From IMG/VR virus record IMGVR_UViG_3300037088_000797, positions 64,001 to 128,000 of that record: DNA of 64,000 bases, one strand, 5' to 3'. The notes beneath the pieces were generated by a model. It did no database searches and had not been told where the DNA came from. It worked only from the letters and a program-made list of their open reading frames with translations. A program made the position numbers and the translations under genes. Source of the DNA: a virus. How positions within the stretch are numbered: position 1 is the stretch's first letter; each line of letters opens with the position of its first letter. This document shows positions 1 to 64,000 of the stretch, piece after piece.

Positions 1-646
1 CTTGTTCTAAAATATCTGCGTTTTGTTTCTTCAGTTTAGTCTTGATGTAGTTTATTCTGTTACTTACAGTACTACTGGTAAGATTAAATTCTTTACCAAT
101 TTCACAATGGCTATAACCCTGCACATATTTCATATTCAATAATCCATAATCAGTTGGTGATATCTGTGAAGAAATATAATTTATAACATCACAATTTTCA
201 AACTCAACGTTATTGGAAGCACTGAATGATGCATTGTTTGAAACTGATAGTGTGCCATTTATAGCACTTGTTTGTGATGCACTACCTGTTGCCCATACGG
301 TAGATTCTCCGTTGAATATTAAGTTTTGAGCACCATTATTACTTATAGATATACCACAATTATTAAAAGTTGAAGTGAACGAATTTAAATCTTTTCTGTA
401 TGTATCAATCATGAAATGTTTGGCGATAACCAACACCCATGTTTTAACACTGGATTTCTCTGGATTATATAGTTTAATATTCTCAAAGACTTTAATTAAA
501 ATCATTTGAACACAATCTTCGAGATCATCTACATTTTTTAGTGGTGGAAGTTTAGTTCTTATAAATTCTTTAACTATTTTCTGATATTTCTTAAAAAATT
601 GTTCCTCTGCTTGACGGTTTCCATTCAAAATATTTTGAGTTAACAT
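1..646 (-). CDS. ECF-like RNA polymerase sigma factor (3' end cut by window edge)
   Basis: An open minus-strand frame starts at the ATG at 646-644 and runs off the left edge (215 codons visible). The N-terminal third looks like sigma region 2: an acidic helix (DDLEDCVQMILIKVFENI) followed by a segment like regions 2.3-2.4 (SVKTWVLVIAKHFMIDTYRK). The C-terminal part looks like region 4, a helix-turn-helix (GYSHCEIGKEFNLTSSTVSN). Between them lies an unusual linker of about 70 residues rich in Asn and Ser. The start overlaps the primase end by 56 nt in another frame, which implies translational coupling. Its likely job is to redirect host RNA polymerase to phage promoters; the GTATTTATA motif of this window is the natural target to test. 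Sigma family membership is fairly secure. The target is inference. Confidence 0.8.
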   Translation of the reverse strand, partial: MLTQNILNGNRQAEEQFFKKYQKIVKEFIRTKLPPLKNVDDLEDCVQMILIKVFENIKLYNPEKSSVKTWVLVIAKHFMIDTYRKDLNSFTSTFNNCGISISNNGAQNLIFNGESTVWATGSASQTSAINGTLSVSNNASFSASNNVEFENCDVINYISSQISPTDYGLLNMKYVQGYSHCEIGKEFNLTSSTVSNRINYIKTKLKKQNADILEQ

Positions 647-1673
647 CACGTCTTCCGTATCCTTTTCTATCATAGGGTTTCTGTAACTTATTAATAAAGT
701 AATCTTCAACAGTTAAATACCTTGCACTTCGTAAACTTTTCAAAACTTCATCAATGCCATCCCTTTTTCGCATGTTATCCAAGTCATACGTTGTAGGTAA
801 TTTAACTATTCTCACCCTTTCTTCGCAGTCAACATATAGTGTATGTAATTTATAATACAATTCAATGCTGCTTTTATATGCGTCAGGGTCTAACAATACA
901 ACCACATCTGGCTTCATTTCTTTCAGTTTCATATATAATGTGGTTGATAGTGTTTTCCCTAACATTGGTATTGTGTTAACAGGAAATGACAGCATTTCAA
1001 ACGCACCTTCAACAAGGTATACAGTAGAATCCCAATTTACAAGACCCTCATTAAAAATAATCTTATCCTTATCTGATTTAGGATTGTCATACTTCTTTTT
1101 TTTCTCCATTTTCGGGTCATAAGTTCTCCCTACAAAATAATTCACTTCGCCATTTGCATCGTATGAAGGAATTATTATTCTTTTTTCATATTTTCCAGTA
1201 GTACAAAAACCGAGCCGATATTTTAAAATAATATCTCTGGTTATCTTTCTGTCAAGAACTAAATAGTTATATGCTTCAAAATGCTCCAGATTACCTGTTT
1301 CCATTTGAGAAAATAAAATCATTTCTGTTGGTAATTTAACTGGAACAAATTCTTTTTCATCTTCTTCAAATTCATAATCATTGAAAGTACCTGCATAAGA
1401 CTTATAAATTTCATAGTCAGCAGATGAACCAAATGTTCTGATTAACCTACCTAATGAGCCACTAAAACTTGGTTCTTCACATTTCCAGCAACGAAATTGT
1501 CGTCTTGCAGTATTGATTTCAAGATTGAACTTATTATCAGGTTCTGATAGACCTTCTCTTTCTTGGCAATGAGGACAGTTTACCTGAATTTGTTCAGACT
1601 GCATTACACCCTGAACATCACCAAATATATTTTGAATTAAACTATGAAATTCCTGTCCACGTATTTGACTCAT
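591..1673 (-). CDS. DnaG-type DNA primase
   Basis: 360 residues. An N-terminal zinc ribbon is visible (C33-x2-C36 and C62-x2-C65). A TOPRIM domain follows, with the glutamate motif VEGAFE near residue 222 and an acidic DPD at 262-264. This is the architecture of bacterial and phage DnaG-like primases, which make RNA primers for lagging-strand synthesis. It lacks a fused helicase domain and is shorter than cellular DnaG, as is usual for phage primases. The ATG overlaps the stop of the upstream GIY-YIG gene (ATGA at 1670-1673), and its 3' end overlaps the sigma-factor start, so the three genes form one translationally coupled unit. The unit probably runs from the host-type promoter at 2395-2425. 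Confidence 0.88.
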   Translation of the reverse strand: MSQIRGQEFHSLIQNIFGDVQGVMQSEQIQVNCPHCQEREGLSEPDNKFNLEINTARRQFRCWKCEEPSFSGSLGRLIRTFGSSADYEIYKSYAGTFNDYEFEEDEKEFVPVKLPTEMILFSQMETGNLEHFEAYNYLVLDRKITRDIILKYRLGFCTTGKYEKRIIIPSYDANGEVNYFVGRTYDPKMEKKKKYDNPKSDKDKIIFNEGLVNWDSTVYLVEGAFEMLSFPVNTIPMLGKTLSTTLYMKLKEMKPDVVVLLDPDAYKSSIELYYKLHTLYVDCEERVRIVKLPTTYDLDNMRKRDGIDEVLKSLRSARYLTVEDYFINKLQKPYDRKGYGRRDVNSKYFEWKPSSRGTIF

Positions 1674-2389
1674 TTATCAAATATTTTATTTAACCAGTTA
1701 TTCTTTAATGCTGCTCTGTATGCACTGGAATTATTACGATACAGATTAGTTCTTGTTTTATATATTACTCCCTCTGCTTTACACATTTCAAAAGTCCAAT
1801 ATATAAGCATCCAATTCATGTGTGAACAAATATTTTCTAACCATCCATTTATTCGAGCAGATTCGTAAGCAGAACGATTATTCTTTTTAAATTCATTTCT
1901 ACTCTCATATTTCAATGCCAAATTTTTACAGTTTTCATATGTCCATAAACGCATACAATTTCCGACAGTACCACCTTTTGAAGTATTTAATACTTTCCAT
2001 CCATTTTGTAAATATTCAGTAATATATTTTACCTCTAAGTCGGCTGCAAGATCAACCAACAAATAATCAGTTAATTGCTTTAATATTGGAGCTAAATTTG
2101 TTTCATTAATGTGTTTAGTAACAGCATCATTAATATTCTTTTTTCTATTTAAATGTCGTTCTGAAATATTATAAGTTAATCCAATATATGCACAATTATC
2201 AGAAAATTCATACACGTACACACATCTATTATACCAATTGCCAGTTTTTTTCATATGTACACATATTTCATCAAGCCAATTGTTTCTATGTGCTGCACCA
2301 TATGCACCACTTGAATTTACCTGAAATTCAAATCTATGTTCATATTTTAAGGCTTCTTGCCGACAATTTTCTTTTGACCATTTAATCAT
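1670..2389 (-). CDS. GIY-YIG homing endonuclease with W/HM DNA-binding repeats
   Basis: The GIY-YIG nuclease core is seen in VYVYEFSDNCAYIGLTYN near residues 55-75. It is flanked by copies of a repeat of about 40 residues (pattern W-x-x-E-x-C-x-x-x-A-L-K-Y ... SAY-x-x-A-x-x-x-x-W-L-x-x-I-C-x-H-M), one before and two after the nuclease core, likely a DNA-binding array. The ATG at 2389 is preferred over one 30 nt upstream because the repeat starts there (MIKWSKENC). The plus-strand gene at 42923-43666 is a clear paralogue with the same architecture. The stop overlaps the primase start by 4 nt, so the element sits at a gene junction without interrupting a coding region. Function as a homing endonuclease is inferred from fold and setting. 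Confidence 0.82.
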   Translation of the reverse strand: MIKWSKENCRQEALKYEHRFEFQVNSSGAYGAAHRNNWLDEICVHMKKTGNWYNRCVYVYEFSDNCAYIGLTYNISERHLNRKKNINDAVTKHINETNLAPILKQLTDYLLVDLAADLEVKYITEYLQNGWKVLNTSKGGTVGNCMRLWTYENCKNLALKYESRNEFKKNNRSAYESARINGWLENICSHMNWMLIYWTFEMCKAEGVIYKTRTNLYRNNSSAYRAALKNNWLNKIFDK

Positions 2390-2394
2390 AATGG

Positions 2395-2425
2395 CAAATA
2401 TATAAAAAATTTGCACCAAAACAAA
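2395..2425 (-). promoter_or_regulatory. Host-type (Bacteroidota sigma) promoter candidate
   Basis: On the minus strand TTTG (2422-2425) is followed after 19 nt by TATATTTG (2395-2402). This fits the Bacteroidota housekeeping pattern TTTG-N19-21-TAnnTTTG. It lies only 5 nt before the GIY-YIG ATG, so the transcript would be nearly leaderless. It would serve the GIY-YIG, primase and sigma-factor unit. Part of it overlaps the terminator hairpin of the preceding unit. Confidence 0.5.
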
Positions 2426-2442
2426 GGTTTTAATGCAAATTT
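2407..2442 (-). terminator. Hairpin terminator after the 2466-3017 gene
   Basis: The inverted repeat AAATTTGCA (2407-2415) / TGCAAATTT (2434-2442) is extended inwards by AAAAC/GTTTT pairing. On the minus strand it is followed by a T-rich run. It lies 24 nt downstream of the stop at 2466. Confidence 0.55.
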
Positions 2443-2465
2443 AATTTTAGCGTACTTAACTCTAA

Positions 2466-3017
2466 TTAAAAACGTTTCTGATCTTCCAAGAATGGGAAGA
2501 ATAAAATCAATCTGTTCAAGAATGCAACAGGAACAATTATAAAATTACGTCCTAATGCAAGATGATTAGCTTGAATTTCATTGAATAACTGAACAACCTT
2601 TGTTTTTAGCAATGTATCTGAAGCATTTGGATTGTCATTCAACACAACAGCATTTTTTTGCTGTTGAAATGCTGCAAATAAATGTTGATAATCTTCTTTT
2701 GCAAGATTAGCTTCAGCTTTCAGTTTTTTGTTTTCTTCTATCAGTCTTGACATTTGTTCTTCAAGCCATTCAACCCCTTTTGGTTCATCATCTTCTACGA
2801 CTTCAAGAAGATCATCTTTTTTTACTTCTGGTTCAAGTGTTAATTTAACACCATCCAGTAATTCATCAACCTTTGCTTTTGTTTTAAGGTCTCTTTCTTC
2901 TTCAGGAGTGAGCACTTTTTCAGGTGCTTTTACTTCTTCTTTTACGGCAGGTGCTGCAGGAGTTTCCTTTTTGCCTTTTGCCAGTTTTACTAAGTTGTTT
3001 TTTTTCGTTGTTGCCAT
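2466..3017 (-). CDS. Unknown acidic coiled-coil protein
   Basis: 183 residues, not recognised. The first ~30 residues are Lys/Ala/Pro-rich. Residues ~35-90 are strongly charged, followed by a predicted coiled coil (EEQMSRLIEENKKLKAEANLAKEDYQ) and a C-terminal hydrophobic segment (NFIIVPVAFLNRLILFFPFL) that could be a helix or membrane-contacting. It begins 2 nt after the metallophosphoesterase stop, so it is co-transcribed with it. A replication or recombination accessory role is possible from context only. Confidence 0.65.
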   Translation of the reverse strand: MATTKKNNLVKLAKGKKETPAAPAVKEEVKAPEKVLTPEEERDLKTKAKVDELLDGVKLTLEPEVKKDDLLEVVEDDEPKGVEWLEEQMSRLIEENKKLKAEANLAKEDYQHLFAAFQQQKNAVVLNDNPNASDTLLKTKVVQLFNEIQANHLALGRNFIIVPVAFLNRLILFFPFLEDQKRF

Positions 3018-3019
3018 TA

Positions 3020-4477
3020 TTATTCTATTGTTAAATTTGCATTTAAGTGTGCAATCATACCTGTTTCATCGTTCCATATAAAACCTTCGCCAGCTTTAAG
3101 TGCACCAATGAAACCTTTCTTATGATGCCATTCTTCTGTACCTGTCAGACTTGAAAGATACCTTACGGTAACACCCAAATCTTCATTTGTCATTTGTGCT
3201 TTATCAAGCACAGTATATTTCATGTCTCTTTTTCTATGAATATGACCAACATGCCATTCGTGAAACAATGTTTCGCTCCACAATGGTTTAGATTCAATAT
3301 CACTTGCCATAATTAACGGTAATGAACTTTCTTTTTCTTCACTTCCGTGAGTAAGACCAATTAATACTTTACCAAACTGGTAATATTTTCTTGGTGAAGC
3401 ACCATTATTAACCTTAACCTGTGTGTCATTGTTATACCATGCTTCAAGATATGAACCAAGATAAAAACTGCGTTCGAAATCATGATTACCCGGTATGTTC
3501 ACCACATCTATCGGTACACCAGTTTGTTTCAATAAGCTGATTGCATCAATAAGTAATCTGACACCAACATTGAAAGTTTTCTGCCAACGTAAATCTTCAT
3601 CCTGTGGAGTTCCTTTGGTTGTTGTGTTAAAAATGGTGTCACTATTAAAGAAGTCACTACCTATTGGAAACAGAATTTTATTGTATTTAAATCCGCTTGC
3701 ATTCTTAACAAGAGTTGCAACAGTTGTCAAAAATCTTTGACGAGCAATTTTTGTATCGTAACTTTCACCAGTTTCACCGCCCCAAGCAAGTTTACCTAAG
3801 TGCAGATCGAAAATTGTTACTTCGAAAAGGTTATTTTCATTATCAACAGAACTTTCTTTGGGATAAATAGCAAGTAAAGGTGCTTTATAGTTTTTAGTCA
3901 TTTCCTGAAAAATCTCACCAATTATTTTTTCTCTAATTGCTTCATTTTTTCTGTTAAGAGTTGCTTTAACCTGAAAGTTTTGAACTGTTCTTGCATAACC
4001 GTCTGCCCATCCTGTAACGTCCCATTTATTAACACGATACTGAGCAACTTTCCAAGTATCCATATCTACCTTGCATGCAGCAAGTAATTCTTCAAGTGTT
4101 TTAATGTGATTTTTTGGATAACTTTCATCACCATTCCATATGATGCTTGCTTGAGTGCCTTTTTGATCAAAAATTATTTGATCTTTACCGTTAACGGCTG
4201 GCGGAATGTCATTGGGTTTTGTTTCTTCAATGGTGATTTCGTCTTCTTTTGTTCCGAAACCCCTATAATACGCATATTCTTTATATGCTTCGTCAAATAA
4301 CTGAAATAAATCTTTTTCGAGTTCTCCTTCTTCGTAAAGTTCATATACCAATGCTTTGATATTTTTTACGTAAGTATCAGAAAATCCACATTGTTTGGAT
4401 GCTTCTTTGACTGATATGTGATTTTTGATTGCATAATTAATAACATCTACTGCTTTTTCAATTCGTTTTCTTTCCAT
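3020..4477 (-). CDS. Metallophosphoesterase with N-terminal helix-turn-helix
   Basis: 485 residues. Residues ~10-50 form a helix-turn-helix (SVKEASKQCGFSDTYVKN). The C-terminal half has all calcineurin-type metallophosphoesterase motifs in order: DLH at 224-226, GSD (near 270), GNHD at 330-333, THGS and a terminal GHIH. This resembles SbcD/Mre11-type nucleases, although the usual SbcC/gp46-like ATPase partner is not next door. It may process DNA ends or branched DNA. The fusion of an HTH to this fold is uncommon. Upstream is a host-type promoter match (4516-4546) with a leader of about 35 nt, in contrast to the late-type motif of structural genes. Confidence 0.83.
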   Translation of the reverse strand: MERKRIEKAVDVINYAIKNHISVKEASKQCGFSDTYVKNIKALVYELYEEGELEKDLFQLFDEAYKEYAYYRGFGTKEDEITIEETKPNDIPPAVNGKDQIIFDQKGTQASIIWNGDESYPKNHIKTLEELLAACKVDMDTWKVAQYRVNKWDVTGWADGYARTVQNFQVKATLNRKNEAIREKIIGEIFQEMTKNYKAPLLAIYPKESSVDNENNLFEVTIFDLHLGKLAWGGETGESYDTKIARQRFLTTVATLVKNASGFKYNKILFPIGSDFFNSDTIFNTTTKGTPQDEDLRWQKTFNVGVRLLIDAISLLKQTGVPIDVVNIPGNHDFERSFYLGSYLEAWYNNDTQVKVNNGASPRKYYQFGKVLIGLTHGSEEKESSLPLIMASDIESKPLWSETLFHEWHVGHIHRKRDMKYTVLDKAQMTNEDLGVTVRYLSSLTGTEEWHHKKGFIGALKAGEGFIWNDETGMIAHLNANLTIE

Positions 4478-4515
4478 ACTAACTATTTTAGATAAAATTA
4501 TTTATAAATTTTTGT

Positions 4516-4546
4516 CAAACTTATAACAAAAATGTCATAAAGACAA
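4516..4546 (-). promoter_or_regulatory. Host-type promoter candidate for the metallophosphoesterase unit
   Basis: On the minus strand TTG (4544-4546) is followed after 20 nt by TAAGTTTG (4516-4523). This matches the Bacteroidota -33/-7 pattern TTG-N19-21-TAnnTTTG. The start codon lies 38 nt downstream. Confidence 0.5.
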
Positions 4547-4550
4547 GACT

Positions 4551-4903
4551 TTATATAAATACATTATCATTTTTTTTAAGAAAGGCTATCATTTCCTCTA
4601 TATTTTGACATTCACGACCAAAATTAGCTATACTTACCATTGGCATGTCAAACCATTCGCCTACTTTACGAAACGGTAATAACCTGTTTTGTAAATTTTT
4701 TCAATTTTATTTGCAACTTCTGATTGATATATCTCAACAAGTTTTAATTTTGAAGAGTTACCTGTTTGTAACTGTTCAATTCTTCTTTGTGGATGCTTTG
4801 AAACTCCTACTTTATAATATCCGTTTTCTAAAGACTGAATTAAATAAACATAATTAATCTTATCTTGTGGATTTGTAGGAATAGTTAAATTGTGTTTTCT
4901 CAC
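4551..4903 (-). pseudogene. Small GIY-YIG nuclease (T5orf172/MUG113-like), frameshifted
   Basis: A GTG start at 4903 overlaps the RuvC-like stop by 4 nt (GTGA). The first 80 codons encode a GIY-YIG domain (YVYLIQSLENGYYKVGVSK...QRRIEQLQTGN) and stop at 4661. The sequence just before that stop continues in the -1 frame with RKVGEWFDMP and about 35 further codons to a TAA at 4551. GEWF is the conserved C-terminal motif of this nuclease family, so the two frames were once one gene. The break is near 4667-4670, at no canonical slippery heptamer, so a one-base change (or a sequencing error) is likelier than programmed frameshifting. The truncated product keeps the catalytic GIY-YIG half. Confidence 0.72.
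4553..4561 (-). promoter_or_regulatory. GTATTTATA motif inside the 3' end of the GIY-YIG remnant
   Basis: A perfect GTATTTATA on the minus strand, but 75 nt from the next start (4477) and overlapping the end of the frameshifted GIY-YIG frame. The spacing is unlike that of other copies, so activity is uncertain. Confidence 0.3.
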
Positions 4904-5511
4904 TTTAAAATGCCCAATTGTTTTAATCCAGCGATTCCAACCGCATAACTATCAGACATATCGAAGCACATGTCTTTAGGTTCATTTGAGTCTTTCTTAT
5001 AAAACCACTCGATTTGGGGTTCTAAAGTACAAACTTTTTTCCAGATATACAACTTTTTTTCTTTAATATATTCTGGTGGAAATGATAATACTTCAACCAT
5101 TTCACCTTTTTTCTTTTCAAGATGAACTAATTCTGGACAAAATAATTTACGTGAATCATATACTGATATTTTTTTGGGATAAACATTAAATACTCTGAAA
5201 AGCAAGTATCTACATATGCCATTGAATCCATAAAGTAATGAAACTGTATTGGCATTATTACTGCCACCAAGAGGTTCTTCAACCACAATGTGTGCAATTT
5301 CACTATTTAATTCATGCTTAATACGTTCTTTATAATCTTCAACGTACTTTCTGAATATTTCTGCCTTATGCATATCTCTGTCTTCAACGGGTATGTCTTT
5401 TCCGAGTTTTAATTCAAGATGTTTTAACTCGATAAGTTTTCCCCTTTTATCCCATAACGCACTGCCAATATTAGTGGTACTTATATCCAATGACCAAATA
5501 TATCTTTCCAT
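4900..5511 (-). CDS. RuvC-like Holliday-junction resolvase/nuclease
   Basis: 203 residues with an RNase H-like fold of RuvC type. The first strand is WSLDISTTNIGSALWD (catalytic Asp near 9), the second acidic site is IVVEEPLGG (Glu near 75), and the C-terminal helix CFDMSDSYAVG carries further aspartates. Phage RuvC-like enzymes resolve recombination and replication intermediates before packaging; T4 uses the unrelated endonuclease VII. It sits 3 nt after the RHH protein stop and overlaps the following GIY-YIG start, so the three genes are one unit. Other RNase H-fold nucleases cannot be excluded, but the motif spacing favours RuvC. Confidence 0.82.
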   Translation of the reverse strand: MERYIWSLDISTTNIGSALWDKRGKLIELKHLELKLGKDIPVEDRDMHKAEIFRKYVEDYKERIKHELNSEIAHIVVEEPLGGSNNANTVSLLYGFNGICRYLLFRVFNVYPKKISVYDSRKLFCPELVHLEKKKGEMVEVLSFPPEYIKEKKLYIWKKVCTLEPQIEWFYKKDSNEPKDMCFDMSDSYAVGIAGLKQLGILK

Positions 5512-5514
5512 AAA

Positions 5515-5748
5515 TTATTTATTTAATCCTTCAATAGCTTGAAGACGAAGCGATTTTGATGAATCTTCTTCTTTCATCGCATCGATAATTTTCTGAACAT
5601 CTTTTGGATTTCTAAGATATACTCTTATTAAATCTTCGATAACACCACCAATTTTCATGCTTTTGCCCTTACACAATACTTTGAATTGATTATGTAATTT
5701 GCCATCAATTATAATTGACTTAGGCTTTGTTTCTTCATTAATTCCCAT
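5515..5748 (-). CDS. Ribbon-helix-helix DNA-binding protein
   Basis: 77 residues. Residues 10-48 fit the MetJ/Arc ribbon-helix-helix pattern: a strand (KSIIIDGKLHNQFK), a first helix, a turn (KGKSMKIGGV) and a second helix (IEDLIRVYLRNP). Proteins of this size and fold are usually dimeric repressors. It begins the unit carrying the RuvC-like gene, so autoregulation of that unit is possible. No operator could be identified. A late-like motif (AGTATTTATT) lies 30 nt upstream. Confidence 0.62.
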   Translation of the reverse strand: MGINEETKPKSIIIDGKLHNQFKVLCKGKSMKIGGVIEDLIRVYLRNPKDVQKIIDAMKEEDSSKSLRLQAIEGLNK

Positions 5749-5778
5749 ATATATTATAAATTTTAAATCATAATTTAT

Positions 5779-5787
5779 AATAAATAC
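5779..5787 (-). promoter_or_regulatory. Late-type motif variant (GTATTTATT)
   Basis: A one-mismatch copy of the GTATTTATA motif, 30 nt upstream of the RHH gene start, in the only intergenic stretch between the tail genes and this unit. Confidence 0.45.
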
Positions 5788-5830
5788 TAAGAATTTATAA
5801 AAAAATATAAATTTTTATGATTATTTTGAA

Positions 5831-6583
5831 TTAAAAGTCGATATCGAACACAATTGTTCTTGTGATATTTGAATCTTTCGTGATAGGGTCATTTAATTTA
5901 CCCATAGCAACCAGATTTTTATTAACATCATAAATACCAATTTCTGTAATAGCTACTGCTGGTTTAATTAGCATTTGTTGCCAGCTAAGATTTGTAGAAG
6001 AATTAAAATTATTTAAATTTAATGTAATTGCAAGATCAGTTACGAATACGTCTGCATGTATTTGCGTTGAAACATTACCAAGGAAATATATTTCATCACC
6101 AAATGATAAAGTATTCGCTGATACTGCTGGATAATTTAAATATGAAAGATTATATGTAGTGAAACCAGTACCATTAATTTGTCCAATTGGTATTTTAAAT
6201 ATATTATTTACCAATTCATTTGCAGTTAATGGAGCACCTGCAACATGTAATGCAGGTGTTGTTATTTGCGGTGTAAGATCATACAATTTCCAATTTGCGG
6301 GATTTGGAGTTGTTGTACCAGTTGGATTTATTAACACGCTTTGAACTATTGCATATATTTTATTTGCAGTGAATCCAGTGCCACTTCCAGTGCTGTTTAA
6401 ATATTTAAATGGAGCAGTTGCACCAGTAGTACCTCCAGAGAAATTCATAATAATTTCCTGTATTGGAAAATTATTTGTTTCAATATTAATTGAAGTAATA
6501 TAATTACAATGAATTCCAGTACTATAACCAGTCGTTGTTGCACTTAAAAGATATGAAGCAAATATTGTATAATCTTGTGTCAT
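5831..6583 (-). CDS. Tail/baseplate-associated structural protein
   Basis: 250 residues, beta-rich and low in charge. The C-terminal stretch ITEIGIYDVNKNLVAMGKL followed by DPITKDSNI and an aromatic end is like the conserved end of phage tail-collar and baseplate-attached fibre proteins (pattern EIGIYD...LVA.GKL). It is the last gene of the baseplate/tail unit, 21 nt after the FnIII protein stop and without its own promoter motif. The exact position in the virion is unknown. Confidence 0.6.
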   Translation of the reverse strand: MTQDYTIFASYLLSATTTGYSTGIHCNYITSINIETNNFPIQEIIMNFSGGTTGATAPFKYLNSTGSGTGFTANKIYAIVQSVLINPTGTTTPNPANWKLYDLTPQITTPALHVAGAPLTANELVNNIFKIPIGQINGTGFTTYNLSYLNYPAVSANTLSFGDEIYFLGNVSTQIHADVFVTDLAITLNLNNFNSSTNLSWQQMLIKPAVAITEIGIYDVNKNLVAMGKLNDPITKDSNITRTIVFDIDF

Positions 6584-6604
6584 TTTCTATTTTATTTAAA
6601 ATTA

Positions 6605-9475
6605 TTATAAAGCTGCTACTGGTAATGAACCATGACCAACAGGAGCACCACTACCAGAAATATTATATGCTTCCATGCTATTTGCACCAAGTTGATAATT
6701 TGCTCCACCAACATTCTCAATTTCAGTTATATTTACTGATGATAAGTTTGTATATGAATATGATGTATTCTTGCTTGCACTATATGCATTAGAATGTAAG
6801 CAAATATTATCAATATTTGAAGCCGTGATTGTGAGAGTACCAGATGCCTGATTGTTGCAAGTATCTTCTGTATCAAATGGCATAATACTACATGCTAAAA
6901 TATTTTGTGTTGTACCTGCTCCAACTGTGTAATATGCAGATGCTCTAATATTAGCGAGTAATGCTTGATTTCCAGCAGTTACAGTATCTGAAATTGCACA
7001 ATTAGTAAAATGTAATATAATGCTTTCACCTGCGCCCAATGGTGTGCTTACACCAAGTTTACCTGCCATACAGCTTGTAACTGCTGGATTACTACCTAAT
7101 TGTGTTGCACCACAAATATAAACGGTATTTGAAGGTGGTACAACTGCTAATGGATTTGTTTCATCATACACAATATCACCATATCCAATACCAGAACCGT
7201 TTTGTGCAAATGCTCTAAAATAAATTGCTGAACTATCTAAAAGTCCACTCATTGTTATAGCAAATGCTCCTGTTGGATTAGGATAATCTTGAACAAGTGA
7301 GGCTTTGCCAATACCAACACCACCATATATTAATTTTGCTGGGTCATAATTTGCTAAGTCTTGTGTGTATAATAAACCATATTCTGTAAGTGGAAGACCA
7401 CCTTTATCAACTATTTGATTAAGTTTCGTAAGTGCATCAATAGCACCATTATAGGTAAGTTGTTTAAATATTGAACCTGTTGTAACTTGTGGAGCATATG
7501 TGGTTGGTGGTGGTGTTGCAGTTGTTATATCTGTTTGCCAAGAACCAGAAATATATTTTATTCCTGCAACTTGTATATATGCACGATAATCATATGAAGT
7601 GCTTTGTGCTAAACCTGTTATGTCAAGGATGAAATTACCAACAGATAACGGTCCTGACAATGCTATTGCAGGTGATAAATGCCAGTTAGCAGGAACATCA
7701 GCAAGACTACTTTCTTTATACTCCATACCATATTTTTCAATTGCAACAAATACATTTGCTGGTATTGAATTACCACCAGTACCATTAATTTGTCCGATTC
7801 CACTTGTACCTTTAATTGTTGTAACTGAAGGTATAATCACTGGTGGTGTAGGCGGTGGTGTAGGCGGTGCAGGTAATGTTGTAATTGGATTATTATCATT
7901 TGAATGATCAACATATGAGTTATTACCTATCATAACATATGCACGATAATTGTATGATTTATTTGGAGTTGTATTAGTAATTGTATAATCAAAATTATTA
8001 GCACCAAGAGTTATTCCAACTTTTATACGAGTCCAATCTGTTGCACCAGTTAATTTATATTCAACACCGTATTCGGTAACATTTTCCCATCCAATAATGT
8101 TTTTTCCACCAGTATTTTTAATTGAACCCGGTGTGCCTATTTGTGTCTGAACAAATAATATTTGTGGTGCAGGAGGTACAGGTGAATTACCACCACTACC
8201 GCCAGCTAATGAAAATTGTGGAAGTGTCCATGACCTATTTGATTTATATGACATAGCGTATAATAATTCTTGATCTTCAATTAAAAACATCTTTAATTCA
8301 TCAAATATTTTACCAACAACTGCAGTTGGATTACTTGCATCCACCAAATCATAATAATGTATGCCCAAAGTTGCCAAAGTATAACCATTACCAATAGCAG
8401 CAATAAATTTAGCACCTAATTTTGGAGTGCTATTTTTATGCCACATTATTGTTGGCATGTCAAGTACTGCTGTGTTTAAATAAAAACCTTCAGCATAAAC
8501 ATTGGCGGGTGAATTATTGCTATAATGAATCACACCTAATTTTTTATAATAAGGTTGTTGACTTTGAATATATGAAACAAAACCACCATAACCTTTGGTC
8601 TTAAATTCAGCATACGTTTTATTATTCAAACTGGATTGAACCCCAGCAATTTCATCTGTAAATATGATTGACATATTCCAGAAAGGAAATATTTCTGTAG
8701 GACATTGACTGTTTTGTTGAAAAGTTAATACACTTTCAGCAATATAATCAGTTGAACTCATACCATTTATTGTGTTTCCAGTTATATTTTCACTATAATA
8801 ATATATTACTGCACCTGCTATGCCTGTGGCATTTAATCCAGTAAAATTAGGTAGTTTTCTATCAACACTAACAACTAAATTATTTGCGCCCAAAGAACCA
8901 GATATAATGTTTATAATTCTATAAATTAAAAATGGTGTTGGTTTTGTTGTATCTGTTAAAAATGGTGTTGTATCTCCATTTATTGTCCATTTAACCAAAA
9001 TCAAATCACCTTTACTTGGTTCATTAAGAGGAATATAATTAGATGCTTGTTTTAAATATAATGTACTGCCACCAGTAATGCTACTCATATAAATCATTAT
9101 ACCTGCTTGTTTAACATGATCAGGGTCTGTATTAAAAGTAAATGAATTACCAGAGAGATTACTAAAAAATCCAATCGAGCCAGCATTATTTGTAACCAGA
9201 TATGTTGAGGTAGGTATACTTGGTATCACATTATAAGGGTCACCTGATAATGTTTGCGGTATAAATGATATAATATTCGGATTGTTATCAGCAGGTCTTA
9301 AAATATTGGCATAAAAGGGATTTAAACCTACTGCATTATCAAATTTATAATCAATTTCACTATCACCAATAGCAAAATATTTAAATGATAAATTACCAGT
9401 AGACAGTAATTCTCTACCTTTGGTTGTTAATTTGATGTTTAAAACTACAGGGTCTGATTTTTCAATGAATGCCAT
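6605..9475 (-). CDS. Large tail protein with FnIII-like modules
   Basis: 956 residues. The N-terminus (KSDPVVLNIKLTTKGRELL, then FKYFAIGDSEIDY) looks like the attachment domain of a baseplate or fibre protein. About three fibronectin-III-like modules span residues ~430-760, with repeated YGVEYK/YGMEYK and YRAYV/YRAYI strands. A Cys-containing beta domain ends the protein. FnIII modules on phage tails are thought to help weak adhesion to cell-surface glycans. It follows the 1489-residue protein, which carries the same module type, and has its own late-type motif 16 nt upstream of the start. Confidence 0.72.
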   Translation of the reverse strand: MAFIEKSDPVVLNIKLTTKGRELLSTGNLSFKYFAIGDSEIDYKFDNAVGLNPFYANILRPADNNPNIISFIPQTLSGDPYNVIPSIPTSTYLVTNNAGSIGFFSNLSGNSFTFNTDPDHVKQAGIMIYMSSITGGSTLYLKQASNYIPLNEPSKGDLILVKWTINGDTTPFLTDTTKPTPFLIYRIINIISGSLGANNLVVSVDRKLPNFTGLNATGIAGAVIYYYSENITGNTINGMSSTDYIAESVLTFQQNSQCPTEIFPFWNMSIIFTDEIAGVQSSLNNKTYAEFKTKGYGGFVSYIQSQQPYYKKLGVIHYSNNSPANVYAEGFYLNTAVLDMPTIMWHKNSTPKLGAKFIAAIGNGYTLATLGIHYYDLVDASNPTAVVGKIFDELKMFLIEDQELLYAMSYKSNRSWTLPQFSLAGGSGGNSPVPPAPQILFVQTQIGTPGSIKNTGGKNIIGWENVTEYGVEYKLTGATDWTRIKVGITLGANNFDYTITNTTPNKSYNYRAYVMIGNNSYVDHSNDNNPITTLPAPPTPPPTPPVIIPSVTTIKGTSGIGQINGTGGNSIPANVFVAIEKYGMEYKESSLADVPANWHLSPAIALSGPLSVGNFILDITGLAQSTSYDYRAYIQVAGIKYISGSWQTDITTATPPPTTYAPQVTTGSIFKQLTYNGAIDALTKLNQIVDKGGLPLTEYGLLYTQDLANYDPAKLIYGGVGIGKASLVQDYPNPTGAFAITMSGLLDSSAIYFRAFAQNGSGIGYGDIVYDETNPLAVVPPSNTVYICGATQLGSNPAVTSCMAGKLGVSTPLGAGESIILHFTNCAISDTVTAGNQALLANIRASAYYTVGAGTTQNILACSIMPFDTEDTCNNQASGTLTITASNIDNICLHSNAYSASKNTSYSYTNLSSVNITEIENVGGANYQLGANSMEAYNISGSGAPVGHGSLPVAAL

Positions 9476-9491
9476 TTTCTAACAATTTAAT

Positions 9492-9500
9492 TATAAATAC
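9492..9500 (-). promoter_or_regulatory. Late-type promoter motif GTATTTATA
   Basis: Perfect AGTATTTATA on the minus strand, 16 nt upstream of the start at 9475. Confidence 0.7.
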
Positions 9501-9512
9501 TAATAATTTTAT

Positions 9513-12500
9513 TTATGTAGTATCAAAAGTTCTACCATCACCATAAGCAGTTCCCATACTATTGGTTGCATAAAATTTCCAAAACCAATATCCATGTGCT
9601 AATAAGGTTACATCAGTTTGAACGGTAAATGCTCCAGTGCCAGCAGTGGAAGCAATGCTTTTATGATCGGCAATTGTTGGGTTATTTTGTAACGCCCAGA
9701 CAGTACCACGTTCAGTAACTGGTTCTCCACCATCAGAGGTTACGTTTCCATTTGCAATCGAAACAACATGACCCTGTGGATTAAAACCAGCAGAAGATGT
9801 TACATAAACAACTGTTGGTATTGTTGCAGCATCTGTTGTAAAACTTACTTCATTACCATATGATGTACCAACTACACTTGTAGCAAATGCACGAACATGA
9901 TATGTAGTGTTTGGCGACAAACCAGTAATTAAACAACCAGTAAATGCACCGCTTCCGCTACCACTTGTAATAACATTATTTGCAAGTGTTGGTGCTGGTG
10001 CTAAACTCCAAACAATTCCACGTGAAGTTACTGATTGAGTGCCTTCAGATGTTACATTTCCACCACCAACACCAGAAGTTCGATCTATTGATGTTATTGC
10101 ATCTGTTGTAACTGTTGGTGCAACAGGTGTAATAGCAGCAGTTGAAATTTGAAGTGGAAGTCCAGTATAAGCAATACCACCAACCATCATATATGCACGA
10201 TAATAATATAATGTGCTTGGAGATAAACCATTGATCACATAAGTATAGAAATTACCGCTTAATCCACCTGCGATGAGTGGTGTTGTTGTCCATGTTACAT
10301 TATTTGTACTATATTGCATACCATGCCACTCAATTAAACTTAAACTTGGAGCAATAATAAATTGACCACCAGTGGTTATTGAATTACTATCAAGATCAGT
10401 AAATGGCGTTGTTGTTATTGAAGGCACAATCACCGCAGCAGGTGTTGTAAAGCTAATTTCATCACCATAACCAATTCCAATGCCGTTAATTGCATATGCA
10501 CAAACATAATAAGTTGTATTTGGCAATAATCCTGTTAATACGCTAACAAATGTGCCATTTCCAACACCATTATTTGTATGACTATCTCCAATTTGTGGAG
10601 TTGGCGAAGTACTCCAACAAATACCACGTTGTGTAACTGCTGCACCACCGTTTGAAGTTACATTACCACCACCAGTTGCACCAGTTTGTGTAATGTTTGT
10701 TATTGCTGCAGTAATAACTGTAGGTAATGTTGCTATAGGTGATGGTTGTCCTTGTCCTATCATAAATGTAGCACCATCATCACCAAAATATCGAACCATT
10801 AAATTTCCTCTTGTGTCAAATGTGATTGAACCCCCCGAATATAGATTCACGCCTCTTTTATATGCAAATTTCTGTTTTGTAAAGACAGTATTTCTAACCA
10901 ATAAACCGCTTCTTTTTAATATAACTGTTGCTGCTAATAATTCATCAACAAATCTTTGGAAAAATGAATTATATTTACTAAGAAATCCATATAAATTTTC
11001 AAAAGTATAACCATTTGAATGTAAAGGATTGCTTTCTGGCAATAATCCTCTCTTAAGATATTGTATATAAACATTAAGCAATGTCGGATACCAGCCACCT
11101 TTAAAATCAGTAACTGTTTTTCTGGTTCTTGCATTTATCATTTTTCTTTGAATAAGTTCAATAAATTCGAGAAACGATAATTTGCTTATATCTCCAACTC
11201 CAAAAACATCATTTATGATTGGATTAAAGAATGAACTAACAGCAACAAGATAATATACACTAATAACACTACCATATTTAATACCCTTCGGTAAAAATAC
11301 TTCATAAGGATTCTGTTGATTAATACTATAATCACCACCAATACCATTACTATCTGGTGGTTCTAATGCTATGCCGTCAATTAAAAACTTAATTTCTGAT
11401 GCATTATTTGCTTTGTAATTAAGTTTATAAACATATTTATTTGCTGAAACATTGTAATATATTTTACCAGTATTAAAACTATCAACTCTCATTACTTCAT
11501 TTCTTGCATTAATTTCATTACTACCTACCACTTGAACGTATGCTACTTGAACATACGCATTCGTAATTGTTTGGTTCATTACTGCCAAATATGAAATTAT
11601 TTCTGGATTTTGAATAATAATACTATTACTTCCACCAGTTGAATTTAACGGGTCGAGAATGTAATCCGCAGTGAATTGATTAGTGCCTTTTGTGAGTGCT
11701 ATGCCATTTACTGTTACCTGTACATCACCACGTGGAAAACTTGGCAACGGGATTGTCGTACCCAATAAAGTAGGATTAATCCTTGCTACGATATATTCAA
11801 CGGTAATGCCAGTAACAGGACGACTGCCACCAGAATAGATAAAAGTTGCTTGAATAACATCCCTGCGATTACCAGAATTTATTGCGGAAATTGCAGTAGC
11901 TGGATTTAAATAAATTATGTTGTTGTTAACAAAATATTCCCATGCAGAATCAGATGCTGCTGGAAAAGTACTACCATCATATGTATCGTTTGTGTTTAAT
12001 AAAATACCATTATAACGAACTTCCAATTTACCTTGAATCTTATTCACATTATATTGAAATGGAAGCGCAAATTGTGTTGCTGGTGAAGTATATCCCAATG
12101 ATACGTTCACATAAGAGAACGGAAGAGTATAACCAGTTGAATTGGCTGGGAAATCTGTATTTTTTATGTAATCATAAACATCATATTCAATACCACGTGC
12201 AGTATCTAATGCAATGTCCACTTCTTTTGTGTTTATAACCAACTTACTATCTTCTTGATGATATTGTGGTGTACTGTAATGAACTCTTGTGGTTGAACCA
12301 GCTTCTGCCCATGATTTTTTATTATCAACATTCTGTTTTAAATTAAAACCAACTTTACGAAATATATTTAAATATGCCTGACCAGCATCTGTATCACCAG
12401 AAATCTGAAAGAAAAAATCGCTGTTTTCTAATGGTGCTTTAGGATAACCATCGCTATCATATGGTAATGAATTGCTTGGAAAATCAGAAAGTTTAAATGG

Positions 12501-13982
12501 TACTGTATTGGGGTCTATTTTACCATCAACAGTATAAACGTATTCGGTGATATTAATGAATGGTTCTGGGATACCAATTAAAAGAAACATTGATTTTATT
12601 GCTTCTCTTGTACCCTTTGACTTCCAGAAATAGCTGGTATTCATTATTGTTCTTCTCCAGAGTTCAATATTAATTTCTGCTGGCATTAAATCGGTATCAA
12701 GATTTCTTTCAGTATCATCAAGGCTAAGAAAACTATTCATCAGTTCACTTTCGTTAACTAATGAGAAATAATTCCATCCAAATGTTCTTGACATGTTCAT
12801 TATTAACTGATCAGGTACGTTATTAACCTTATCATATGAAACACGATTAATATTAACTAAAGAATCAATAAATTGTTTTATTTGATCAAATTCTCTACCA
12901 TATAATCTCAAAAGTTTGGTCATTTTACCGTCTTCTGTAAGGTCATATGTTTTAATTGAATCAGGAGTAAGAAATCTTGCAACTAAATCTGTTTTAATTG
13001 CATCATATTTACTGCCAATTGCAAGAACAATATTCAAAAAATTACTATATTTTGGTGTATTGATATCTACATTATAATTATCACTTGTTACCCACAACAT
13101 AGAGGTATTTGAATATGAAATACTTCCATTATCAAGTAACGTTGGGTCTTTTAATGTAAATTTGAATCCAGTTGTATTACCAGTTACTCTTTGTGAAACA
13201 ATATATCTCTCATAATCATTTAATAATGATCTAAAGTTTTCAAAAACTATATTGTTTGGTTTAATATGAAAATCAATACTACCTGTTGTCCCAGAACCCG
13301 TTGCACCAGTTATTGTTGGAAATGGATTACCAATTGTTTGAACTGTAATATACTTTCTATATGAAGTATAGCCAGTATAACCAATAAGAGTATATGAATT
13401 ACCAGTTGAATTAATTGAAGACCAAACAACATATTTATCATATGAAAGATTCAGGTTTTTAATTATGTTATTATCAGGACTGCTTATATTTCCATAATTA
13501 ATTGCCAAACCAAATGTGTTAACAGTACATCCTGTTGGTATTCTAAAGGTTGAAATATTTGTGATTGGGTCATAAACAAAATTGGTGAGTGTGATTGTAC
13601 CTATACGTTTAAGCTGTGAATTCATGAACAAACTGCCCGGATATGCCACAATAATGTTCTGTATCGATACTCTTAAGAATTCATATGCTGAACCAAATCT
13701 CACAAAGGTATTTAGGTCTGATTTATCCAGATTTAACACCGCATTTGTATTATATTGATGTATAACGTCTGATTGTGTCTGTGTCAATCCCATTGTTTCC
13801 AATGTAACTGGACGTACAAATGAACTTAATGTATTTGAATAATCAATTGGTACTCTACCCTCAAAATTTGATGTAACAGTAAAACTACCAAAACTGAATA
13901 TAGTTTCAGATGTTGTATTATTAAAGTTAGTCCCGTTTAAATTCTGGTCAAGACCTGTATTTACTACTTTTACTTTTGCCAC
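9513..13982 (-). CDS. Giant baseplate wedge/tail protein with four C-terminal FnIII modules
   Basis: 1489 residues with a GTG start at 13982, 16 nt after a late-type motif. The central part (RFLTPDSIKTYDL, then KMTKLLRLYGREFDQIKQF and SYFWKSKGTREAIKSMFLLI) resembles phage tail protein I / T4 gp7-like baseplate wedge proteins, in which a helical segment is followed by a domain binding the next wedge protein. Residues ~1086-1489 hold four FnIII-like modules of the type GGNVTS-x-GG..VT.RG..WS...GL.PNTTY..RA.A...YG. Such modules are typical of Bacteroidota surface proteins. Transcription order after gp25- and gp6-like genes supports a wedge role, as in T4 (25-6-7). The exact gp7 homology needs a profile search. 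Confidence 0.7.
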   Translation of the reverse strand: MAKVKVVNTGLDQNLNGTNFNNTTSETIFSFGSFTVTSNFEGRVPIDYSNTLSSFVRPVTLETMGLTQTQSDVIHQYNTNAVLNLDKSDLNTFVRFGSAYEFLRVSIQNIIVAYPGSLFMNSQLKRIGTITLTNFVYDPITNISTFRIPTGCTVNTFGLAINYGNISSPDNNIIKNLNLSYDKYVVWSSINSTGNSYTLIGYTGYTSYRKYITVQTIGNPFPTITGATGSGTTGSIDFHIKPNNIVFENFRSLLNDYERYIVSQRVTGNTTGFKFTLKDPTLLDNGSISYSNTSMLWVTSDNYNVDINTPKYSNFLNIVLAIGSKYDAIKTDLVARFLTPDSIKTYDLTEDGKMTKLLRLYGREFDQIKQFIDSLVNINRVSYDKVNNVPDQLIMNMSRTFGWNYFSLVNESELMNSFLSLDDTERNLDTDLMPAEINIELWRRTIMNTSYFWKSKGTREAIKSMFLLIGIPEPFINITEYVYTVDGKIDPNTVPFKLSDFPSNSLPYDSDGYPKAPLENSDFFFQISGDTDAGQAYLNIFRKVGFNLKQNVDNKKSWAEAGSTTRVHYSTPQYHQEDSKLVINTKEVDIALDTARGIEYDVYDYIKNTDFPANSTGYTLPFSYVNVSLGYTSPATQFALPFQYNVNKIQGKLEVRYNGILLNTNDTYDGSTFPAASDSAWEYFVNNNIIYLNPATAISAINSGNRRDVIQATFIYSGGSRPVTGITVEYIVARINPTLLGTTIPLPSFPRGDVQVTVNGIALTKGTNQFTADYILDPLNSTGGSNSIIIQNPEIISYLAVMNQTITNAYVQVAYVQVVGSNEINARNEVMRVDSFNTGKIYYNVSANKYVYKLNYKANNASEIKFLIDGIALEPPDSNGIGGDYSINQQNPYEVFLPKGIKYGSVISVYYLVAVSSFFNPIINDVFGVGDISKLSFLEFIELIQRKMINARTRKTVTDFKGGWYPTLLNVYIQYLKRGLLPESNPLHSNGYTFENLYGFLSKYNSFFQRFVDELLAATVILKRSGLLVRNTVFTKQKFAYKRGVNLYSGGSITFDTRGNLMVRYFGDDGATFMIGQGQPSPIATLPTVITAAITNITQTGATGGGNVTSNGGAAVTQRGICWSTSPTPQIGDSHTNNGVGNGTFVSVLTGLLPNTTYYVCAYAINGIGIGYGDEISFTTPAAVIVPSITTTPFTDLDSNSITTGGQFIIAPSLSLIEWHGMQYSTNNVTWTTTPLIAGGLSGNFYTYVINGLSPSTLYYYRAYMMVGGIAYTGLPLQISTAAITPVAPTVTTDAITSIDRTSGVGGGNVTSEGTQSVTSRGIVWSLAPAPTLANNVITSGSGSGAFTGCLITGLSPNTTYHVRAFATSVVGTSYGNEVSFTTDAATIPTVVYVTSSAGFNPQGHVVSIANGNVTSDGGEPVTERGTVWALQNNPTIADHKSIASTAGTGAFTVQTDVTLLAHGYWFWKFYATNSMGTAYGDGRTFDTT

Positions 13983-13998
13983 GAAAATTCTATTTTAC

Positions 13999-14007
13999 TA
14001 TAAATAC
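13999..14007 (-). promoter_or_regulatory. Late-type promoter motif GTATTTATA
   Basis: Perfect copy on the minus strand, 16 nt upstream of the GTG start at 13982. It directly follows the T-run of the preceding terminator. Confidence 0.72.
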
Positions 14008-14010
14008 AAC

Positions 14011-14042
14011 AAAAAAAAATCCCAATGCACATCATTGAGATT
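14011..14042 (-). terminator. Rho-independent terminator after 14090-15025
   Basis: Stem AATCCCAATG (14018-14027) / CATTGAGATT (14033-14042) with a 5-nt loop and a nine-T run on the minus strand. It lies 48 nt after the stop at 14090. Confidence 0.8.
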
Positions 14043-14089
14043 TTAAGGTCAGAATTTTAATAAACATTAAATAATTGATTTTTTAATGT

Positions 14090-15025
14090 TTATTGTACTC
14101 CTTGGGTTACATCAGTGAAGTTTTGTGTTTCATCAATGGTTGTCCTCTGTTCTTTGATTTCAAATAACGGTACGTTGGTAACGTCATCTTTAATTTCATA
14201 TAGATTATCTTGTCTCATAATAACTCTATTTTCGTCAAAATATGTTAAAATACCGTTCTGAACATCTTTAATTTGTTCGCCAGCAATATAATTTGTTAAA
14301 GTATCAATCGTGTTTTGAACTAATTCAACTTCCAGCACAAGCGGTGAAAAATATGTGTTAGTAATTAAAATAATACCACCTGTGTTGCCAATAAATGGCA
14401 ATACATTTGGTTTAACGTCTGAAGAACTACTTGGAGTAAGTTGTAAGAACATCAGCGTACCTGAGTCATCAAAACGATATCTAACAGCTTTCTGTGAAGT
14501 GTTACCTACGTTTTCACTAACAGGAACAACTTTATTTGCAGTAACGACATATCGTACAGTATTTCTTAATTTAGTACCGTCTGAATTAAGATACTCAATT
14601 TTGAAACCTTGTAAAGCGTTATTCGCTTTCAAATTTTCGGATAATTGTGTTGTACTTAAATCAATTACAATACCATTAATTGTTGGCAATGATGACAATA
14701 CACCGCAATCTACAATTGTTGACAAAATGAGTTTCGGTTTTATATAAATTGTGTAAATACCCAAATTATTAAATATTGTTGCAGGTAATCTTAAATTATA
14801 AAGTCCTTCTAATACGTTAGTGTTTTCAGCTAAACTTGGTGTGGAAACAGGTATTGCATTTGGGTCAGTTGCTGGTAAATAAGAATATGACAATAATTCA
14901 ACAGGGTTTAATTTAATAACATCTATATTATTAGTTTGTCTGTTGGGTGTATAATTGTAATACATGTCAATATCTTCGATACTAACGTCAGCACTGCGAG
15001 TAATTCCATAAATACCTGTCGCCAT
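14090..15025 (-). CDS. Baseplate-region structural protein, unassigned
   Basis: 311 residues, beta-rich. The N-terminus (GITRSADVSIEDIDMYYNY) and a long central beta region are not recognised with certainty. It lies in the baseplate operon between the gp6-like gene and the giant wedge protein, separated from its neighbours by an HNH endonuclease gene that begins 3 nt upstream. A baseplate wedge/collar role is inferred only from its place in the operon. It ends the operon, with a strong terminator at 14011-14042. Confidence 0.6.
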   Translation of the reverse strand: MATGIYGITRSADVSIEDIDMYYNYTPNRQTNNIDVIKLNPVELLSYSYLPATDPNAIPVSTPSLAENTNVLEGLYNLRLPATIFNNLGIYTIYIKPKLILSTIVDCGVLSSLPTINGIVIDLSTTQLSENLKANNALQGFKIEYLNSDGTKLRNTVRYVVTANKVVPVSENVGNTSQKAVRYRFDDSGTLMFLQLTPSSSSDVKPNVLPFIGNTGGIILITNTYFSPLVLEVELVQNTIDTLTNYIAGEQIKDVQNGILTYFDENRVIMRQDNLYEIKDDVTNVPLFEIKEQRTTIDETQNFTDVTQGVQ

Positions 15026-15028
15026 AGT

Positions 15029-15862
15029 TTAAATTTTTATTAGTTCTTCTTTAGTTATTGAGCATTTAGTTCTTTTCGTAACGTTTTCTTCCCAAGGTAT
15101 AAATACAAGATTATTTAAACTTGCAATTATCTCAGGATTAATATTGTTTTTAAAGCCTTCTAAAATTGAATATTTATGATCTAAATGATGTGCACCAATT
15201 TTACCACTAATTCCTCTTTTTTCATAATTCTCCAATAAAGAAATTGGCTGTCTGCTGGTTAATTTATTAACTTCTCGTTTATATTTTTCTTGTTTTGGTA
15301 AATTCAGTAAATATGTATCATAATCTACTCCACTATATCTTTTAACTAATCCAACTGATGTCCCTTCACTATTGCATCTTCTATAATTAGTTGTAGATAG
15401 GTATTTATTAATAAAAGATGGTGTCATATTATATATCTTGGCGATTTCTTCACAGTTTTTGTATTCGTTTAAATATAAATGACGTATTTTTTCTTTTTGT
15501 TCTTGTGTTAAATTGATTTTAATGCCATTACTATATCCCGTTCTTAAAATATTCAAACCTCTTAATATTTTTATTATAGGTATTTTACTGACATTAAAAT
15601 ATTTTCCAATTTTTTCGGTACTTGAATTTTCAAGCAAATACATTTCTTTTATTTTCTCAATTTCATTGTCAGTAAATATTATTTTCACATTATCTCTATT
15701 TTCAATCCAAACATTTTTCTGAATAAGTATTTTTTTTATTACTTTTCTCACTATATTTAAATTATTGCTTATTTCAGTAAATGACATACCAGATTCATAT
15801 AATAAAACAATTTTATTGATTTCATCAACAGTATAATTATTTATGTATTTTCTGATCTTCAT
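15029..15862 (-). CDS. HNH homing endonuclease with N-terminal HTH repeats
   Basis: 277 residues. Three helix-turn-helix-like segments in the first ~150 residues (around MSFTEISNNLNIVRKVIKK, SSTEKIGKYFNVSKIPIIK and NCEEIAKIYNMTPSFINKYL) precede an HNH nuclease domain with GAHHLDHKYS and, about 20 residues on, SLNNLVFIPWEENVTK. This is the layout of free-standing phage homing endonucleases. It sits inside the baseplate operon with 1-3 nt spacing on each side and no own promoter, so it is an insertion between two structural genes. Confidence 0.85.
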   Translation of the reverse strand: MKIRKYINNYTVDEINKIVLLYESGMSFTEISNNLNIVRKVIKKILIQKNVWIENRDNVKIIFTDNEIEKIKEMYLLENSSTEKIGKYFNVSKIPIIKILRGLNILRTGYSNGIKINLTQEQKEKIRHLYLNEYKNCEEIAKIYNMTPSFINKYLSTTNYRRCNSEGTSVGLVKRYSGVDYDTYLLNLPKQEKYKREVNKLTSRQPISLLENYEKRGISGKIGAHHLDHKYSILEGFKNNINPEIIASLNNLVFIPWEENVTKRTKCSITKEELIKI

Positions 15863-15863
15863 G

Positions 15864-16511
15864 TTATGTATTTTTTACTATATTAAAGAAATTACCAGCA
15901 GCGTATGTTTCAAGATCAGCTAAATTTCTTATATATTCTAATCTATAATTTCCATCAAATGCTGACAATTCTTGTCTTACTATAAATACGTCATTACTAA
16001 TTTCTGGGTTACTGATAATATTTTCTTTATTTGGGTCTTTATATATTGGTTTATTAATAAAATTCGGATTTTTATATCCTTGACTTGTGAAAGTAAAGGT
16101 AGAACCTGAAGTACTGCCAGTAAGAAGATCAACATATTTAATACCGCCAAGGTAATAAACAACCCTTATGTTTGGTATTGAAACATTCAGGTCTACTCCA
16201 TCATTGACATATGTACCACCACTAAAATATTGATCAGCAAATACGTTTGTTACCGCATATTTTCTAAGTTCTTGTAGTCTGCTTGTGCATTCACCAGTTA
16301 CGGTATATGGTGTGTATGTTATTGTCGTACCAGTAACTCCGCTAAGTGGATATGCGTCAAAAAAAGCTAAATTCTTTACTTCTTGATTTAATAATATTTT
16401 AAAAGTATACGTAGCACCAGTAGCAGGAATAATCACTCGACATGTTCCAGTACAACCAGTTGTAGTACCAGTCGTCATTATTCGAAGTACCGTTTTCTTT
16501 ATAAACTCCAT
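15864..16511 (-). CDS. Baseplate-region structural protein, gp53-like position
   Basis: 215 residues, unrecognised by motif. A Thr/Gly-rich N-terminus and a C-terminal segment with NPNFINKPIYKDPNKE and ...GNYRLEYIRNLADLETYA suggest a small wedge or linker protein. The start overlaps the gp6-like stop by one base, so translation is coupled. The correspondence to T4 gp53 is positional only. Confidence 0.55.
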   Translation of the reverse strand: MEFIKKTVLRIMTTGTTTGCTGTCRVIIPATGATYTFKILLNQEVKNLAFFDAYPLSGVTGTTITYTPYTVTGECTSRLQELRKYAVTNVFADQYFSGGTYVNDGVDLNVSIPNIRVVYYLGGIKYVDLLTGSTSGSTFTFTSQGYKNPNFINKPIYKDPNKENIISNPEISNDVFIVRQELSAFDGNYRLEYIRNLADLETYAAGNFFNIVKNT

Positions 16512-18358
16512 TATGTTGTACTTTTTCTTAAGAACACTTTAATATCTTTTTCAGGATATTTAATTTCAAACATTGAGTCTGCACTTGAATATATGGTGTT
16601 GTTAATTATTTGTATTTCACCAGTAGCTGGGTCAATTGCCTGTGAAACAACGTTATTTGAATATTGACCACCAACTCTGTTAAAAACCTTAATTGTAATT
16701 ACGTTAATAACTCCATTTGCACCAAGTATTTCTCTTTGAAGTCTGCCAAGAAAAATATCTTGATTCATTTCATAATTATTAACATCTAAATAGTTTCTTA
16801 CAAGTGTAATAATGCTATTAGCAATCGTATTATCTGAAATATTATCAACATATACGTCAACTTCAAAAGCAAGATTGTAAATTTTACCGTCTTTTATTTC
16901 AACATAATCATTGATCATTCTAAACTGAGTAAGATATTCAGTAATATTTTCCTTTAAAAGTGTGTTGCTTGTATTTGATAATTTGCCGTCTGCACCTATG
17001 TCGAGAATCGATATAACTACCTTATTATTTACTTTAAAAGCATTGGCACGGAAGGGTGAGCCAAACTTACCGGGCATCTTATACATTTGCAACAGGTAAT
17101 CGCTCAATGATACGTCCCTGAATTGGCTTGAAAAGTTATATTTAATTAATTGTCTTATTTGTTCTACGCTTAATCCATCATTTCCACCGATAGCTGGGAT
17201 TGGATTGTTTGCTGCCAAACTTCTCTGTACTGTTTGATTATAATCCTGACGTGAACCAGTAACTGTTAGATTGTAACCACCAAGTTGTGTTAATGTAGTT
17301 GAACCAATATTAGAATTACTTCCGCCACCTGTTCTATATTGAACAAATAATGTATAGTTTGGTAATAGTTTTTCTCCAAGAGCAGTATTATTTAAAAAGT
17401 TTTCAAGAAAATAACGATTACTAACACCTTCTTTTAAAAAACCACTTTTAAATGCATTTACATCTGCATCACCAGAACCGAATATAATCTTACAATAACC
17501 GTTAGTTGTAAATTCTTTAATGAATTTTTTTGTTACGTCAATCCAAGTAGCTGCTTTAAGGTTATTTGTATTGCCATTTAATTGTGAATTACTTGGGTCT
17601 TGAACAAATACTCTTTGTTGTGCAAGAAAATCTACCTCATAATACTGTTGACCAGATTTAGCAAAGTCACTTGATGATGGCGTTGATGAATAGTTAGTCC
17701 CGGGCATCAGGTATATTGCCGTAATTTCAATTACATCTGGGTCAGGCAATGTTAAGGCAAAAAACGGTATAATGTCTGTTGATGAAATTGTTCTTTTGAA
17801 TACGCTTGTTGAACCATTGGTTACAACTTCTCTTTTGGTAATACTATAATTAATGATTGTACCGTTTGAATCTGTATTTGGTATGATTGAACGGTTAGGG
17901 TCACCCAAGTTACTTACTGCTGATTTCCAATCAATACTGTCAGTGGTTTCGAAGATTTTACCACCCCCAAGTACTTGTGCACCTGCTGCTAATGTAGGAT
18001 AATAAGAACTATCTGGACTGTCACCAAGAACAGGAATTGTTACCGTAAAATCTACTACTGTAACAGAAGGTCTTCTTGCTGGGATATTGAAACCCATATT
18101 TTTTGCAAGATTTAAAATTGATGCTCTTTGTTGTGCATATTCTAATTGAGTTTCCTGAAATGCCCTGTCTGTATTAACGGCTAAGTTATTACCAACACCA
18201 GCATTGAGGTCTAACATTATAGCACCAACACTTGAATCAGTGAAGTCGCTGAGTACTTCTGGGTATGTCTGTCTGATTAATGAAACTAAATCTGATCTAA
18301 TTTCTCCGAAAGTCCTGCTTCCGTATTGTACCACGTTTGTTGTTGTATCTACTGCCAT
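16511..18358 (-). CDS. Baseplate wedge protein, gp6/gpJ (baseplate J) family
   Basis: 615 residues. The N-terminus (FGEIRSDLVSLIRQTYPEV...DFTDSSVGAIMLDLNAGVGN, then LEYAQQRASILNLAKNMGF) is the typical start of baseplate J/T4 gp6-like proteins. The C-terminus also fits (NNYEMNQDIFLGRLQREILG, a strand-helix segment conserved in the family). In contractile-tail phages this protein forms the ring of the baseplate wedge together with gp25. It follows the gp25-like gene by 10 nt, the order seen across contractile injection systems. Confidence 0.88.
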   Translation of the reverse strand: MAVDTTTNVVQYGSRTFGEIRSDLVSLIRQTYPEVLSDFTDSSVGAIMLDLNAGVGNNLAVNTDRAFQETQLEYAQQRASILNLAKNMGFNIPARRPSVTVVDFTVTIPVLGDSPDSSYYPTLAAGAQVLGGGKIFETTDSIDWKSAVSNLGDPNRSIIPNTDSNGTIINYSITKREVVTNGSTSVFKRTISSTDIIPFFALTLPDPDVIEITAIYLMPGTNYSSTPSSSDFAKSGQQYYEVDFLAQQRVFVQDPSNSQLNGNTNNLKAATWIDVTKKFIKEFTTNGYCKIIFGSGDADVNAFKSGFLKEGVSNRYFLENFLNNTALGEKLLPNYTLFVQYRTGGGSNSNIGSTTLTQLGGYNLTVTGSRQDYNQTVQRSLAANNPIPAIGGNDGLSVEQIRQLIKYNFSSQFRDVSLSDYLLQMYKMPGKFGSPFRANAFKVNNKVVISILDIGADGKLSNTSNTLLKENITEYLTQFRMINDYVEIKDGKIYNLAFEVDVYVDNISDNTIANSIITLVRNYLDVNNYEMNQDIFLGRLQREILGANGVINVITIKVFNRVGGQYSNNVVSQAIDPATGEIQIINNTIYSSADSMFEIKYPEKDIKVFLRKSTT

Positions 18359-18368
18359 GTTTTATATC

Positions 18369-18767
18369 TTAAAAGTTTATATCTAATTCTCCATTTTCAC
18401 TAAATGCATCTTCACTAAATGTAAATTTAATGTTTACGTTTAACTGGTTCTCAGATATTGGTTGACCATTATCGTCTAAATTCCAGTTAAATGTTACCTG
18501 ATTGATCGTAAGTGCTGGTATATATAAGGATACTGTTGTTTTTATTTCCTGTTCAACATCACTCGCATTTAAGTTATCATTAGGTTCGAAAATGTATTTT
18601 AATAAATTAGTCCCATAGTCAGGTTCATAATATCTTTCTCCTTTTCCTGTAAGTAATAATAACAATAAATCAGAACTGAAGGCATCTTTAGTTACTTTAC
18701 TCATTAAAAAATAACTATTTGTTGCCATGTCATCGTTAAGCGGAAAGGTAATATTATATGAAGCCAT
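18369..18767 (-). CDS. Baseplate wedge protein of the gpW/gp25 family
   Basis: 132 residues, the usual size. The diagnostic segment DLLLLLLTGKGERYYEPDYG followed by TNLLKYIFEPN matches the gp25 family pattern (LL.T..GER...P.FG..L...LFEP). The protein sits at the inner sheath-baseplate junction and primes sheath assembly. It is the first gene of the baseplate operon, with a late-type motif 15 nt upstream and a terminator closing the preceding unit. Confidence 0.92.
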   Translation of the reverse strand: MASYNITFPLNDDMATNSYFLMSKVTKDAFSSDLLLLLLTGKGERYYEPDYGTNLLKYIFEPNDNLNASDVEQEIKTTVSLYIPALTINQVTFNWNLDDNGQPISENQLNVNIKFTFSEDAFSENGELDINF

Positions 18768-18782
18768 TATATAAGATTTTCT

Positions 18783-18801
18783 AATAAATACTTATAAATA
18801 A
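18783..18801 (-). promoter_or_regulatory. Late-type promoter motif pair
   Basis: GTATTTATT (18783-18791), 15 nt upstream of the gp25-like start, and an overlapping upstream TTATTTATA (18793-18801). They directly follow the T-run of the terminator at 18803-18830. Confidence 0.6.
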
Positions 18802-18802
18802 A

Positions 18803-18830
18803 AAATCCCAACAGTAGTGTGTTGGGATTT
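18803..18830 (-). terminator. Rho-independent terminator after 18855-19319
   Basis: Stem AAATCCCAACA (18803-18813) / TGTTGGGATTT (18820-18830), 6-nt loop, T-rich tail on the minus strand. Starts 25 nt after the stop. Confidence 0.82.
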
Positions 18831-18854
18831 GTCATAAATTAGGTCTGATTTTAA

Positions 18855-19319
18855 TTAAAAGGCTTTCTTAAACTTACCTTTCTTTTCTTTCTTTTGTGAT
18901 TTTTCTTCGTTTTCTTTCTGCTTTTGAGCATCGTAGAGACTCTTTATTGATTCATGAAGAACAATGATAGGGTCGTGTCCGAACTTCTCTAAAACGCCTC
19001 TGTAGGTACTAAAATTTGGTTTCTCCAGAGTTATCTTATCATTTTCGTCAACTATAACCCCTGCAAGGCATTCTACAATTGCCATTTCTTTCATATCATC
19101 TGGTAATTGATCAAAGATGTCTTCGTTAAATACCACTGCGAAGTTAAGTCCGTCTGTAAGTATTTCAACAATTTCATTTGCTTTAACAATTTTGTAAAGT
19201 TCTTTCTGTTTATTATTACAGAGAACTTCAAATTTCAACCAGTCCTTAATAGTTGTTGTGTCTTTAACCTTATCAAAAAGGTCTTCCATTTCTTGTGATG
19301 CTTTTTCAATTTTTGCCAT
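18855..19319 (-). CDS. Tail-region protein with a degenerate phage-metallopeptidase-like fold
   Basis: 154 residues. The stretch LNFAVVFNEDIFDQLPDDMK, then EMAIVECLAGVIVDENDK and TYRGVLEKFG, resembles the layout of putative phage metallopeptidases (Pfam PhageMetallopep: strand, helix with 'L.D..REALIDHELCH', acidic strand, 'EF..I...G'). The catalytic HExxH is replaced by VECLAG, so it would be inactive. The C-terminus is a Lys/Glu-rich tail. It is the last gene before the gp25-like operon. The family link is from memory of the pattern and is uncertain. Confidence 0.5.
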   Translation of the reverse strand: MAKIEKASQEMEDLFDKVKDTTTIKDWLKFEVLCNNKQKELYKIVKANEIVEILTDGLNFAVVFNEDIFDQLPDDMKEMAIVECLAGVIVDENDKITLEKPNFSTYRGVLEKFGHDPIIVLHESIKSLYDAQKQKENEEKSQKKEKKGKFKKAF

Positions 19320-19330
19320 AAAATTTAATT

Positions 19331-19795
19331 TTAATTGTTAATAATAGTACTATATTTATTTTTAAGTTCTTCAAGTTTTGCTATTAAATCTTTAAATGCA
19401 GGGTCTGCTTCTGCAATCTCTTTTTTAAATTTTTCTTCAAGTTCAGTAATAAAAGAAAACATATCCTGAACGCTAAGTTTTACAAGGTCTTCAATATCAA
19501 CTAATGTTACGACTTGTAAATTAATAGCATCTTGTTTCTTAATCTCTGCCATTTTCTTTTCATATTCAGAATTAAGTTTCAATGCTTCTTCTTCAGTAAC
19601 ACTTTTAGTGCCAGATTCCTGTACTCGTTTATCAATACTGTTTTGAAGTTCTTTCAGGTCTTCTTCACTTTTAAAGCCACCAACAGGTACTTTAGTCTCA
19701 GCAAGTTTACTGATTTCAATTATTTTTTTTGCTGCTTCTGAGTTAAATTCACCCTTATCTACAGAATTTTTTAGGTTTTCTAAAAATGGATTCAT
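19331..19795 (-). CDS. Unknown coiled-coil protein upstream of baseplate genes
   Basis: 154 residues, mostly charged helix (Glu/Lys-rich) with likely coiled coils at both ends. No known motif. The position between a putative tail protein and the baseplate genes would suit an assembly factor or chaperone, but this is inference from context. Confidence 0.6.
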   Translation of the reverse strand: MNPFLENLKNSVDKGEFNSEAAKKIIEISKLAETKVPVGGFKSEEDLKELQNSIDKRVQESGTKSVTEEEALKLNSEYEKKMAEIKKQDAINLQVVTLVDIEDLVKLSVQDMFSFITELEEKFKKEIAEADPAFKDLIAKLEELKNKYSTIINN

Positions 19796-19807
19796 ATTTA
19801 TTCGGTT

Positions 19808-20785
19808 TTAAGTTCTCACGTTCTGCATTTCGATTGCTTCGAATTTTAATACTTCGTGAGTATCATTATAATTTATTCTTTTTATGTATTTAATTATACC
19901 ATAGCCAATTATCGTGCCATAATCGTCACGAAGATAAACTTCTTTGATGTTAATTAATTGTTTGAAAATATCACTATCATCAACACAATCATTTGTCCTG
20001 AATTTTAATGGGATAAGAAACTCTAATTGACGATATTCAAATCCAATTTTTTTAACATGTAGAAATTCAGTAAGTTGTTCAATTTTATTAAGAGTGTTTT
20101 CGTCTTCCCTGACAACTTTAATTGGAAAGTTGAATGTCTTCGACTTTTCTGCAATATCTTTTACTTCATATTCATCTTCATCGACATAACCAGTGATATT
20201 TTCAACTTCAGAAGTTTCAGTTTTTGTGATACTTGAAACAACGGGTACTGTCCTCACCTTATTAGTTTTCTTTATCAAGTTTAACATTTTTTCCAATCCA
20301 ACTTCAATTGGTTTATTATTAAAAATATGAAGTAATTCATAGTCGTCATCCTTAAGTCTTCTTTCTTCGAATTCTTCAACCAGTACTTCACCAATTGTTT
20401 TACCAGCGTGTTTGTGCTTGTCATCATAGAAGCCGAAGTGTTCATACCTTCTGCCATACTGATCTTTTTGACCATATGATGCACCGTGTCTGTCGGCTGC
20501 AAGAGCCATTTGACGTGGAGTTGCATTACGTATGAACAAATCTGCCTTTTTTAGTATTTCATAGTATTGTTGAACATATTTTTCATCGGTTTTTCCAGCA
20601 TAAAATTTTTCAAGAGTCTGATTCCTGTGAAGCATTCTCTGAACCTTCTTGTCACCTTCTCTTATAACATTTGGGTCTGCTTGTGCATCTACTTCTGCTC
20701 GATAGAGCATAATACCAACGTTTAATAAGATAATGTGTATCTTAAGAAATATCCAATAATATATGTTTCTGAAAAAATTAAACAT
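19808..20785 (-). CDS. Unknown protein with N-terminal hydrophobic segment
   Basis: 325 residues from the ATG at 20785. That start overlaps the preceding stop by 8 nt, and an ATG 27 nt further upstream lies deeper in the preceding gene. The first ~25 residues are strongly hydrophobic (RNIYYWIFLKIHIILLNVGI), possibly a transmembrane anchor; alternatively the true start is the later MLYRAEVDAQ, which would give a soluble protein. The central part holds a conserved-looking HGASYGQKDQYGRRYEHFGF segment. Function not recognised; it may be a tail completion or neck protein. Confidence 0.55.
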   Translation of the reverse strand: MFNFFRNIYYWIFLKIHIILLNVGIMLYRAEVDAQADPNVIREGDKKVQRMLHRNQTLEKFYAGKTDEKYVQQYYEILKKADLFIRNATPRQMALAADRHGASYGQKDQYGRRYEHFGFYDDKHKHAGKTIGEVLVEEFEERRLKDDDYELLHIFNNKPIEVGLEKMLNLIKKTNKVRTVPVVSSITKTETSEVENITGYVDEDEYEVKDIAEKSKTFNFPIKVVREDENTLNKIEQLTEFLHVKKIGFEYRQLEFLIPLKFRTNDCVDDSDIFKQLINIKEVYLRDDYGTIIGYGIIKYIKRINYNDTHEVLKFEAIEMQNVRT

Positions 20786-21203
20786 TAACCAATACTTTCT
20801 TTTTTGTTTCAAGTTCTCTTATTTCATCCTGAAGTCTTCTTCTTTCAATTTTCAAGTCAGAAATTTTTTCTTTTAATGTTTCGGCTTTAGTCTGAAGTCC
20901 ATTGTTGTATTTTTCAACCAATTTTCTGAATTCAGAATATAACTCCTGAAAATATGATTCCTGCCATCTTTTCAACTGATCTTTATCTCTACCCAACATT
21001 CTTTTATTAAGAATGACAGATTTGGTGATTGCTTCAACAAGTTCATTGTTTTTTCTTTTGTCTTTCTTGCTATCAATCTTACTAACTCTACTTTTTGGAT
21101 TGTATTGATCAACTCTTGTACCAAATACTTTTTTTACTTTAGAGTGTATTTTCTTCTCTTTTTTTGCTTGTTTTTTCACAAGCTGTTTAAATGTTTTTTT
21201 CAT
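20778..21203 (-). CDS. Unknown highly basic coiled-coil protein
   Basis: 141 residues. The first 60 residues are extremely Lys-rich (KKTFKQLVKKQAKKEKKIH). The rest is a long predicted coiled coil (SDLKIERRRLQDEIRELET). A nucleic-acid-binding or assembly role is possible. The stop overlaps the next gene's start, and it begins 10 nt after the glycosyltransferase. Confidence 0.6.
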   Translation of the reverse strand: MKKTFKQLVKKQAKKEKKIHSKVKKVFGTRVDQYNPKSRVSKIDSKKDKRKNNELVEAITKSVILNKRMLGRDKDQLKRWQESYFQELYSEFRKLVEKYNNGLQTKAETLKEKISDLKIERRRLQDEIRELETKKKVLVNV

Positions 21204-21213
21204 GTTTTTAAAT

Positions 21214-22596
21214 TTAAGATACCGCTAATGTTTTAGCAACTGCTGCTTTATAAAAGTCAGCACGTTTTTTTGTAACCGTTGCCAAGTTATACTCAATATT
21301 GAAATCTTCATATAGCTGTTCGCCAAGTTGTTTACGTAGATCAGCATCTAATATGAGTCTCTTGAGATATTTTTGCCAATATTTTCTGGCATTTTTTTCT
21401 GTCGGAATAAGAACACAATTCTCCATGTGTTTTCCGTGTACATTATATGGTGGCATATCTGAACAAACAATTGGAAGTTTTCTTGTCCAGCATTCTACCT
21501 GTTTCAAATTCGATTTCATCCTGTTGAATGGATTATCAGCAAGCGGAGCAATAACTATATCGGTTTCATCCAATACTTTAGCGTATGCATTTGCTTTTTC
21601 AGTCCAACGTCTACCATAATTAAATTCGTTTTCATATTTGACGTTTCTTTCATAATTAGTAAGCCATTGAAGATAATCAGGATTGCTAATCATATGATGT
21701 CTATCTGTTAAAATATTTTCATATATAAGATAAACACTCTCCATTGATTTAATGTCTCTTTGTTTCTGGTCAAATACTTTTCCTCTGTATTTTTCTCTTA
21801 TTTCTGGTGGCAATTTAGGTATCTGATCTACATCACCCCTTGATCTGTTAATTGCTTTAACTGTCTGTGGTGTCCATAGACCTTTCTTTTGAAGCAAATC
21901 ACCAAACTCCTGATTAAAAGTAATATCAGTTGTGCTACCTTCAGTATCCCAACCAGCAAGAATTACTTTAAATTTATCATGTAATTGAGGGTCATTATAA
22001 AGTACGTTGAATACTCCATCAAGTTGTTCTACGTCACCCATGTGAGAAGACCCAGCCATATATGTGATTCTTACAAGTCCGTCTGGGTCTGGTTTCCTGT
22101 TATCCTGAAATTGTTTCATCATTGCAGGGTCAATTGAGTTGTAAAACACTCCGACATTATCCTTGCCAGTTACTTTACGAATTTCACTTGCAAATAAATC
22201 CGTTGTAGTTGTAACGTAGTCTGCAATCTTAAGGTTCTCCAGAATTGGAATATGCATTTTCTTTTCAAGATTCAAAGAATAGAACGGATGTTTTCTATGT
22301 AACTGCCAGAAGTCATCAATATCTACCATTAATATCACACCTGATTTTCTTAATTCAGTAGCCAGTTTTAACATTTCTTTAGTTTCACCTAAAAATTGAC
22401 GGTGATAATGGATAATATGAAAAGTTTTTAAATAGTCAACATACTTTGGGTCATTAAAGTCTATTTGTGGATTTATTTCAACATAAAATTCGTCTGAATG
22501 ATTTTTATCGAGTTCCATTGCTGGTGTTAATGTTCTGAAGTAGTTTACCCCTGCTGAGTCTAAGTTGTAGAATAAAATTCTAATCTTTCCGTCCAT
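21214..22596 (-). CDS. GT4-type (GT-B fold) glycosyltransferase
   Basis: 460 residues from the ATG at 22596 (MDGKIRILFYNLDSAGVNYF). A longer frame to 22701 would run through the late-type motif and the preceding terminator hairpin, so it is rejected. The N-terminal Rossmann half and a C-terminal segment KSNLKQVECWTRKLPIVCSD, with the E-x7-E region near FDILIAPLAD-like VIAPLADNPFNRMK, fit family GT4 glycosyltransferases. Phage glycosyltransferases modify phage DNA, virion proteins or host surface sugars. It starts a unit of tail-assembly-region genes, so virion glycosylation is the simplest reading. Confidence 0.8.
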   Translation of the reverse strand: MDGKIRILFYNLDSAGVNYFRTLTPAMELDKNHSDEFYVEINPQIDFNDPKYVDYLKTFHIIHYHRQFLGETKEMLKLATELRKSGVILMVDIDDFWQLHRKHPFYSLNLEKKMHIPILENLKIADYVTTTTDLFASEIRKVTGKDNVGVFYNSIDPAMMKQFQDNRKPDPDGLVRITYMAGSSHMGDVEQLDGVFNVLYNDPQLHDKFKVILAGWDTEGSTTDITFNQEFGDLLQKKGLWTPQTVKAINRSRGDVDQIPKLPPEIREKYRGKVFDQKQRDIKSMESVYLIYENILTDRHHMISNPDYLQWLTNYERNVKYENEFNYGRRWTEKANAYAKVLDETDIVIAPLADNPFNRMKSNLKQVECWTRKLPIVCSDMPPYNVHGKHMENCVLIPTEKNARKYWQKYLKRLILDADLRKQLGEQLYEDFNIEYNLATVTKKRADFYKAAVAKTLAVS

Positions 22597-22634
22597 ATTG
22601 TGTTTATAAATTATTATAAAATTATGTAATTTAT

Positions 22635-22643
22635 TATAAATAG
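22635..22643 (-). promoter_or_regulatory. Late-type motif variant (CTATTTATA)
   Basis: One mismatch to GTATTTATA, 38 nt upstream of the glycosyltransferase start at 22596. Confidence 0.45.
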
Positions 22644-22690
22644 TCAAATGTAATAGAAAAGCATCAAACATGCCAGAGATTTTTAAAAAA

Positions 22691-22713
22691 AATGCCAACA
22701 AAATGTTGGCATT
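22691..22713 (-). terminator. Rho-independent terminator after 22740-23087
   Basis: Perfect stem AATGCCAACA (22691-22700) / TGTTGGCATT (22704-22713), short loop and an eight-T run on the minus strand (22685-22692). Lies 27 nt after the stop. Confidence 0.88.
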
Positions 22714-22739
22714 ATTATAATCTCAATAAAGAAAATTAA

Positions 22740-23087
22740 TTATTCTTTTTTCTTTCTACTCGATTTTCTTGCAGTTTCTTCTGCATTAACCTCTTCACCT
22801 ACTGTCACTTCTGCAAGTACTGGAGCAGCAACTTTAGGTTTTCTTTCATTTCTTATGCTTTCAAGTTCGCTTTGACTAACTTCAACAACACTAACTAAAT
22901 TTTTTATTCTTAGTTTGTGTACTGAAAGTGGCAAATCAGCAACGGTAAGATAAAGACTTTTACCCGGATTTACGATAACTGTCTTTTTCATCATATTGTC
23001 AACATATTCAATGCTTATTGGAGAATTGAATTTAAAATCACGCTTTCCTGCGGTATCTGTTACGTTTGTAATTTTGTATGTGTTCAT
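22740..23087 (-). CDS. Unknown small beta protein with basic tail
   Basis: 115 residues, not recognised. Beta-rich first 75 residues, then an Ala/Glu-rich linker and a Lys/Arg tail (TARKSSRKKKE). Last gene of the accessory (polyvalent-protein) unit, ending at a strong terminator. It could be a small virion protein. Confidence 0.6.
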   Translation of the reverse strand: MNTYKITNVTDTAGKRDFKFNSPISIEYVDNMMKKTVIVNPGKSLYLTVADLPLSVHKLRIKNLVSVVEVSQSELESIRNERKPKVAAPVLAEVTVGEEVNAEETARKSSRKKKE

Positions 23088-23094
23088 AGTCTTT

Positions 23095-23925
23095 TTATTT
23101 TAGTCCTTGTATTAATGTATCACCATATTTAATACCATCATATCCTAACTTCATTGCCTTTTCAGCAATGGCTTTGTTTTTAAGATTAATTGATGGCATA
23201 TCATATTGTTCACTTATTTTTTCAAAATTTATGTGCGGAAACCAAATTTTCGCCATTATATCGAGTGGTTCTTGACCGTCTTTATACGTAACACCCATCG
23301 AGTGCAGATCAAGGAGATTGTCGAATTCGATTTCATACTTATCAAAACCTTCAACGGGTTTTAACATGAAAAAATTTCCAACCACTGAATTTTCTTTTAT
23401 TGGTTCTTTTCTGTAACCAATGACAGTTTTATTATTTGTACCAGTATCACCAGAAGGCTTAAGTGCTAAATTATCTTCTTCAAGTGTGTTAAGAAATTGA
23501 TTTTCATCACCACCATAATAATTTATTGTATCCTGCATTTCAACTTCTTCCAAACCACGAGATTGCTCATATTCGTAAATGTCTTGTATTTTATTTAACA
23601 TTCTACAAGCATCTTTTTCATTCATTGCAAGTTTTACTGCTTTAAGTGGTACATTATCAATTAATGCTTTTAAATATCTGTGATGACCGTCACAAATATT
23701 CATTTTTTCTCCCGCAATCCAAATTGGATTAGTGTCATCAATATTAACTTTTTCTACTTCATCAGAAAATGTAACGCCTTGTGAAACATTTATATCGTCA
23801 TCTTCTTTAGGATTAAGCTCTATTAATTCATATTCAATACCTTCTTCATCAAGTTTCTGAAGTACAGTTTCATAAGGCATTGAAATTTGTGGAAGATATG
23901 ATGGCTTATATTTCATTGTTATCAT
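23095..23925 (-). CDS. ParB-like protein with a C-terminal ART/toxin-like segment
   Basis: 276 residues from the ATG at 23925, which overlaps the upstream stop as ATGA. Residues ~60-110 carry a ParB/sulfiredoxin-type motif (NICDGHHRYLKALID) seen in ParB-like nucleases and in NAD/ATP-linked enzymes. The C-terminal part (NFFMLKP ... YEIEFDNLLDLHSMGVTY, then AEKAMKLGYDGIKYGDTLI) has the 'GYDGIKY' end found in several phage and toxin ADP-ribosyltransferase-like domains. The function is not established. It shares the DG(H/Y)H module with the 397- and 2021-residue proteins upstream. Confidence 0.65.
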   Translation of the reverse strand: MITMKYKPSYLPQISMPYETVLQKLDEEGIEYELIELNPKEDDDINVSQGVTFSDEVEKVNIDDTNPIWIAGEKMNICDGHHRYLKALIDNVPLKAVKLAMNEKDACRMLNKIQDIYEYEQSRGLEEVEMQDTINYYGGDENQFLNTLEEDNLALKPSGDTGTNNKTVIGYRKEPIKENSVVGNFFMLKPVEGFDKYEIEFDNLLDLHSMGVTYKDGQEPLDIMAKIWFPHINFEKISEQYDMPSINLKNKAIAEKAMKLGYDGIKYGDTLIQGLK

Positions 23926-24659
23926 AATACTGATTGATTTTTTAATTCGCAAAATAATGCTTCCTCAAAATATTTATCTACTGAATATGGTATTTTAATT
24001 AATTTAAATCCATTATTTACGGCATATTTTATTTTAATGAAATCATATTTTTTTCTTAATAATAATGAATCTTTGCCACCAAAAAAAGGTATTACTTTAT
24101 TGTGTTGTATACCATCATATTCAATAAGTATTTTATGGTCTGGTAAATAAAAATCATAAAATAATGGTTTTGAATCACCAACTAATTCTTTGAATGTTAT
24201 TTCTCGTTCAAAATTAATGTTATTATTCAATAAAAATTTGGCAACTTTTCTCTCACCTAATGATTCACGACATAAGCGACATCCATTTCCATTTAAATGA
24301 GAATGTGGTGTTTGTTGAAATTTACCATGTTTTTTGCAAATAACAATAATTTTATTTTCATATCCATCATATTTAACTAATGAATAATCATATGTGTTAC
24401 TATGTATTTTATTTGCTTTTTCAATAAATTCTTCATTTGTGAATCTATTTTCTTTCGAAGTTTTTTCGTATTGGCACATTTTACAACCATATCCTGTCAA
24501 ATGATCATTTGGTCTCTGTAAAAATTCACCATGTTTAGGACAAATAATTACCACTTTTGATTTACTATGAATGTAGTCAACATTAGAATAATCATATTTA
24601 TCACCATGTTTTTTTTGTGCATTGATGACAAAATTTTTTTTATTTGAACTTATTCCCAT
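23922..24659 (-). CDS. Vsr-like (EDxHD-type) homing endonuclease with zinc-ribbon repeats
   Basis: 245 residues. Two copies of a ~55-residue repeat with a zinc-binding C-x-x-H/C-x-x-C pattern (ICPKHGEFLQRPNDHLTGYG, then CKMC; ICKKHGKFQQTPHSHLNGNG, then CRLC) bind DNA in such proteins. The C-terminal nuclease domain has FYLPDHKILIEYDGIQH, the E-x-D-G-x-Q-H motif of Vsr-fold EDxHD homing endonucleases. A clear paralogue lies at 35596-36315. It has its own late-type motif 18 nt upstream and is wedged between two accessory genes, overlapping the next by 4 nt. Confidence 0.83.
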   Translation of the reverse strand: MGISSNKKNFVINAQKKHGDKYDYSNVDYIHSKSKVVIICPKHGEFLQRPNDHLTGYGCKMCQYEKTSKENRFTNEEFIEKANKIHSNTYDYSLVKYDGYENKIIVICKKHGKFQQTPHSHLNGNGCRLCRESLGERKVAKFLLNNNINFEREITFKELVGDSKPLFYDFYLPDHKILIEYDGIQHNKVIPFFGGKDSLLLRKKYDFIKIKYAVNNGFKLIKIPYSVDKYFEEALFCELKNQSVL

Positions 24660-24677
24660 TAATTGTGATAATTTTAC

Positions 24678-24686
24678 TATAAATAC
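24678..24686 (-). promoter_or_regulatory. Late-type promoter motif GTATTTATA
   Basis: Perfect copy, 18 nt upstream of the homing-endonuclease start at 24659. It sits in the short gap after the HAD-ART-ParB gene. Confidence 0.65.
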
Positions 24687-24692
24687 AGTACT

Positions 24693-25886
24693 TTAAATTT
24701 TTTGAAATGGTATTGTTTTTCTACCTGCCATTTTATAAGCATAGTATCTATGATATCCATCCTTAAGTAAATTATTCTTATCTAAAACAACTGGTGGTAA
24801 TTCACTTCCTGTTTTTAATTTCTTGATCATTGTTTCCACTCTTAATTTATCTAAAGGTATTTTACCACTATTATGAACACTAATTATTTCGTTGGGATTA
24901 TTGGTGTCTACCAATATAAGTTCACCATTTATCTTAATGTTATTTATATCAATATTTTGTATTGAATTTTGAATTTCTTCATTAATGTTTTGTTTTATTT
25001 CTTTGTCGATAAAATCCCAATTATTCAATGGAATCCAACCGTATTTTGTATTAATTTCCAGTTCATCTACTGGTATTTCTCTGGTTGTTACCCATTCATA
25101 TGAATCATTTTTCTTATATTTGGGTGACAATTGAAAATCATCTGTCTTTTTTGTTCTAAGTACAATACCTCTGGCTGACCCACCTTTCATATCAGCATAA
25201 TATTTTGCGACATTAGGTTTACCAGTAAATGAAATATATGGTTCATTATTATTTGCTGCATTGATCTTCATACTACCAGTACGTTGTATGTAATACCCAG
25301 CACCATCATATGTGCCATGATAAACATAATTATCTTCAGCAATAAAGTTTTGAATTTCTTCAGCAACTATATTGGTGACTTCATCCAATGTCAACTCACC
25401 CTTATTTGCAATATAAATATTGAATTTAATACCTTCTGGTAATGAATTTCTTATGCCTTCGTATGTGGTAATATCAGTATCCCTGTCATCATAAACGTTA
25501 ATCTCTCTTAGGTCTGGTAATTTAGTTGCATAATCAAGAATTTTTTGACCCTTATTTCTTGCACCACGTTGCATATCAAGTTTATCAACTTTAATATGGT
25601 TAACATCCAGTACTGCTTGTACTAAGGGACGTAATTTTTCTTGTCGTGAGGTTAATACAATAGTATATGTGGCAGGTGTTGAAACATCTTTATTTAAAAT
25701 GCTTAATACCTTTGGAAATGGTTTAATGTCGAAAACATCTAAATCCAAACTTTCGGGTCTACCCCACCAGCCTTGATATTTAAATGGCACACCCTTCTTG
25801 TATGACCAGAAACGTTGTCCTGTTTCTTTCTCAGGAGTATTAATAAGTGTTGCATCAAAATCAAATGCGCATAATCTTGTTATCAT
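24693..25886 (-). CDS. HAD phosphatase - ADP-ribosyltransferase - ParB-like fusion
   Basis: 397 residues with three domains. Residues 1-170 are a HAD-type phosphatase: CAFDFDATLI (D9/D11), VLTSRQEK (motif II) and YDDRDTDI (motif IV), like the HAD domain of 'Swiss Army Knife' RNA-repair proteins. Residues ~185-290 resemble an ADP-ribosyltransferase of the H-Y-E kind (YVYHGTYDG, SFTGKPNVAKYYAD, EWVTTREIPVDEL). Residues ~305-397 are ParB-like, with DGYHRYYAYKMAG. The domains are separated by linkers with VAE (174-176), IAE (182-184) and INE (301-303), candidate prohead-protease sites. Order and context support a processed, virion-delivered effector, but activity is inferred. Confidence 0.75.
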   Translation of the reverse strand: MITRLCAFDFDATLINTPEKETGQRFWSYKKGVPFKYQGWWGRPESLDLDVFDIKPFPKVLSILNKDVSTPATYTIVLTSRQEKLRPLVQAVLDVNHIKVDKLDMQRGARNKGQKILDYATKLPDLREINVYDDRDTDITTYEGIRNSLPEGIKFNIYIANKGELTLDEVTNIVAEEIQNFIAEDNYVYHGTYDGAGYYIQRTGSMKINAANNNEPYISFTGKPNVAKYYADMKGGSARGIVLRTKKTDDFQLSPKYKKNDSYEWVTTREIPVDELEINTKYGWIPLNNWDFIDKEIKQNINEEIQNSIQNIDINNIKINGELILVDTNNPNEIISVHNSGKIPLDKLRVETMIKKLKTGSELPPVVLDKNNLLKDGYHRYYAYKMAGRKTIPFQKI

Positions 25887-25909
25887 TATTCGTCTATTTT
25901 GTTTTTCTT

Positions 25910-26419
25910 CTAACTTTTTGTAAAATTATCATAATACATTACTTCATCTTCTTTTATCATTGTAACCCAACCATCTTTTTTATCAACTTTATGATGAATG
26001 TACTTAACTAAAACATCATGTCCCACAAGATGTGCTTTTTTTGGTGTATCGTCACCATCACCAGTAAAATGCGCTCTTCCGTATTCAAAATGTTGTTCAA
26101 GAAAACGATATATTTCAAGTGGAGTAATCCATATATATCTATATCCTGTGATAAACACCCAATATTTTGCTTTAGTCACTGATAATGCGGATAATTTACC
26201 GTTCATTTCAACCTCAATCACCAAATTACCAGTATGTTTTGATTTGTAATCATTTTTAACTTCAACACCAGCATTTATTTCTGGTATAAAAATATCCCAA
26301 TCACTATTTGCTTTACCTATATCATCAATATATGACTTAGGATACTTGTGCTGTAAAATTTTCAATATTTCTTCTTCTCCAATATTACCAGCTTTTTTTG
26401 ATTCTTTATATTCGCTCAT
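25910..26419 (-). CDS. PD-(D/E)XK nuclease-like protein
   Basis: 169 residues. GNIGEEEILKILQHKYP, then ANSDWDIFIPEINAGVEVKND, gives the glutamate, D-x(n)-E-x-K pattern (D~46, E/K in VEVKND) of PD-(D/E)XK nucleases. Restriction-type or recombination nucleases share this fold. The gene lies between the HAD-ART-ParB and 2H genes in the accessory unit with 7-23 nt gaps. Confidence 0.68.
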   Translation of the reverse strand: MSEYKESKKAGNIGEEEILKILQHKYPKSYIDDIGKANSDWDIFIPEINAGVEVKNDYKSKHTGNLVIEVEMNGKLSALSVTKAKYWVFITGYRYIWITPLEIYRFLEQHFEYGRAHFTGDGDDTPKKAHLVGHDVLVKYIHHKVDKKDGWVTMIKEDEVMYYDNFTKS

Positions 26420-26426
26420 ATTTCAG

Positions 26427-26810
26427 TTAATTATATTCTACTTCAGTTACTTTTCCTGTTAATGATAATGGTCTTCTAATTTTTTCCCAATTTTTCAAAT
26501 TATTTGACATCATTGGCTTACCACCATTTGCTCTATTTACTGCAAGTGTTACATGTGCTTTTGGATTAAGTGTTTTAAAGCCAGATACTCCAACTGCAAT
26601 CACTTTATCATCCATTGCAATGTCTTCAACTGCCAGTCTTACTGGTAATCCAAGATATTTTTGATAATCTGGGTCGATTTCACCTGTATTAATAGTCATG
26701 TGATGCGCAATAATCTCCCAGCCTTCAGGTATTACGTTTTTAAATCTGTTAATTAATCTTTTTCTTGATTGTTCATCAAGTACAACAGCACTATATGAAA
26801 TGTTGTCCAT
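26427..26810 (-). CDS. 2H phosphoesterase (tRNA-ligase CPD-like)
   Basis: 127 residues. Two H-x-T/S motifs (AHHMTINTGEID near residue 40 and AHVTLAVNRANGG near residue 90) and the surrounding YSAVVLDEQSRKRL ... GWEIIAHH pattern match small 2H proteins related to the cyclic phosphodiesterase domain of fungal tRNA ligase. Such enzymes open 2',3'-cyclic phosphates on cut RNA. It begins 2 nt after the giant polyprotein, which itself ends in a second 2H domain. Confidence 0.75.
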   Translation of the reverse strand: MDNISYSAVVLDEQSRKRLINRFKNVIPEGWEIIAHHMTINTGEIDPDYQKYLGLPVRLAVEDIAMDDKVIAVGVSGFKTLNPKAHVTLAVNRANGGKPMMSNNLKNWEKIRRPLSLTGKVTEVEYN

Positions 26811-26812
26811 GT

Positions 26813-29800
26813 TTATTCGTTTAATAGTTCTCTGTCAGTTAATGCCCAGAGTAATTCTTTTTTAAGATGTTCATCGTGTGTAAGGTCTTCATAATTATTC
26901 TGAAAAAATTCAAGAACACTTGCAGTTGAAGGGTCTTTATAACCATCTTGATTCCATATATCGTATTTTTCAACAAAGAATGGTATTCCTACTTCTTGTC
27001 CGTTTATATTCCAGATATCTTTTTTTTCAGGTTCTAATGTATCATATGAAAATTCTTTTAACAAACCATCATCATTAAGATTTAATATCTCACCATCTTT
27101 ACCTCTGCGACCTTTCCACGTATAAACCAATTCATCACCCTTCAATATTCTTTCTTTTTCAAATGGTTTAATGTACTTTTTACCTTCACCTTTTTTAACG
27201 TATGCAATTGTAATGTGTGCGTGGTAGTCAGGAAACTTAGTGGTATTTGGCAGTTCTCTCATAATACCATTAACCTTTGCAAGTAAATCTGAATTAACGT
27301 CAAATTTAACCACATCAAAATCGGGGTTTTCAAACACTGAAATACCAGATATTTTAACTTCAATTGGTTTCAACGGCATCTTTGATTTGTATAATTCAAA
27401 TACCTGTTCTGGTGTAACTTCATCATGAAATCCATATAATATTGTAAGATGTGGTTCTTTTTCAACACCATAGTCATCGCCCTTTATGTAAAGATCGTCC
27501 AAATCAACAACTGATGTGATCTTGCTCCAAATAGGTACTTCGAGAAATAACATAAGACAACCATACTCAATTCTTTCGGATGTTTCTTCTTTAATTTCTT
27601 TTGCATTTGCAAATCCAACAGTATTTCTTGCATTTTGTAATGCATCATATTTTTCTATTGTCGTTAATCTTACGTGTGAACCATTAATTGGATGATTGTA
27701 ATCCACCCTGCCATTATCAATAAATTCTACAAGTTGTTCTTCAGTCATATTTGTTGTCCAAATATCGCCTCTAAATTTATTATCCAAGGGACGCATTTCA
27801 ATTAAATATGTATTTGTTTCTTTATCAAAAACAATATTATTCAATACAACCATCATCATACCGCTTGGACTACCAAAATATAATTTTCGATTACTATATT
27901 TTCTCCAACCTAAACCTTCAGCGTGTTCTTCTTTAATCATCGGCTTTTCTTGCTTTGCCAAAGATAGTAAATCTTCTTTATTATTCATAGCATTATTTGA
28001 ATAAACCTTTAATAACAATGATTTTTGCATATCACCAATTGCTTTGCCCTGTAAACCAAGTTGCATTAAGTCATTGCCATTTATTGCTAATTCATTGACA
28101 CTCTTTGGATATTTGCCTTGCAGTAGTTCTTGTGCTGCAGTTTTAATAACATTAGGTAATATCTGGCTCTGTAATGATGTAGGAGATATTACGTACATGT
28201 TATGAGCAACTGAACGTGCTTCAACTAAATTAGTTGCTTCTCTGCTTTCAAATGCTATTTGAAGTGCCTTAATTTCTCTATAAGCATTTTCATCACCCTT
28301 TAAATTAGTTTTATAAAACTCTGCTGGGTCGTTAACAAGATTTTTACTTAATAAATAAACAAATTCGCCTATTGTTCTTACTTTATCGAAAGGTTCTTTT
28401 GTGTTTCTGAAGTCATAATATAATCCTTTGCCGAATATTTCTTTAAGTAAACCAGTTTCGTCAAGTAATATTGCACCTGTCAAAATATTGCCCTTTTTGA
28501 CAATTTTATCAAATTCTGTCAAAATTCTTTCGGGAGCAATTTCTTTAACTCTTTCAGCATTTTCCTGAATCATTTTCATTGTTTCTGGTTCAATAGTAAA
28601 ACCGAAACGACTTGCAAACTGTACAGCACGCAACATTCTAAGTGGGTCATCACTGAATGCCTGTGGATTAACAACCTTGATGACCTTATTCTTTAAGTCT
28701 TCCTGACCACCGAAAGGGTCAACTATATTACCATCAATATCTTTTGCAATTGCATTAATCGTAAAGTCCCTACGTTCCAAATCCTTTTCTATTGGCAATG
28801 CATGATCAGACTTAACATCAAATCCCTGATGACCACCTTCACCTGTTGGTGTTTCAGTACGTGGGATTGCAATATCAATATCTTCAGTTGCTCCTTTTGG
28901 TTTGAATTTAAGCACACCGAATGATTTACCAACAGCATTCACAGCACCATACTTACCAAGAATCTGTTCGAGTTGTTCAAATGGTATGCCTGTAATAAGA
29001 ATATCCAAGTCTTTGGATTCTTTGCCAAGAATTTCATCCCTGACAGCACCGCCAACTGAATATATTTTACCACCTGCTTCTTCAACATCTTCTCTGAATG
29101 GAAGATAGTTTAATCCCATTATTTGCCCCTCATATATCATTTTGCGCATTCTTTTGTTTGAGTATAAAAAATTATCCAAATCTTCTTTATCGGTAGGTAA
29201 TTGAAAATTCTGATGTTTACTATGTTCTTCATCACCAATATCGGTATAAATATATGATTCTCCCCCTAATGAACTTGAATAAGCATCAAGCAATACTTCT
29301 TTCAGTCTTTCTTCAGTTGGTGCATGAATATCTAATATATTTCCAATCTCTCCCTTATTAAATATTATTCTTGTATAACCATCATTATATGCCCTGTTGT
29401 ATATTTCATTTTGACTTTTTATGTCTGGATATAATCGCACTAAATAAGCCAAATGTACATCAGATTCAATAAATTTATTGTCAGGTGTTATCCAACCAGT
29501 ATGATCATAATTAGGAACTCTGATATTCCCTTCTGTTAATACCTCATTTATAGATTCATTTGCTGGTTCATGTTTTTGTTTACTCTTTTCTGGTTTGAAA
29601 GTTTTTACAAATGTATCATAAATTTTCTCAGCAATAGCACGATTTGCTCCATTTGGTATGTTTTTTCTGAACATCATTTCAATTTTGTTCGCAATCTCGT
29701 GAGCGTCATCATATTCATAACCATAATGTCTTATAATAAAACTTTCTGTTCTTTCATGTAATAGTATTGCTTCAAAGTCTGCTGGTTTGATCATAAACAC

Positions 29801-32800
29801 ATCATCAATCCAATATTCATTTTCTCCAATATGACTTGCATATTTCTGTTCGATTTTTGGAAGATCAGCATCAACCCAATGGTTACCACCATCGACCCAT
29901 TCAATAAATCCACTATCACGAACCTGATCACCATTAACGGCAAACACACTATATGTGTGATCTCCATCCTGATAATTTCTTATAAATTTCTTATCAAGAT
30001 GATGTGTAGTAAGGTCTTGCTGAATATCTTTTTCAAATTCAGGAAAATTTTCTTCATTTAAGTCCCAGAAATCATATGCAACTTCTTCATCAAGATCATT
30101 AAAGTCATCTGGTGATTTATCAGGCATTATTGGCACTTTGCTACCATATTTATTACGAATGTGTTGTTCTATATCGCTTGGTTTATAATCTAATAATTTT
30201 CCGATCTCACGTGCTTCTTCTGGAGTTTTATCTTTAAGATAACCTTCATTGTTCTTTGCAAAATCATATAATAAATATGCTTTAACCTTATCAGTATATA
30301 TAATTGCCATCATTGTTAGACGTGAAGTCATTCTTGTGGGAATTACACCAATTTTTCTTTTTTCAAGTTTTTGAGCAATTTCTTTATTAATTTCAAGAAA
30401 AGCAACGCCTCTTTTTCCATTTAAAATAGACTTAATTGCAGCAATATCGCTACGCATTTCTTTTGCATTAACTTCTTCGTTAACTTCTTCTTTTAATGGC
30501 TTAATGTCCACAGCATTAATGTCACCCCAATTACATTGAGCACTTGTGTTACCCAAGCCACCTAATCTACATTTCTTTTTAATTTCAACAGTACTGCTAC
30601 CTTCCATAGAAGATAATTTTCTTTCTTCATTCAATTCTTCTGATGATATATCAACAGCATTGATTGTTGCCACTTCTTTATTAAAAAAGGCAACTATTTT
30701 ATGATAACCATCAATTAAAATCTTATCAGAAGTACTAATCACAAAATAATCATTTAAATGCTTTTCAATATTCTCTTCATAGTATTTTATTGTTTCTAAT
30801 TGTTCTTCTTTCGTATTATCAATACTATCTTCAATTTCGCCATTATTATAAAACAAATAAATGTCCTTAACGCTTAATTTTTTTAATTCAAAATATGTGT
30901 TATTATATTCATCCGTTGTAATAAAATTCCATAACATTTCATGTTTATCGGGCATTTCAGGATAAACCTCAGATAGTTTAATTTTATTTACATTTTGTAC
31001 TTCTTCAGACATCAAATATTCATCTTTAGTAGCATCGTCAACATGATTATATTCTAAATCTTCTTCAATATTTGTATTTGCGTTTATATCGTTCTGAATT
31101 GAAGGAGAATTATCAATATTATTATGTGCAGGAAAATTATCTTGACCCATTGCATTATCGGTTGAAAATTTTGCGCTACCATCTTCAGGAAGATAAATAA
31201 TATCTTGTGCCATCATTGTTGGTTCATGTGCTTTATAACCACCAACATCAAAAAATTTCAACACCCCGTTTTGATATCCCAAGTTACCTGCATTACCATA
31301 GTCATCTGACTTAATACCATATTTACGTAATTCTTCTTGTATGTTAATTAAATCAATTAAATAGTCATATGTTGATTCTCTGTCTTCAGCAGAAATATTT
31401 AATTCTGGTTTATCACTTATTAAGTGTTTTGCAACTTCACCTACTTCTGCAGATGATTTTTTACGCATCATTAACAAGATATCAATATAATTCAATCCTG
31501 CAGGTTCAATTGTGTCAATTGTTTTCATGTATATGAAAAATTCTGCAGTAGGTTTGTCCTTAACGTTTTCCTGAAGAATTGCAAAGAAAGCGAGTTGTTT
31601 TACAGTATCAATTATTTTATAAAATGAGAATATTTTAGCAATATACTTTGGCTGTTCATTTATTAATTTACCAGCAGCATCTGCTTCGCTCTTATCTGCA
31701 GTTATTTTCAATATTACATTATCGTTAATTGTGAATGCATGACCATTTGAACCACCATCCATGTATACTGGTTCTGCCCCAAGATTTATTTTTTTTGCAA
31801 AAGCACTTGCCAATTCAGTTGCATAGTTTTTATCTTCTAATGTAAACGGTTTAACTGTTTGTCTTGAAGGATTTGTTGCTTCATTAATTTCATATTCTTC
31901 TTTAAGAAGCGGGTCTCTGTCATAATATTTATTTTCAATAAGCCATTCTTGAAGCGTCAATAAATTATTATAAAATTTCTTTTTCTGTGGAACACGTTTC
32001 AATACTTCTTTAAGATTGTTTACCACATTATGAAATTCATCAAGAACATACGGTGCGCTCGGTAATTTCTTTGGATATTTATCTCTGGCAAGTACAAATG
32101 AAATAAAACCTTCATTAATGACACCACCACCATCACCAACACCATAAGGCATTTGCGCCCACATACCTCTACGAGTATCGATTGCATCTTGTGGTGGCAT
32201 ATCTGAAAGTATATCATCATTACCATCAGCACAATTAAACATTTCATACATCTGATATTGTTGCTTTCTTTTTGGACTATAATGAGTATTATAAACTTCA
32301 TCAGTTAATCCATAATCACTAAGAACAATTGTTGGTTGACCATCACGAAAAACCTCACCATAGGTACTTGCTCTACCCAAATCACCTGCAGATATCGAAT
32401 AATTTGACATTATGTCTTGTAAATCAGTGACAAATTCATTATCGTTTAATAATTTTTCAATATCTACATCCAAGCCAAATATATTTCCACCACCTTTAAT
32501 TCTATTTTCATGATTTCTAAGAAAATAAAACAATTCATTTAAACTTGGAATACCTGTTAATTGTTTAATTCTTGCTTCGCTTACTTTTTTTGCTTTCTCC
32601 GCAACAATCCAACTACCATTATTATCGGATTCTAAAACCTTTGTAACAATATAATGTGTGTCTGGATATCTACCAATATTTATTTCTGCGTCATTCTGAG
32701 CAACACCCTTGGCGTTCTTAGCTAATTTGAATACCTTTGTGCCATCAATATCGTAAACAATTCTACCACTACCAGCACCAAGTTTCAGAAGGTTTTGATC

Positions 32801-32878
32801 GGCATATATAATTTTCTGTCTAAAGGACTGTATTTCTTCAAATTGGTCTAAGAAATTTAAGAATTCATCGTAAGTCAT
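26813..32878 (-). CDS. Giant polyvalent protein: two kinase-like folds, ParB-like, CCA-adding enzyme, 2H phosphoesterase
   Basis: 2021 residues; start 23 nt after a late-type motif. Domains in order: kinase-like 1 (~34-215; G-loop GAGSGRIVY, lysine in KVFKLA, LSDYGL in DFG place); short helical segment (257-333); kinase-like 2 (~360-600; GGSNGHAF, GNLGYQNGVLKFFDVGG); ParB-like (~640-745; LIDGYHKIVAFF); Cys motif KKCRLGG...AQCNWGD (~760); HERTE...AHEIA segment; CCA-adding/poly(A) polymerase-type nucleotidyltransferase (~1270-1600; GGAVRD 1276-1281, DLDIL, RRDFTINA, DPLRMLRAVQFASRFGF); 2H phosphoesterase (~1770-1900; HLTI 1810, HITI 1888). Boundaries coincide with INE (254-256, 331-333), LNE (749-751), INE/LTE (1110-1116) and IKE (1648-1650, 1762-1764). 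Kinase activity is doubtful, since the HRD loops are unclear. CCA-enzyme and 2H calls are strong. Confidence 0.82.
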   Translation of the reverse strand: MTYDEFLNFLDQFEEIQSFRQKIIYADQNLLKLGAGSGRIVYDIDGTKVFKLAKNAKGVAQNDAEINIGRYPDTHYIVTKVLESDNNGSWIVAEKAKKVSEARIKQLTGIPSLNELFYFLRNHENRIKGGGNIFGLDVDIEKLLNDNEFVTDLQDIMSNYSISAGDLGRASTYGEVFRDGQPTIVLSDYGLTDEVYNTHYSPKRKQQYQMYEMFNCADGNDDILSDMPPQDAIDTRRGMWAQMPYGVGDGGGVINEGFISFVLARDKYPKKLPSAPYVLDEFHNVVNNLKEVLKRVPQKKKFYNNLLTLQEWLIENKYYDRDPLLKEEYEINEATNPSRQTVKPFTLEDKNYATELASAFAKKINLGAEPVYMDGGSNGHAFTINDNVILKITADKSEADAAGKLINEQPKYIAKIFSFYKIIDTVKQLAFFAILQENVKDKPTAEFFIYMKTIDTIEPAGLNYIDILLMMRKKSSAEVGEVAKHLISDKPELNISAEDRESTYDYLIDLINIQEELRKYGIKSDDYGNAGNLGYQNGVLKFFDVGGYKAHEPTMMAQDIIYLPEDGSAKFSTDNAMGQDNFPAHNNIDNSPSIQNDINANTNIEEDLEYNHVDDATKDEYLMSEEVQNVNKIKLSEVYPEMPDKHEMLWNFITTDEYNNTYFELKKLSVKDIYLFYNNGEIEDSIDNTKEEQLETIKYYEENIEKHLNDYFVISTSDKILIDGYHKIVAFFNKEVATINAVDISSEELNEERKLSSMEGSSTVEIKKKCRLGGLGNTSAQCNWGDINAVDIKPLKEEVNEEVNAKEMRSDIAAIKSILNGKRGVAFLEINKEIAQKLEKRKIGVIPTRMTSRLTMMAIIYTDKVKAYLLYDFAKNNEGYLKDKTPEEAREIGKLLDYKPSDIEQHIRNKYGSKVPIMPDKSPDDFNDLDEEVAYDFWDLNEENFPEFEKDIQQDLTTHHLDKKFIRNYQDGDHTYSVFAVNGDQVRDSGFIEWVDGGNHWVDADLPKIEQKYASHIGENEYWIDDVFMIKPADFEAILLHERTESFIIRHYGYEYDDAHEIANKIEMMFRKNIPNGANRAIAEKIYDTFVKTFKPEKSKQKHEPANESINEVLTEGNIRVPNYDHTGWITPDNKFIESDVHLAYLVRLYPDIKSQNEIYNRAYNDGYTRIIFNKGEIGNILDIHAPTEERLKEVLLDAYSSSLGGESYIYTDIGDEEHSKHQNFQLPTDKEDLDNFLYSNKRMRKMIYEGQIMGLNYLPFREDVEEAGGKIYSVGGAVRDEILGKESKDLDILITGIPFEQLEQILGKYGAVNAVGKSFGVLKFKPKGATEDIDIAIPRTETPTGEGGHQGFDVKSDHALPIEKDLERRDFTINAIAKDIDGNIVDPFGGQEDLKNKVIKVVNPQAFSDDPLRMLRAVQFASRFGFTIEPETMKMIQENAERVKEIAPERILTEFDKIVKKGNILTGAILLDETGLLKEIFGKGLYYDFRNTKEPFDKVRTIGEFVYLLSKNLVNDPAEFYKTNLKGDENAYREIKALQIAFESREATNLVEARSVAHNMYVISPTSLQSQILPNVIKTAAQELLQGKYPKSVNELAINGNDLMQLGLQGKAIGDMQKSLLLKVYSNNAMNNKEDLLSLAKQEKPMIKEEHAEGLGWRKYSNRKLYFGSPSGMMMVVLNNIVFDKETNTYLIEMRPLDNKFRGDIWTTNMTEEQLVEFIDNGRVDYNHPINGSHVRLTTIEKYDALQNARNTVGFANAKEIKEETSERIEYGCLMLFLEVPIWSKITSVVDLDDLYIKGDDYGVEKEPHLTILYGFHDEVTPEQVFELYKSKMPLKPIEVKISGISVFENPDFDVVKFDVNSDLLAKVNGIMRELPNTTKFPDYHAHITIAYVKKGEGKKYIKPFEKERILKGDELVYTWKGRRGKDGEILNLNDDGLLKEFSYDTLEPEKKDIWNINGQEVGIPFFVEKYDIWNQDGYKDPSTASVLEFFQNNYEDLTHDEHLKKELLWALTDRELLNE

Positions 32879-32901
32879 GCTGTAACTATTTATAGTATGT
32901 T

Positions 32902-32910
32902 TATAAATAC
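32902..32910 (-). promoter_or_regulatory. Late-type promoter motif GTATTTATA
   Basis: Perfect copy, 23 nt upstream of the giant polyprotein start at 32878. It directly follows the terminator of the preceding unit. Confidence 0.68.
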
Positions 32911-32922
32911 AAAGTTAACACG

Positions 32923-32951
32923 AAAAAAAAGCGCAATTAGAGTTGCGCTTT
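32923..32951 (-). terminator. Rho-independent terminator overlapping the end of 32937-33623
   Basis: Stem AAAGCGCAA (32928-32936) / TTGCGCTTT (32943-32951); the stop codon of the gene (32937-32939) lies in the loop. An eight-T run follows on the minus strand. Confidence 0.82.
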
Positions 32952-33623
32952 CTTTGCTTTATTTTTATCTGAAATTTCTTTGATTACTTCGAATATCACC
33001 CCTCTGATCATTTCCTTGTTTTCAGTAAGCACTTCTTTTATTCGTTCAGCAGCATACATTTCAAGTATTGTGCCTTTGATTGCTTCCTCTACGACAGGAC
33101 CGAAATTATCAATCAGGTAATTGTCAACTATTTTCTTCACGTTCTCAACCAAATAACCTTCATTAAGCTGTTGTGCAGGTACTCCAAGAGGCGCACCTTG
33201 ATTATTATATTGTTGTTTATTGCCACCACCAATATATGGTGCAATTGATTCAGCAAGTGTTTGTTTGTTTTTTGCCTGAAGATCAATAAACATTTGTTCT
33301 TCTCTTTCAGGTGACATGTCAACTTTAGTGTTTGTTGGCTGTATTGGCATACGTGTCGATTCTCTTTCAACTGGAGTTTCATTAACATTGTGACGTACTG
33401 TTTCTTTGTTTTTAACTGCAACTTGATTTTCAACTAATTTAATTAATTTGGTTGCCTCTGTTTGAAGACCAGTGTTATATGATTGCATTAATTCATATAA
33501 GAATTTATCTCTCGGAGCAACATTGTTAACAACATTTCCATTTACAACTGTTGATGTATTAGTTCTTTCGTTCTTTCGAGAAGCTATTTCGGTTCTAAGT
33601 TTATTTAAATCAGGTTTTGCCAT
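32937..33623 (-). CDS. Unknown Q/N- and E-rich protein, possible head-core protein
   Basis: 228 residues. Low-complexity, polar and highly charged, with helical C-terminal third (AAERIKEVLTENKEMIRGVI). It contains LNE followed by G near residue 155 and LTE near 205, matching the prohead-protease pattern, and has its own late-type motif. These traits would suit a scaffold or core protein that is cut during head maturation, but no family was recognised. Confidence 0.5.
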   Translation of the reverse strand: MAKPDLNKLRTEIASRKNERTNTSTVVNGNVVNNVAPRDKFLYELMQSYNTGLQTEATKLIKLVENQVAVKNKETVRHNVNETPVERESTRMPIQPTNTKVDMSPEREEQMFIDLQAKNKQTLAESIAPYIGGGNKQQYNNQGAPLGVPAQQLNEGYLVENVKKIVDNYLIDNFGPVVEEAIKGTILEMYAAERIKEVLTENKEMIRGVIFEVIKEISDKNKAKKAQL

Positions 33624-33646
33624 TTTATAAAATTTTATATTTTTTT

Positions 33647-33655
33647 ATAAATACT
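33647..33655 (-). promoter_or_regulatory. Late-type promoter motif GTATTTATA
   Basis: Perfect AGTATTTATA copy, 23 nt upstream of the start at 33623. It overlaps the end of the WYL-protein stop region. Confidence 0.62.
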
Positions 33656-34564
33656 CTAATCTTTGAAAAAAGTCTTTCTAATCATAGGAATATTTTCATT
33701 TTCTCTAAACATTGGTGGATTTTGTGGGGTTTGCTTCTCAGCAAGACCTTTTACCATCCTGTCTTTTTGATTTTTAGCGAACTGATCTTGTGCTGCTTTA
33801 TTCACTGGTGTCTTCATGACAAGCCTGTTGTATAAGTTAATGAGATCATCCACATAAGCATTTTGTGGAAAATTGGCTTTTGTTCTCACATCCTGCAAAT
33901 TATAATTATTTCTGTCATCAATTGCAACAAAGAAATCTGTGATAGGTTTTTTGTAAACTTTTTTTGCAATGTCAACCAGTCCAATAACGTCTTCTTTAGT
34001 AATCTTACGATTGTTCTTATTTGCGTTTTTATATTTTTCCCATCTTGGTGTTTTGGGTTTTGCTGTTGGTAATATGTTTTTCATTGGTTGTTTTCCACCA
34101 GTAACTGATGCAACAATACCGCCTGTCATATCAGCATCGTTTTGTTTATATCCGGGCGGAACTTGAACATTTCCCTTCTCGTCTTCAAATTTTTTATGCA
34201 TTGGTACAATTGAAGTTATTTTGTCAACAAGAAACAATCTCCAAGCAGGTTTTGTTACTCCATCATTATCAAGATCATATTCATGACCTTTTCTTTTTAC
34301 TCTTGGAGCATCAGGTCTTAGGCTATCACTTCTCCCTTTATCTTGCCATGCTCTAAGTGCTAAATTGCCAGTGGTATTTACTCCCAGCACAAAAGGTCTT
34401 ATTGTTCGATAACCAGTTTCTTTTGTTGTATCACCCTTATAGTATATATACAAGAATTCATGGTTGTTGATAGCATCAACAATTGTCTTATCACTAACGC
34501 CCTCTGTTAAGAGTTGACGGAAATGCCTAATGTTTTCGAACAATATTTTAGACTCACTAATCAT
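33656..34564 (-). CDS. WYL-domain protein with a possible capsid-targeting leader
   Basis: 302 residues. Residues ~25-125 fit a WYL domain: FLYIYYKGD, TIRPFVLGVNTTGNLALRAW and WRLFLVDKITSIVPM. WYL domains bind nucleotides or nucleic acid and often regulate defence or repair loci. The first 21 residues (MISESKILFENIRHFRQLLT, then E) form a short amphipathic leader ending in L-T-E before Gly, very like the capsid-targeting sequences of T4 internal proteins. The C-terminal half is basic and Asn/Gln-rich. It overlaps the stop of the 79-residue gene by one base. Confidence 0.68.
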   Translation of the reverse strand: MISESKILFENIRHFRQLLTEGVSDKTIVDAINNHEFLYIYYKGDTTKETGYRTIRPFVLGVNTTGNLALRAWQDKGRSDSLRPDAPRVKRKGHEYDLDNDGVTKPAWRLFLVDKITSIVPMHKKFEDEKGNVQVPPGYKQNDADMTGGIVASVTGGKQPMKNILPTAKPKTPRWEKYKNANKNNRKITKEDVIGLVDIAKKVYKKPITDFFVAIDDRNNYNLQDVRTKANFPQNAYVDDLINLYNRLVMKTPVNKAAQDQFAKNQKDRMVKGLAEKQTPQNPPMFRENENIPMIRKTFFKD

Positions 34565-34803
34565 TATGCTGTACCTGCATCATATTGTTTGCCTTCTTGA
34601 TATTTGTTCTTAGCAATTTCACAGGTCCTTACTTTAATGTCTGTTTTGCCACCAATACTACCATTCAATTCACCTTTGCCTTCTTCATCACCTGTTGATA
34701 ATGCATCTGGATGACCAGTGTTATATTGATCATTATCATCATAGTCATTTTTAGCAATGCTGCATTTTCTGTATGGTAGGCTAACGCCTTCTAATCTACT
34801 CAT
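34564..34803 (-). CDS. Small protein with an internal duplication
   Basis: 79 residues, unrecognised. It contains two imperfect copies of a ~24-residue unit: YRKCSIAKNDYDDNDQYNTG and VRTCEIAKNKYQEGKQYDAG, separated by a Gly/Asp-rich linker. Each copy has one conserved Cys and a terminal Tyr-x-x-Gly. It has a late-type motif 32 nt upstream and is coupled to the WYL-protein gene. The fold is likely a small beta-hairpin duplication; it may be a virion decoration protein. Confidence 0.6.
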   Translation of the reverse strand: MSRLEGVSLPYRKCSIAKNDYDDNDQYNTGHPDALSTGDEEGKGELNGSIGGKTDIKVRTCEIAKNKYQEGKQYDAGTA

Positions 34804-34835
34804 TTTTTTATATTTTAATTAATTCAATTATTTAC

Positions 34836-34844
34836 TATAAATAC
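34836..34844 (-). promoter_or_regulatory. Late-type promoter motif GTATTTATA
   Basis: Perfect copy, 32 nt upstream of the start at 34803. Confidence 0.6.
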
Positions 34845-34847
34845 AAT

Positions 34848-35618
34848 TTATTCGTCTTTTTTGAATGCCATTGTAATATATTCTATCAAATGTGGTACAA
34901 TATCTAAGAATTTCATTTCTTCAACATCATACCAACCATAGTTTGTGTTTTCTTCATTTAACTTAATATCTGTTGGTTCGCCATCATAACGACAAGCAAA
35001 TATGTGTTCAATACTATCTGGATTCTTTTGAATACTGAAGGACTTAATAAACTTACTGATATCCAAACCAGTTTCTTCTTTAATCTCTCTTTTAACTGCT
35101 TGCTCTGGAGTTTCATCTTTTTCAATCCCACCGCCAACTAATGCCCATTTACTTGGTTGCCATATCTTGGGGTCTGAACTTCTTTTAAGTAACAGTATTT
35201 TATTATCACCGTCTACAATTACTGCACAAGCATTTTTTTTCAGGTCTTTCTTTTCTTCATTCAGTCTGGGTGTCTGGTATGGTTTTAATTCTGAATTAGG
35301 ATTTGTTGCCATATCCTGTTTAACATTCTTTGTCATTTCAACACCTGCCCTGTCACTTGCCAATGTTGCTTCAATAAATTGTCTCATAGGATTACCGCCA
35401 GCAAGAGCATACTGCATCTTATCACCTGTTTGTGAATTAAAATAATCAAAGAAATTCTTCAGTCTTTTCATTGCCTGATAGGTTATAGCACCATTTTTAA
35501 GAAGATAATTAGCACGTTTAATGCCTTCTCCATCTGAACTCGATGCTTTTGCTATCTCAATACCTTTAAGTATGTCTGGAGGTATCCTATATTGTTTATT
35601 GTACAATTCTTGGTTCAT
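34848..35618 (-). CDS. NUDIX hydrolase with a helical N-terminal domain
   Basis: 256 residues. Residues ~126-250 are a NUDIX domain with the full box GGGIEKDETPEQAVKREIKE, then ETGL. NUDIX enzymes cleave nucleoside diphosphates linked to another group (NADH, ADP-ribose, capped RNA, Ap4A). The first ~115 residues are a separate helical domain (IPPDILKGIEIAKAS, YQAMKRLKNFFDYFN) of the kind found in other large-phage proteins. The two are joined at LNE (119-121), a candidate prohead-protease site directly before the catalytic domain. Its 5' end overlaps the upstream homing-endonuclease gene by 23 nt. Confidence 0.8.
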   Translation of the reverse strand: MNQELYNKQYRIPPDILKGIEIAKASSSDGEGIKRANYLLKNGAITYQAMKRLKNFFDYFNSQTGDKMQYALAGGNPMRQFIEATLASDRAGVEMTKNVKQDMATNPNSELKPYQTPRLNEEKKDLKKNACAVIVDGDNKILLLKRSSDPKIWQPSKWALVGGGIEKDETPEQAVKREIKEETGLDISKFIKSFSIQKNPDSIEHIFACRYDGEPTDIKLNEENTNYGWYDVEEMKFLDIVPHLIEYITMAFKKDE

Positions 35619-36315
35619 ATGTTTCTAAAATTTTCTCAATTTGATTTATTTGATCAAATCTAATTCTAAGTAAATTATAATTATTTGATTTGGCATATTC
35701 ATTTTTTATATTGTCATTAATTTTCTGTAAATTAAATTTATTTAAACCACCGAAATGATTATTCGGTGAAAAATGTTGTGCTCCATCAAATTCAATTAAC
35801 ACGTTGTTTTCAGGAAGAAAATAATCAAACGCAAGTTTATTAACGTTTTTACAATCATCAAACTTTTTTTCTCTTTCAAATTTTATTGAATTTTTCAATA
35901 AAAAATCGGCAATTCTTTTTTCGCCAATTGATTCATTACAACATGGACAACCACTTCCTTTTAAATGTGTGTTTGGTTTTTGAAAAAATGTTCCGTGTAC
36001 AAGACAAATAATATTAATATATTTATGCGCATCTATGTAATTAACCTCTGAATAATCATATTTTTCTCCATGAATTTCTTTTGCTTTAGAAATAAAATAT
36101 TCGGTATTTTTTCTTAATTTCATATCACCACATATTGGACAACCATGACCAGCTAAATGTGTATTTACTCGTTGTATAAATTCTCCGTGTTTAGGACATG
36201 TAATTACTATATTATCATGTGTTAATATAAAATCAACCAGATCATATAAATAATAATAATTATGAACAATATTTGCTTTTTTAATAAACATATCAATTGT
36301 TAATCTCTTACTCAT
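35596..36315 (-). CDS. Vsr-like (EDxHD-type) homing endonuclease, second copy
   Basis: 239 residues, same architecture as 23922-24659: two zinc-ribbon repeats (ITCPKHGEFIQRVNTHLAGH, then GCPIC; ICLVHGTFFQKPNTHLKGSG, then CPCC) and an EDxHD nuclease domain (FDYFLPENNVLIEFDGAQH). Its start overlaps the preceding stop by one base and its 3' end overlaps the NUDIX start by 23 nt, so it invades a gene junction without destroying either neighbour. Confidence 0.83.
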   Translation of the reverse strand: MSKRLTIDMFIKKANIVHNYYYLYDLVDFILTHDNIVITCPKHGEFIQRVNTHLAGHGCPICGDMKLRKNTEYFISKAKEIHGEKYDYSEVNYIDAHKYINIICLVHGTFFQKPNTHLKGSGCPCCNESIGEKRIADFLLKNSIKFEREKKFDDCKNVNKLAFDYFLPENNVLIEFDGAQHFSPNNHFGGLNKFNLQKINDNIKNEYAKSNNYNLLRIRFDQINQIEKILETYEPRIVQ

Positions 36316-36956
36316 TACTTTCTTTCCAATAAATTTGCAAGTTTATCTTTGTCCTGTTGATCTAATTTACTTATAAGACCAGCTATTTTTTCAAGTTTTT
36401 TATCTCTAACGTCTTTATCGTCAGCTTTTTTTGACAATTCATCTTCAACTTTGTCAACAAGTTTATCTTCAGCTACGTTATCTTCAACAATTTCATTTTC
36501 ATTTAATGTTTCATCAATAGGTTCTTTAAATGCTTTTTCGAAATGTGGTTCAACGGCTTTAATAATTTTTCTTGCCCATGCAATATCTTCTTTCTCACAC
36601 TGTTCTGAATGTGTTTCACCTGCTGCATGTTTTCTGTAGTCTGGTTTTAAAAGATTAGGATTCTTATAATAATACTGTAAAGTATCTATACGTTTATCGT
36701 GCATGAGTTGTGCTAAGTCTTTCAATAATTCTTTCTGGCTTATATCTTCTTTACCTTCAAAGAATGGAAGTAATGTAAAGCCAAAACGACCTAACATATC
36801 GTATCTGAATGGTTGTTGAGCTTTTCCAACGTTCATATCGGTAGTGCCATTTGCTTGAGTATCTGCGTTAGCATCATTAGCTGGTACATCGTTCTTGCCG
36901 ATTAGTTCACCGTTAGAATCAATGATCTCAAATAATTGTATCTTTTTTATTTTCAT
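36315..36956 (-). CDS. Unknown acidic virion-type protein
   Basis: 213 residues. An N-terminal Lys-rich leader (MKIKKIQLFEIIDSNGE), a middle region FRYDMLGRFGFTLLPFFEGK, and a strongly acidic helical C-terminal third with LNE and VAE sites. No family recognised. It is the first gene of the accessory unit containing the homing endonuclease and the NUDIX gene, with a late-type motif 15 nt upstream, so it is expressed with structural genes. Confidence 0.58.
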   Translation of the reverse strand: MKIKKIQLFEIIDSNGELIGKNDVPANDANADTQANGTTDMNVGKAQQPFRYDMLGRFGFTLLPFFEGKEDISQKELLKDLAQLMHDKRIDTLQYYYKNPNLLKPDYRKHAAGETHSEQCEKEDIAWARKIIKAVEPHFEKAFKEPIDETLNENEIVEDNVAEDKLVDKVEDELSKKADDKDVRDKKLEKIAGLISKLDQQDKDKLANLLERK

Positions 36957-36971
36957 TACTGCATATTTTCA

Positions 36972-36980
36972 TATAAATAC
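36972..36980 (-). promoter_or_regulatory. Late-type promoter motif GTATTTATA
   Basis: Perfect AGTATTTATA copy, 15 nt upstream of the start at 36956. Confidence 0.7.
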
Positions 36981-36999
36981 TATTAAAAGTTAATATGCA

Positions 37000-39900
37000 C
37001 TATTCATCGTCCTCAATTTCATCATCAAATGATTCTGCATCATCATCTTCTTCAATGCCCTCCATTTGACCTATATAGAAGTCAAGCATTTCAGATGCAG
37101 TATCCTCTTCTCTGAAAAGCGTATCCATTGTCATATCCTCTGGAATATTAAAACGTTTTTTAAATTTATTAAAATATTTTTCACGTTTTATTCTGATAAG
37201 TTCAAGTTCTTTTTCTTTCTCTGTCTTAGTTGCCAACGTTATTTCGAGATTTTTAATTCTTTCTTGTTCTTCAGCTTTTTTCTTATCCAGTTCAAGTTCA
37301 ATTTCACATTTAGATATTTCAACAATTGGTCTGATGATTTCAATGAATGTGCCATTATGTTTACCAACACTATAATCACCACCGTTTTTAATTAAAACCA
37401 TATCTCCCTCACCGTAATTATCATTAATTGATTTAATTTTTGGTTTGTTAATTGCGGTCATCTTTTCATTAAGGAAATTCAGTGCATGATCATAAATTTC
37501 ATAATAAACTTTAGCATCATCATACATTTTAAAGCCATTCCATATTTTTCTTGGGTCATAACCATGCTTATTCCAGAATTCAACTTCTTTTTCTTCCAAA
37601 TGCATTGATTCGTCAAAGTCATTAAGATCAAAATTTTTCAAGTCTAATTGATATGAGGCAAAATTTTCACCACCACATTTCAAATCAACTTCTTTTGTTT
37701 TTTTATCTTTGACAATTTTAGCCAGCATGTTTTTTGATACTTCAGGGTCAAATCCAACAAGTAATGCTTTAACACGCTTATTAAAAGCATTTAAATACTT
37801 AGCCACATTATATTGACCCATCATGTTTGGATTGTCCTGAAGATCATCGGCAGTAATTAAAGCTGAACAATATCTCTCTTCGCCAGTTATCTTGTCTTTA
37901 ATAATACTTGAATTGCCTTCAGAAATCTTAGTGCCAGTATTAACATAATAAACAACACTGTCAAGTTCAGGTTCAGGTGGCATGTAATCGGAAACTAACT
38001 TTATTTTTTCATCAATTTTATATTTTTCGGCATCTTTGGTGAGAATAAGTTTATCTTTATTCTTATCAAATATTTGTTCAGCAATTTTATTTCTCTTGTC
38101 GATCAGAAGCTCCATGTGTGCCTGTTTACCTTTCTCCCTGCCATTTTTATCTTTACCTCTTTTCTTATATGCGGTTATTGTATTTTTTATTTTACTTTTA
38201 CTTGCAATTTTCTTTAATGGAATCCTGCAGAGATATAAATCTTTTGCATAGTCATTATAATAGTTAACAAACTCAGTACCTTTACCGTGAAGAATCATGT
38301 CAAGTCCTTTGTCAATAAAGTCTTCAATGTATCCGGGCATGATTTTCGATTTAATTGTATTACCAGTATGCTTAATTTTCTCTTTCATTTCGCCACTCTT
38401 CTTATCTTTGGCAAGTGATAAGGTTGCATAATTAATTCTTGAAAGATTTAAACATGAAATTGATTCACCATCATTATCAACCGACATGTAAGGTGGAGTC
38501 ATTTCTTCTTTATTGTACTTAAGTATAAGGGCATCAATACCTTTCTTACCACCATATTGCCACATTTCTTCAATTGGTGCTTCTGGTTGATCAGTATAAT
38601 ATTCAGTTTCAGTAAATCTTATTGTTGTTGTTTCAGGATACTGGAAGTTAATACCATCGGTTACAGCAAGTAATGCGATACATTTAAATTTACTGAACCA
38701 CATAATTGCATGTCTTAAATGCAATCTACCAGTACAAGTTATACGTGCTGCACAAACATTATCTGACCAGTTAAATGAAATATCAGAACCAAGAGCACCG
38801 TACAAAGAGTTATTTAAAATCTTGATAGGTAATTGTTTGATTTTAAACATTGCAACGTCAGCAGGAGTTAATAATTTATTAACATACTTCAAGTGCATTT
38901 CTGGGTCGATCTGTCTGAATAAAATAACTTCTTCATCATTTAATTCATTACCATTTCCTAATTTTTTATAGATGTTACGAGTTGTAGTAAGATACAACAA
39001 AATTTTCTTCATAACATCGGTGATGTCAAATATTGGAAATACACCTTCAGTTAGTTGTATGGAAGGATAAAGACCTGCATAGTCAATCTTAATAATTCTC
39101 TTACTAAAACCTGATTTATAGCATCTTGCAAGACCACCAGCAAATTTTTTCGGTAATTTTACATCAGGTATTGGGATTGCAAGGTCGTTTTCGTAACTCC
39201 ATGCCGTCATAAGTAAGTTCCAAATACCTGCCGTACCCATCGTACAAATACGTTGATAGGTCGTTGGTACTATTTTAGCGAGCATAAATGATGACTGATT
39301 ATAAAGTTCATCAACCTGTGCTGTTTCCCAAAGGTCATCAAGAAGATATTGTTTCACAAGTTTTTTACCGCCAATAAAACCTGTCATTTGTTTTGGAATT
39401 GCATCTGATCTGAACCACTGTGCAAATTGCGGACAATCTCTAAGATAACTATTTTTTAATGACTGATAACGTTCAGGTGCTAATGTTGTTTTATTTGCCT
39501 GTAATTTATATAAATTTTTTGCCGTCAGTTGATATTCGTCTGGTATTTCAACGTATTCATTCTTTTCGTTAATAGCAAAGACCTTATTTTCAGAATAATA
39601 ACGACCAATGTTATTATCTTCCCCCGGGATGTATGTTCGGTTTGGCTTTGCAAACTTCTCAAACTTTGCTATATACTTTAACTTATTCTCTTTTATTTCA
39701 CTATTAACAGCAGCAGTTCTTCTCACTGCGTGAAGAATATCAATAACCGACATACCCCACATATCAGTCCAAGTATATTTATCTGCAGTATTACCATATT
39801 TAACTGAAGTATTGGGTCTTCTTCTCATTTGAACACCTTCTTTAAGACTCGTTGGAATCTTACTCATGTCCATCTTAAGAAGTTTTGCTCTGCCCAGAAT

Positions 39901-40686
39901 GAATTCAAAGTCAAACATTTCTGAGTTGTAACCCATAACAACGGCAGGTTTTAAATCAACAATCAGATTAAAGAAACTTTGTATAAGTCTGATTTCTGAT
40001 TCATCATCATCTGTCTTATCGAGTTCAAGTATTATTTCAAAACCTCTATTATCTCTGACACCAATAGCAAAAAGTCTTGCCATTTGATATCTCAAACCAG
40101 TTGTTTCACAGTCAAAAACTACTTTATGTACTTGCTTATATTCTTCATATCCTTTATATAATCTTGATTGTGTTGATATGAAAAATTGTTCCGTTGTTTT
40201 GGGAGAATGAAATAATGCACGATGAATAAACTTAACATTACCTCTCTTGTCTTTTACAACATTTCCGTTAGTATCTTCAACCTTGGCAAACATGTCAATA
40301 CCACCGTCCCTGAAATAGTTTACAATGGCATTATATGACTTACTACTTGTTACTTTATAACAATAACCGTCAACCAGTCTTTTTTGATTACCAGTCTTTA
40401 ATTTAGCGATAGTAATACCATATTTTATTTTTTTACTTTCAACATAAGTGTCTGAGTAACCTTCATATAAAGTATAACCTGCTTTTGGCAGGTCTTTTGA
40501 ATATACGAAAGGTACATATGGTATTTTTACTGTTTTTGGTTCTTTGTTTGGTTCATGAATTATACAGTCAGCAAGATTGGTAGCTGGGTCAGTTTCAACA
40601 TTCACCACATATTTTAAATCGTTGTTATAGCCTTCAAGGAATCCTTTAATCTCAGCTAAAACCTGTACCTTATTCATTTTGCTCAT
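37000..40686 (-). CDS. Family B DNA polymerase with 3'-5' exonuclease
   Basis: 1228 residues, larger than T4 gp43 (898). Exonuclease motif I is FDCETTGL (D192, E194) and Exo II is MGYNSEMFDFEF. Polymerase motif A is DYAGLYPSIQ (D535) and motif B NNSLYGALG (~625). Motif C reads LAVTDGINF (D677), so the usual D-T-D is V-T-D: the second, catalytic Asp is kept while the first is Val and the following Ser is Gly. The C-terminus is acidic (EGIEEDDDAESFDDEIEDDE). The gene overlaps the 124-residue gene by 17 nt and is transcribed with the helicase from the host-type promoter at 42846-42877. This is the main replicase of the phage. Confidence 0.93.
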   Translation of the reverse strand: MSKMNKVQVLAEIKGFLEGYNNDLKYVVNVETDPATNLADCIIHEPNKEPKTVKIPYVPFVYSKDLPKAGYTLYEGYSDTYVESKKIKYGITIAKLKTGNQKRLVDGYCYKVTSSKSYNAIVNYFRDGGIDMFAKVEDTNGNVVKDKRGNVKFIHRALFHSPKTTEQFFISTQSRLYKGYEEYKQVHKVVFDCETTGLRYQMARLFAIGVRDNRGFEIILELDKTDDDESEIRLIQSFFNLIVDLKPAVVMGYNSEMFDFEFILGRAKLLKMDMSKIPTSLKEGVQMRRRPNTSVKYGNTADKYTWTDMWGMSVIDILHAVRRTAAVNSEIKENKLKYIAKFEKFAKPNRTYIPGEDNNIGRYYSENKVFAINEKNEYVEIPDEYQLTAKNLYKLQANKTTLAPERYQSLKNSYLRDCPQFAQWFRSDAIPKQMTGFIGGKKLVKQYLLDDLWETAQVDELYNQSSFMLAKIVPTTYQRICTMGTAGIWNLLMTAWSYENDLAIPIPDVKLPKKFAGGLARCYKSGFSKRIIKIDYAGLYPSIQLTEGVFPIFDITDVMKKILLYLTTTRNIYKKLGNGNELNDEEVILFRQIDPEMHLKYVNKLLTPADVAMFKIKQLPIKILNNSLYGALGSDISFNWSDNVCAARITCTGRLHLRHAIMWFSKFKCIALLAVTDGINFQYPETTTIRFTETEYYTDQPEAPIEEMWQYGGKKGIDALILKYNKEEMTPPYMSVDNDGESISCLNLSRINYATLSLAKDKKSGEMKEKIKHTGNTIKSKIMPGYIEDFIDKGLDMILHGKGTEFVNYYNDYAKDLYLCRIPLKKIASKSKIKNTITAYKKRGKDKNGREKGKQAHMELLIDKRNKIAEQIFDKNKDKLILTKDAEKYKIDEKIKLVSDYMPPEPELDSVVYYVNTGTKISEGNSSIIKDKITGEERYCSALITADDLQDNPNMMGQYNVAKYLNAFNKRVKALLVGFDPEVSKNMLAKIVKDKKTKEVDLKCGGENFASYQLDLKNFDLNDFDESMHLEEKEVEFWNKHGYDPRKIWNGFKMYDDAKVYYEIYDHALNFLNEKMTAINKPKIKSINDNYGEGDMVLIKNGGDYSVGKHNGTFIEIIRPIVEISKCEIELELDKKKAEEQERIKNLEITLATKTEKEKELELIRIKREKYFNKFKKRFNIPEDMTMDTLFREEDTASEMLDFYIGQMEGIEEDDDAESFDDEIEDDE

Positions 40687-41044
40687 AAACCACTGTTGTA
40701 TACGTTAATTCGTTTGTTTCTTTATTGAAAACATATTTTCTGTTTCCAATTATAAATGTTGTACTTTTTATAATTTTTGAACCATCAGTTGGAAAAAATC
40801 CGCTTAACCATAAAGCACTTATTGAATTCTTACCGTGAAGTTTATAATACTCTTCATTTTTCTTTATTTCAAAGTCCAAATATACTATCTCGTCACGATT
40901 AATCAAAATGTTTCCTAAAATATACTTAAAAGCACTGTCAATATCTCTTTTTGATTCTTTTGTTGATATATCAATATTGGTCATAATTGATTCAAGCAAA
41001 AAATCCCTGAAAGGATTTCTATTGTAAATATACTTACTTCCCAT
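40670..41044 (-). CDS. Unknown small protein between helicase and polymerase
   Basis: 124 residues from the ATG at 41044, which overlaps the helicase stop by 11 nt; an ATG 30 nt upstream lies deeper in the helicase gene. Beta-rich with FKYILGNILINRDEIVYLDF and a C-terminal TFIIGNRKYVFNKETNELTY. No family recognised. Translational coupling with both neighbours suggests a replication accessory role. Confidence 0.6.
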   Translation of the reverse strand: MGSKYIYNRNPFRDFLLESIMTNIDISTKESKRDIDSAFKYILGNILINRDEIVYLDFEIKKNEEYYKLHGKNSISALWLSGFFPTDGSKIIKSTTFIIGNRKYVFNKETNELTYTTVVYEQNE

Positions 41045-42827
41045 GTTTTTCTTTAATTTTAGCAATAACTTCACTCAGCACTGATTCGCTAACATCGGAT
41101 TTGTAATCTTCATTATCAATCACTTTCACAATTTCTTTTCTTTTATTTTCAATTGAACTGAATACATAGTCGTCAATTGTGTCCCTGAACATCAAAGGAT
41201 ATATGTTTACGACTGCTTTCTGACCAATTCTATGAAGTCTATCACTTACCTGATCATATTCACCTACCGAATAAGGAAGTGTCATAAAGAACAGCTTACT
41301 GGCTGCTGTGAGGGTTAAACCATACCCGCATGTCTGTACCGTACCCAAAAATACCTTCAAATCACTATTTGGGTCTTGAAACTTCTTTACAATGTCTGCT
41401 CTTTCATCATCTTTTTGATCACCAGTATGAAGTGCAGCAACATCGCCAAGTTTTTCTTTCAATTCATATAGCGCATCTTTAAAATAATCAACAATCACAA
41501 CCTTTTCGCCTGTTTCAAGAATACTTTCAACCAATTCAATAACATGCTTGATCTTTAACGATGCGGTGTATTGTCTTAATCGCAACATTGTTGTCAACGG
41601 ATTTCCATTTGGATGCGCAACAAATTCATTTGCAACACCTTCTTCGATTTCATCATAAACTGCATATTCGTCATCGTCCATTTCAAACATAATTTTCTGA
41701 TAAATTTTATCAGGAAGATCAAGCAATACTTCAAATTTACGTTTTCTGTGTGTATATGGTGCTGCTTTATGATAAAGTTCTTCGAGTTTTGCTTCTGCAC
41801 TATTAGTAACATATCCCCAGCCACTATCATAATCATAAATCATACCGCAATAATACTCGTAAAAATATTCTTTTGTTGCAAAGTCTGCGGGAGATATTTG
41901 ATTTAAAACAGTATATAATTCATATGCTCTATTCGGTGCAGGAGTACCAGAAAGGAAAATTTTACTAATCTTACCATTTTTAAATAAAAGTTTATTGAAT
42001 GTCCTATTAAAATTCTTATAAGTATTTGCTTTTGTATTCTTTAGTTTCTGACTTTCATCACAAATAACGGCATCAATACAATCTATGCCTAATTTTTTCC
42101 ACTTAACTAAAAACTTATCTTTACTGCCTGAGTTGAAGAAATCATAATTAACAATAATATATTTGGCATTCTCAATACTGCACTTATTTTTTCTCCAACC
42201 AATTATATATGAGTTGCTATTTGTGAATTTCTCAACTTCATTAAAATAATTGAATTTCAATGAGTTTGGAGTAACGACCATTACTTTTTCAAATTTATTC
42301 ATTTCAACATAAAGAATAGAACTAAGAGTTTTTCCAAGTCCCATCTCGTGGGAAATCAATGTGTTACGTGTAGTATTTGCAAATAAGGCTGCTTGAATTT
42401 GGTGAGGATAAAGTTTTATCTCTGGTTTTAACAATGCATGTAACTGATCGCTATACTTCTCATATGTTACTTCTAACTCTTGTTTATATTTAACCCAATG
42501 CTCCTTTTTAACATTAAGATCGGCTATAAATTTACGTTTTTCTTCTTCGGCAGTTTCAACCTTTTTAATTTGATTAATAAAAATTTTTTTACTTTCGTCA
42601 TTACCAAAATCAAAATGAATTTTATTTGAGCCTTTGTATCTTTTAATTAAACTGAGCAGTCCTGCACTATTAACTTCCCATGCATATTCTAATGCAACCC
42701 ATCTTCTTGAAGCGTGTGGCAATTCTTTAATTCTATTAGTAAGTTGGTCGTTAATTGGAAATCTTAACTGATATAAGGATGTCTTGCGAACTCTTAAACA
42801 ATGAACAATAAAAACTGGTTCTGACAT
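41034..42827 (-). CDS. SNF2-family DNA helicase/translocase
   Basis: 597 residues. Walker A is ISHEMGLGKTLSSILY (K~165), motif II ICDESQKLKN (DESQ at ~257), motif III FLSGTPAPN and motif VI SDRLHRIGQ. This is the SNF2 superfamily-2 pattern (SMARCAL1/HARP-like group), not the DEAD-type of T4 UvsW, though it could play a similar fork-remodelling role. The N-terminal ~120 residues may be a DNA-binding domain. It is the first gene of the polymerase unit, divergent from the plus-strand homing-endonuclease gene. Confidence 0.88.
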   Translation of the reverse strand: MSEPVFIVHCLRVRKTSLYQLRFPINDQLTNRIKELPHASRRWVALEYAWEVNSAGLLSLIKRYKGSNKIHFDFGNDESKKIFINQIKKVETAEEEKRKFIADLNVKKEHWVKYKQELEVTYEKYSDQLHALLKPEIKLYPHQIQAALFANTTRNTLISHEMGLGKTLSSILYVEMNKFEKVMVVTPNSLKFNYFNEVEKFTNSNSYIIGWRKNKCSIENAKYIIVNYDFFNSGSKDKFLVKWKKLGIDCIDAVICDESQKLKNTKANTYKNFNRTFNKLLFKNGKISKIFLSGTPAPNRAYELYTVLNQISPADFATKEYFYEYYCGMIYDYDSGWGYVTNSAEAKLEELYHKAAPYTHRKRKFEVLLDLPDKIYQKIMFEMDDDEYAVYDEIEEGVANEFVAHPNGNPLTTMLRLRQYTASLKIKHVIELVESILETGEKVVIVDYFKDALYELKEKLGDVAALHTGDQKDDERADIVKKFQDPNSDLKVFLGTVQTCGYGLTLTAASKLFFMTLPYSVGEYDQVSDRLHRIGQKAVVNIYPLMFRDTIDDYVFSSIENKRKEIVKVIDNEDYKSDVSESVLSEVIAKIKEKHGK

Positions 42828-42845
42828 AAAATTTTAAAATTTTTA

Positions 42846-42877
42846 CAAATATATATAATAAATAATTCAATTGCAAC
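42846..42877 (-). promoter_or_regulatory. Host-type promoter candidate for helicase and polymerase
   Basis: On the minus strand GTTG (42874-42877) is followed after 20 nt by TATATTTG (42846-42853), matching TTG-N19-21-TAnnTTTG. The helicase ATG is 18 nt downstream. It is the divergent partner of the late-type motif for the plus-strand gene. Confidence 0.5.
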
Positions 42878-42897
42878 GATTATTAAAACATATCCCT

Positions 42898-42906
42898 GTA
42901 TTTATA
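42898..42906 (+). promoter_or_regulatory. Late-type promoter motif in plus orientation
   Basis: GTATTTATA on the plus strand, 16 nt upstream of the only plus-strand gene. It shows that the motif has a direction and that the functional form is GTATTTATA, not its complement. Confidence 0.75.
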
Positions 42907-42922
42907 ATAAATTGTATCTGCT

Positions 42923-43666
42923 ATGAATAAATGGAATTTTGAAACATGCAAAAAAGAAGCATTAAAATATATAACGAAAATTGATTTTAAAAATCAATCA
43001 AGTTCAGCATATCAAACAGCAAGAAGAAAAAATTTTTTAAATGAAATATGTACACATATGATACCTTTGGGTAATCAACATAAAAAATTAATATATTCAT
43101 ATGAATTTTCAGATAATTATGTATATGTTGGTTTAACATATAATATTATAAAAAGAAATTGGGAACATATAACCGATATTAAAAGTCCTGTTTATAAACA
43201 CATTTTAAAAACTAACATAATACCAACGCATAAAATATTAGTTAATGAATTTGTTGATATTGATGAAGCAAAAATATTAGAAAATTATTGGTATAATAAT
43301 TATAAAACAAATGGATGGAAACTTTTAAATAAAGCAAAAACTGGTGCTTTAGGTGGAAATAAGATATATTGGACTTTTGAAAAATGTAAAGAAGAAGCAT
43401 TAAAATACAATACGAAATATAAATTTGAAAAAACCTCTGGTTCTGCATATAATTCGGCACTAAAAAATAATTGGCTTGATATAATTACAACACACATGAT
43501 TAAAACTCAAAAACCTACTGGTTATTGGAGTATTGAAAAATGTCAAACCGAAGCACTTAAGTATAATACAAGATATGAATTTCAAAAAAAATCACTTAGT
43601 GCTTATTCTGCTGCATTTAAAAAGAATTGGCTTGATACAATATGTTCACATATGTTAATTGGTTAG
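42923..43666 (+). CDS. GIY-YIG homing endonuclease, plus strand
   Basis: 247 residues, paralogue of 1670-2389. GIY-YIG core IYSYEFSDNYVYVGLTYN near residues 55-75; W/HM repeats before and after (WNFETCKKEALKY ... NEICTHM; WTFEKCKEEALKY ... DIITTHM; WSIEKCQTEALKY ... DTICSHM). It is the only gene on the plus strand. Its 3' end overlaps that of the convergent 43663-44082 gene by 4 nt with no terminator between. Its own late-type motif and isolated orientation mark it as a mobile insertion. Confidence 0.83.
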   Translation: MNKWNFETCKKEALKYITKIDFKNQSSSAYQTARRKNFLNEICTHMIPLGNQHKKLIYSYEFSDNYVYVGLTYNIIKRNWEHITDIKSPVYKHILKTNIIPTHKILVNEFVDIDEAKILENYWYNNYKTNGWKLLNKAKTGALGGNKIYWTFEKCKEEALKYNTKYKFEKTSGSAYNSALKNNWLDIITTHMIKTQKPTGYWSIEKCQTEALKYNTRYEFQKKSLSAYSAAFKKNWLDTICSHMLIG

Positions 43667-44082
43667 ACGACAGTGGTTTTAGTAATTGAATCACTTATTA
43701 ATACATTGATATAACCATTTACAGGTAATTTAATTTTTCCGCAACCAATTTGCTCACCTAAAAAATCGATGACAAATTCTGCATTGTATCTACCTGCTTT
43801 CTTTGTGTCTCTTAAACTAAATCTATAACTAAAGGTATATTTTTCATCTGCTGGAAAAGCAGGTCTGTCATTTCTAATAACAAGATTTGCAGGTACGTTT
43901 GCAATACGATATAAACCAGTTTGAGCATCAATCATTGAAAATGTAACAGCAACGTTTTCAAGCATATCCTCTGTAATATTATACATTTCCATTACTTGTT
44001 GAACAAGTGGATATTCTAATTCAGGAAGAGTGCTATCTTTCTTAATAAAAAAATTGTTAATGTCGAATGTACTATAATTCAT
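43663..44082 (-). CDS. Small virion-type beta protein
   Basis: 139 residues, beta-rich, with Ig/sandwich-like strands (NVAVTFSMIDAQTGLYRIAN, then YTFSYRFSLRDT and YNAEFVIDFLG). Size and position beside the fibre genes suggest a baseplate or fibre-network protein. No family was recognised. Confidence 0.58.
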   Translation of the reverse strand: MNYSTFDINNFFIKKDSTLPELEYPLVQQVMEMYNITEDMLENVAVTFSMIDAQTGLYRIANVPANLVIRNDRPAFPADEKYTFSYRFSLRDTKKAGRYNAEFVIDFLGEQIGCGKIKLPVNGYINVLISDSITKTTVV

Positions 44083-44084
44083 AA

Positions 44085-44531
44085 TTATGTTGTTTGTTCT
44101 TCTTTACTATTAGCTTTAACTTCATCTACAATTTGTTTTTGATCTGATCTGAATTCATCTGTATGATATTCTCTCATTAATTCATCTCGATCTCCACCAA
44201 TTCCACCAATTCTTCTCTTAACGGTTGCTGCAATTCCATCACCAAGAAGACCCAATGTAACCGCATCAAAATTACCGAACGGATGACCATTTATTTCAAT
44301 ATAAAATCTAAAAAGTATATATGTACATAAAATTGTTGCTAAATATCTGCGCCAGTTATCAAAAAACCAGAATTTCCAACTCCATTTAATTGGTGTGTGT
44401 GAGCTTTGAACATCCCTACCACTTACTTCGGTTAAAAAATAAATAATATATCCAATAACAAAGAACCACAAATATCCCAATAATTGAACTGTACTATATT
44501 CTCCAAAAACTGTTTTAAGAAATTCATTCAT
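44085..44531 (-). CDS. Small membrane protein, holin-like
   Basis: 148 residues from the ATG at 44531; a longer frame to 44603 overlaps the next gene and is rejected. Two membrane segments (QLLGYLWFFVIGYIIYFL and YLATILCTYILFRFYIEI), possibly a third weak one, then an acidic, charged cytoplasmic tail. Size, topology and position at the end of the fibre array fit a holin, though a virion membrane protein is possible. A variant motif (GTGTTTATA) lies 21 nt upstream. Confidence 0.55.
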   Translation of the reverse strand: MNEFLKTVFGEYSTVQLLGYLWFFVIGYIIYFLTEVSGRDVQSSHTPIKWSWKFWFFDNWRRYLATILCTYILFRFYIEINGHPFGNFDAVTLGLLGDGIAATVKRRIGGIGGDRDELMREYHTDEFRSDQKQIVDEVKANSKEEQTT

Positions 44532-44552
44532 ACGCTCATAATTAATATTTAC

Positions 44553-44561
44553 TATAAACAC
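44553..44561 (-). promoter_or_regulatory. Late-type motif variant (GTGTTTATA)
   Basis: One mismatch, 21 nt upstream of the start at 44531. Confidence 0.45.
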
Positions 44562-44572
44562 ATAGTTATTTT

Positions 44573-46018
44573 TTAAGTTATTGATTTTAATATACCACAA
44601 CAAAAATTAAGTATTGAAAATGTTGATGGAAGTGCTGTCAATACTGATATACTGCAAGTTGCACCACTTGTTGGAAATTTAGCTTGATATGTATCTGCTA
44701 AACAAGCTGCACCTTCAATAAATTTAGGCGCAGTTGCTTGTGTTGTGAAACTTGGTGAAACTAATGGTGCTGCTGCTGATGTTAAGCCTGAAACATAGCC
44801 TAAATATGCGGGTTTATTTTGAATACTTGCCCATTGTGGACTCATATTTACTAACAATGGTGGTTGTATAAAGCCAAACACATCTGTACCAGCATAATGA
44901 AGTGTAGCAGTTTTTGCGCCACCTGTTGTTTGAGCAAGAATACGAAGTACAAGTCTATCAGTAGCATTCATTGTAGTACCACTATAAATTTGAGAAATTT
45001 GATATTCTTGTAATGTTGTAACGCCAATATCTGGTGTCGAAGTTCTAAATAAGAATGTTAATGTACCACCTGTTGAATATTTATAAGTATCCCAATGTAA
45101 AAAATTAAGACCAGTAACACTTGACCATTGAGCATGACTATGAAATGTCCATAATCCTGAAGGTATTGAAGTAACTGAAGGAATATCAGAATCCGTAATA
45201 AATTCATCAATCAATACGGTATTATTATTAAGTCCTGTTGTACTCTCGGTATAACCAGATGTTGTTAATTGACTGGTTGTCATTCTTTCATAAGTACCAA
45301 CATTTGCTGGAAGATGTTCAATATAAAAAATTGTAGCTGTTTGTATTTGGCTTAATTGATTGATTTCTGTTTGTAAATATGATAAATCAGTGGGTAAATT
45401 TGTTACTTGATTTTCAGTAATGGTTATACCAGATTGTTTATAGTGAATTGTAGTATCACCAGTATGATTATTATATGTTGTTCTATTTGCAAATTGATTA
45501 GGAGCAGTAGTGCCAGTATATGTATTAATACCTGCTTTTTGTTGATAACATGAAGCTGATGAACTACCAAGACATAATGCATTTCCAGCAGTGGTTGAAC
45601 ATAATGCGGTACTACCTGTGTTAAGATAATATGTTGATAAACGATTATTTAATTTTGTTGAATCATTTGCACAAGCATTAATGCCTAAATACAAATTCGG
45701 TGCTGTTATTCCAGTATAATTATTAAAAATAGAAATATTTAACTTAGTATCAGCATAACCTTTATCAATAAGTGAACGATTACTAAAACTCGCACTATAA
45801 TCACCCCCATATTCAATACCTGCAGTATTTCCAACGCCTCTTGTTATTGTTGTTGTGCAAATTAATGTACCACCAAGTTTAACACGATGTGGACTAATAC
45901 AAGTCAAACCGTTATTGGCTGATGTGATACCTGTAAAGGTAGTCATACCACTATTAGTAAAATCTCCATCAAATAAATATTGTTTTCCTGAGAATAAATC
46001 TGTTGCAAATGTTGCCAT
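44573..46018 (-). CDS. Tail-fibre protein with ADYS/SLIDKGY linker module
   Basis: 481 residues from the ATG at 46018. The late-type motif lies 16 nt upstream, and the alternative ATG at 46030 would leave only 4 nt. It shares the module GIEYGGDYSASFSNRSLIDK with other fibre genes in this array. The C-terminal half holds a probable receptor-binding beta domain. The paralogous N-terminal region suggests a role as one of several interchangeable fibres. Confidence 0.68.
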   Translation of the reverse strand: MATFATDLFSGKQYLFDGDFTNSGMTTFTGITSANNGLTCISPHRVKLGGTLICTTTITRGVGNTAGIEYGGDYSASFSNRSLIDKGYADTKLNISIFNNYTGITAPNLYLGINACANDSTKLNNRLSTYYLNTGSTALCSTTAGNALCLGSSSASCYQQKAGINTYTGTTAPNQFANRTTYNNHTGDTTIHYKQSGITITENQVTNLPTDLSYLQTEINQLSQIQTATIFYIEHLPANVGTYERMTTSQLTTSGYTESTTGLNNNTVLIDEFITDSDIPSVTSIPSGLWTFHSHAQWSSVTGLNFLHWDTYKYSTGGTLTFLFRTSTPDIGVTTLQEYQISQIYSGTTMNATDRLVLRILAQTTGGAKTATLHYAGTDVFGFIQPPLLVNMSPQWASIQNKPAYLGYVSGLTSAAAPLVSPSFTTQATAPKFIEGAACLADTYQAKFPTSGATCSISVLTALPSTFSILNFCCGILKSIT

Positions 46019-46034
46019 ACATATAAACATTTAA

Positions 46035-46043
46035 GATAAATAC
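46035..46043 (-). promoter_or_regulatory. Late-type motif variant (GTATTTATC)
   Basis: One mismatch, 16 nt upstream of the start at 46018, which supports that start. Confidence 0.6.
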
Positions 46044-46079
46044 TAAGAATAAAACAATTTGATGTTGATTATAAAATAA

Positions 46080-46100
46080 AAAGGGAAATAATTTCCCTTT
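46080..46100 (-). terminator. Rho-independent terminator after 46128-46373
   Basis: Stem AAAGGGAAA (46080-46088) / TTTCCCTTT (46092-46100), T-rich tail on the minus strand. Confidence 0.75.
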
Positions 46101-46127
46101 CATTAATGTTTTATATTTTAAATCAAT

Positions 46128-46373
46128 TTATTGATAAGTATATCCACTTCTACAACTCCAAGCAAATTTAAATGACTGATTGCCATCTGGGAATAATGAA
46201 TACCATACCGTACCATTTTGACATATAAATTTTATTTGCCAATTGTTAGCATCTTCATTATTTCCGTTTAGTGACACACCAACATAAATTTCAGATGGCG
46301 ACACATTATCCGTTAATGTATATGGTGTAAAGTTAAAACTTTGAACATTCATATCTGTTTTAAAATCTGACAT
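46128..46373 (-). CDS. Small virion-type protein in the fibre array
   Basis: 81 residues with aromatic and polar beta strands (EIYVGVSLNGN, IKFICQNGTVWYSLFPDGNQ) and two Cys. Own late-type motif 15 nt upstream and own terminator: a single-gene unit. Possibly a fibre tip or cap protein. Not recognised. Confidence 0.55.
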   Translation of the reverse strand: MSDFKTDMNVQSFNFTPYTLTDNVSPSEIYVGVSLNGNNEDANNWQIKFICQNGTVWYSLFPDGNQSFKFAWSCRSGYTYQ

Positions 46374-46388
46374 ATTTATTTGTTTTAT

Positions 46389-46397
46389 TATAAATAC
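46389..46397 (-). promoter_or_regulatory. Late-type promoter motif GTATTTATA
   Basis: Perfect copy, 15 nt upstream of the start at 46373. Confidence 0.68.
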
Positions 46398-46440
46398 TTA
46401 TTAAAACAACTTTATTTGTTGATTTATATTTAAAATTATT

Positions 46441-48645
46441 TTATGGCGCAATTATTGTATCACCACCCCAAATACCACCATTTCTACATTGAACAACCAA
46501 TGTTGCTCCGCTTGTTACAAATCTCCAACTACCATCTGTATTTTTATTACCTAAATATAAATAATTACATGTACCATTTACAATTTCAGTAGTACCACTT
46601 ATTACTACTCTTTTTGTATCAAATTCACCATAAATTAATGAACAATCACTGCAGTTTGCTATATGTAACTTATTTGAACCTTTTTCAAAATATCCTGCTT
46701 GTCGTCCAATTGCAACATTTGTGTTACCAGTAGTACCAGTATAAAGTGCTTGATGACCTATTGCTGTATTATTACAACCAATTATATTGTTATATAATGT
46801 AGCACAACCAATTGCCATATTAGTATTACCACTTATATTATTATACATTGAAGACGGACCGATTGAAGTGTTTTGAGAACCAATAGTATTACAATATAAT
46901 GCAGAAGTACCATATGCAAGATTATAACAACCAGTTGTATTACGATTAAGTGATACAGGACCGACTCCGATGTTATCACCACCAGTTGTGTTATTTCTAA
47001 GTACACCATTACCAACTGCGGTGTTTTCAGGACCACAACTATTATTACCAAGTGCACCATTTCCAATTGCAATATTATTATCTCCACAAATATTACAATA
47101 AAGTGCTTCACAACCCATTACAATATTACTAATACCAATTGTATTATTATACATTGCAAAAAATCCAATTGCAATATTATCATTACCAGTAGTATTATTT
47201 GCAAGTGTTGCATATCCATTGGCTATATTGTGACAACCTGTTGTATTTACACCAAGTGAAAATGCACCAACACCCACATTATTACAACCTATTGTATTTC
47301 CAGCAAGTGTTTGACTTCCAATTGCAAGATTATAATTACCGCTTTTATTTGTATATAATGCACATTCACCTAAAGCAATGTTTTGAGTGCCACCCGTATT
47401 CCAATAAAGTGCTTGATAACCATTTGCAACGTTATTACTACCACACATATCATGATAAAGTGCCTGATAACCAATTGCAACGTTATTACTACCGCCAGAA
47501 TTACTGTAAAGGGTAGCGTAACCAATTCCAACGTTATTATTAGCTCCTGCATTACTATAAAGAGCACAAGCACCATTTGCAATATTACCACATCCACTTG
47601 TATTAAATGCAAGTGCTTGAAAACCATTTGCAATATTATCACAACCAGTTAAATTATTTTGAAGCGCAGAACTTCCATATGCTACGTTACCGCAACCACT
47701 TGTATTACCATTAAGAGCATATGTACCAAATGCAATATTTTCGCAACCAGTTAAATTACTTTGAAGTGTAGCAGTACCAAAACCAATGTTTGTACTTCCA
47801 CTTGTGTTATTTTGAAGTGCATTATATCCAAAAGCTATATTATAACTACCAACTAAATTATTTTGAAGTACATTATATCCAAAAGCTATATTATAACTAC
47901 CACATATATTACTTGATAATACTCGATTACCACTTGCTATATTATGATTACCATTTCTATTTGAAAAAAGTGCACATAATCCATTAGCAATATTGCCAGT
48001 ACCACCAGTATTATTATAAAGTGCACAATTACCATGTGCAATATTATCACTACCAATTGAACCATTTAAAAGTGCTGATTTACCTATAGCAATATTACAA
48101 CTACTTCCAGAACTATTACCAAGTGCATTAGTACCCATTGCAATATTATCAGAACCTATAATGTTTTGATTAAGTGCCAAGAAACCAATTCCAATATTAT
48201 CACAACCAGTTAAATTATTTTGAAGTGCATGGTCGCCAATTCCGATATTAAAACATCCTGTATTATTATTATACATTGTTTGAAAACCGATTGCAATATT
48301 ATCACAACCTGAAGATGACATATTTCTACCAGCACTAACGCCATATAAAGTATTACGTATAAATGTATATCCGCTTGCAACTGTGTCACAACCTGCAACA
48401 GTATTACCACATACTAAATTTGACCAACCAATACCACCACCGCTTGGATTTTCCCATGTACTATTACCTAAAGAATCTGATGTTAAAATTTTTCCCGCAC
48501 CAGCATTTGATAATATTGATAATGTTGCACCACTTCTTATTTCAAAGTCGCCATAAATGCGTGTGCTACCAGATAAATTAAGCGTTTCACCAGAAAACTG
48601 TTCAAATTTATTACTATTTAGATTGGGTTTTGTATCAACTGCCAT
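46441..48645 (-). CDS. Tail-fibre protein with ~31 seventeen-residue repeats
   Basis: 734 residues. Residues ~113-650 are tandem 17-residue repeats of the form NTTGCNNIAIGYQALYN, a parallel beta-coil unit typical of bacterial adhesins and phage fibres. The C-terminal cap (NKLHIANCSDCSLIYGEFD) is shared with the 1364-residue fibre. Many repeats carry Cys, unusual for phage fibres. A late-type motif lies 30 nt upstream of the start. Confidence 0.78.
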   Translation of the reverse strand: MAVDTKPNLNSNKFEQFSGETLNLSGSTRIYGDFEIRSGATLSILSNAGAGKILTSDSLGNSTWENPSGGGIGWSNLVCGNTVAGCDTVASGYTFIRNTLYGVSAGRNMSSSGCDNIAIGFQTMYNNNTGCFNIGIGDHALQNNLTGCDNIGIGFLALNQNIIGSDNIAMGTNALGNSSGSSCNIAIGKSALLNGSIGSDNIAHGNCALYNNTGGTGNIANGLCALFSNRNGNHNIASGNRVLSSNICGSYNIAFGYNVLQNNLVGSYNIAFGYNALQNNTSGSTNIGFGTATLQSNLTGCENIAFGTYALNGNTSGCGNVAYGSSALQNNLTGCDNIANGFQALAFNTSGCGNIANGACALYSNAGANNNVGIGYATLYSNSGGSNNVAIGYQALYHDMCGSNNVANGYQALYWNTGGTQNIALGECALYTNKSGNYNLAIGSQTLAGNTIGCNNVGVGAFSLGVNTTGCHNIANGYATLANNTTGNDNIAIGFFAMYNNTIGISNIVMGCEALYCNICGDNNIAIGNGALGNNSCGPENTAVGNGVLRNNTTGGDNIGVGPVSLNRNTTGCYNLAYGTSALYCNTIGSQNTSIGPSSMYNNISGNTNMAIGCATLYNNIIGCNNTAIGHQALYTGTTGNTNVAIGRQAGYFEKGSNKLHIANCSDCSLIYGEFDTKRVVISGTTEIVNGTCNYLYLGNKNTDGSWRFVTSGATLVVQCRNGGIWGGDTIIAP
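46696..48309 (-). repeat. Array of ~51-nt coding repeats (17-residue units)
   Basis: About 31-32 tandem units, consensus NTTGxxNIAxGxxALxx, in frame. Units are diverged rather than identical, so the array is old or under diversifying selection. Confidence 0.75.
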
Positions 48646-48675
48646 TTGTTTTTAATTTTAATTTTTGTTATTAAT

Positions 48676-48684
48676 TATAAATAC
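48676..48684 (-). promoter_or_regulatory. Late-type promoter motif GTATTTATA
   Basis: Perfect AGTATTTATA copy, 30 nt upstream of the start at 48645. Confidence 0.6.
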
Positions 48685-48714
48685 TCAAATTAATATCAAT
48701 ACTTTTCATTTTTA

Positions 48715-51700
48715 TTAATATAATACATTTACTGTACCACCAGCATCCTTATACACTAACTTACCAACATTTGTTGAAAAGTATATGCTATTGTTTGGCA
48801 TTCCTACATCTGCACAACTTGCTGGTTTTATAGCACAGCTTGCTTCAATACAACCACAAATTTTTACATAATTATTATCAAATTCGCCATAAATCAACGA
48901 ACATGCTGCTTTATTAGCAATATGCAATCTGCTTGAATTTGTTTCGCCACTACCTGCAGTATATCCTATTGTAACATTACAACTACCAGCAATATTATTA
49001 TATAGTGTTTGATATCCAAGTGCTGTATTATGAATACCAGTAGTATTTTTTGTCATGCTTTGATAACCTATTGCAATATTCCAAGAACCGCTTGTATTAC
49101 AAATAAGTGAACCTTGTCCCACAGCAATATTGTTACCACCAGTAATTGGAGCATTCGGTCCTTGCATTGTAGCATAACCAATTGCAATATTATAATTACC
49201 AGTAGTATTACACATAAGTGCATTTATACCAATTGCTAAATTAGCAGTACCACTGGTATTATAGCCAAGTGCAACACTACCCATTGCAATGTTATTACCA
49301 CCCGTTGTGCTATTCATAAGTGCTTGAATACCAATACCAATATTAGCAGTACCAGTGGTATTTTTATTCATTGCATAATAACCATTTGCAATATTATATG
49401 AACCTATTGTATTATCATTAAGTGCATTCTGACCCAATGCAACGTTATCATTACCAGTACTATTATTTTTAAGTGCTTGATAACCAACGGCTACGTTATA
49501 ACAACCAGTTTTTGCACCAGCAACTACACTTCCATACATTGCTTGATAACCAAGTACCGCATTACCAGTACCACCACTATTATAATATAATGCACCATAT
49601 CCTACTCCAGTGTTGTAGCATGCAGCACAGTTATTTGAAAGTGAACTACTACCGACAGCAGTATTAAAACATCCAGTAGTTGTAAATACAAGTGAACTTC
49701 CGCCAATGCCAACATTATGACAACCAACAGTATTGTTTTGAAATGCACCATTACCAAGTCCAATATTATCACCACCAGTTGTATTAGAATATAAAGCAAA
49801 GAATCCAAGAGCTATGTTATCAGTACCTGTAGTATTAGCTTGCATTGCACCATATCCAATTGCAATGTCTTGTTGACCAGTTGTATTGGCTTTCATTGCA
49901 TTGTTGCCAAGTGCAACATTGTAAATACCTGTTGTATTTAAACAAAGTGCACCATTGCCAATAGCAAGATTACCAGCACCAGTTGTATTTGTTGTAAGTG
50001 CATTCAATCCAAGTGCCACGTTATCATAACCATTTGTGTTTGATGCAAGTGCACGCTTACCAAGTGCAATATTATTAACACCTGTTGTATTTGATGCAAG
50101 TGTAGAATCTCCTTGGGCAATATTATCACAACCTGTTAAATTATTAAATAATGCATAATAACCAATTGCAATGTTGCAATTACCAGTTGTATTACTCTTA
50201 AGTGCACTGTAACCAAATGCAATATTCCAGCAACCACTTGTATTGCCATAAAGTGCAGCATAACCAAGACCTATGTTATGACAACCACTTGTATTAGTTT
50301 GAAGTGCAGTACTTCCAAGACCAATGTTATTAGTACCAGTTAAATTACTTGAAAGTGCAGAAGTACCCAACGAAATATTATCTGTACCAGTTGTATTGTT
50401 TCTGAGTGAAGTAAAACCAAGTGCAATATTATAACTACCAGTTGTATTTCCCATAAGCGCAGATACTCCAAGAGCAACGTTTTGAGAACCAGTTGTATTA
50501 GTATAAAGTGTCTGACAACCAATTCCAATATTGCAACCACCACTTGTATTTACACGAAGTGAATTTAAACCCATAGCAATATTGTCACTACCACTTATAT
50601 TACTATAAAGTGCATGGCAACCTTGTGCAATATTATCACAACCAGTTGTATTAAATTGAAGTGCGCATGCACCTTGTGCAATATTATTGCAGCCACTTGT
50701 GTTTTGATAAAGTGCTAAATATCCACTTGCGAAATTATAATTACCACTTATGTTTTGACGTAAAGAGTTATAACCAAGTCCGATATTATCATGACCAATT
50801 GTATTTGTTGTTAATGATGTATTTCCAATTGCAACGTTATTATAACCAATTGTGTTATTACTAAGTGCTGAACCACCAATTGCAATATTAGTACCACCTG
50901 TTGTATTAGCATAAAGTGCACCAGTACCAAGTGCAATATTACCACTACCAATTGTATTACTGCAAAGTGCCTGATAACCCATAGATAAATTATTTTTACC
51001 ATCGGTATTTTTTACAAGTGCCTGATAACCAATTGCCGTATTATAACAACCACCAACAGTTTTACAAAGAGCCTCAAAACCAATACCGACATTACCAAGA
51101 CCATTAATAGTAATACTTTTACCTGCACAAACACCTATAAATGTATTACATAAACTTGTAGTACCACTTGCAATTGTTCCACACCCAATTACTGTTGAAC
51201 CATTAGTTAAATTAGACCAACCCATACCACAAATTGTAATGTCATTTGCAGTACAAGAAATACCAATACCACCACCAGCCAATAATGATTTAAATCTTAA
51301 ACCATAATTAGTAGTTGTTGCATATACAGCATAACCACTACCTAAACTCGTTGCGCCAGTAATTGTCCCGCCACCACCAGTACCACCACTTATAACACCA
51401 GTACTTAATCTACCATTTGAATCGATATATATTCCACATGTTTCTACAGTTTTTACAGGTAATCCACACACATAAACTCTGCCATTTGTAAGTGTGCCAG
51501 TACCTGAACGCAATGTTAGATTACCACCAATAGAAGTTAAACCATTTGCATCACCGCCTCTAAGATATAATGAACATGCATTTGCACTTGGAACAGAAGT
51601 ATCATTACCAATAATACAAAAATTATTAGGAGTTATTTTAGAAAGACAATCACCAAAAACACCTAAATAATTACTTGATGCTCCAATGTATGTACCACCA

Positions 51701-52809
51701 TCTCCAAATAAACCTAAAACACCGCTATTTTTAGCACATAACCATAAACCGATATTAGATGTTGTACCTGCAGGTTGAACAAATACATTTGGTTTATCAT
51801 AAGTATTTGAACCTAAATATATGGCATGATAAGGTGTGCCTCTACCCGGGTCTAAATATAAATAACCATCCTGATGACCACTAACATAGCCAAGACATGT
51901 ACCCGGTTTTATAACTAAACTTATTGGTTGTGTTGGGTGATCATGTGCTTTAATTGTTACATTATTAGAATTTGCAGGATTACCAACAACAAGATTATCT
52001 TTTGTTATACATATACAAGTTGTACCGCTATCAAAAATTGAACCATTAATGAGATTATTACCTGCGGTATTAAATTTAGCCACATAATCATTTGTACCAT
52101 TAAGCAAAACACCTTTACTTAAATTACCGCTTCCATCAATATACATTATGTTTGTTTGTGTTGATGTCGGTAAATTCGGTATTTGAATTCTACCAATAGA
52201 AGTACCACTACCACCACTTAATACGATATTTCCACCTGCTGCACTTATTCCGTCACCACCGCTAAGTTTTAATGTTTTACCTACTTGACCAAATGATATT
52301 GCACTACCAGCATGAAGTAATAAATCACAATATGCTGCTGAACACAATGTAAGACCATCGAGTGTTGCACCAATACAAAGACAGTTACCGCTATAAGCTC
52401 CAATATTTACACCGCTTTGTGCAATCAATTCGATTTTTCTGTTCGATTTTGGTTTAATTGTTACTTTGCATCCGTCAGCAATATTGCCACCAAGAAGAAT
52501 ATTATATCTGTCTATACTAAGATTATCAGTAACAGTTGTACCACTATCAAAAATTGAACTAATCGTAATACCAGTAGTCGTACCTTTTAATAAATAATCT
52601 GTAAATCCTGATGGTACAACAAAACCGCCACCACTAATTGTAAGTGTTGTGTCACCAGTGATAATTGATAAGCCACCTGCCACTGAAATGGTCTTAAATT
52701 CTAAAGTGTTACCAGTAACGTTCTTGCATTTAAAAATGCAACTTCCAACACCAAGATTTACTCCTGTCGTGGCATTAGCAAGTAAATCTATGTTTGATCT
52801 ATCTGTCAT
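48715..52809 (-). CDS. Long tail-fibre protein with ~42 seventeen-residue repeats
   Basis: 1364 residues. The first ~550 residues hold beta modules shared with other fibres of the array (DNLSIDRYNILLGGNIADGC; GGTGGGGTITGATSLGSGYA). Residues ~570-1283 are about 42 tandem 17-residue repeats (NTTGxxNIALGxxALxxN). The cap SSRLHIANKAACSLIYGEFD matches that of 46441-48645, followed by a unique tail. It is likely a long side or tail fibre. It is the largest fibre of the array and lacks a clear own motif, although GTATTTGTA lies 32 nt upstream inside the next gene. Confidence 0.78.
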   Translation of the reverse strand: MTDRSNIDLLANATTGVNLGVGSCIFKCKNVTGNTLEFKTISVAGGLSIITGDTTLTISGGGFVVPSGFTDYLLKGTTTGITISSIFDSGTTVTDNLSIDRYNILLGGNIADGCKVTIKPKSNRKIELIAQSGVNIGAYSGNCLCIGATLDGLTLCSAAYCDLLLHAGSAISFGQVGKTLKLSGGDGISAAGGNIVLSGGSGTSIGRIQIPNLPTSTQTNIMYIDGSGNLSKGVLLNGTNDYVAKFNTAGNNLINGSIFDSGTTCICITKDNLVVGNPANSNNVTIKAHDHPTQPISLVIKPGTCLGYVSGHQDGYLYLDPGRGTPYHAIYLGSNTYDKPNVFVQPAGTTSNIGLWLCAKNSGVLGLFGDGGTYIGASSNYLGVFGDCLSKITPNNFCIIGNDTSVPSANACSLYLRGGDANGLTSIGGNLTLRSGTGTLTNGRVYVCGLPVKTVETCGIYIDSNGRLSTGVISGGTGGGGTITGATSLGSGYAVYATTTNYGLRFKSLLAGGGIGISCTANDITICGMGWSNLTNGSTVIGCGTIASGTTSLCNTFIGVCAGKSITINGLGNVGIGFEALCKTVGGCYNTAIGYQALVKNTDGKNNLSMGYQALCSNTIGSGNIALGTGALYANTTGGTNIAIGGSALSNNTIGYNNVAIGNTSLTTNTIGHDNIGLGYNSLRQNISGNYNFASGYLALYQNTSGCNNIAQGACALQFNTTGCDNIAQGCHALYSNISGSDNIAMGLNSLRVNTSGGCNIGIGCQTLYTNTTGSQNVALGVSALMGNTTGSYNIALGFTSLRNNTTGTDNISLGTSALSSNLTGTNNIGLGSTALQTNTSGCHNIGLGYAALYGNTSGCWNIAFGYSALKSNTTGNCNIAIGYYALFNNLTGCDNIAQGDSTLASNTTGVNNIALGKRALASNTNGYDNVALGLNALTTNTTGAGNLAIGNGALCLNTTGIYNVALGNNAMKANTTGQQDIAIGYGAMQANTTGTDNIALGFFALYSNTTGGDNIGLGNGAFQNNTVGCHNVGIGGSSLVFTTTGCFNTAVGSSSLSNNCAACYNTGVGYGALYYNSGGTGNAVLGYQAMYGSVVAGAKTGCYNVAVGYQALKNNSTGNDNVALGQNALNDNTIGSYNIANGYYAMNKNTTGTANIGIGIQALMNSTTGGNNIAMGSVALGYNTSGTANLAIGINALMCNTTGNYNIAIGYATMQGPNAPITGGNNIAVGQGSLICNTSGSWNIAIGYQSMTKNTTGIHNTALGYQTLYNNIAGSCNVTIGYTAGSGETNSSRLHIANKAACSLIYGEFDNNYVKICGCIEASCAIKPASCADVGMPNNSIYFSTNVGKLVYKDAGGTVNVLY
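48960..51102 (-). repeat. Array of ~51-nt coding repeats (17-residue units)
   Basis: About 42 in-frame units in the 1364-residue fibre, same consensus as the array at 46696-48309. Confidence 0.75.
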
Positions 52810-52833
52810 TTTTCCTGTTTTTTATTTTAAATC

Positions 52834-53991
52834 TTATGTGTTACAAATACAATCTTCTTGATTGCCACTCATGGTTACTGTTAATCCTACGCTACTTAAA
52901 TATGGATGAATGCAGAAACTACTACATGAACCGCTATTACCATCAGAATAATTCTGATAACAAATACTATCACCAGCACCTATATATACTTGTCCACCAC
53001 CAAAACCACAATATCTTGTGTTGTCAGTACACATATAGTTACTTGGGTCTATTGATGAGGTTATATCAGTATAATATGGATTTCCATTTGGTTTGCAGAA
53101 TATACAAACTCTACCACAAGAACCAATATTATTAATGGTTTGATTATAATTTATTGATAAACATACCCATTGACCAGTAGCTAATGGTTGATCAAAACTA
53201 ATAACACCATTGGTTTCAATACCAAAATCATTACATCTATTTAAAGTAATATCAACACTTGTTAATGGTGGTAAAGCAGGAGTTGTGCAACATTTAACTA
53301 CTCCATATCCAGTTTCTTCACAATTTTTTGCATACATTCTGAAATATGTCAACGTATTGTCCTGTAGACCACTTATTGGCTTACTGTATGGTATGCCAAC
53401 ACCAATATTACCCACAGTACAAACTTTACAAGCAGATATTGTTGGATTTGAAGTTACTTGTGAAAACGCTACACCATATTCACATATAGAATAATTGCCA
53501 TCAAATGTTACAATATTATTATCAACATGTAAACAACTTGCAGCTAAACAAGATACAGTTCCAGTTAAACCGCTTGGTGATTTGATGTTGGAATATGTGA
53601 TTGAAACACATCCTCTATTAACCGAACTACCATAAAAACCACTCTGTGTGAAAAAAGCACCGTCATCCCTTTCTAATTCAATTGTTCGTGCGGTACAACA
53701 AAGACGCATTCTGCCTGATGGAGTCCAATCAGGATAAGAAAATGGAAATAAATCTCCACCATTTGAACGTATAAGTGCGTCAAAACTTCTTATTTTGGCT
53801 GTTGGAATATCACTTGGAATTGAAGTTGTATGTCCTCTATTTGGATGTGCCATATCCCAAGCACCTATTGAAATGTATCTTGTTAATTGTGCCTGTTGTA
53901 AATTATTGATGTTTGTCGTGCTACCGCCAGTTGTAGTACCAGTCATCACGGTTGTAAGATTACCTACTAATTTAATATATGATCTGCTCAT
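52834..53991 (-). CDS. Cys-rich virion protein
   Basis: 385 residues with more than twenty Cys, many in pairs or CxC spacing (RMRLCC, CKVC, VKCC, CGRVCIFC, CICNT end). The N-terminus (SRSYIKLVGNLTTVMTGTT) resembles a virion attachment segment. FnIII-like elements are present (GVAFSQVTSNP ... FRMYAKNCEETGYG). A fibre-network or adhesin role is likely. Own late-type motif 14 nt upstream. Confidence 0.62.
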   Translation of the reverse strand: MSRSYIKLVGNLTTVMTGTTTGGSTTNINNLQQAQLTRYISIGAWDMAHPNRGHTTSIPSDIPTAKIRSFDALIRSNGGDLFPFSYPDWTPSGRMRLCCTARTIELERDDGAFFTQSGFYGSSVNRGCVSITYSNIKSPSGLTGTVSCLAASCLHVDNNIVTFDGNYSICEYGVAFSQVTSNPTISACKVCTVGNIGVGIPYSKPISGLQDNTLTYFRMYAKNCEETGYGVVKCCTTPALPPLTSVDITLNRCNDFGIETNGVISFDQPLATGQWVCLSINYNQTINNIGSCGRVCIFCKPNGNPYYTDITSSIDPSNYMCTDNTRYCGFGGGQVYIGAGDSICYQNYSDGNSGSCSSFCIHPYLSSVGLTVTMSGNQEDCICNT

Positions 53992-54005
53992 TTTATTATT
54001 TTTAC

Positions 54006-54014
54006 TATAAATAC
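54006..54014 (-). promoter_or_regulatory. Late-type promoter motif GTATTTATA
   Basis: Perfect AGTATTTATA copy, 14 nt upstream of the start at 53991. A second perfect copy lies at 54057-54065. Confidence 0.7.
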
Positions 54015-54056
54015 TAATTTTAGTACAAATACTGAATTCTATTCAATATTCTTATT

Positions 54057-54065
54057 TATAAATAC
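54057..54065 (-). promoter_or_regulatory. Second, upstream GTATTTATA copy
   Basis: Perfect copy 65 nt upstream of the start at 53991, after the terminator of the preceding unit. Tandem with 54006-54014. Confidence 0.5.
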
Positions 54066-54104
54066 TTTTAAAACAGTACTTGACAATAGATAATGAAAAT
54101 AAAA

Positions 54105-54130
54105 AAACCCACTAAAAATTCAGTGGGTTT
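54105..54130 (-). terminator. Rho-independent terminator after 54152-55063
   Basis: Stem AAACCCACT (54105-54113) / AGTGGGTTT (54122-54130), 8-nt loop, seven-T run on the minus strand. Confidence 0.85.
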
Positions 54131-54151
54131 AAAACAAATAAAATATGGCTA

Positions 54152-55063
54152 TTATTTTTGTTTATTTACTGCTTCAATAATTTTATTAATATCAAATACA
54201 TTAACAGTATCATACGGAAATTGTTGTATCTGTCCGCTTATATCAAATTGTTCAAGATAACTAAATTTATTAAGTTCACGAACATAATTTGCATTTGGTA
54301 AAACATTAATGTGTTCTGGATAACCAAATACTTCTGGTTTATTTCCAATCCAAACAACCGTACTCTGTAAATCAAGTGCTGCAGCTACATGTTGTGCGAA
54401 ACTATCAATGAATAATCTTTTTGTACTCAAAGGAAAACAAGCATATAATTCTCTGTAAGGAAGTGTCAAAGGTTCTACACCTTGTAAAATTGGTTGCTCT
54501 GGTGACTTAACATGAAGAATTCTGTAAGATTTACCGAAATAATTCACAAGTTTCTGCGCAATTTCAATTGGTATATCCCTGTACCATGATTTTTTGCTGT
54601 ATTGCCCCGTAGGAGAGCCACCATGCGTTTGTAATAGCATGATTGGTCTGTTATCTGGTTTTATTTTATCCTTCGCTATTTCGAGTTCTCTGGGGTTTAA
54701 ATAGATTTTTGGTTTATATCCATCCCAAGGAATACCATACATGTCACACCAAGACTGTGTAAGATGTTTGCGTTGTAATATATGATCTTCGCTAAAATAA
54801 ACCTCTTGACGAAAAATTTTGGTGTCAGCATTAACATAGTCATCAAAAAAATATTGCATCTGTCCAAAGGTATAAAAACGCCATACATCAGGATTGTAAA
54901 AGAACGGTCCGTCCCAAGCCGTAACAACTATTAATTTTCTGTCTGGATATGCTTTCTTTATTGCTCTGCAAACTGCTGTTGCACAAACCTGCTTCCCATG
55001 TCCCCCCTCTGAATGAAATATACAGAACTTATCACCTTGTTTAATTGAACCATCATTTTTCAT
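54152..55063 (-). CDS. GT9-like (heptosyltransferase-type) glycosyltransferase
   Basis: 303 residues. The N-terminal Rossmann start (FCIFHSEGGHGKQVCATAVC) and the C-terminal LFIDSFAQHVAAALDLQSTV, then VWIGNKPEVFGYP, match the GT9 (heptosyltransferase/ADP-heptose-binding) pattern. It may glycosylate fibre proteins, which lie on both sides, or host surface sugars. It shares a transcript with the upstream GIY-YIG gene and ends at a strong terminator. Confidence 0.75.
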   Translation of the reverse strand: MKNDGSIKQGDKFCIFHSEGGHGKQVCATAVCRAIKKAYPDRKLIVVTAWDGPFFYNPDVWRFYTFGQMQYFFDDYVNADTKIFRQEVYFSEDHILQRKHLTQSWCDMYGIPWDGYKPKIYLNPRELEIAKDKIKPDNRPIMLLQTHGGSPTGQYSKKSWYRDIPIEIAQKLVNYFGKSYRILHVKSPEQPILQGVEPLTLPYRELYACFPLSTKRLFIDSFAQHVAAALDLQSTVVWIGNKPEVFGYPEHINVLPNANYVRELNKFSYLEQFDISGQIQQFPYDTVNVFDINKIIEAVNKQK

Positions 55064-55084
55064 AATACGAATTTATTTAATTTT

Positions 55085-55789
55085 TTAATTATTTTTATAT
55101 TCCCACCTATAATCGTTTGTTTGTGAATAGGTTGGTATTCTTAAACACTTATTTATTAATTTTGAACTTATGCCAGTTATCTTTTCTGCTTCACCCTGAC
55201 CACAAAATTCAGCAACGATTTCACCATTCAATGTTCTTTGAATAATTGGAATGTTCCTTTTTGCTGCTTTTCTAAATACTATGTTTTCTTTTTCTTGTGG
55301 AGTTGTAAACCAATAACAATTAGCCGAACTCTTATTTATTTTTTGATTTAAAGCCAGAGATATTTTAGAAATACTAACATGAACATCATTACTGGCTTCT
55401 GTCATTGACAAATATTTTATTTTAAAATCACCATTTTCATCGTAACAATATAATTCAATTGTTGGATAAACATATGAACTTTCTGCTTCTCCACCGTCAG
55501 TAACATTTAATAATCTATTTGATTTTCGTAACTGTGCAATATATTTTCTTTCGGCATCTTTCCAAGTACTTTCATTACATTCTTCAAGTTTAATATAAAC
55601 TGGTTTTTGATCATCCAATTTCATTTTACGAATCCATTTATGAATTGGTGCAATTCCTGTTTTACTGTCTTCAATATGCTTCGATAATCTACGATTAATT
55701 TCATTCTTTGTTTTTCCAACATATCGAACATTTTTAATAGTTAATTCATTTCTGGGGTCAATTAATCCGTAAATGTAAACAACAGCCAT
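55085..55789 (-). CDS. GIY-YIG homing endonuclease with C-terminal DNA-binding modules
   Basis: 234 residues. The GIY-YIG domain is at the N-terminus (VYIYGLID...VRYVGKTKNEINRRL, with the downstream ERKYI helix and LLNVTDGGE). The C-terminal half has NUMOD/IENR-like helix-turn-helix segments (YLSMTEASNDVHVSISKIS and GEAEKITGISSKLINKCL). Seg-type phage homing endonucleases have this layout. A late-type motif lies 22 nt upstream and a double hairpin separates it from the fibre gene before. Confidence 0.85.
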   Translation of the reverse strand: MAVVYIYGLIDPRNELTIKNVRYVGKTKNEINRRLSKHIEDSKTGIAPIHKWIRKMKLDDQKPVYIKLEECNESTWKDAERKYIAQLRKSNRLLNVTDGGEAESSYVYPTIELYCYDENGDFKIKYLSMTEASNDVHVSISKISLALNQKINKSSANCYWFTTPQEKENIVFRKAAKRNIPIIQRTLNGEIVAEFCGQGEAEKITGISSKLINKCLRIPTYSQTNDYRWEYKNN

Positions 55790-55811
55790 ATTATAATTTT
55801 TTATACTTTTT

Positions 55812-55820
55812 TATAAATAC
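55812..55820 (-). promoter_or_regulatory. Late-type promoter motif GTATTTATA
   Basis: Perfect copy, 22 nt upstream of the GIY-YIG start at 55789, after the hairpins. Confidence 0.62.
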
Positions 55821-55855
55821 GAAGATAAACACGAAAATCTCGATTTACAAGAAAG

Positions 55856-55886
55856 AAAAATGGGAAATTTTTAGTTTCCCATTTTT
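55856..55886 (-). terminator. Second hairpin of a tandem terminator
   Basis: Stem AAAAATGGGAAA (55856-55867) / TTTCCCATTTTT (55875-55886), 7-nt loop, flanked by T-rich sequence. In transcription order it follows the GC-rich hairpin at 55897-55920. Confidence 0.72.
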
Positions 55887-55896
55887 CTTCGTATCG

Positions 55897-55920
55897 AGGT
55901 CCGCACACAGGTGCGGACCT
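55897..55920 (-). terminator. GC-rich hairpin just after the fibre stop
   Basis: A perfect 10-bp stem AGGTCCGCAC (55897-55906) / GTGCGGACCT (55911-55920) with an ACAG loop, unusually GC-rich for this genome. No T-run follows directly, so it may be an RNA-stabilising 3' structure rather than a terminator. Its stop-proximal neighbour TTCGTTA-GT-TAACGAA (55929-55944) is a further small inverted repeat. Confidence 0.6.
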
Positions 55921-55932
55921 TATATCTATTCG

Positions 55933-58134
55933 TTAGTTAACGAAAGAGAATACATACCATGAACCCAGAACGATATTGTAAACCAATTCAAGTGCACCGC
56001 CATCAGTATTAATGCTTGCATCGTTTCCAGCACCATCAATGTTGTTACCATTACGTGCAACTGTGATATTATTTGTCAATGCATTACTTGAAGCATCTTT
56101 GATTCTAAATACTAAACCATTGATTGGAGTTGCAGGTAATGTAATTGTAATTGCAAGACTTGAAGTATCAACTAACTGTACATAAGTGTCACCTGTTGTT
56201 AATATGATATCACCTGTTTGTACAGTCATTGCGTAAATGTTATTCTTGTCACCAAGAGCAGCACCACTAACTGTTTTAATTGTGCTATCGGCACTATCCC
56301 AAACAAGAACTGAATTTGAAACACTACCAGCAATTGGTTCTCCAATTTTAATTGTTGAACCACTTAAAAGAATTTCGGTACTACCCGTAATTTTAACAAG
56401 ATTACCAACTGCACATATATCTTGACCTATTAATCCAAGATATGCACAACCTACTGCACAAGTTTGAAGTTCAATTTGAGTACTACTAACACTAAGTGTT
56501 GTCGATGGACTAACCCATAAATTAATTTCAGTAGTAGCAGACATTGAAATGTTTTGTGAGTCTAATTTAAAACATACATCAGTATTAAGTGGATTACTGA
56601 TAGTAAATGAATTATTATCTATTGCAATTGTAGTATTACCAGTTAAAGTACCACCAAGACCTATTGCATTTCCACTGTTTTTATTTAAACCATTAGTTGG
56701 AGAAATATTTGTTGCGCCTGTTACGGTTGCAAGATAACCTTTAGTTATAAGTGACTCACTGGTGAAATTACCACTATAATCTGCAGCATAAACAATACCT
56801 TTTGAACCTGCATCAGTGAAAATATTACATGATGCTGTTATATCCAAGCAACCACCACCTAATACACCAAGACAAATACCCGCTACTGAACTAATCTCTG
56901 TAATTACTGAACAACTACGGAGAACAGTACATGCACTATCAATAATGAAATGTGGACTTGCAAATGTTACATCACCAAGAGTAACTGTACTTGAACCAGC
57001 AGCGATTTGTAATCCACCAACACCACCACATGCAACACAAAATGTATTTGCAGCAGTTTCAATAGTTGTTGCACCTGTTAAACTACCACCAAGAACAACA
57101 TTTTGACCGCATTTTGTTAAACCATTACATGCTGTTGTTATTCCACAACATGTTAAACCTGTTACATAAGCAACATCAGGAATTGAACAAGTGGTTATTG
57201 CACCAAATGTTGAAAATGGTTGTAAATAGTTAAAACCACTATATGTTGCAATATTTGCAGAATCTCCTTGAATTCCACCTGTATTAATTTTCAATGTTGC
57301 CAAACATGCACCAATATTTGTTGCGCCCAATTCAATTGTTGAGCAAGCAACACACATTTTTATACTAATATTTTCAGATATACCATCAATAATATTTAAT
57401 TGATTTGAAGCCACGTCAATAGTTGTTGCACCTGTTAAACTACCACCAAGAACAACATTTTGACCGCATTTTGTTAAACCATTACATGCTGTTGTTATTC
57501 CACAACATGTTACACCAGTTACATATTGTGCAGTTACCAATGAACGTGGAACAAATGTTGCTTCATAATCACCAGCATATGTTAAGCCAGATGGTGTTCC
57601 ATTATTATCAGTAATAACACCACTACCACCATATGATAAACTAAAATTACCACCTGCAACAACTTCTACACCACCAGTAACACAACCACAAATACTCGTA
57701 CAACCTTTACTACCAATACTAATTGTACTTGCTGCCTGAGTTGTATCATTAATTGCAATAAATGGAGCTGCAGATGCACCTTGAATAGTTAAAGTATGTA
57801 AACAAACATCAATTGTTGTATCACCAGTTAAATTACCGCCAAGACTTACAGTGTTACAACCTGATTTATGTAAACCATTATCGGCAGCAGTAATACCAGT
57901 ACTTGCTATACCACTATCCTTAATGGTTAAAGTACCACCAGTAACATCACTACTTGTAGCGTACCAATATTCAACACCATTTATATTTACCGTTAAACCA
58001 ACACTTCTCAAACCAACTGGTATCGCTGTATTTACAGCACTAACACTTGTGTATGGAACAGTATTGTTTAAATACTTTGCATCGAGTGGTTTCGGAATTT
58101 GAACACTTATATTGTCACCTAAATAAATTGCCAT
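55933..58134 (-). CDS. Tail-fibre protein, Cys-rich, with duplicated modules
   Basis: 733 residues. The N-terminal module (DAKYLNNTVPY ... RSVGLTVNINGVEYWYATSS) is shared with 59351-62101. The body contains two identical copies of VTCCGITTACNGLTKCGQN-type units and recurrent ADYS/SLITKGYL linkers. The C-terminus (TVQTGDIILTTGDTYVQLVD, TLPATPINGLVFRIKDAS, GNNIDGAGNDASINTDG) is a phage-fibre end also seen in the 59351 gene. One of several interchangeable fibres. Confidence 0.75.
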   Translation of the reverse strand: MAIYLGDNISVQIPKPLDAKYLNNTVPYTSVSAVNTAIPVGLRSVGLTVNINGVEYWYATSSDVTGGTLTIKDSGIASTGITAADNGLHKSGCNTVSLGGNLTGDTTIDVCLHTLTIQGASAAPFIAINDTTQAASTISIGSKGCTSICGCVTGGVEVVAGGNFSLSYGGSGVITDNNGTPSGLTYAGDYEATFVPRSLVTAQYVTGVTCCGITTACNGLTKCGQNVVLGGSLTGATTIDVASNQLNIIDGISENISIKMCVACSTIELGATNIGACLATLKINTGGIQGDSANIATYSGFNYLQPFSTFGAITTCSIPDVAYVTGLTCCGITTACNGLTKCGQNVVLGGSLTGATTIETAANTFCVACGGVGGLQIAAGSSTVTLGDVTFASPHFIIDSACTVLRSCSVITEISSVAGICLGVLGGGCLDITASCNIFTDAGSKGIVYAADYSGNFTSESLITKGYLATVTGATNISPTNGLNKNSGNAIGLGGTLTGNTTIAIDNNSFTISNPLNTDVCFKLDSQNISMSATTEINLWVSPSTTLSVSSTQIELQTCAVGCAYLGLIGQDICAVGNLVKITGSTEILLSGSTIKIGEPIAGSVSNSVLVWDSADSTIKTVSGAALGDKNNIYAMTVQTGDIILTTGDTYVQLVDTSSLAITITLPATPINGLVFRIKDASSNALTNNITVARNGNNIDGAGNDASINTDGGALELVYNIVLGSWYVFSFVN
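57060..57155 (-). repeat. 96-bp perfect direct repeat, copy 1
   Basis: Identical to 57417-57512, 357 bp (119 codons) apart, in frame, encoding the Cys-rich CCGITTACNGLTKCGQN module. Confidence 0.85.
57417..57512 (-). repeat. 96-bp perfect direct repeat, copy 2
   Basis: Identical to 57060-57155. Perfect identity in an otherwise diverged fibre gene suggests recent duplication or gene conversion. Confidence 0.85.
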
Positions 58135-58189
58135 ATTTTCTGTTTTTTATTATTGTTTCGTATAATTTTTATTCTATTTCTTTAAAATT

Positions 58190-59260
58190 TTATGGTAATA
58201 AGTAAGAGCTTAATGCAATTGTACCAACAGTACCAACAGTACCACTCATATACACATTATAACTAATACCTGCCCAACATGCGCTACTTATTGATATATT
58301 ACAAGTATCTGGATATTTATCACTTGGAGCAGATGCCATACAACCTCTACTTAAAGCAGTTTCACACCAATATGCTCTTGCTGCACAAGCAGCAGGAAGT
58401 GCAAACCAAGTCCATTCGCCAGTTGCACCAAAAATAACTGAAGTACATGTGCCAGCATATGCTGCCACTTTTGTTCCACCAGTTATAAGTGCGTTTGTTA
58501 CTGCAGGACGGCTACCACTTGAAAGTTTTCCAAAATAATATGGATATATACCAGTAATTGTATTTTCACATAAAGCACCAATAATACCAGCAGCTAATGG
58601 AGAGCCAAAGTTAGTACCTTTATTAGTTTTTGGTTGAACACCTACATCATAACATGCACGTGAACCCCAAGTATTTGCACCAGCCAGTACCGAATATGCA
58701 GTTACTGTTTCGGTATCTGAATTAGCAGTACATGCTTTTAAACCAACAATTTGTGCACCCGTAAAACAATAACATGTTGCACAATTACTTCTACATGCAG
58801 CAGCACTGCATCCTTGTGGATTTATTGAACCTCTGCTGAAATTAGCCGTTACGCTTAATGAGCCAATAACTGTACCAACTTCAAGGGGTGAAGTACTTGG
58901 TGCTAAACCAAGTGATGTCATACTTGGAGCAGTAAGAACTGGAGATATTTCAGGAAATAACATGTCTTGAATTATACAATTACTGCTTTTTCCAGTTAGA
59001 ACATATCCAACATTTATTCCACCTACACATACTGCAGCAGGAGTCAATAAATTATATATTGTAGTACCTGTAGCACCAGTGATTTTTAAATCAACATACT
59101 TCTTATCAACTATTTGAGTATTACCAGTAAATTCTGGATGTGTCTGATATCTTAAATCTCCAACTGTTGCAATAACAGTATTACCAGATAATATTAATAA
59201 TTCATTATCACTCTGAAATACTTTATTCTTATTTAAGTCTATTTTTGTAGTAAATGCCAT
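58190..59260 (-). CDS. Tail-fibre protein with Cys-rich C-terminal domain
   Basis: 356 residues. An N-terminal attachment segment (TKIDLNKNKVFQSDNELL), a linker (QTHPEFTGNTQIVDKKYVD), and a Cys-rich C-terminal domain of ~240 residues (NCATCYCFTG; YYFGKLSSGSRPAVTNAL; TKVAAYAGTC; GEWTWFALPAACAARAYWCE) shared with 62135-64000. A variant late-type motif lies 41 nt upstream. Confidence 0.72.
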   Translation of the reverse strand: MAFTTKIDLNKNKVFQSDNELLILSGNTVIATVGDLRYQTHPEFTGNTQIVDKKYVDLKITGATGTTIYNLLTPAAVCVGGINVGYVLTGKSSNCIIQDMLFPEISPVLTAPSMTSLGLAPSTSPLEVGTVIGSLSVTANFSRGSINPQGCSAAACRSNCATCYCFTGAQIVGLKACTANSDTETVTAYSVLAGANTWGSRACYDVGVQPKTNKGTNFGSPLAAGIIGALCENTITGIYPYYFGKLSSGSRPAVTNALITGGTKVAAYAGTCTSVIFGATGEWTWFALPAACAARAYWCETALSRGCMASAPSDKYPDTCNISISSACWAGISYNVYMSGTVGTVGTIALSSYLLP

Positions 59261-59301
59261 AATTTTTTGTTTTTATATTTTTATAATAATTTTTCCTTAC
59301 T

Positions 59302-59310
59302 TATAAATAG
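59302..59310 (-). promoter_or_regulatory. Late-type motif variant (CTATTTATA)
   Basis: One mismatch, 41 nt upstream of the start at 59260. Confidence 0.42.
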
Positions 59311-59350
59311 TTTTTAAAATCAATAACTTCCTTGAACCTTAAAATTTATT

Positions 59351-62101
59351 TTAATTTATCCATGCAACAGCACTCCAAGAAGTACCTGTATTGTTATTAA
59401 CAAATGACATTGAGCCATAATTAGTATTAATTAAAGCAACTTGACAAACAGCATCTGCAATAGTTCTACCATTACCACATATAGTTATATTATCACTCAA
59501 AGCATTACCATAAATATCGGCAACTGTAATTCTTTGACCCGGTTTTGGAGTTAAAGGTAATACGACACAAACACCAGTGCCACCAGTTACTCCAATAAAA
59601 TCATCATTTATTGTTGCAGTATAATTTACACTTATATTGCGAACACCAACAGTATTTCCGCCAGTGCCACCAGTTGGTGAATAAATAATCCACGTATTAC
59701 CACTAATATTATTTGCAACTGTTGCGCCACTACCAACAAAAGTATATGACATTCCAGTTGGATTGGTATAAATATTGACATTGTTACCAACCTGTGTAAT
59801 AATTGTTGCTCCACTTTGTGTAAATGTATATCCAGTAAAGCCACCTGTACCACCACTTGAATAAATTATAATATCATTTCCAACTTGTGATATTGAAGTG
59901 TTTCCACTACCGACAAAACTTCTAAATTGAAGATTTTTATTAAGAGTACTGTCATATATGCCTGTACCTGTACCAATATTAGTAGCACCAGTAATTGTGC
60001 CACCACCTGTACTACCAGTACCACCACTTGTTAGAATATATCCGGGGTATGGCAAAATCCAGCCACTTGCTGATGTATCTGCTACAAGAACTGCTCTAAC
60101 CACATGTTCAAGAATTGTGGGTTTTGTTGTTTGTAATTTACCAGCAATACTATCACTAAGGAAGTATGTACTGTTCATTGTTATGCCAGTTAAACCACTA
60201 ATATATCCTGCCTGAGTAAGATCAAATACGTTTGGATTTACAACCTTATTTACAATACCAATAACTTCACCATTATATTTACCATTTGCAATAGCTTTAT
60301 TATATGTCCCACCACTCCAACCAACCACATCGCTTACAGCAAATCCGTGTGAGATTTGTGTTATTCTTCTTGTATTAGTACCACTCTCAGTAATTCCTGA
60401 TGATATAATATATCCAGCATATGGCAATACCCAACCACTTGCAGCAGAATCTGCAATAATAACTGCTTTACTAACATAGCCAAGTGTTATTGGTTCAACT
60501 GAACTTAATTGACCTGCAATAGTATCACTTAAAAAATAAGTTGTATTTGCAACAAACATTGAAGGTGTTCCGCCTGTTGGTATTTGTGAAATATAACCTG
60601 TGGTAGTTAAATCAAAACAATCAGCATTATAACATTTAGTTACTATACCAAGAATTTCACCATTATATAAGCCATTGGCGATTGGTTTATTATATGTACC
60701 ACCACTATAACCAATAACATCTTTTACTACAAAACCATGAGAAGTCTGACATATTAATTTACTAACCTTTTCATTTATAAGATTTGCATATCCCTTATCA
60801 ATAAGTGAACGATCACTATAATCAGCACTATAATCAGCACCATACTCAATACCTGCAAGGTTACCAACACCACGTACTATTGTTGTTGTCTGACATAATG
60901 CTCCGCCTAATTTAACATTTAAACCACCAACGCTTAAACCGTTTGTAGCACCTGTAATTGTGCCACCACCAGTTCCACCACTTGCAAGACCAAAAGATAC
61001 TTTACCTGATGTTGAATTATAATAAAGTACGTCAATTTCACTTGTTTTTGCAGGTAAATTACATACAATAATATTACCTCTTGCACCAGTACCAGTACCA
61101 AGTCCACTTTCAATTACCACATCACCGCCAATACAGTTTTGAGCACCAATACCATCAGTAGCATCACCACCACAAATAAATAAATGACCACCACAACCAG
61201 CAAATCCAACTTGTGAATATCCATGACCACCAATAATATAATTTGCTGGAGCATTTGGAGTAAGTGAATCACCACCATAACCAAGTATAGTACCTGATTG
61301 TGGTAAAGTTAATGTACGATTAACTGGACTAAAACTCAAACCACATCTTCCAGTTGTACCAAGATTAACACTTGATGTTGGCGTGATAAGTGTAATTTGA
61401 CCAGTACCTTTTGCGCTTATATCTAAAGCAATACATGTTGCTTGACCAGCTACACAAATATTAGCAACGGTATATCCAGTGCTCATTGTAGGATATCCTA
61501 ATGTTACTACGGTGTTTGCAGGACCGTTAACACCAACTAAATATAAACCATTTAATGCTTTAACAGTAAAATAATTAGGATTATATAATGTTGTTCCACT
61601 GAATATTAATGTACTGTCAATTAATTTATTTCCCGCATTATTAAAAACTGGTATATGAAATGTAGTTCCAGTTGTATTTTGCAAATCAACATATCTTTTA
61701 GTTACAAGAGATTCATTAATAAATGTGCTGCTATAATCAGCACCATACTGAATACCAACTCCTGTAACATCTGTTATTACTGCAGATGGACTTATTGCAC
61801 CACCAAGACAAATATTTTTACCGCTAACACCAAGACCGTTTGTTGCACCAGTAATTGTACCACCGCCACCAGTACCACCACTGAAAGTCTTTAAAATCAA
61901 GTCAGCATCAGTAACACCATTTTTATACCAATATTCGGCATTACCAATATTCACGGTTAAACCAATATATCTCTGAGATTCAGATATTCTGGTATTAGTT
62001 TCGCCAGTATCTGCATATGGTTGATTTAATGCATTCAAATATTTGGCATCAATTGGGTTACCTACACCTATGCTAAAATTATCACTGAAAGGAATTGCCA
62101 T
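59351..62101 (-). CDS. Tail-fibre protein with shared N- and C-terminal modules
   Basis: 916 residues. The N-terminal module (DAKYLNALNQPY ... QRYIGLTVNIGNAEYWYKNG) is shared with 55933-58134. Several GIxYGADYSxxFxxxSLVTKRYVD-type linkers recur. Two copies of a ~100-residue unit with VVGWSGGTYNKAIANGKYNG / VIGYSGGTYNKPIANGLYNG and ...TTYFLSDTIAGQLSS are arranged in tandem. The C-terminus (GQRITVADIYGNALSDNITI, CGNGRTIADA) matches the fibre end of 55933-58134. Confidence 0.75.
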   Translation of the reverse strand: MAIPFSDNFSIGVGNPIDAKYLNALNQPYADTGETNTRISESQRYIGLTVNIGNAEYWYKNGVTDADLILKTFSGGTGGGGTITGATNGLGVSGKNICLGGAISPSAVITDVTGVGIQYGADYSSTFINESLVTKRYVDLQNTTGTTFHIPVFNNAGNKLIDSTLIFSGTTLYNPNYFTVKALNGLYLVGVNGPANTVVTLGYPTMSTGYTVANICVAGQATCIALDISAKGTGQITLITPTSSVNLGTTGRCGLSFSPVNRTLTLPQSGTILGYGGDSLTPNAPANYIIGGHGYSQVGFAGCGGHLFICGGDATDGIGAQNCIGGDVVIESGLGTGTGARGNIIVCNLPAKTSEIDVLYYNSTSGKVSFGLASGGTGGGTITGATNGLSVGGLNVKLGGALCQTTTIVRGVGNLAGIEYGADYSADYSDRSLIDKGYANLINEKVSKLICQTSHGFVVKDVIGYSGGTYNKPIANGLYNGEILGIVTKCYNADCFDLTTTGYISQIPTGGTPSMFVANTTYFLSDTIAGQLSSVEPITLGYVSKAVIIADSAASGWVLPYAGYIISSGITESGTNTRRITQISHGFAVSDVVGWSGGTYNKAIANGKYNGEVIGIVNKVVNPNVFDLTQAGYISGLTGITMNSTYFLSDSIAGKLQTTKPTILEHVVRAVLVADTSASGWILPYPGYILTSGGTGSTGGGTITGATNIGTGTGIYDSTLNKNLQFRSFVGSGNTSISQVGNDIIIYSSGGTGGFTGYTFTQSGATIITQVGNNVNIYTNPTGMSYTFVGSGATVANNISGNTWIIYSPTGGTGGNTVGVRNISVNYTATINDDFIGVTGGTGVCVVLPLTPKPGQRITVADIYGNALSDNITICGNGRTIADAVCQVALINTNYGSMSFVNNNTGTSWSAVAWIN

Positions 62102-62134
62102 TTTTTATGTTTTTATTTTTACTTCTAATTTTTA

Positions 62135-64000
62135 TTATCCTATTAACATTGAGCCACTTGCTGTCGCTTGTTTATTGCTTATATATACCTTATATGGACA
62201 TCCTGACCAACACACTGTTGTGACTGCTACAGGGTCTGGTGAAGGAAATAAATTACATCCAGCACCAATACCACCACCGATTAAACCACAGTTTGATGGG
62301 TTAATATACCATGTTGATTTGTCTGCACCTGCTGCTGTTGGTACAGCAAACCATAAATAATCATTACCAGTACTGTTAAATGCAATACTAACCGAACCTG
62401 CACTACCTGCAAGTACTTTTGTGCCCGTTAATACCATTGCACAACTTGCTGTTGGACGATTTGCACCAGCAGGACCGGGACATGTACACAGTCCCCAATA
62501 ATATGGTAATAATGCAGTTGTAACAAAACTACTTGAACCAAATTGAACAGCATTCGTGTTTTTAGCACTACCACACCATGATTGCTGTTGACCACAAGAA
62601 GTAAACGTTGTTGTATTAATTGCTACTGATTGTGGTGAACTTACTGATATATTTGTTGCAAGATTACTTCCAAGTGTTACGTCTCTAACACACATCGTTG
62701 CTGGTTGAACATTGGCGTTTGTAAATCCCCAAGTAAATGATTTAGTACCGCTTATTACACAACCAACTTCAACTGTTGAAAGCACACCACTATTACTAAA
62801 ACTACTAAAAGCAGGTGCTATATATGGTGCAAGTATTTCTTCAAGTATTCTATCTAAACCACAACCACTCAATGAACTACCAGCAGATAAACCACCAACA
62901 GTTATTGTAGAGGGACTTGAACATTGATATGTGGTAGAACCACTTGCTTTATCATCCACATATTTTTTATCAACTAATTGAGTGTCCTGTGAAAATGTAG
63001 GATGAGAAGCATATCTCATGTCACTACCATTTACTGTTATATCATTACTTTGAAGTGTTAATCCACTTAAGCCTATAACTGATAAAATACCAGCACCTGA
63101 ATTTATTTCTGTTAATGCAGGAGTTGCATATATATAATTATCCGTAAAACCAGTATCACCAATAATTACTGAAATTGGGTCAATTTTTACGGCAAATCCA
63201 TTTTTACCAAGAACTAATGCTTGTGCATTGGTATTAATTGTTACGTCACTTGTTAATACACCGCCTAATTCAGCATTTTTTCCAACTTTATTTAAACCAT
63301 TAGTAGCACCAGTCAATGTAATTCCTAATACAGTGCTTAAACCACCATTATTAATGTCAACATTAAATGTATTTCCTGACCATTGTATTGAATTGCCAGC
63401 AAGTGCAGCACCATCTACTGATATTGTACCACCACCAATATTAATGCCAATACCAGCAATAAATGTTGGACTACTGAATAAACCAAATAACATTGAAGTT
63501 ACGCCCGGATTTATTGGATTATCTGTTACCAATACCCAAATACTATTACTATTCGTATTACCACTAATAACAGGTATTAATGAACCTTGAACGGTTTGAC
63601 CACTTAAATAAAAATCCGCAACACGACCCCAAGAACCAGTATTTGCACTATATATACCATTTTCACTACCAGTTAATTGATCTTTAACCAAAACTCTCAT
63701 GCCATCGGTTGTAGTAACTCCGTCTATAGATTGATTGGTACTTAATGTAATATTACCAATTGTTGCAATTTCTACAGCCAATTTTGGACTAAGACCTAAT
63801 GCAACAGTATCAACATATTTTTTATCTACAATTTCAGTATCATTACTAAAGAAAGGATGTGTAATATATTTTAATTTACCACCACTAAAACTTGTATCAC
63901 CAGTTAATGCGCCACCTAAAAATACTGTTGAACCACTAACATGTAAGCCACTCTGAGCATCTGTTAATGTACCAGCACCACTGCCAACTTTAACCCAACT
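62135..64000 (-). CDS. Tail-fibre protein, 5' end beyond the window
   Basis: The minus frame is open to the right edge; an apparent start at 63781 is an in-frame TTG within a continuous frame (...IVDKKYVDTVALGLSPK... precedes it), so the gene is larger and partial here (at least 621 codons). It contains the fibre linker KYITHPFFSNDTEIVDKKYV, a second copy QDTQLVDKKYVDD, and the Cys-rich C-terminal domain shared with 58190-59260 (LLPYYWG, GANRPTAS, GTKVLAGSAGSVSIAFNSTG, YLWFAVPTAAGADKSTW, SGCPYKVYISN). One of the paralogous fibres. Confidence 0.75.
   Translation of the reverse strand, partial: SWVKVGSGAGTLTDAQSGLHVSGSTVFLGGALTGDTSFSGGKLKYITHPFFSNDTEIVDKKYVDTVALGLSPKLAVEIATIGNITLSTNQSIDGVTTTDGMRVLVKDQLTGSENGIYSANTGSWGRVADFYLSGQTVQGSLIPVISGNTNSNSIWVLVTDNPINPGVTSMLFGLFSSPTFIAGIGINIGGGTISVDGAALAGNSIQWSGNTFNVDINNGGLSTVLGITLTGATNGLNKVGKNAELGGVLTSDVTINTNAQALVLGKNGFAVKIDPISVIIGDTGFTDNYIYATPALTEINSGAGILSVIGLSGLTLQSNDITVNGSDMRYASHPTFSQDTQLVDKKYVDDKASGSTTYQCSSPSTITVGGLSAGSSLSGCGLDRILEEILAPYIAPAFSSFSNSGVLSTVEVGCVISGTKSFTWGFTNANVQPATMCVRDVTLGSNLATNISVSSPQSVAINTTTFTSCGQQQSWCGSAKNTNAVQFGSSSFVTTALLPYYWGLCTCPGPAGANRPTASCAMVLTGTKVLAGSAGSVSIAFNSTGNDYLWFAVPTAAGADKSTWYINPSNCGLIGGGIGAGCNLFPSPDPVAVTTVCWSGCPYKVYISNKQATASGSMLIG

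Follow-up and report, generated by a model that had tools for sequence, protein, structure and literature searches.

The window, a stretch of 64,000 nucleotides of viral DNA, encodes a 2021-aa polyprotein that is a mosaic of swappable modules. One of these, a CCA-type tRNA nucleotidyltransferase (NTase), forms a deeply conserved syntenic set with a CPD-type 2H protein and a HAD phosphatase. The enrichment of a linker motif and the gp21-type protease of relatives led us to read the polyprotein as a prohead-cut, injected polyvalent protein; the chances seem about even that it is delivered by the virions of a lineage of T4-type large or jumbo phages, is cleaved in the prohead and carries a cassette that heals RNA 3' ends. 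An earlier note had described the locus as a packaged tRNA-repair toolkit. Its ORFs and their coordinates are correct, and the enzyme identities, the conserved synteny and an RNA ligase in the genome bear out the repair set in part, but "toolkit" is too narrow because the NTase sits within a far larger mosaic.

Modular architecture of the polyprotein

The relatives used for comparison come from phage contigs assembled from metagenomes, the longest of 349 kb, and between them the modules (Table 1) are inserted or deleted cleanly at linkers. The N-terminal module K1 is present universally, and residues K51, D166 and D188 are invariant in the K1-family alignment. A Pfam scan of K1 gave no match and a search of bacterial genomes returned no relative, so that K1 offers no clue to the host. 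K2 is cleanly deleted in relatives L014-L016, the ParB-like module is missing or swapped out in relatives, and the X2 insert is not present in them; the short Cys-containing module is kept in nearly all. In a structure search M2 gave 2guk and NleE (4r29) as best matches, none with E<=0.001, and the low-confidence model of M2 and the LLHERTES module yielded no significant fold match. The kinase-like, ParB-like and M2 modules show no connection to RNA repair. Pfam did not confirm zincin and ParB identities for modules, nor that of the 302-aa neighbour as a WYL protein; the E of this neighbour's leader motif is kept in all relatives listed. The ART-like part of the HAD-protein extension also occurs in L015 and L016.

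When annotated phages were searched with the whole polyprotein, only the NTase part was matched, among the matches listed. The polyprotein's many distinct domains in a single large chain, together with module swapping, are those of a polyvalent protein. The gene is also linked to late or packaging genes, being co-directional with a baseplate wedge gene about 8.5 kb away.

Table 1. Features of the polyprotein locus (positions in the window; arrows mark candidate cleavage points)
Feature	Position	Strand	Basis
Mosaic polyprotein, 2021 aa	26813..32878	-	ORF call, profile scans, alignment with relatives
K1, residues 1-325, kinase-like, phrog_4301	31904..32878	-	motif reading; PHROG profile
Candidate site INE↓G, residues 254-256	32111..32119	-	motif; N255 and E256 invariant in K1 family
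Candidate site INE↓A, residues 331-333, K1/K2 linker	31880..31888	-	motif
K2, residues 334-560, second kinase-like module	31199..31879	-	homology to K1, alignment
ParB-like module, residues 629-752	30623..30994	-	motif reading only
Short Cys-containing conserved module, residues 753-800	30479..30622	-	alignment
M2 module, residues 813-945	30044..30442	-	alignment; structure search
Module of the conserved LLHERTES motif, residues 949-1106, metallopeptidase-like	29561..30034	-	motif only
Candidate site LTE↓G, residues 1114-1116	29531..29539	-	motif
X1 module, residues 1119-1245, optional among relatives	29144..29524	-	alignment
Candidate site IYE↓G, residues 1248-1250, directly before NTase	29129..29137	-	motif
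Class II CCA-type tRNA nucleotidyltransferase, residues 1252-1655	27914..29125	-	Pfam, PHROG, PDB profiles, motifs
X2 insert, residues 1661-1776	27551..27898	-	alignment
Internal 2H phosphoesterase, residues 1778-1936, EPHLT + HAHIT	27071..27547	-	family profiles, motifs
Conserved C-terminal tail, residues 1939-2021	26816..27064	-	alignment
Standalone 2H protein, tRNA_lig_CPD family, HMT + HVT	26427..26810	-	family profiles, structure model
169-aa protein, phrog_13596, common cassette neighbour	25910..26419	-	PHROG profile, synteny
HAD phosphatase domain, HAD_SAK_1 type	25329..25886	-	Pfam, catalytic residues
HAD-protein C-terminal extension: ART-like (YHGT...) + ParB-like tail	24693..25328	-	motif reading only
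302-aa neighbour, leader ends LLTE↓G, candidate co-packaged protein	33656..34564	-	alignment

Enzymes of the conserved cassette

The NTase module appears to be an intact class II CCA-type enzyme, and the complete signature that the earlier note had recognized stands. Under the class II motif definitions of PMC7014341, motifs A (GGAVRD..DLD), B/A (RTE and the flexible loop), B (RRDFTINA) and D (DDPLR) are all there, the last with DDxxR instead of EDxxR, a form kept across the family. Pfam detects the PolyA_pol head (E=4.7e-23) and PolyA_pol_RNAbd (2.9e-15), the PHROG tRNA nucleotidyltransferase profile matches at 1.6e-68, and the closest solved relative is a CCA-adding enzyme (5e-31), as are the top PDB relatives.

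The 2H domain placed by the earlier note at the C terminus of the polyprotein is real, but a conserved tail of about 80 residues comes after it. Single-sequence scans match it weakly (LigT 0.034, Acb1 0.0015); at the level of the family, 7/7 members match both 2_5_RNA_ligase2 (best 4.5e-11) and Pfam Acb1 (best 3.2e-9). The window's own copy scores 24.7 bits against the curated Acb1 cutoff of 27, and a profile search of solved chains places Acb1 nearest (E=0.0028). The His of both HxT motifs is invariant (family motifs EPHxT or EPHxS, and HxHxT), and the domain probably sits between the 2'-5' RNA ligase/LigT and Acb1 families. The adjoining gene had been taken for a second 2H protein, related to the CPD domain of tRNA ligase, and its family profile agrees: tRNA_lig_CPD, the fungal tRNA-ligase CPD family, is the only family that it consistently matches (2.7e-5 by itself; 18/18 family members, best 8.3e-8). 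Its HMT motif is invariant and the second motif is HxT. The structure model of this CPD-type protein has high confidence and matches the folds of CNPase, Usb1, LigT and CPDase. An alignment in which both 2H types were mixed was left out of the folding input. With paired HxT motifs and a 2H fold, the standalone protein and the internal domain both belong to the 2H superfamily.

The HAD domain reported near the 2H genes is of the Swiss-Army-Knife phosphatase type. HAD_SAK_1 matches the whole protein at 3.8e-5, slightly below the curated cutoff, and the domain alone at 5.4e-6, above it (26.8 bits vs 25.6). The same profile is matched by 16 of 17 relatives, and catalytic residues D9, D11, T79-S80-R81, K112 and D134 are invariant.

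Wherever the downstream region is readable, the partners accompany the NTase: the CPD-type 2H in 21/21 distinct loci, fused to the NTase protein in 10 of them, and the HAD in 20/20. As previously noted, neither RNA ligase nor polynucleotide kinase occurs among the ten window proteins scanned. The genome is nevertheless not devoid of RNA ligase, because an RNA_ligase-family gene lies elsewhere in the same contig, outside the window and about 2 kb from a Thg1 gene. Among the eight records of >=148 kb, RNA ligase is found in six and Thg1 in five, usually adjoining; PF09414 ligase was not found in the other two. The search suggested for Pnkp did not turn up a clear polynucleotide kinase, the contig showing just a weak AAA_33 protein. 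HAD_SAK_2 was found in 7/9 records.

Linker motifs and the proposed route of delivery

Linkers of the family are rich in [LIVMF]NE: 174 distinct linkers contain the motif 57 times, whereas 2000 shuffles, which treat related linkers as independent, give 9.1 ± 2.9 (max 20). Per 1000 aa this amounts to 19.1 for linkers, compared with 2.8 for modules and 1.9 for all other proteins of the phage. The same motif stands ahead of mutually unrelated modules, and at the IYE↓G position before the NTase most relatives carry [LIM]NE. Strict [LI]xE[AG] sites are not enriched in the window's own polyprotein (5 seen, 3.6 expected), so that the cleavage claim rests on the linkers of the family. The P1' residue at linker sites is frequently D or E, not A/G/S.

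T4 gp21 cleaves after L/I-X-E (PMC9026906). Relatives encode a gp21-type prohead protease, a gp23-type capsid protein and a gp20-type portal, as indicated in relative G011 by Peptidase_S77 (6e-18), Gp23 (3.5e-74) and Portal_T4 (1e-61); a PF03420 search of the window's own contig, a fragment, found no prohead protease. The capsid protein has MINE↓SS at residue 60, invariant in four relatives, which we take to be near the cleavage point of T4 gp23, and leaders of core genes end in LNE. A 585-aa gene at contig position 145946 was rejected as the capsid gene: it encodes a core-type, variable protein whose LNE leader is conserved, and the true gp23 is present in relatives. L/I-X-E sites at domain boundaries in a lineage with a gp21-type protease are what a prohead-protease substrate would present, and these two observations give the packaging that the earlier note asserted circumstantial support.

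The course that we infer for packaging, cleavage and injection, with its substrate and order of steps, would run as follows. The polyprotein would be incorporated into the prohead, where the gp21-type protease would cut its linkers at [L/I]-N-E sites into separate enzymes that enter the cell along with the DNA. There the 2H domain would open the 2',3'-cyclic phosphate on a damaged RNA 3' end, the HAD phosphatase would take off the leftover phosphate and the NTase would restore the tRNA 3' end, while the phage RNA ligase would seal internal tRNA breaks and Thg1 would restore 5' ends. As an outcome, the virus would mend tRNAs that the bacterial host destroys in self-defence. A more tentative, though possible, version is a capsid-borne, self-dividing kit, whose protease-cut variable modules deliver 3' healing and CCA rebuilding of tRNA at infection onset, ahead of host anticodon or CCA-end nucleases.

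Cleavage itself may be doubted. The chain could be one uncut multidomain protein, injected or structural, with N-E-rich linkers that are recombination seams or a compositional habit; the clean insertion and deletion of modules, the varying P1' residues and the lack of strict-site enrichment in the window's own sequence fit this, but the motif precedes unrelated modules, marks the expected capsid cleavage point and ends core-gene leaders, and in several relatives the protein divides into separate genes immediately before the NTase. We consider an uncut chain improbable.

The function of the cassette may also be read otherwise. Rather unlikely, in our estimate, is a housekeeping role, in which the CCA enzyme chiefly matures the phage's own tRNAs and the 2H and HAD proteins trim tRNA-precursor 3' ends. 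Relatives >320 kb do have 34-50 tRNA-model matches, and CCA is present at the 3' end of just 8/79 tRNA genes examined, the phage's own tRNA-Met being without it; yet hosts possess a CCA enzyme themselves, the cassette is equally kept in records (fragments) with 0-2 tRNAs, and maturation needs no cyclic-phosphate phosphoesterase, RNA ligase, Thg1 or placement in a mosaic polyprotein. The Acb1 matches of the internal 2H raise another reading, in which it, and perhaps the standalone 2H, is an Acb1-kind anti-defence nucleotide phosphodiesterase against CBASS-like signals, and the NTase only a fellow counter-defence module. The polyvalent-protein survey likewise suggests that such 2H domains degrade nucleotide signals or act as RNases, and reports no RNA-ligase link (PMC5512222). 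This also seems unlikely, given the higher 2_5_RNA_ligase2 scores, the exclusive tRNA_lig_CPD matches of the standalone 2H, the fusions of CPD-type 2H and CCA enzyme in many relatives and the RNA ligase in the genome.

Relation to known systems

The polyprotein resembles the polyvalent proteins surveyed by Iyer et al. 2017 (PMC5512222) in exceeding 2000 aa, in joining unrelated domains in a single mosaic chain with kinase, ParB, GNAT or 2H-type modules, in the location of its gene near structural genes and in its predicted injection. That survey does not mention a CCA-adding enzyme and argued against a repair role of the 2H domains, which were never found with RNA ligases (PMC5512222). By contrast, here an RNA ligase is encoded in the same genome, many relatives join a CPD-type 2H to a tRNA NTase in one protein and prohead-protease-like linker sites are repeated, which makes the lineage a candidate counterexample to that argument. 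The sequence evidence joins two separate ideas, that polyvalent proteins are injected and that phages repair tRNA, and the linker motif makes delivery of early enzymes by polyprotein and protease cheaply testable.

T4 internal head proteins and Alt are packaged, injected and cut by gp21 after L/I-X-E (PMC9026906), and head genes of the gp20, gp21 and gp23 types occur in the relatives; the T4 proteins shed end propeptides, whereas here many internal linkers of a single chain would be cleaved to give different enzymes. CCA-adding enzyme, Thg1, 2H, SAK-type HAD and ATP-grasp RNA ligase have been listed for jumbo-phage tRNA repair as separate functions (PMC7824862), unlike the fixed cassette of NTase, 2H and HAD in or beside a mosaic polyprotein. 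Acb1, which stacks bases on aromatic residues Y12, W74, F107 and W147 (PMC9117128), is like the internal 2H phage-encoded, with a 2H fold and HxT/HxT motifs, and the Pfam score of the internal 2H is slightly below the curated cutoff; this domain differs in scoring better as a 2'-5' RNA ligase type and in its tRNA-repair context. The best match to the NTase outside the lineage in the phage collection is a CCA enzyme encoded by phage LR756504, of 636 kb (L086:11938-13104; 43% identity, family profile E=2e-104). Unlike the embedded NTase of the window, it is a standalone 388-aa gene with no polyprotein or cassette modules nearby.

Enzymes and their arrangement

The ORFs that the earlier note had read as a tRNA-repair toolkit are all found in the window (see table). 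Its CCA-adding-type enzyme is a class II CCA-type nucleotidyltransferase (NTase) module within a 2021-aa polyprotein, with intact core motifs (as defined in PMC7014341) and a family-wide DDxxR where the textbook motif has EDxxR. The 2H domain placed in the same chain was weak in a single-sequence scan and firm once relatives were added, and the second 2H protein proposed for the next gene is borne out by 18 of 18 family members, which match the fungal tRNA-ligase phosphodiesterase family (CPD-type). Its structure, modelled with high confidence, is predicted to resemble CNPase, Usb1, LigT and CPDase. The HAD gene encodes a Swiss-Army-Knife protein of the RNA-repair type, in which every HAD catalytic residue is invariant. 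A standalone 388-aa CCA-type enzyme from a 636-kb uncultured phage is the NTase module's best phage-collection match outside the lineage.

Scans with the whole polyprotein and its N-terminal module yielded 37 loci on metagenomic phage contigs, 23 of them taken as distinct representatives (records up to 349 kb). The family is a mosaic, in which a steady core (N-terminal kinase-like module, short Cys-containing module and NTase) is combined with cleanly inserted variable modules: the internal 2H, second and third kinase-like, ParB-like and GNAT-like modules, and several uncharacterized ones. All 21 distinct loci whose sequence downstream of the NTase is readable have the CPD-type 2H, which is fused to the NTase chain in 10 of them, including a compact 529-aa NTase-2H protein (locus L033); the HAD gene occurs in 20 of the 20 loci whose sequence extends far enough. 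The constancy of this trio supports joint action of the three enzymes more strongly than any other evidence.

In two relatives' loci, L010 and L014, the polyprotein is split by a 324-aa ORF, a possible homing endonuclease without a Pfam match. This ORF and a divergent NTase head (RRDAKMNA type) are 100% identical between the two, the flanks about 75-80%, and the N-half of the L010 protein is 99% identical to the window's polyprotein. The pattern suggests that homing took place recently and co-converted the NTase head; a chimeric assembly could also produce the identity.

Judged by its genes, the source record (178,514 bases, of which 64001-128000 form the window) is a fragment of a tailed phage, because a baseplate wedge gene lies near the polyprotein region and same-lineage relatives carry homologues of T4 gp20, gp21 and gp23. 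Three related endonuclease-type ORFs lie between conserved genes, and an FtsH-like protein is encoded in a phage.

Coordinates of features (L-numbers: other sequence stretches, with local coordinates)
Feature	Position	Strand
Polyprotein	window 26813-32878	minus
NTase	polyprotein residues 1252-1655	
Internal 2H	polyprotein residues 1778-1936	
CPD-type 2H	window 26427-26810	
HAD domain (HAD_SAK_1)	window 25329-25886	
Endonuclease-type ORFs (HNH/DUF4379 type)	window 23922-24659, 35596-36315; L007:5273-5986	
324-aa ORF region	L010:13448-15097; corresponding L014 stretch	
AAA + peptidase M41 protein	L004:7318-9258	
tRNA genes (lineage; mostly without encoded CCA)	L007:10662-10734; L088-L091	
NADAR protein	L003:18989-19528	
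RNA ligase and Thg1	L004:10120-12960; L070-L074	
Interrupted gp21-type protease	L084:9153-11081	minus
Interrupted gp21-type protease	L085:8003-9847	plus
Standalone CCA-type enzyme	L086:11938-13104	

RNA repair genes elsewhere and alternative roles

The earlier note had made its reading depend on an RNA ligase in the genome, and it stands on this point, since the same contig carries an RNA_ligase-family gene (1.6e-12). Its active-site motif, KIHGTS, resembles that of T4 Rnl2. A Thg1 gene (7.4e-25) lies about 2 kb away, and the contig also encodes two HAD_SAK_2 proteins, a weakly matching AAA_33 kinase and a NADAR-domain protein (3e-48), possibly an ADP-ribose-derivative hydrolase; no polynucleotide kinase was found with confidence. 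Among the eight records of at least 148 kb, six have the ligase and five Thg1, mostly adjoining, which may represent a second repair cassette. The two genes lie close together in six lineage phages. The CCA-adding enzyme class, Thg1, 2H, HAD and ligase enzymes are listed as jumbo-phage tRNA repair parts (PMC7824862).

The NTase may serve routine maturation of phage tRNAs, since most of the lineage's tRNA genes do not encode the CCA (it stands at or near the 3' end in 8 of 79) and records >320 kb hold 34-50 tRNA matches. The internal 2H may have an anti-CBASS role, because the domain is intermediate between the 2'-5' RNA ligase-type and Acb1-type families. Nucleotide-signal or RNase roles have been favored for 2H domains of polyvalent proteins, partly as no RNA-ligase link was seen (PMC5512222); here, by contrast, such a link exists at the genome level.

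Linker motifs and predicted processing

T4 gp21 cleaves head proteins after L/I-X-E (PMC9026906). Conserved leaders of the lineage's core genes terminate in LNE; for the polyprotein's 302-aa neighbour, every relative listed has a leader that terminates in LLTE|G or something close to it. In the gp23-type capsid protein, MINE|SS occurs at residue 60 (4 of 4 relatives read), near residue 65, where T4 gp23 is cut. Within 174 distinct polyprotein linkers, [LIVMF]NE was counted 57 times, where shuffles gave 9.1 +/- 2.9, related linkers not being independent; its density per 1000 aa is 19.1 for linkers, compared with 2.8 for modules and 1.9 for the remaining proteins of the same phage. The motif precedes unrelated modules, and in 15 of 19 cases it lies no more than about 25 residues upstream of the NTase. 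Strict sites are not enriched in the window's polyprotein taken alone. A gp21-family protease is encoded by four relatives (records >320 kb) and was not found in the window's own contig, which is a fragment. Linker motifs, capsid and leader sites and protease thus fit, without proving, a model in which prohead cleavage divides the polyprotein into individual enzymes that are then injected.

The polyprotein would be made late, enter the prohead and be cleaved at its linkers, as their motifs predict, and the modules would be injected by analogy with T4 internal proteins. The 2H would then open the 2',3'-cyclic phosphate, the HAD remove the phosphate and the NTase rebuild CCA, a chemistry predicted from family membership, which was itself tested. 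The RNA ligase would seal the break and Thg1 repair the 5' end. The polyprotein appears to work like polyvalent proteins, whose tested sequence-level class features it carries, with transfer to the host predicted. What is new relative to the systems in the cited papers is the presence of a CCA enzyme, the constant NTase-2H-HAD cassette and its fusions, the co-occurring RNA ligase and the repeated prohead-protease-like linker sites; this combination was not found described in the open literature searched.

In two relatives (L084 and L085), a long insert in the same reading frame, probably an intein, interrupts the gp21-type prohead protease directly behind the HPD motif.
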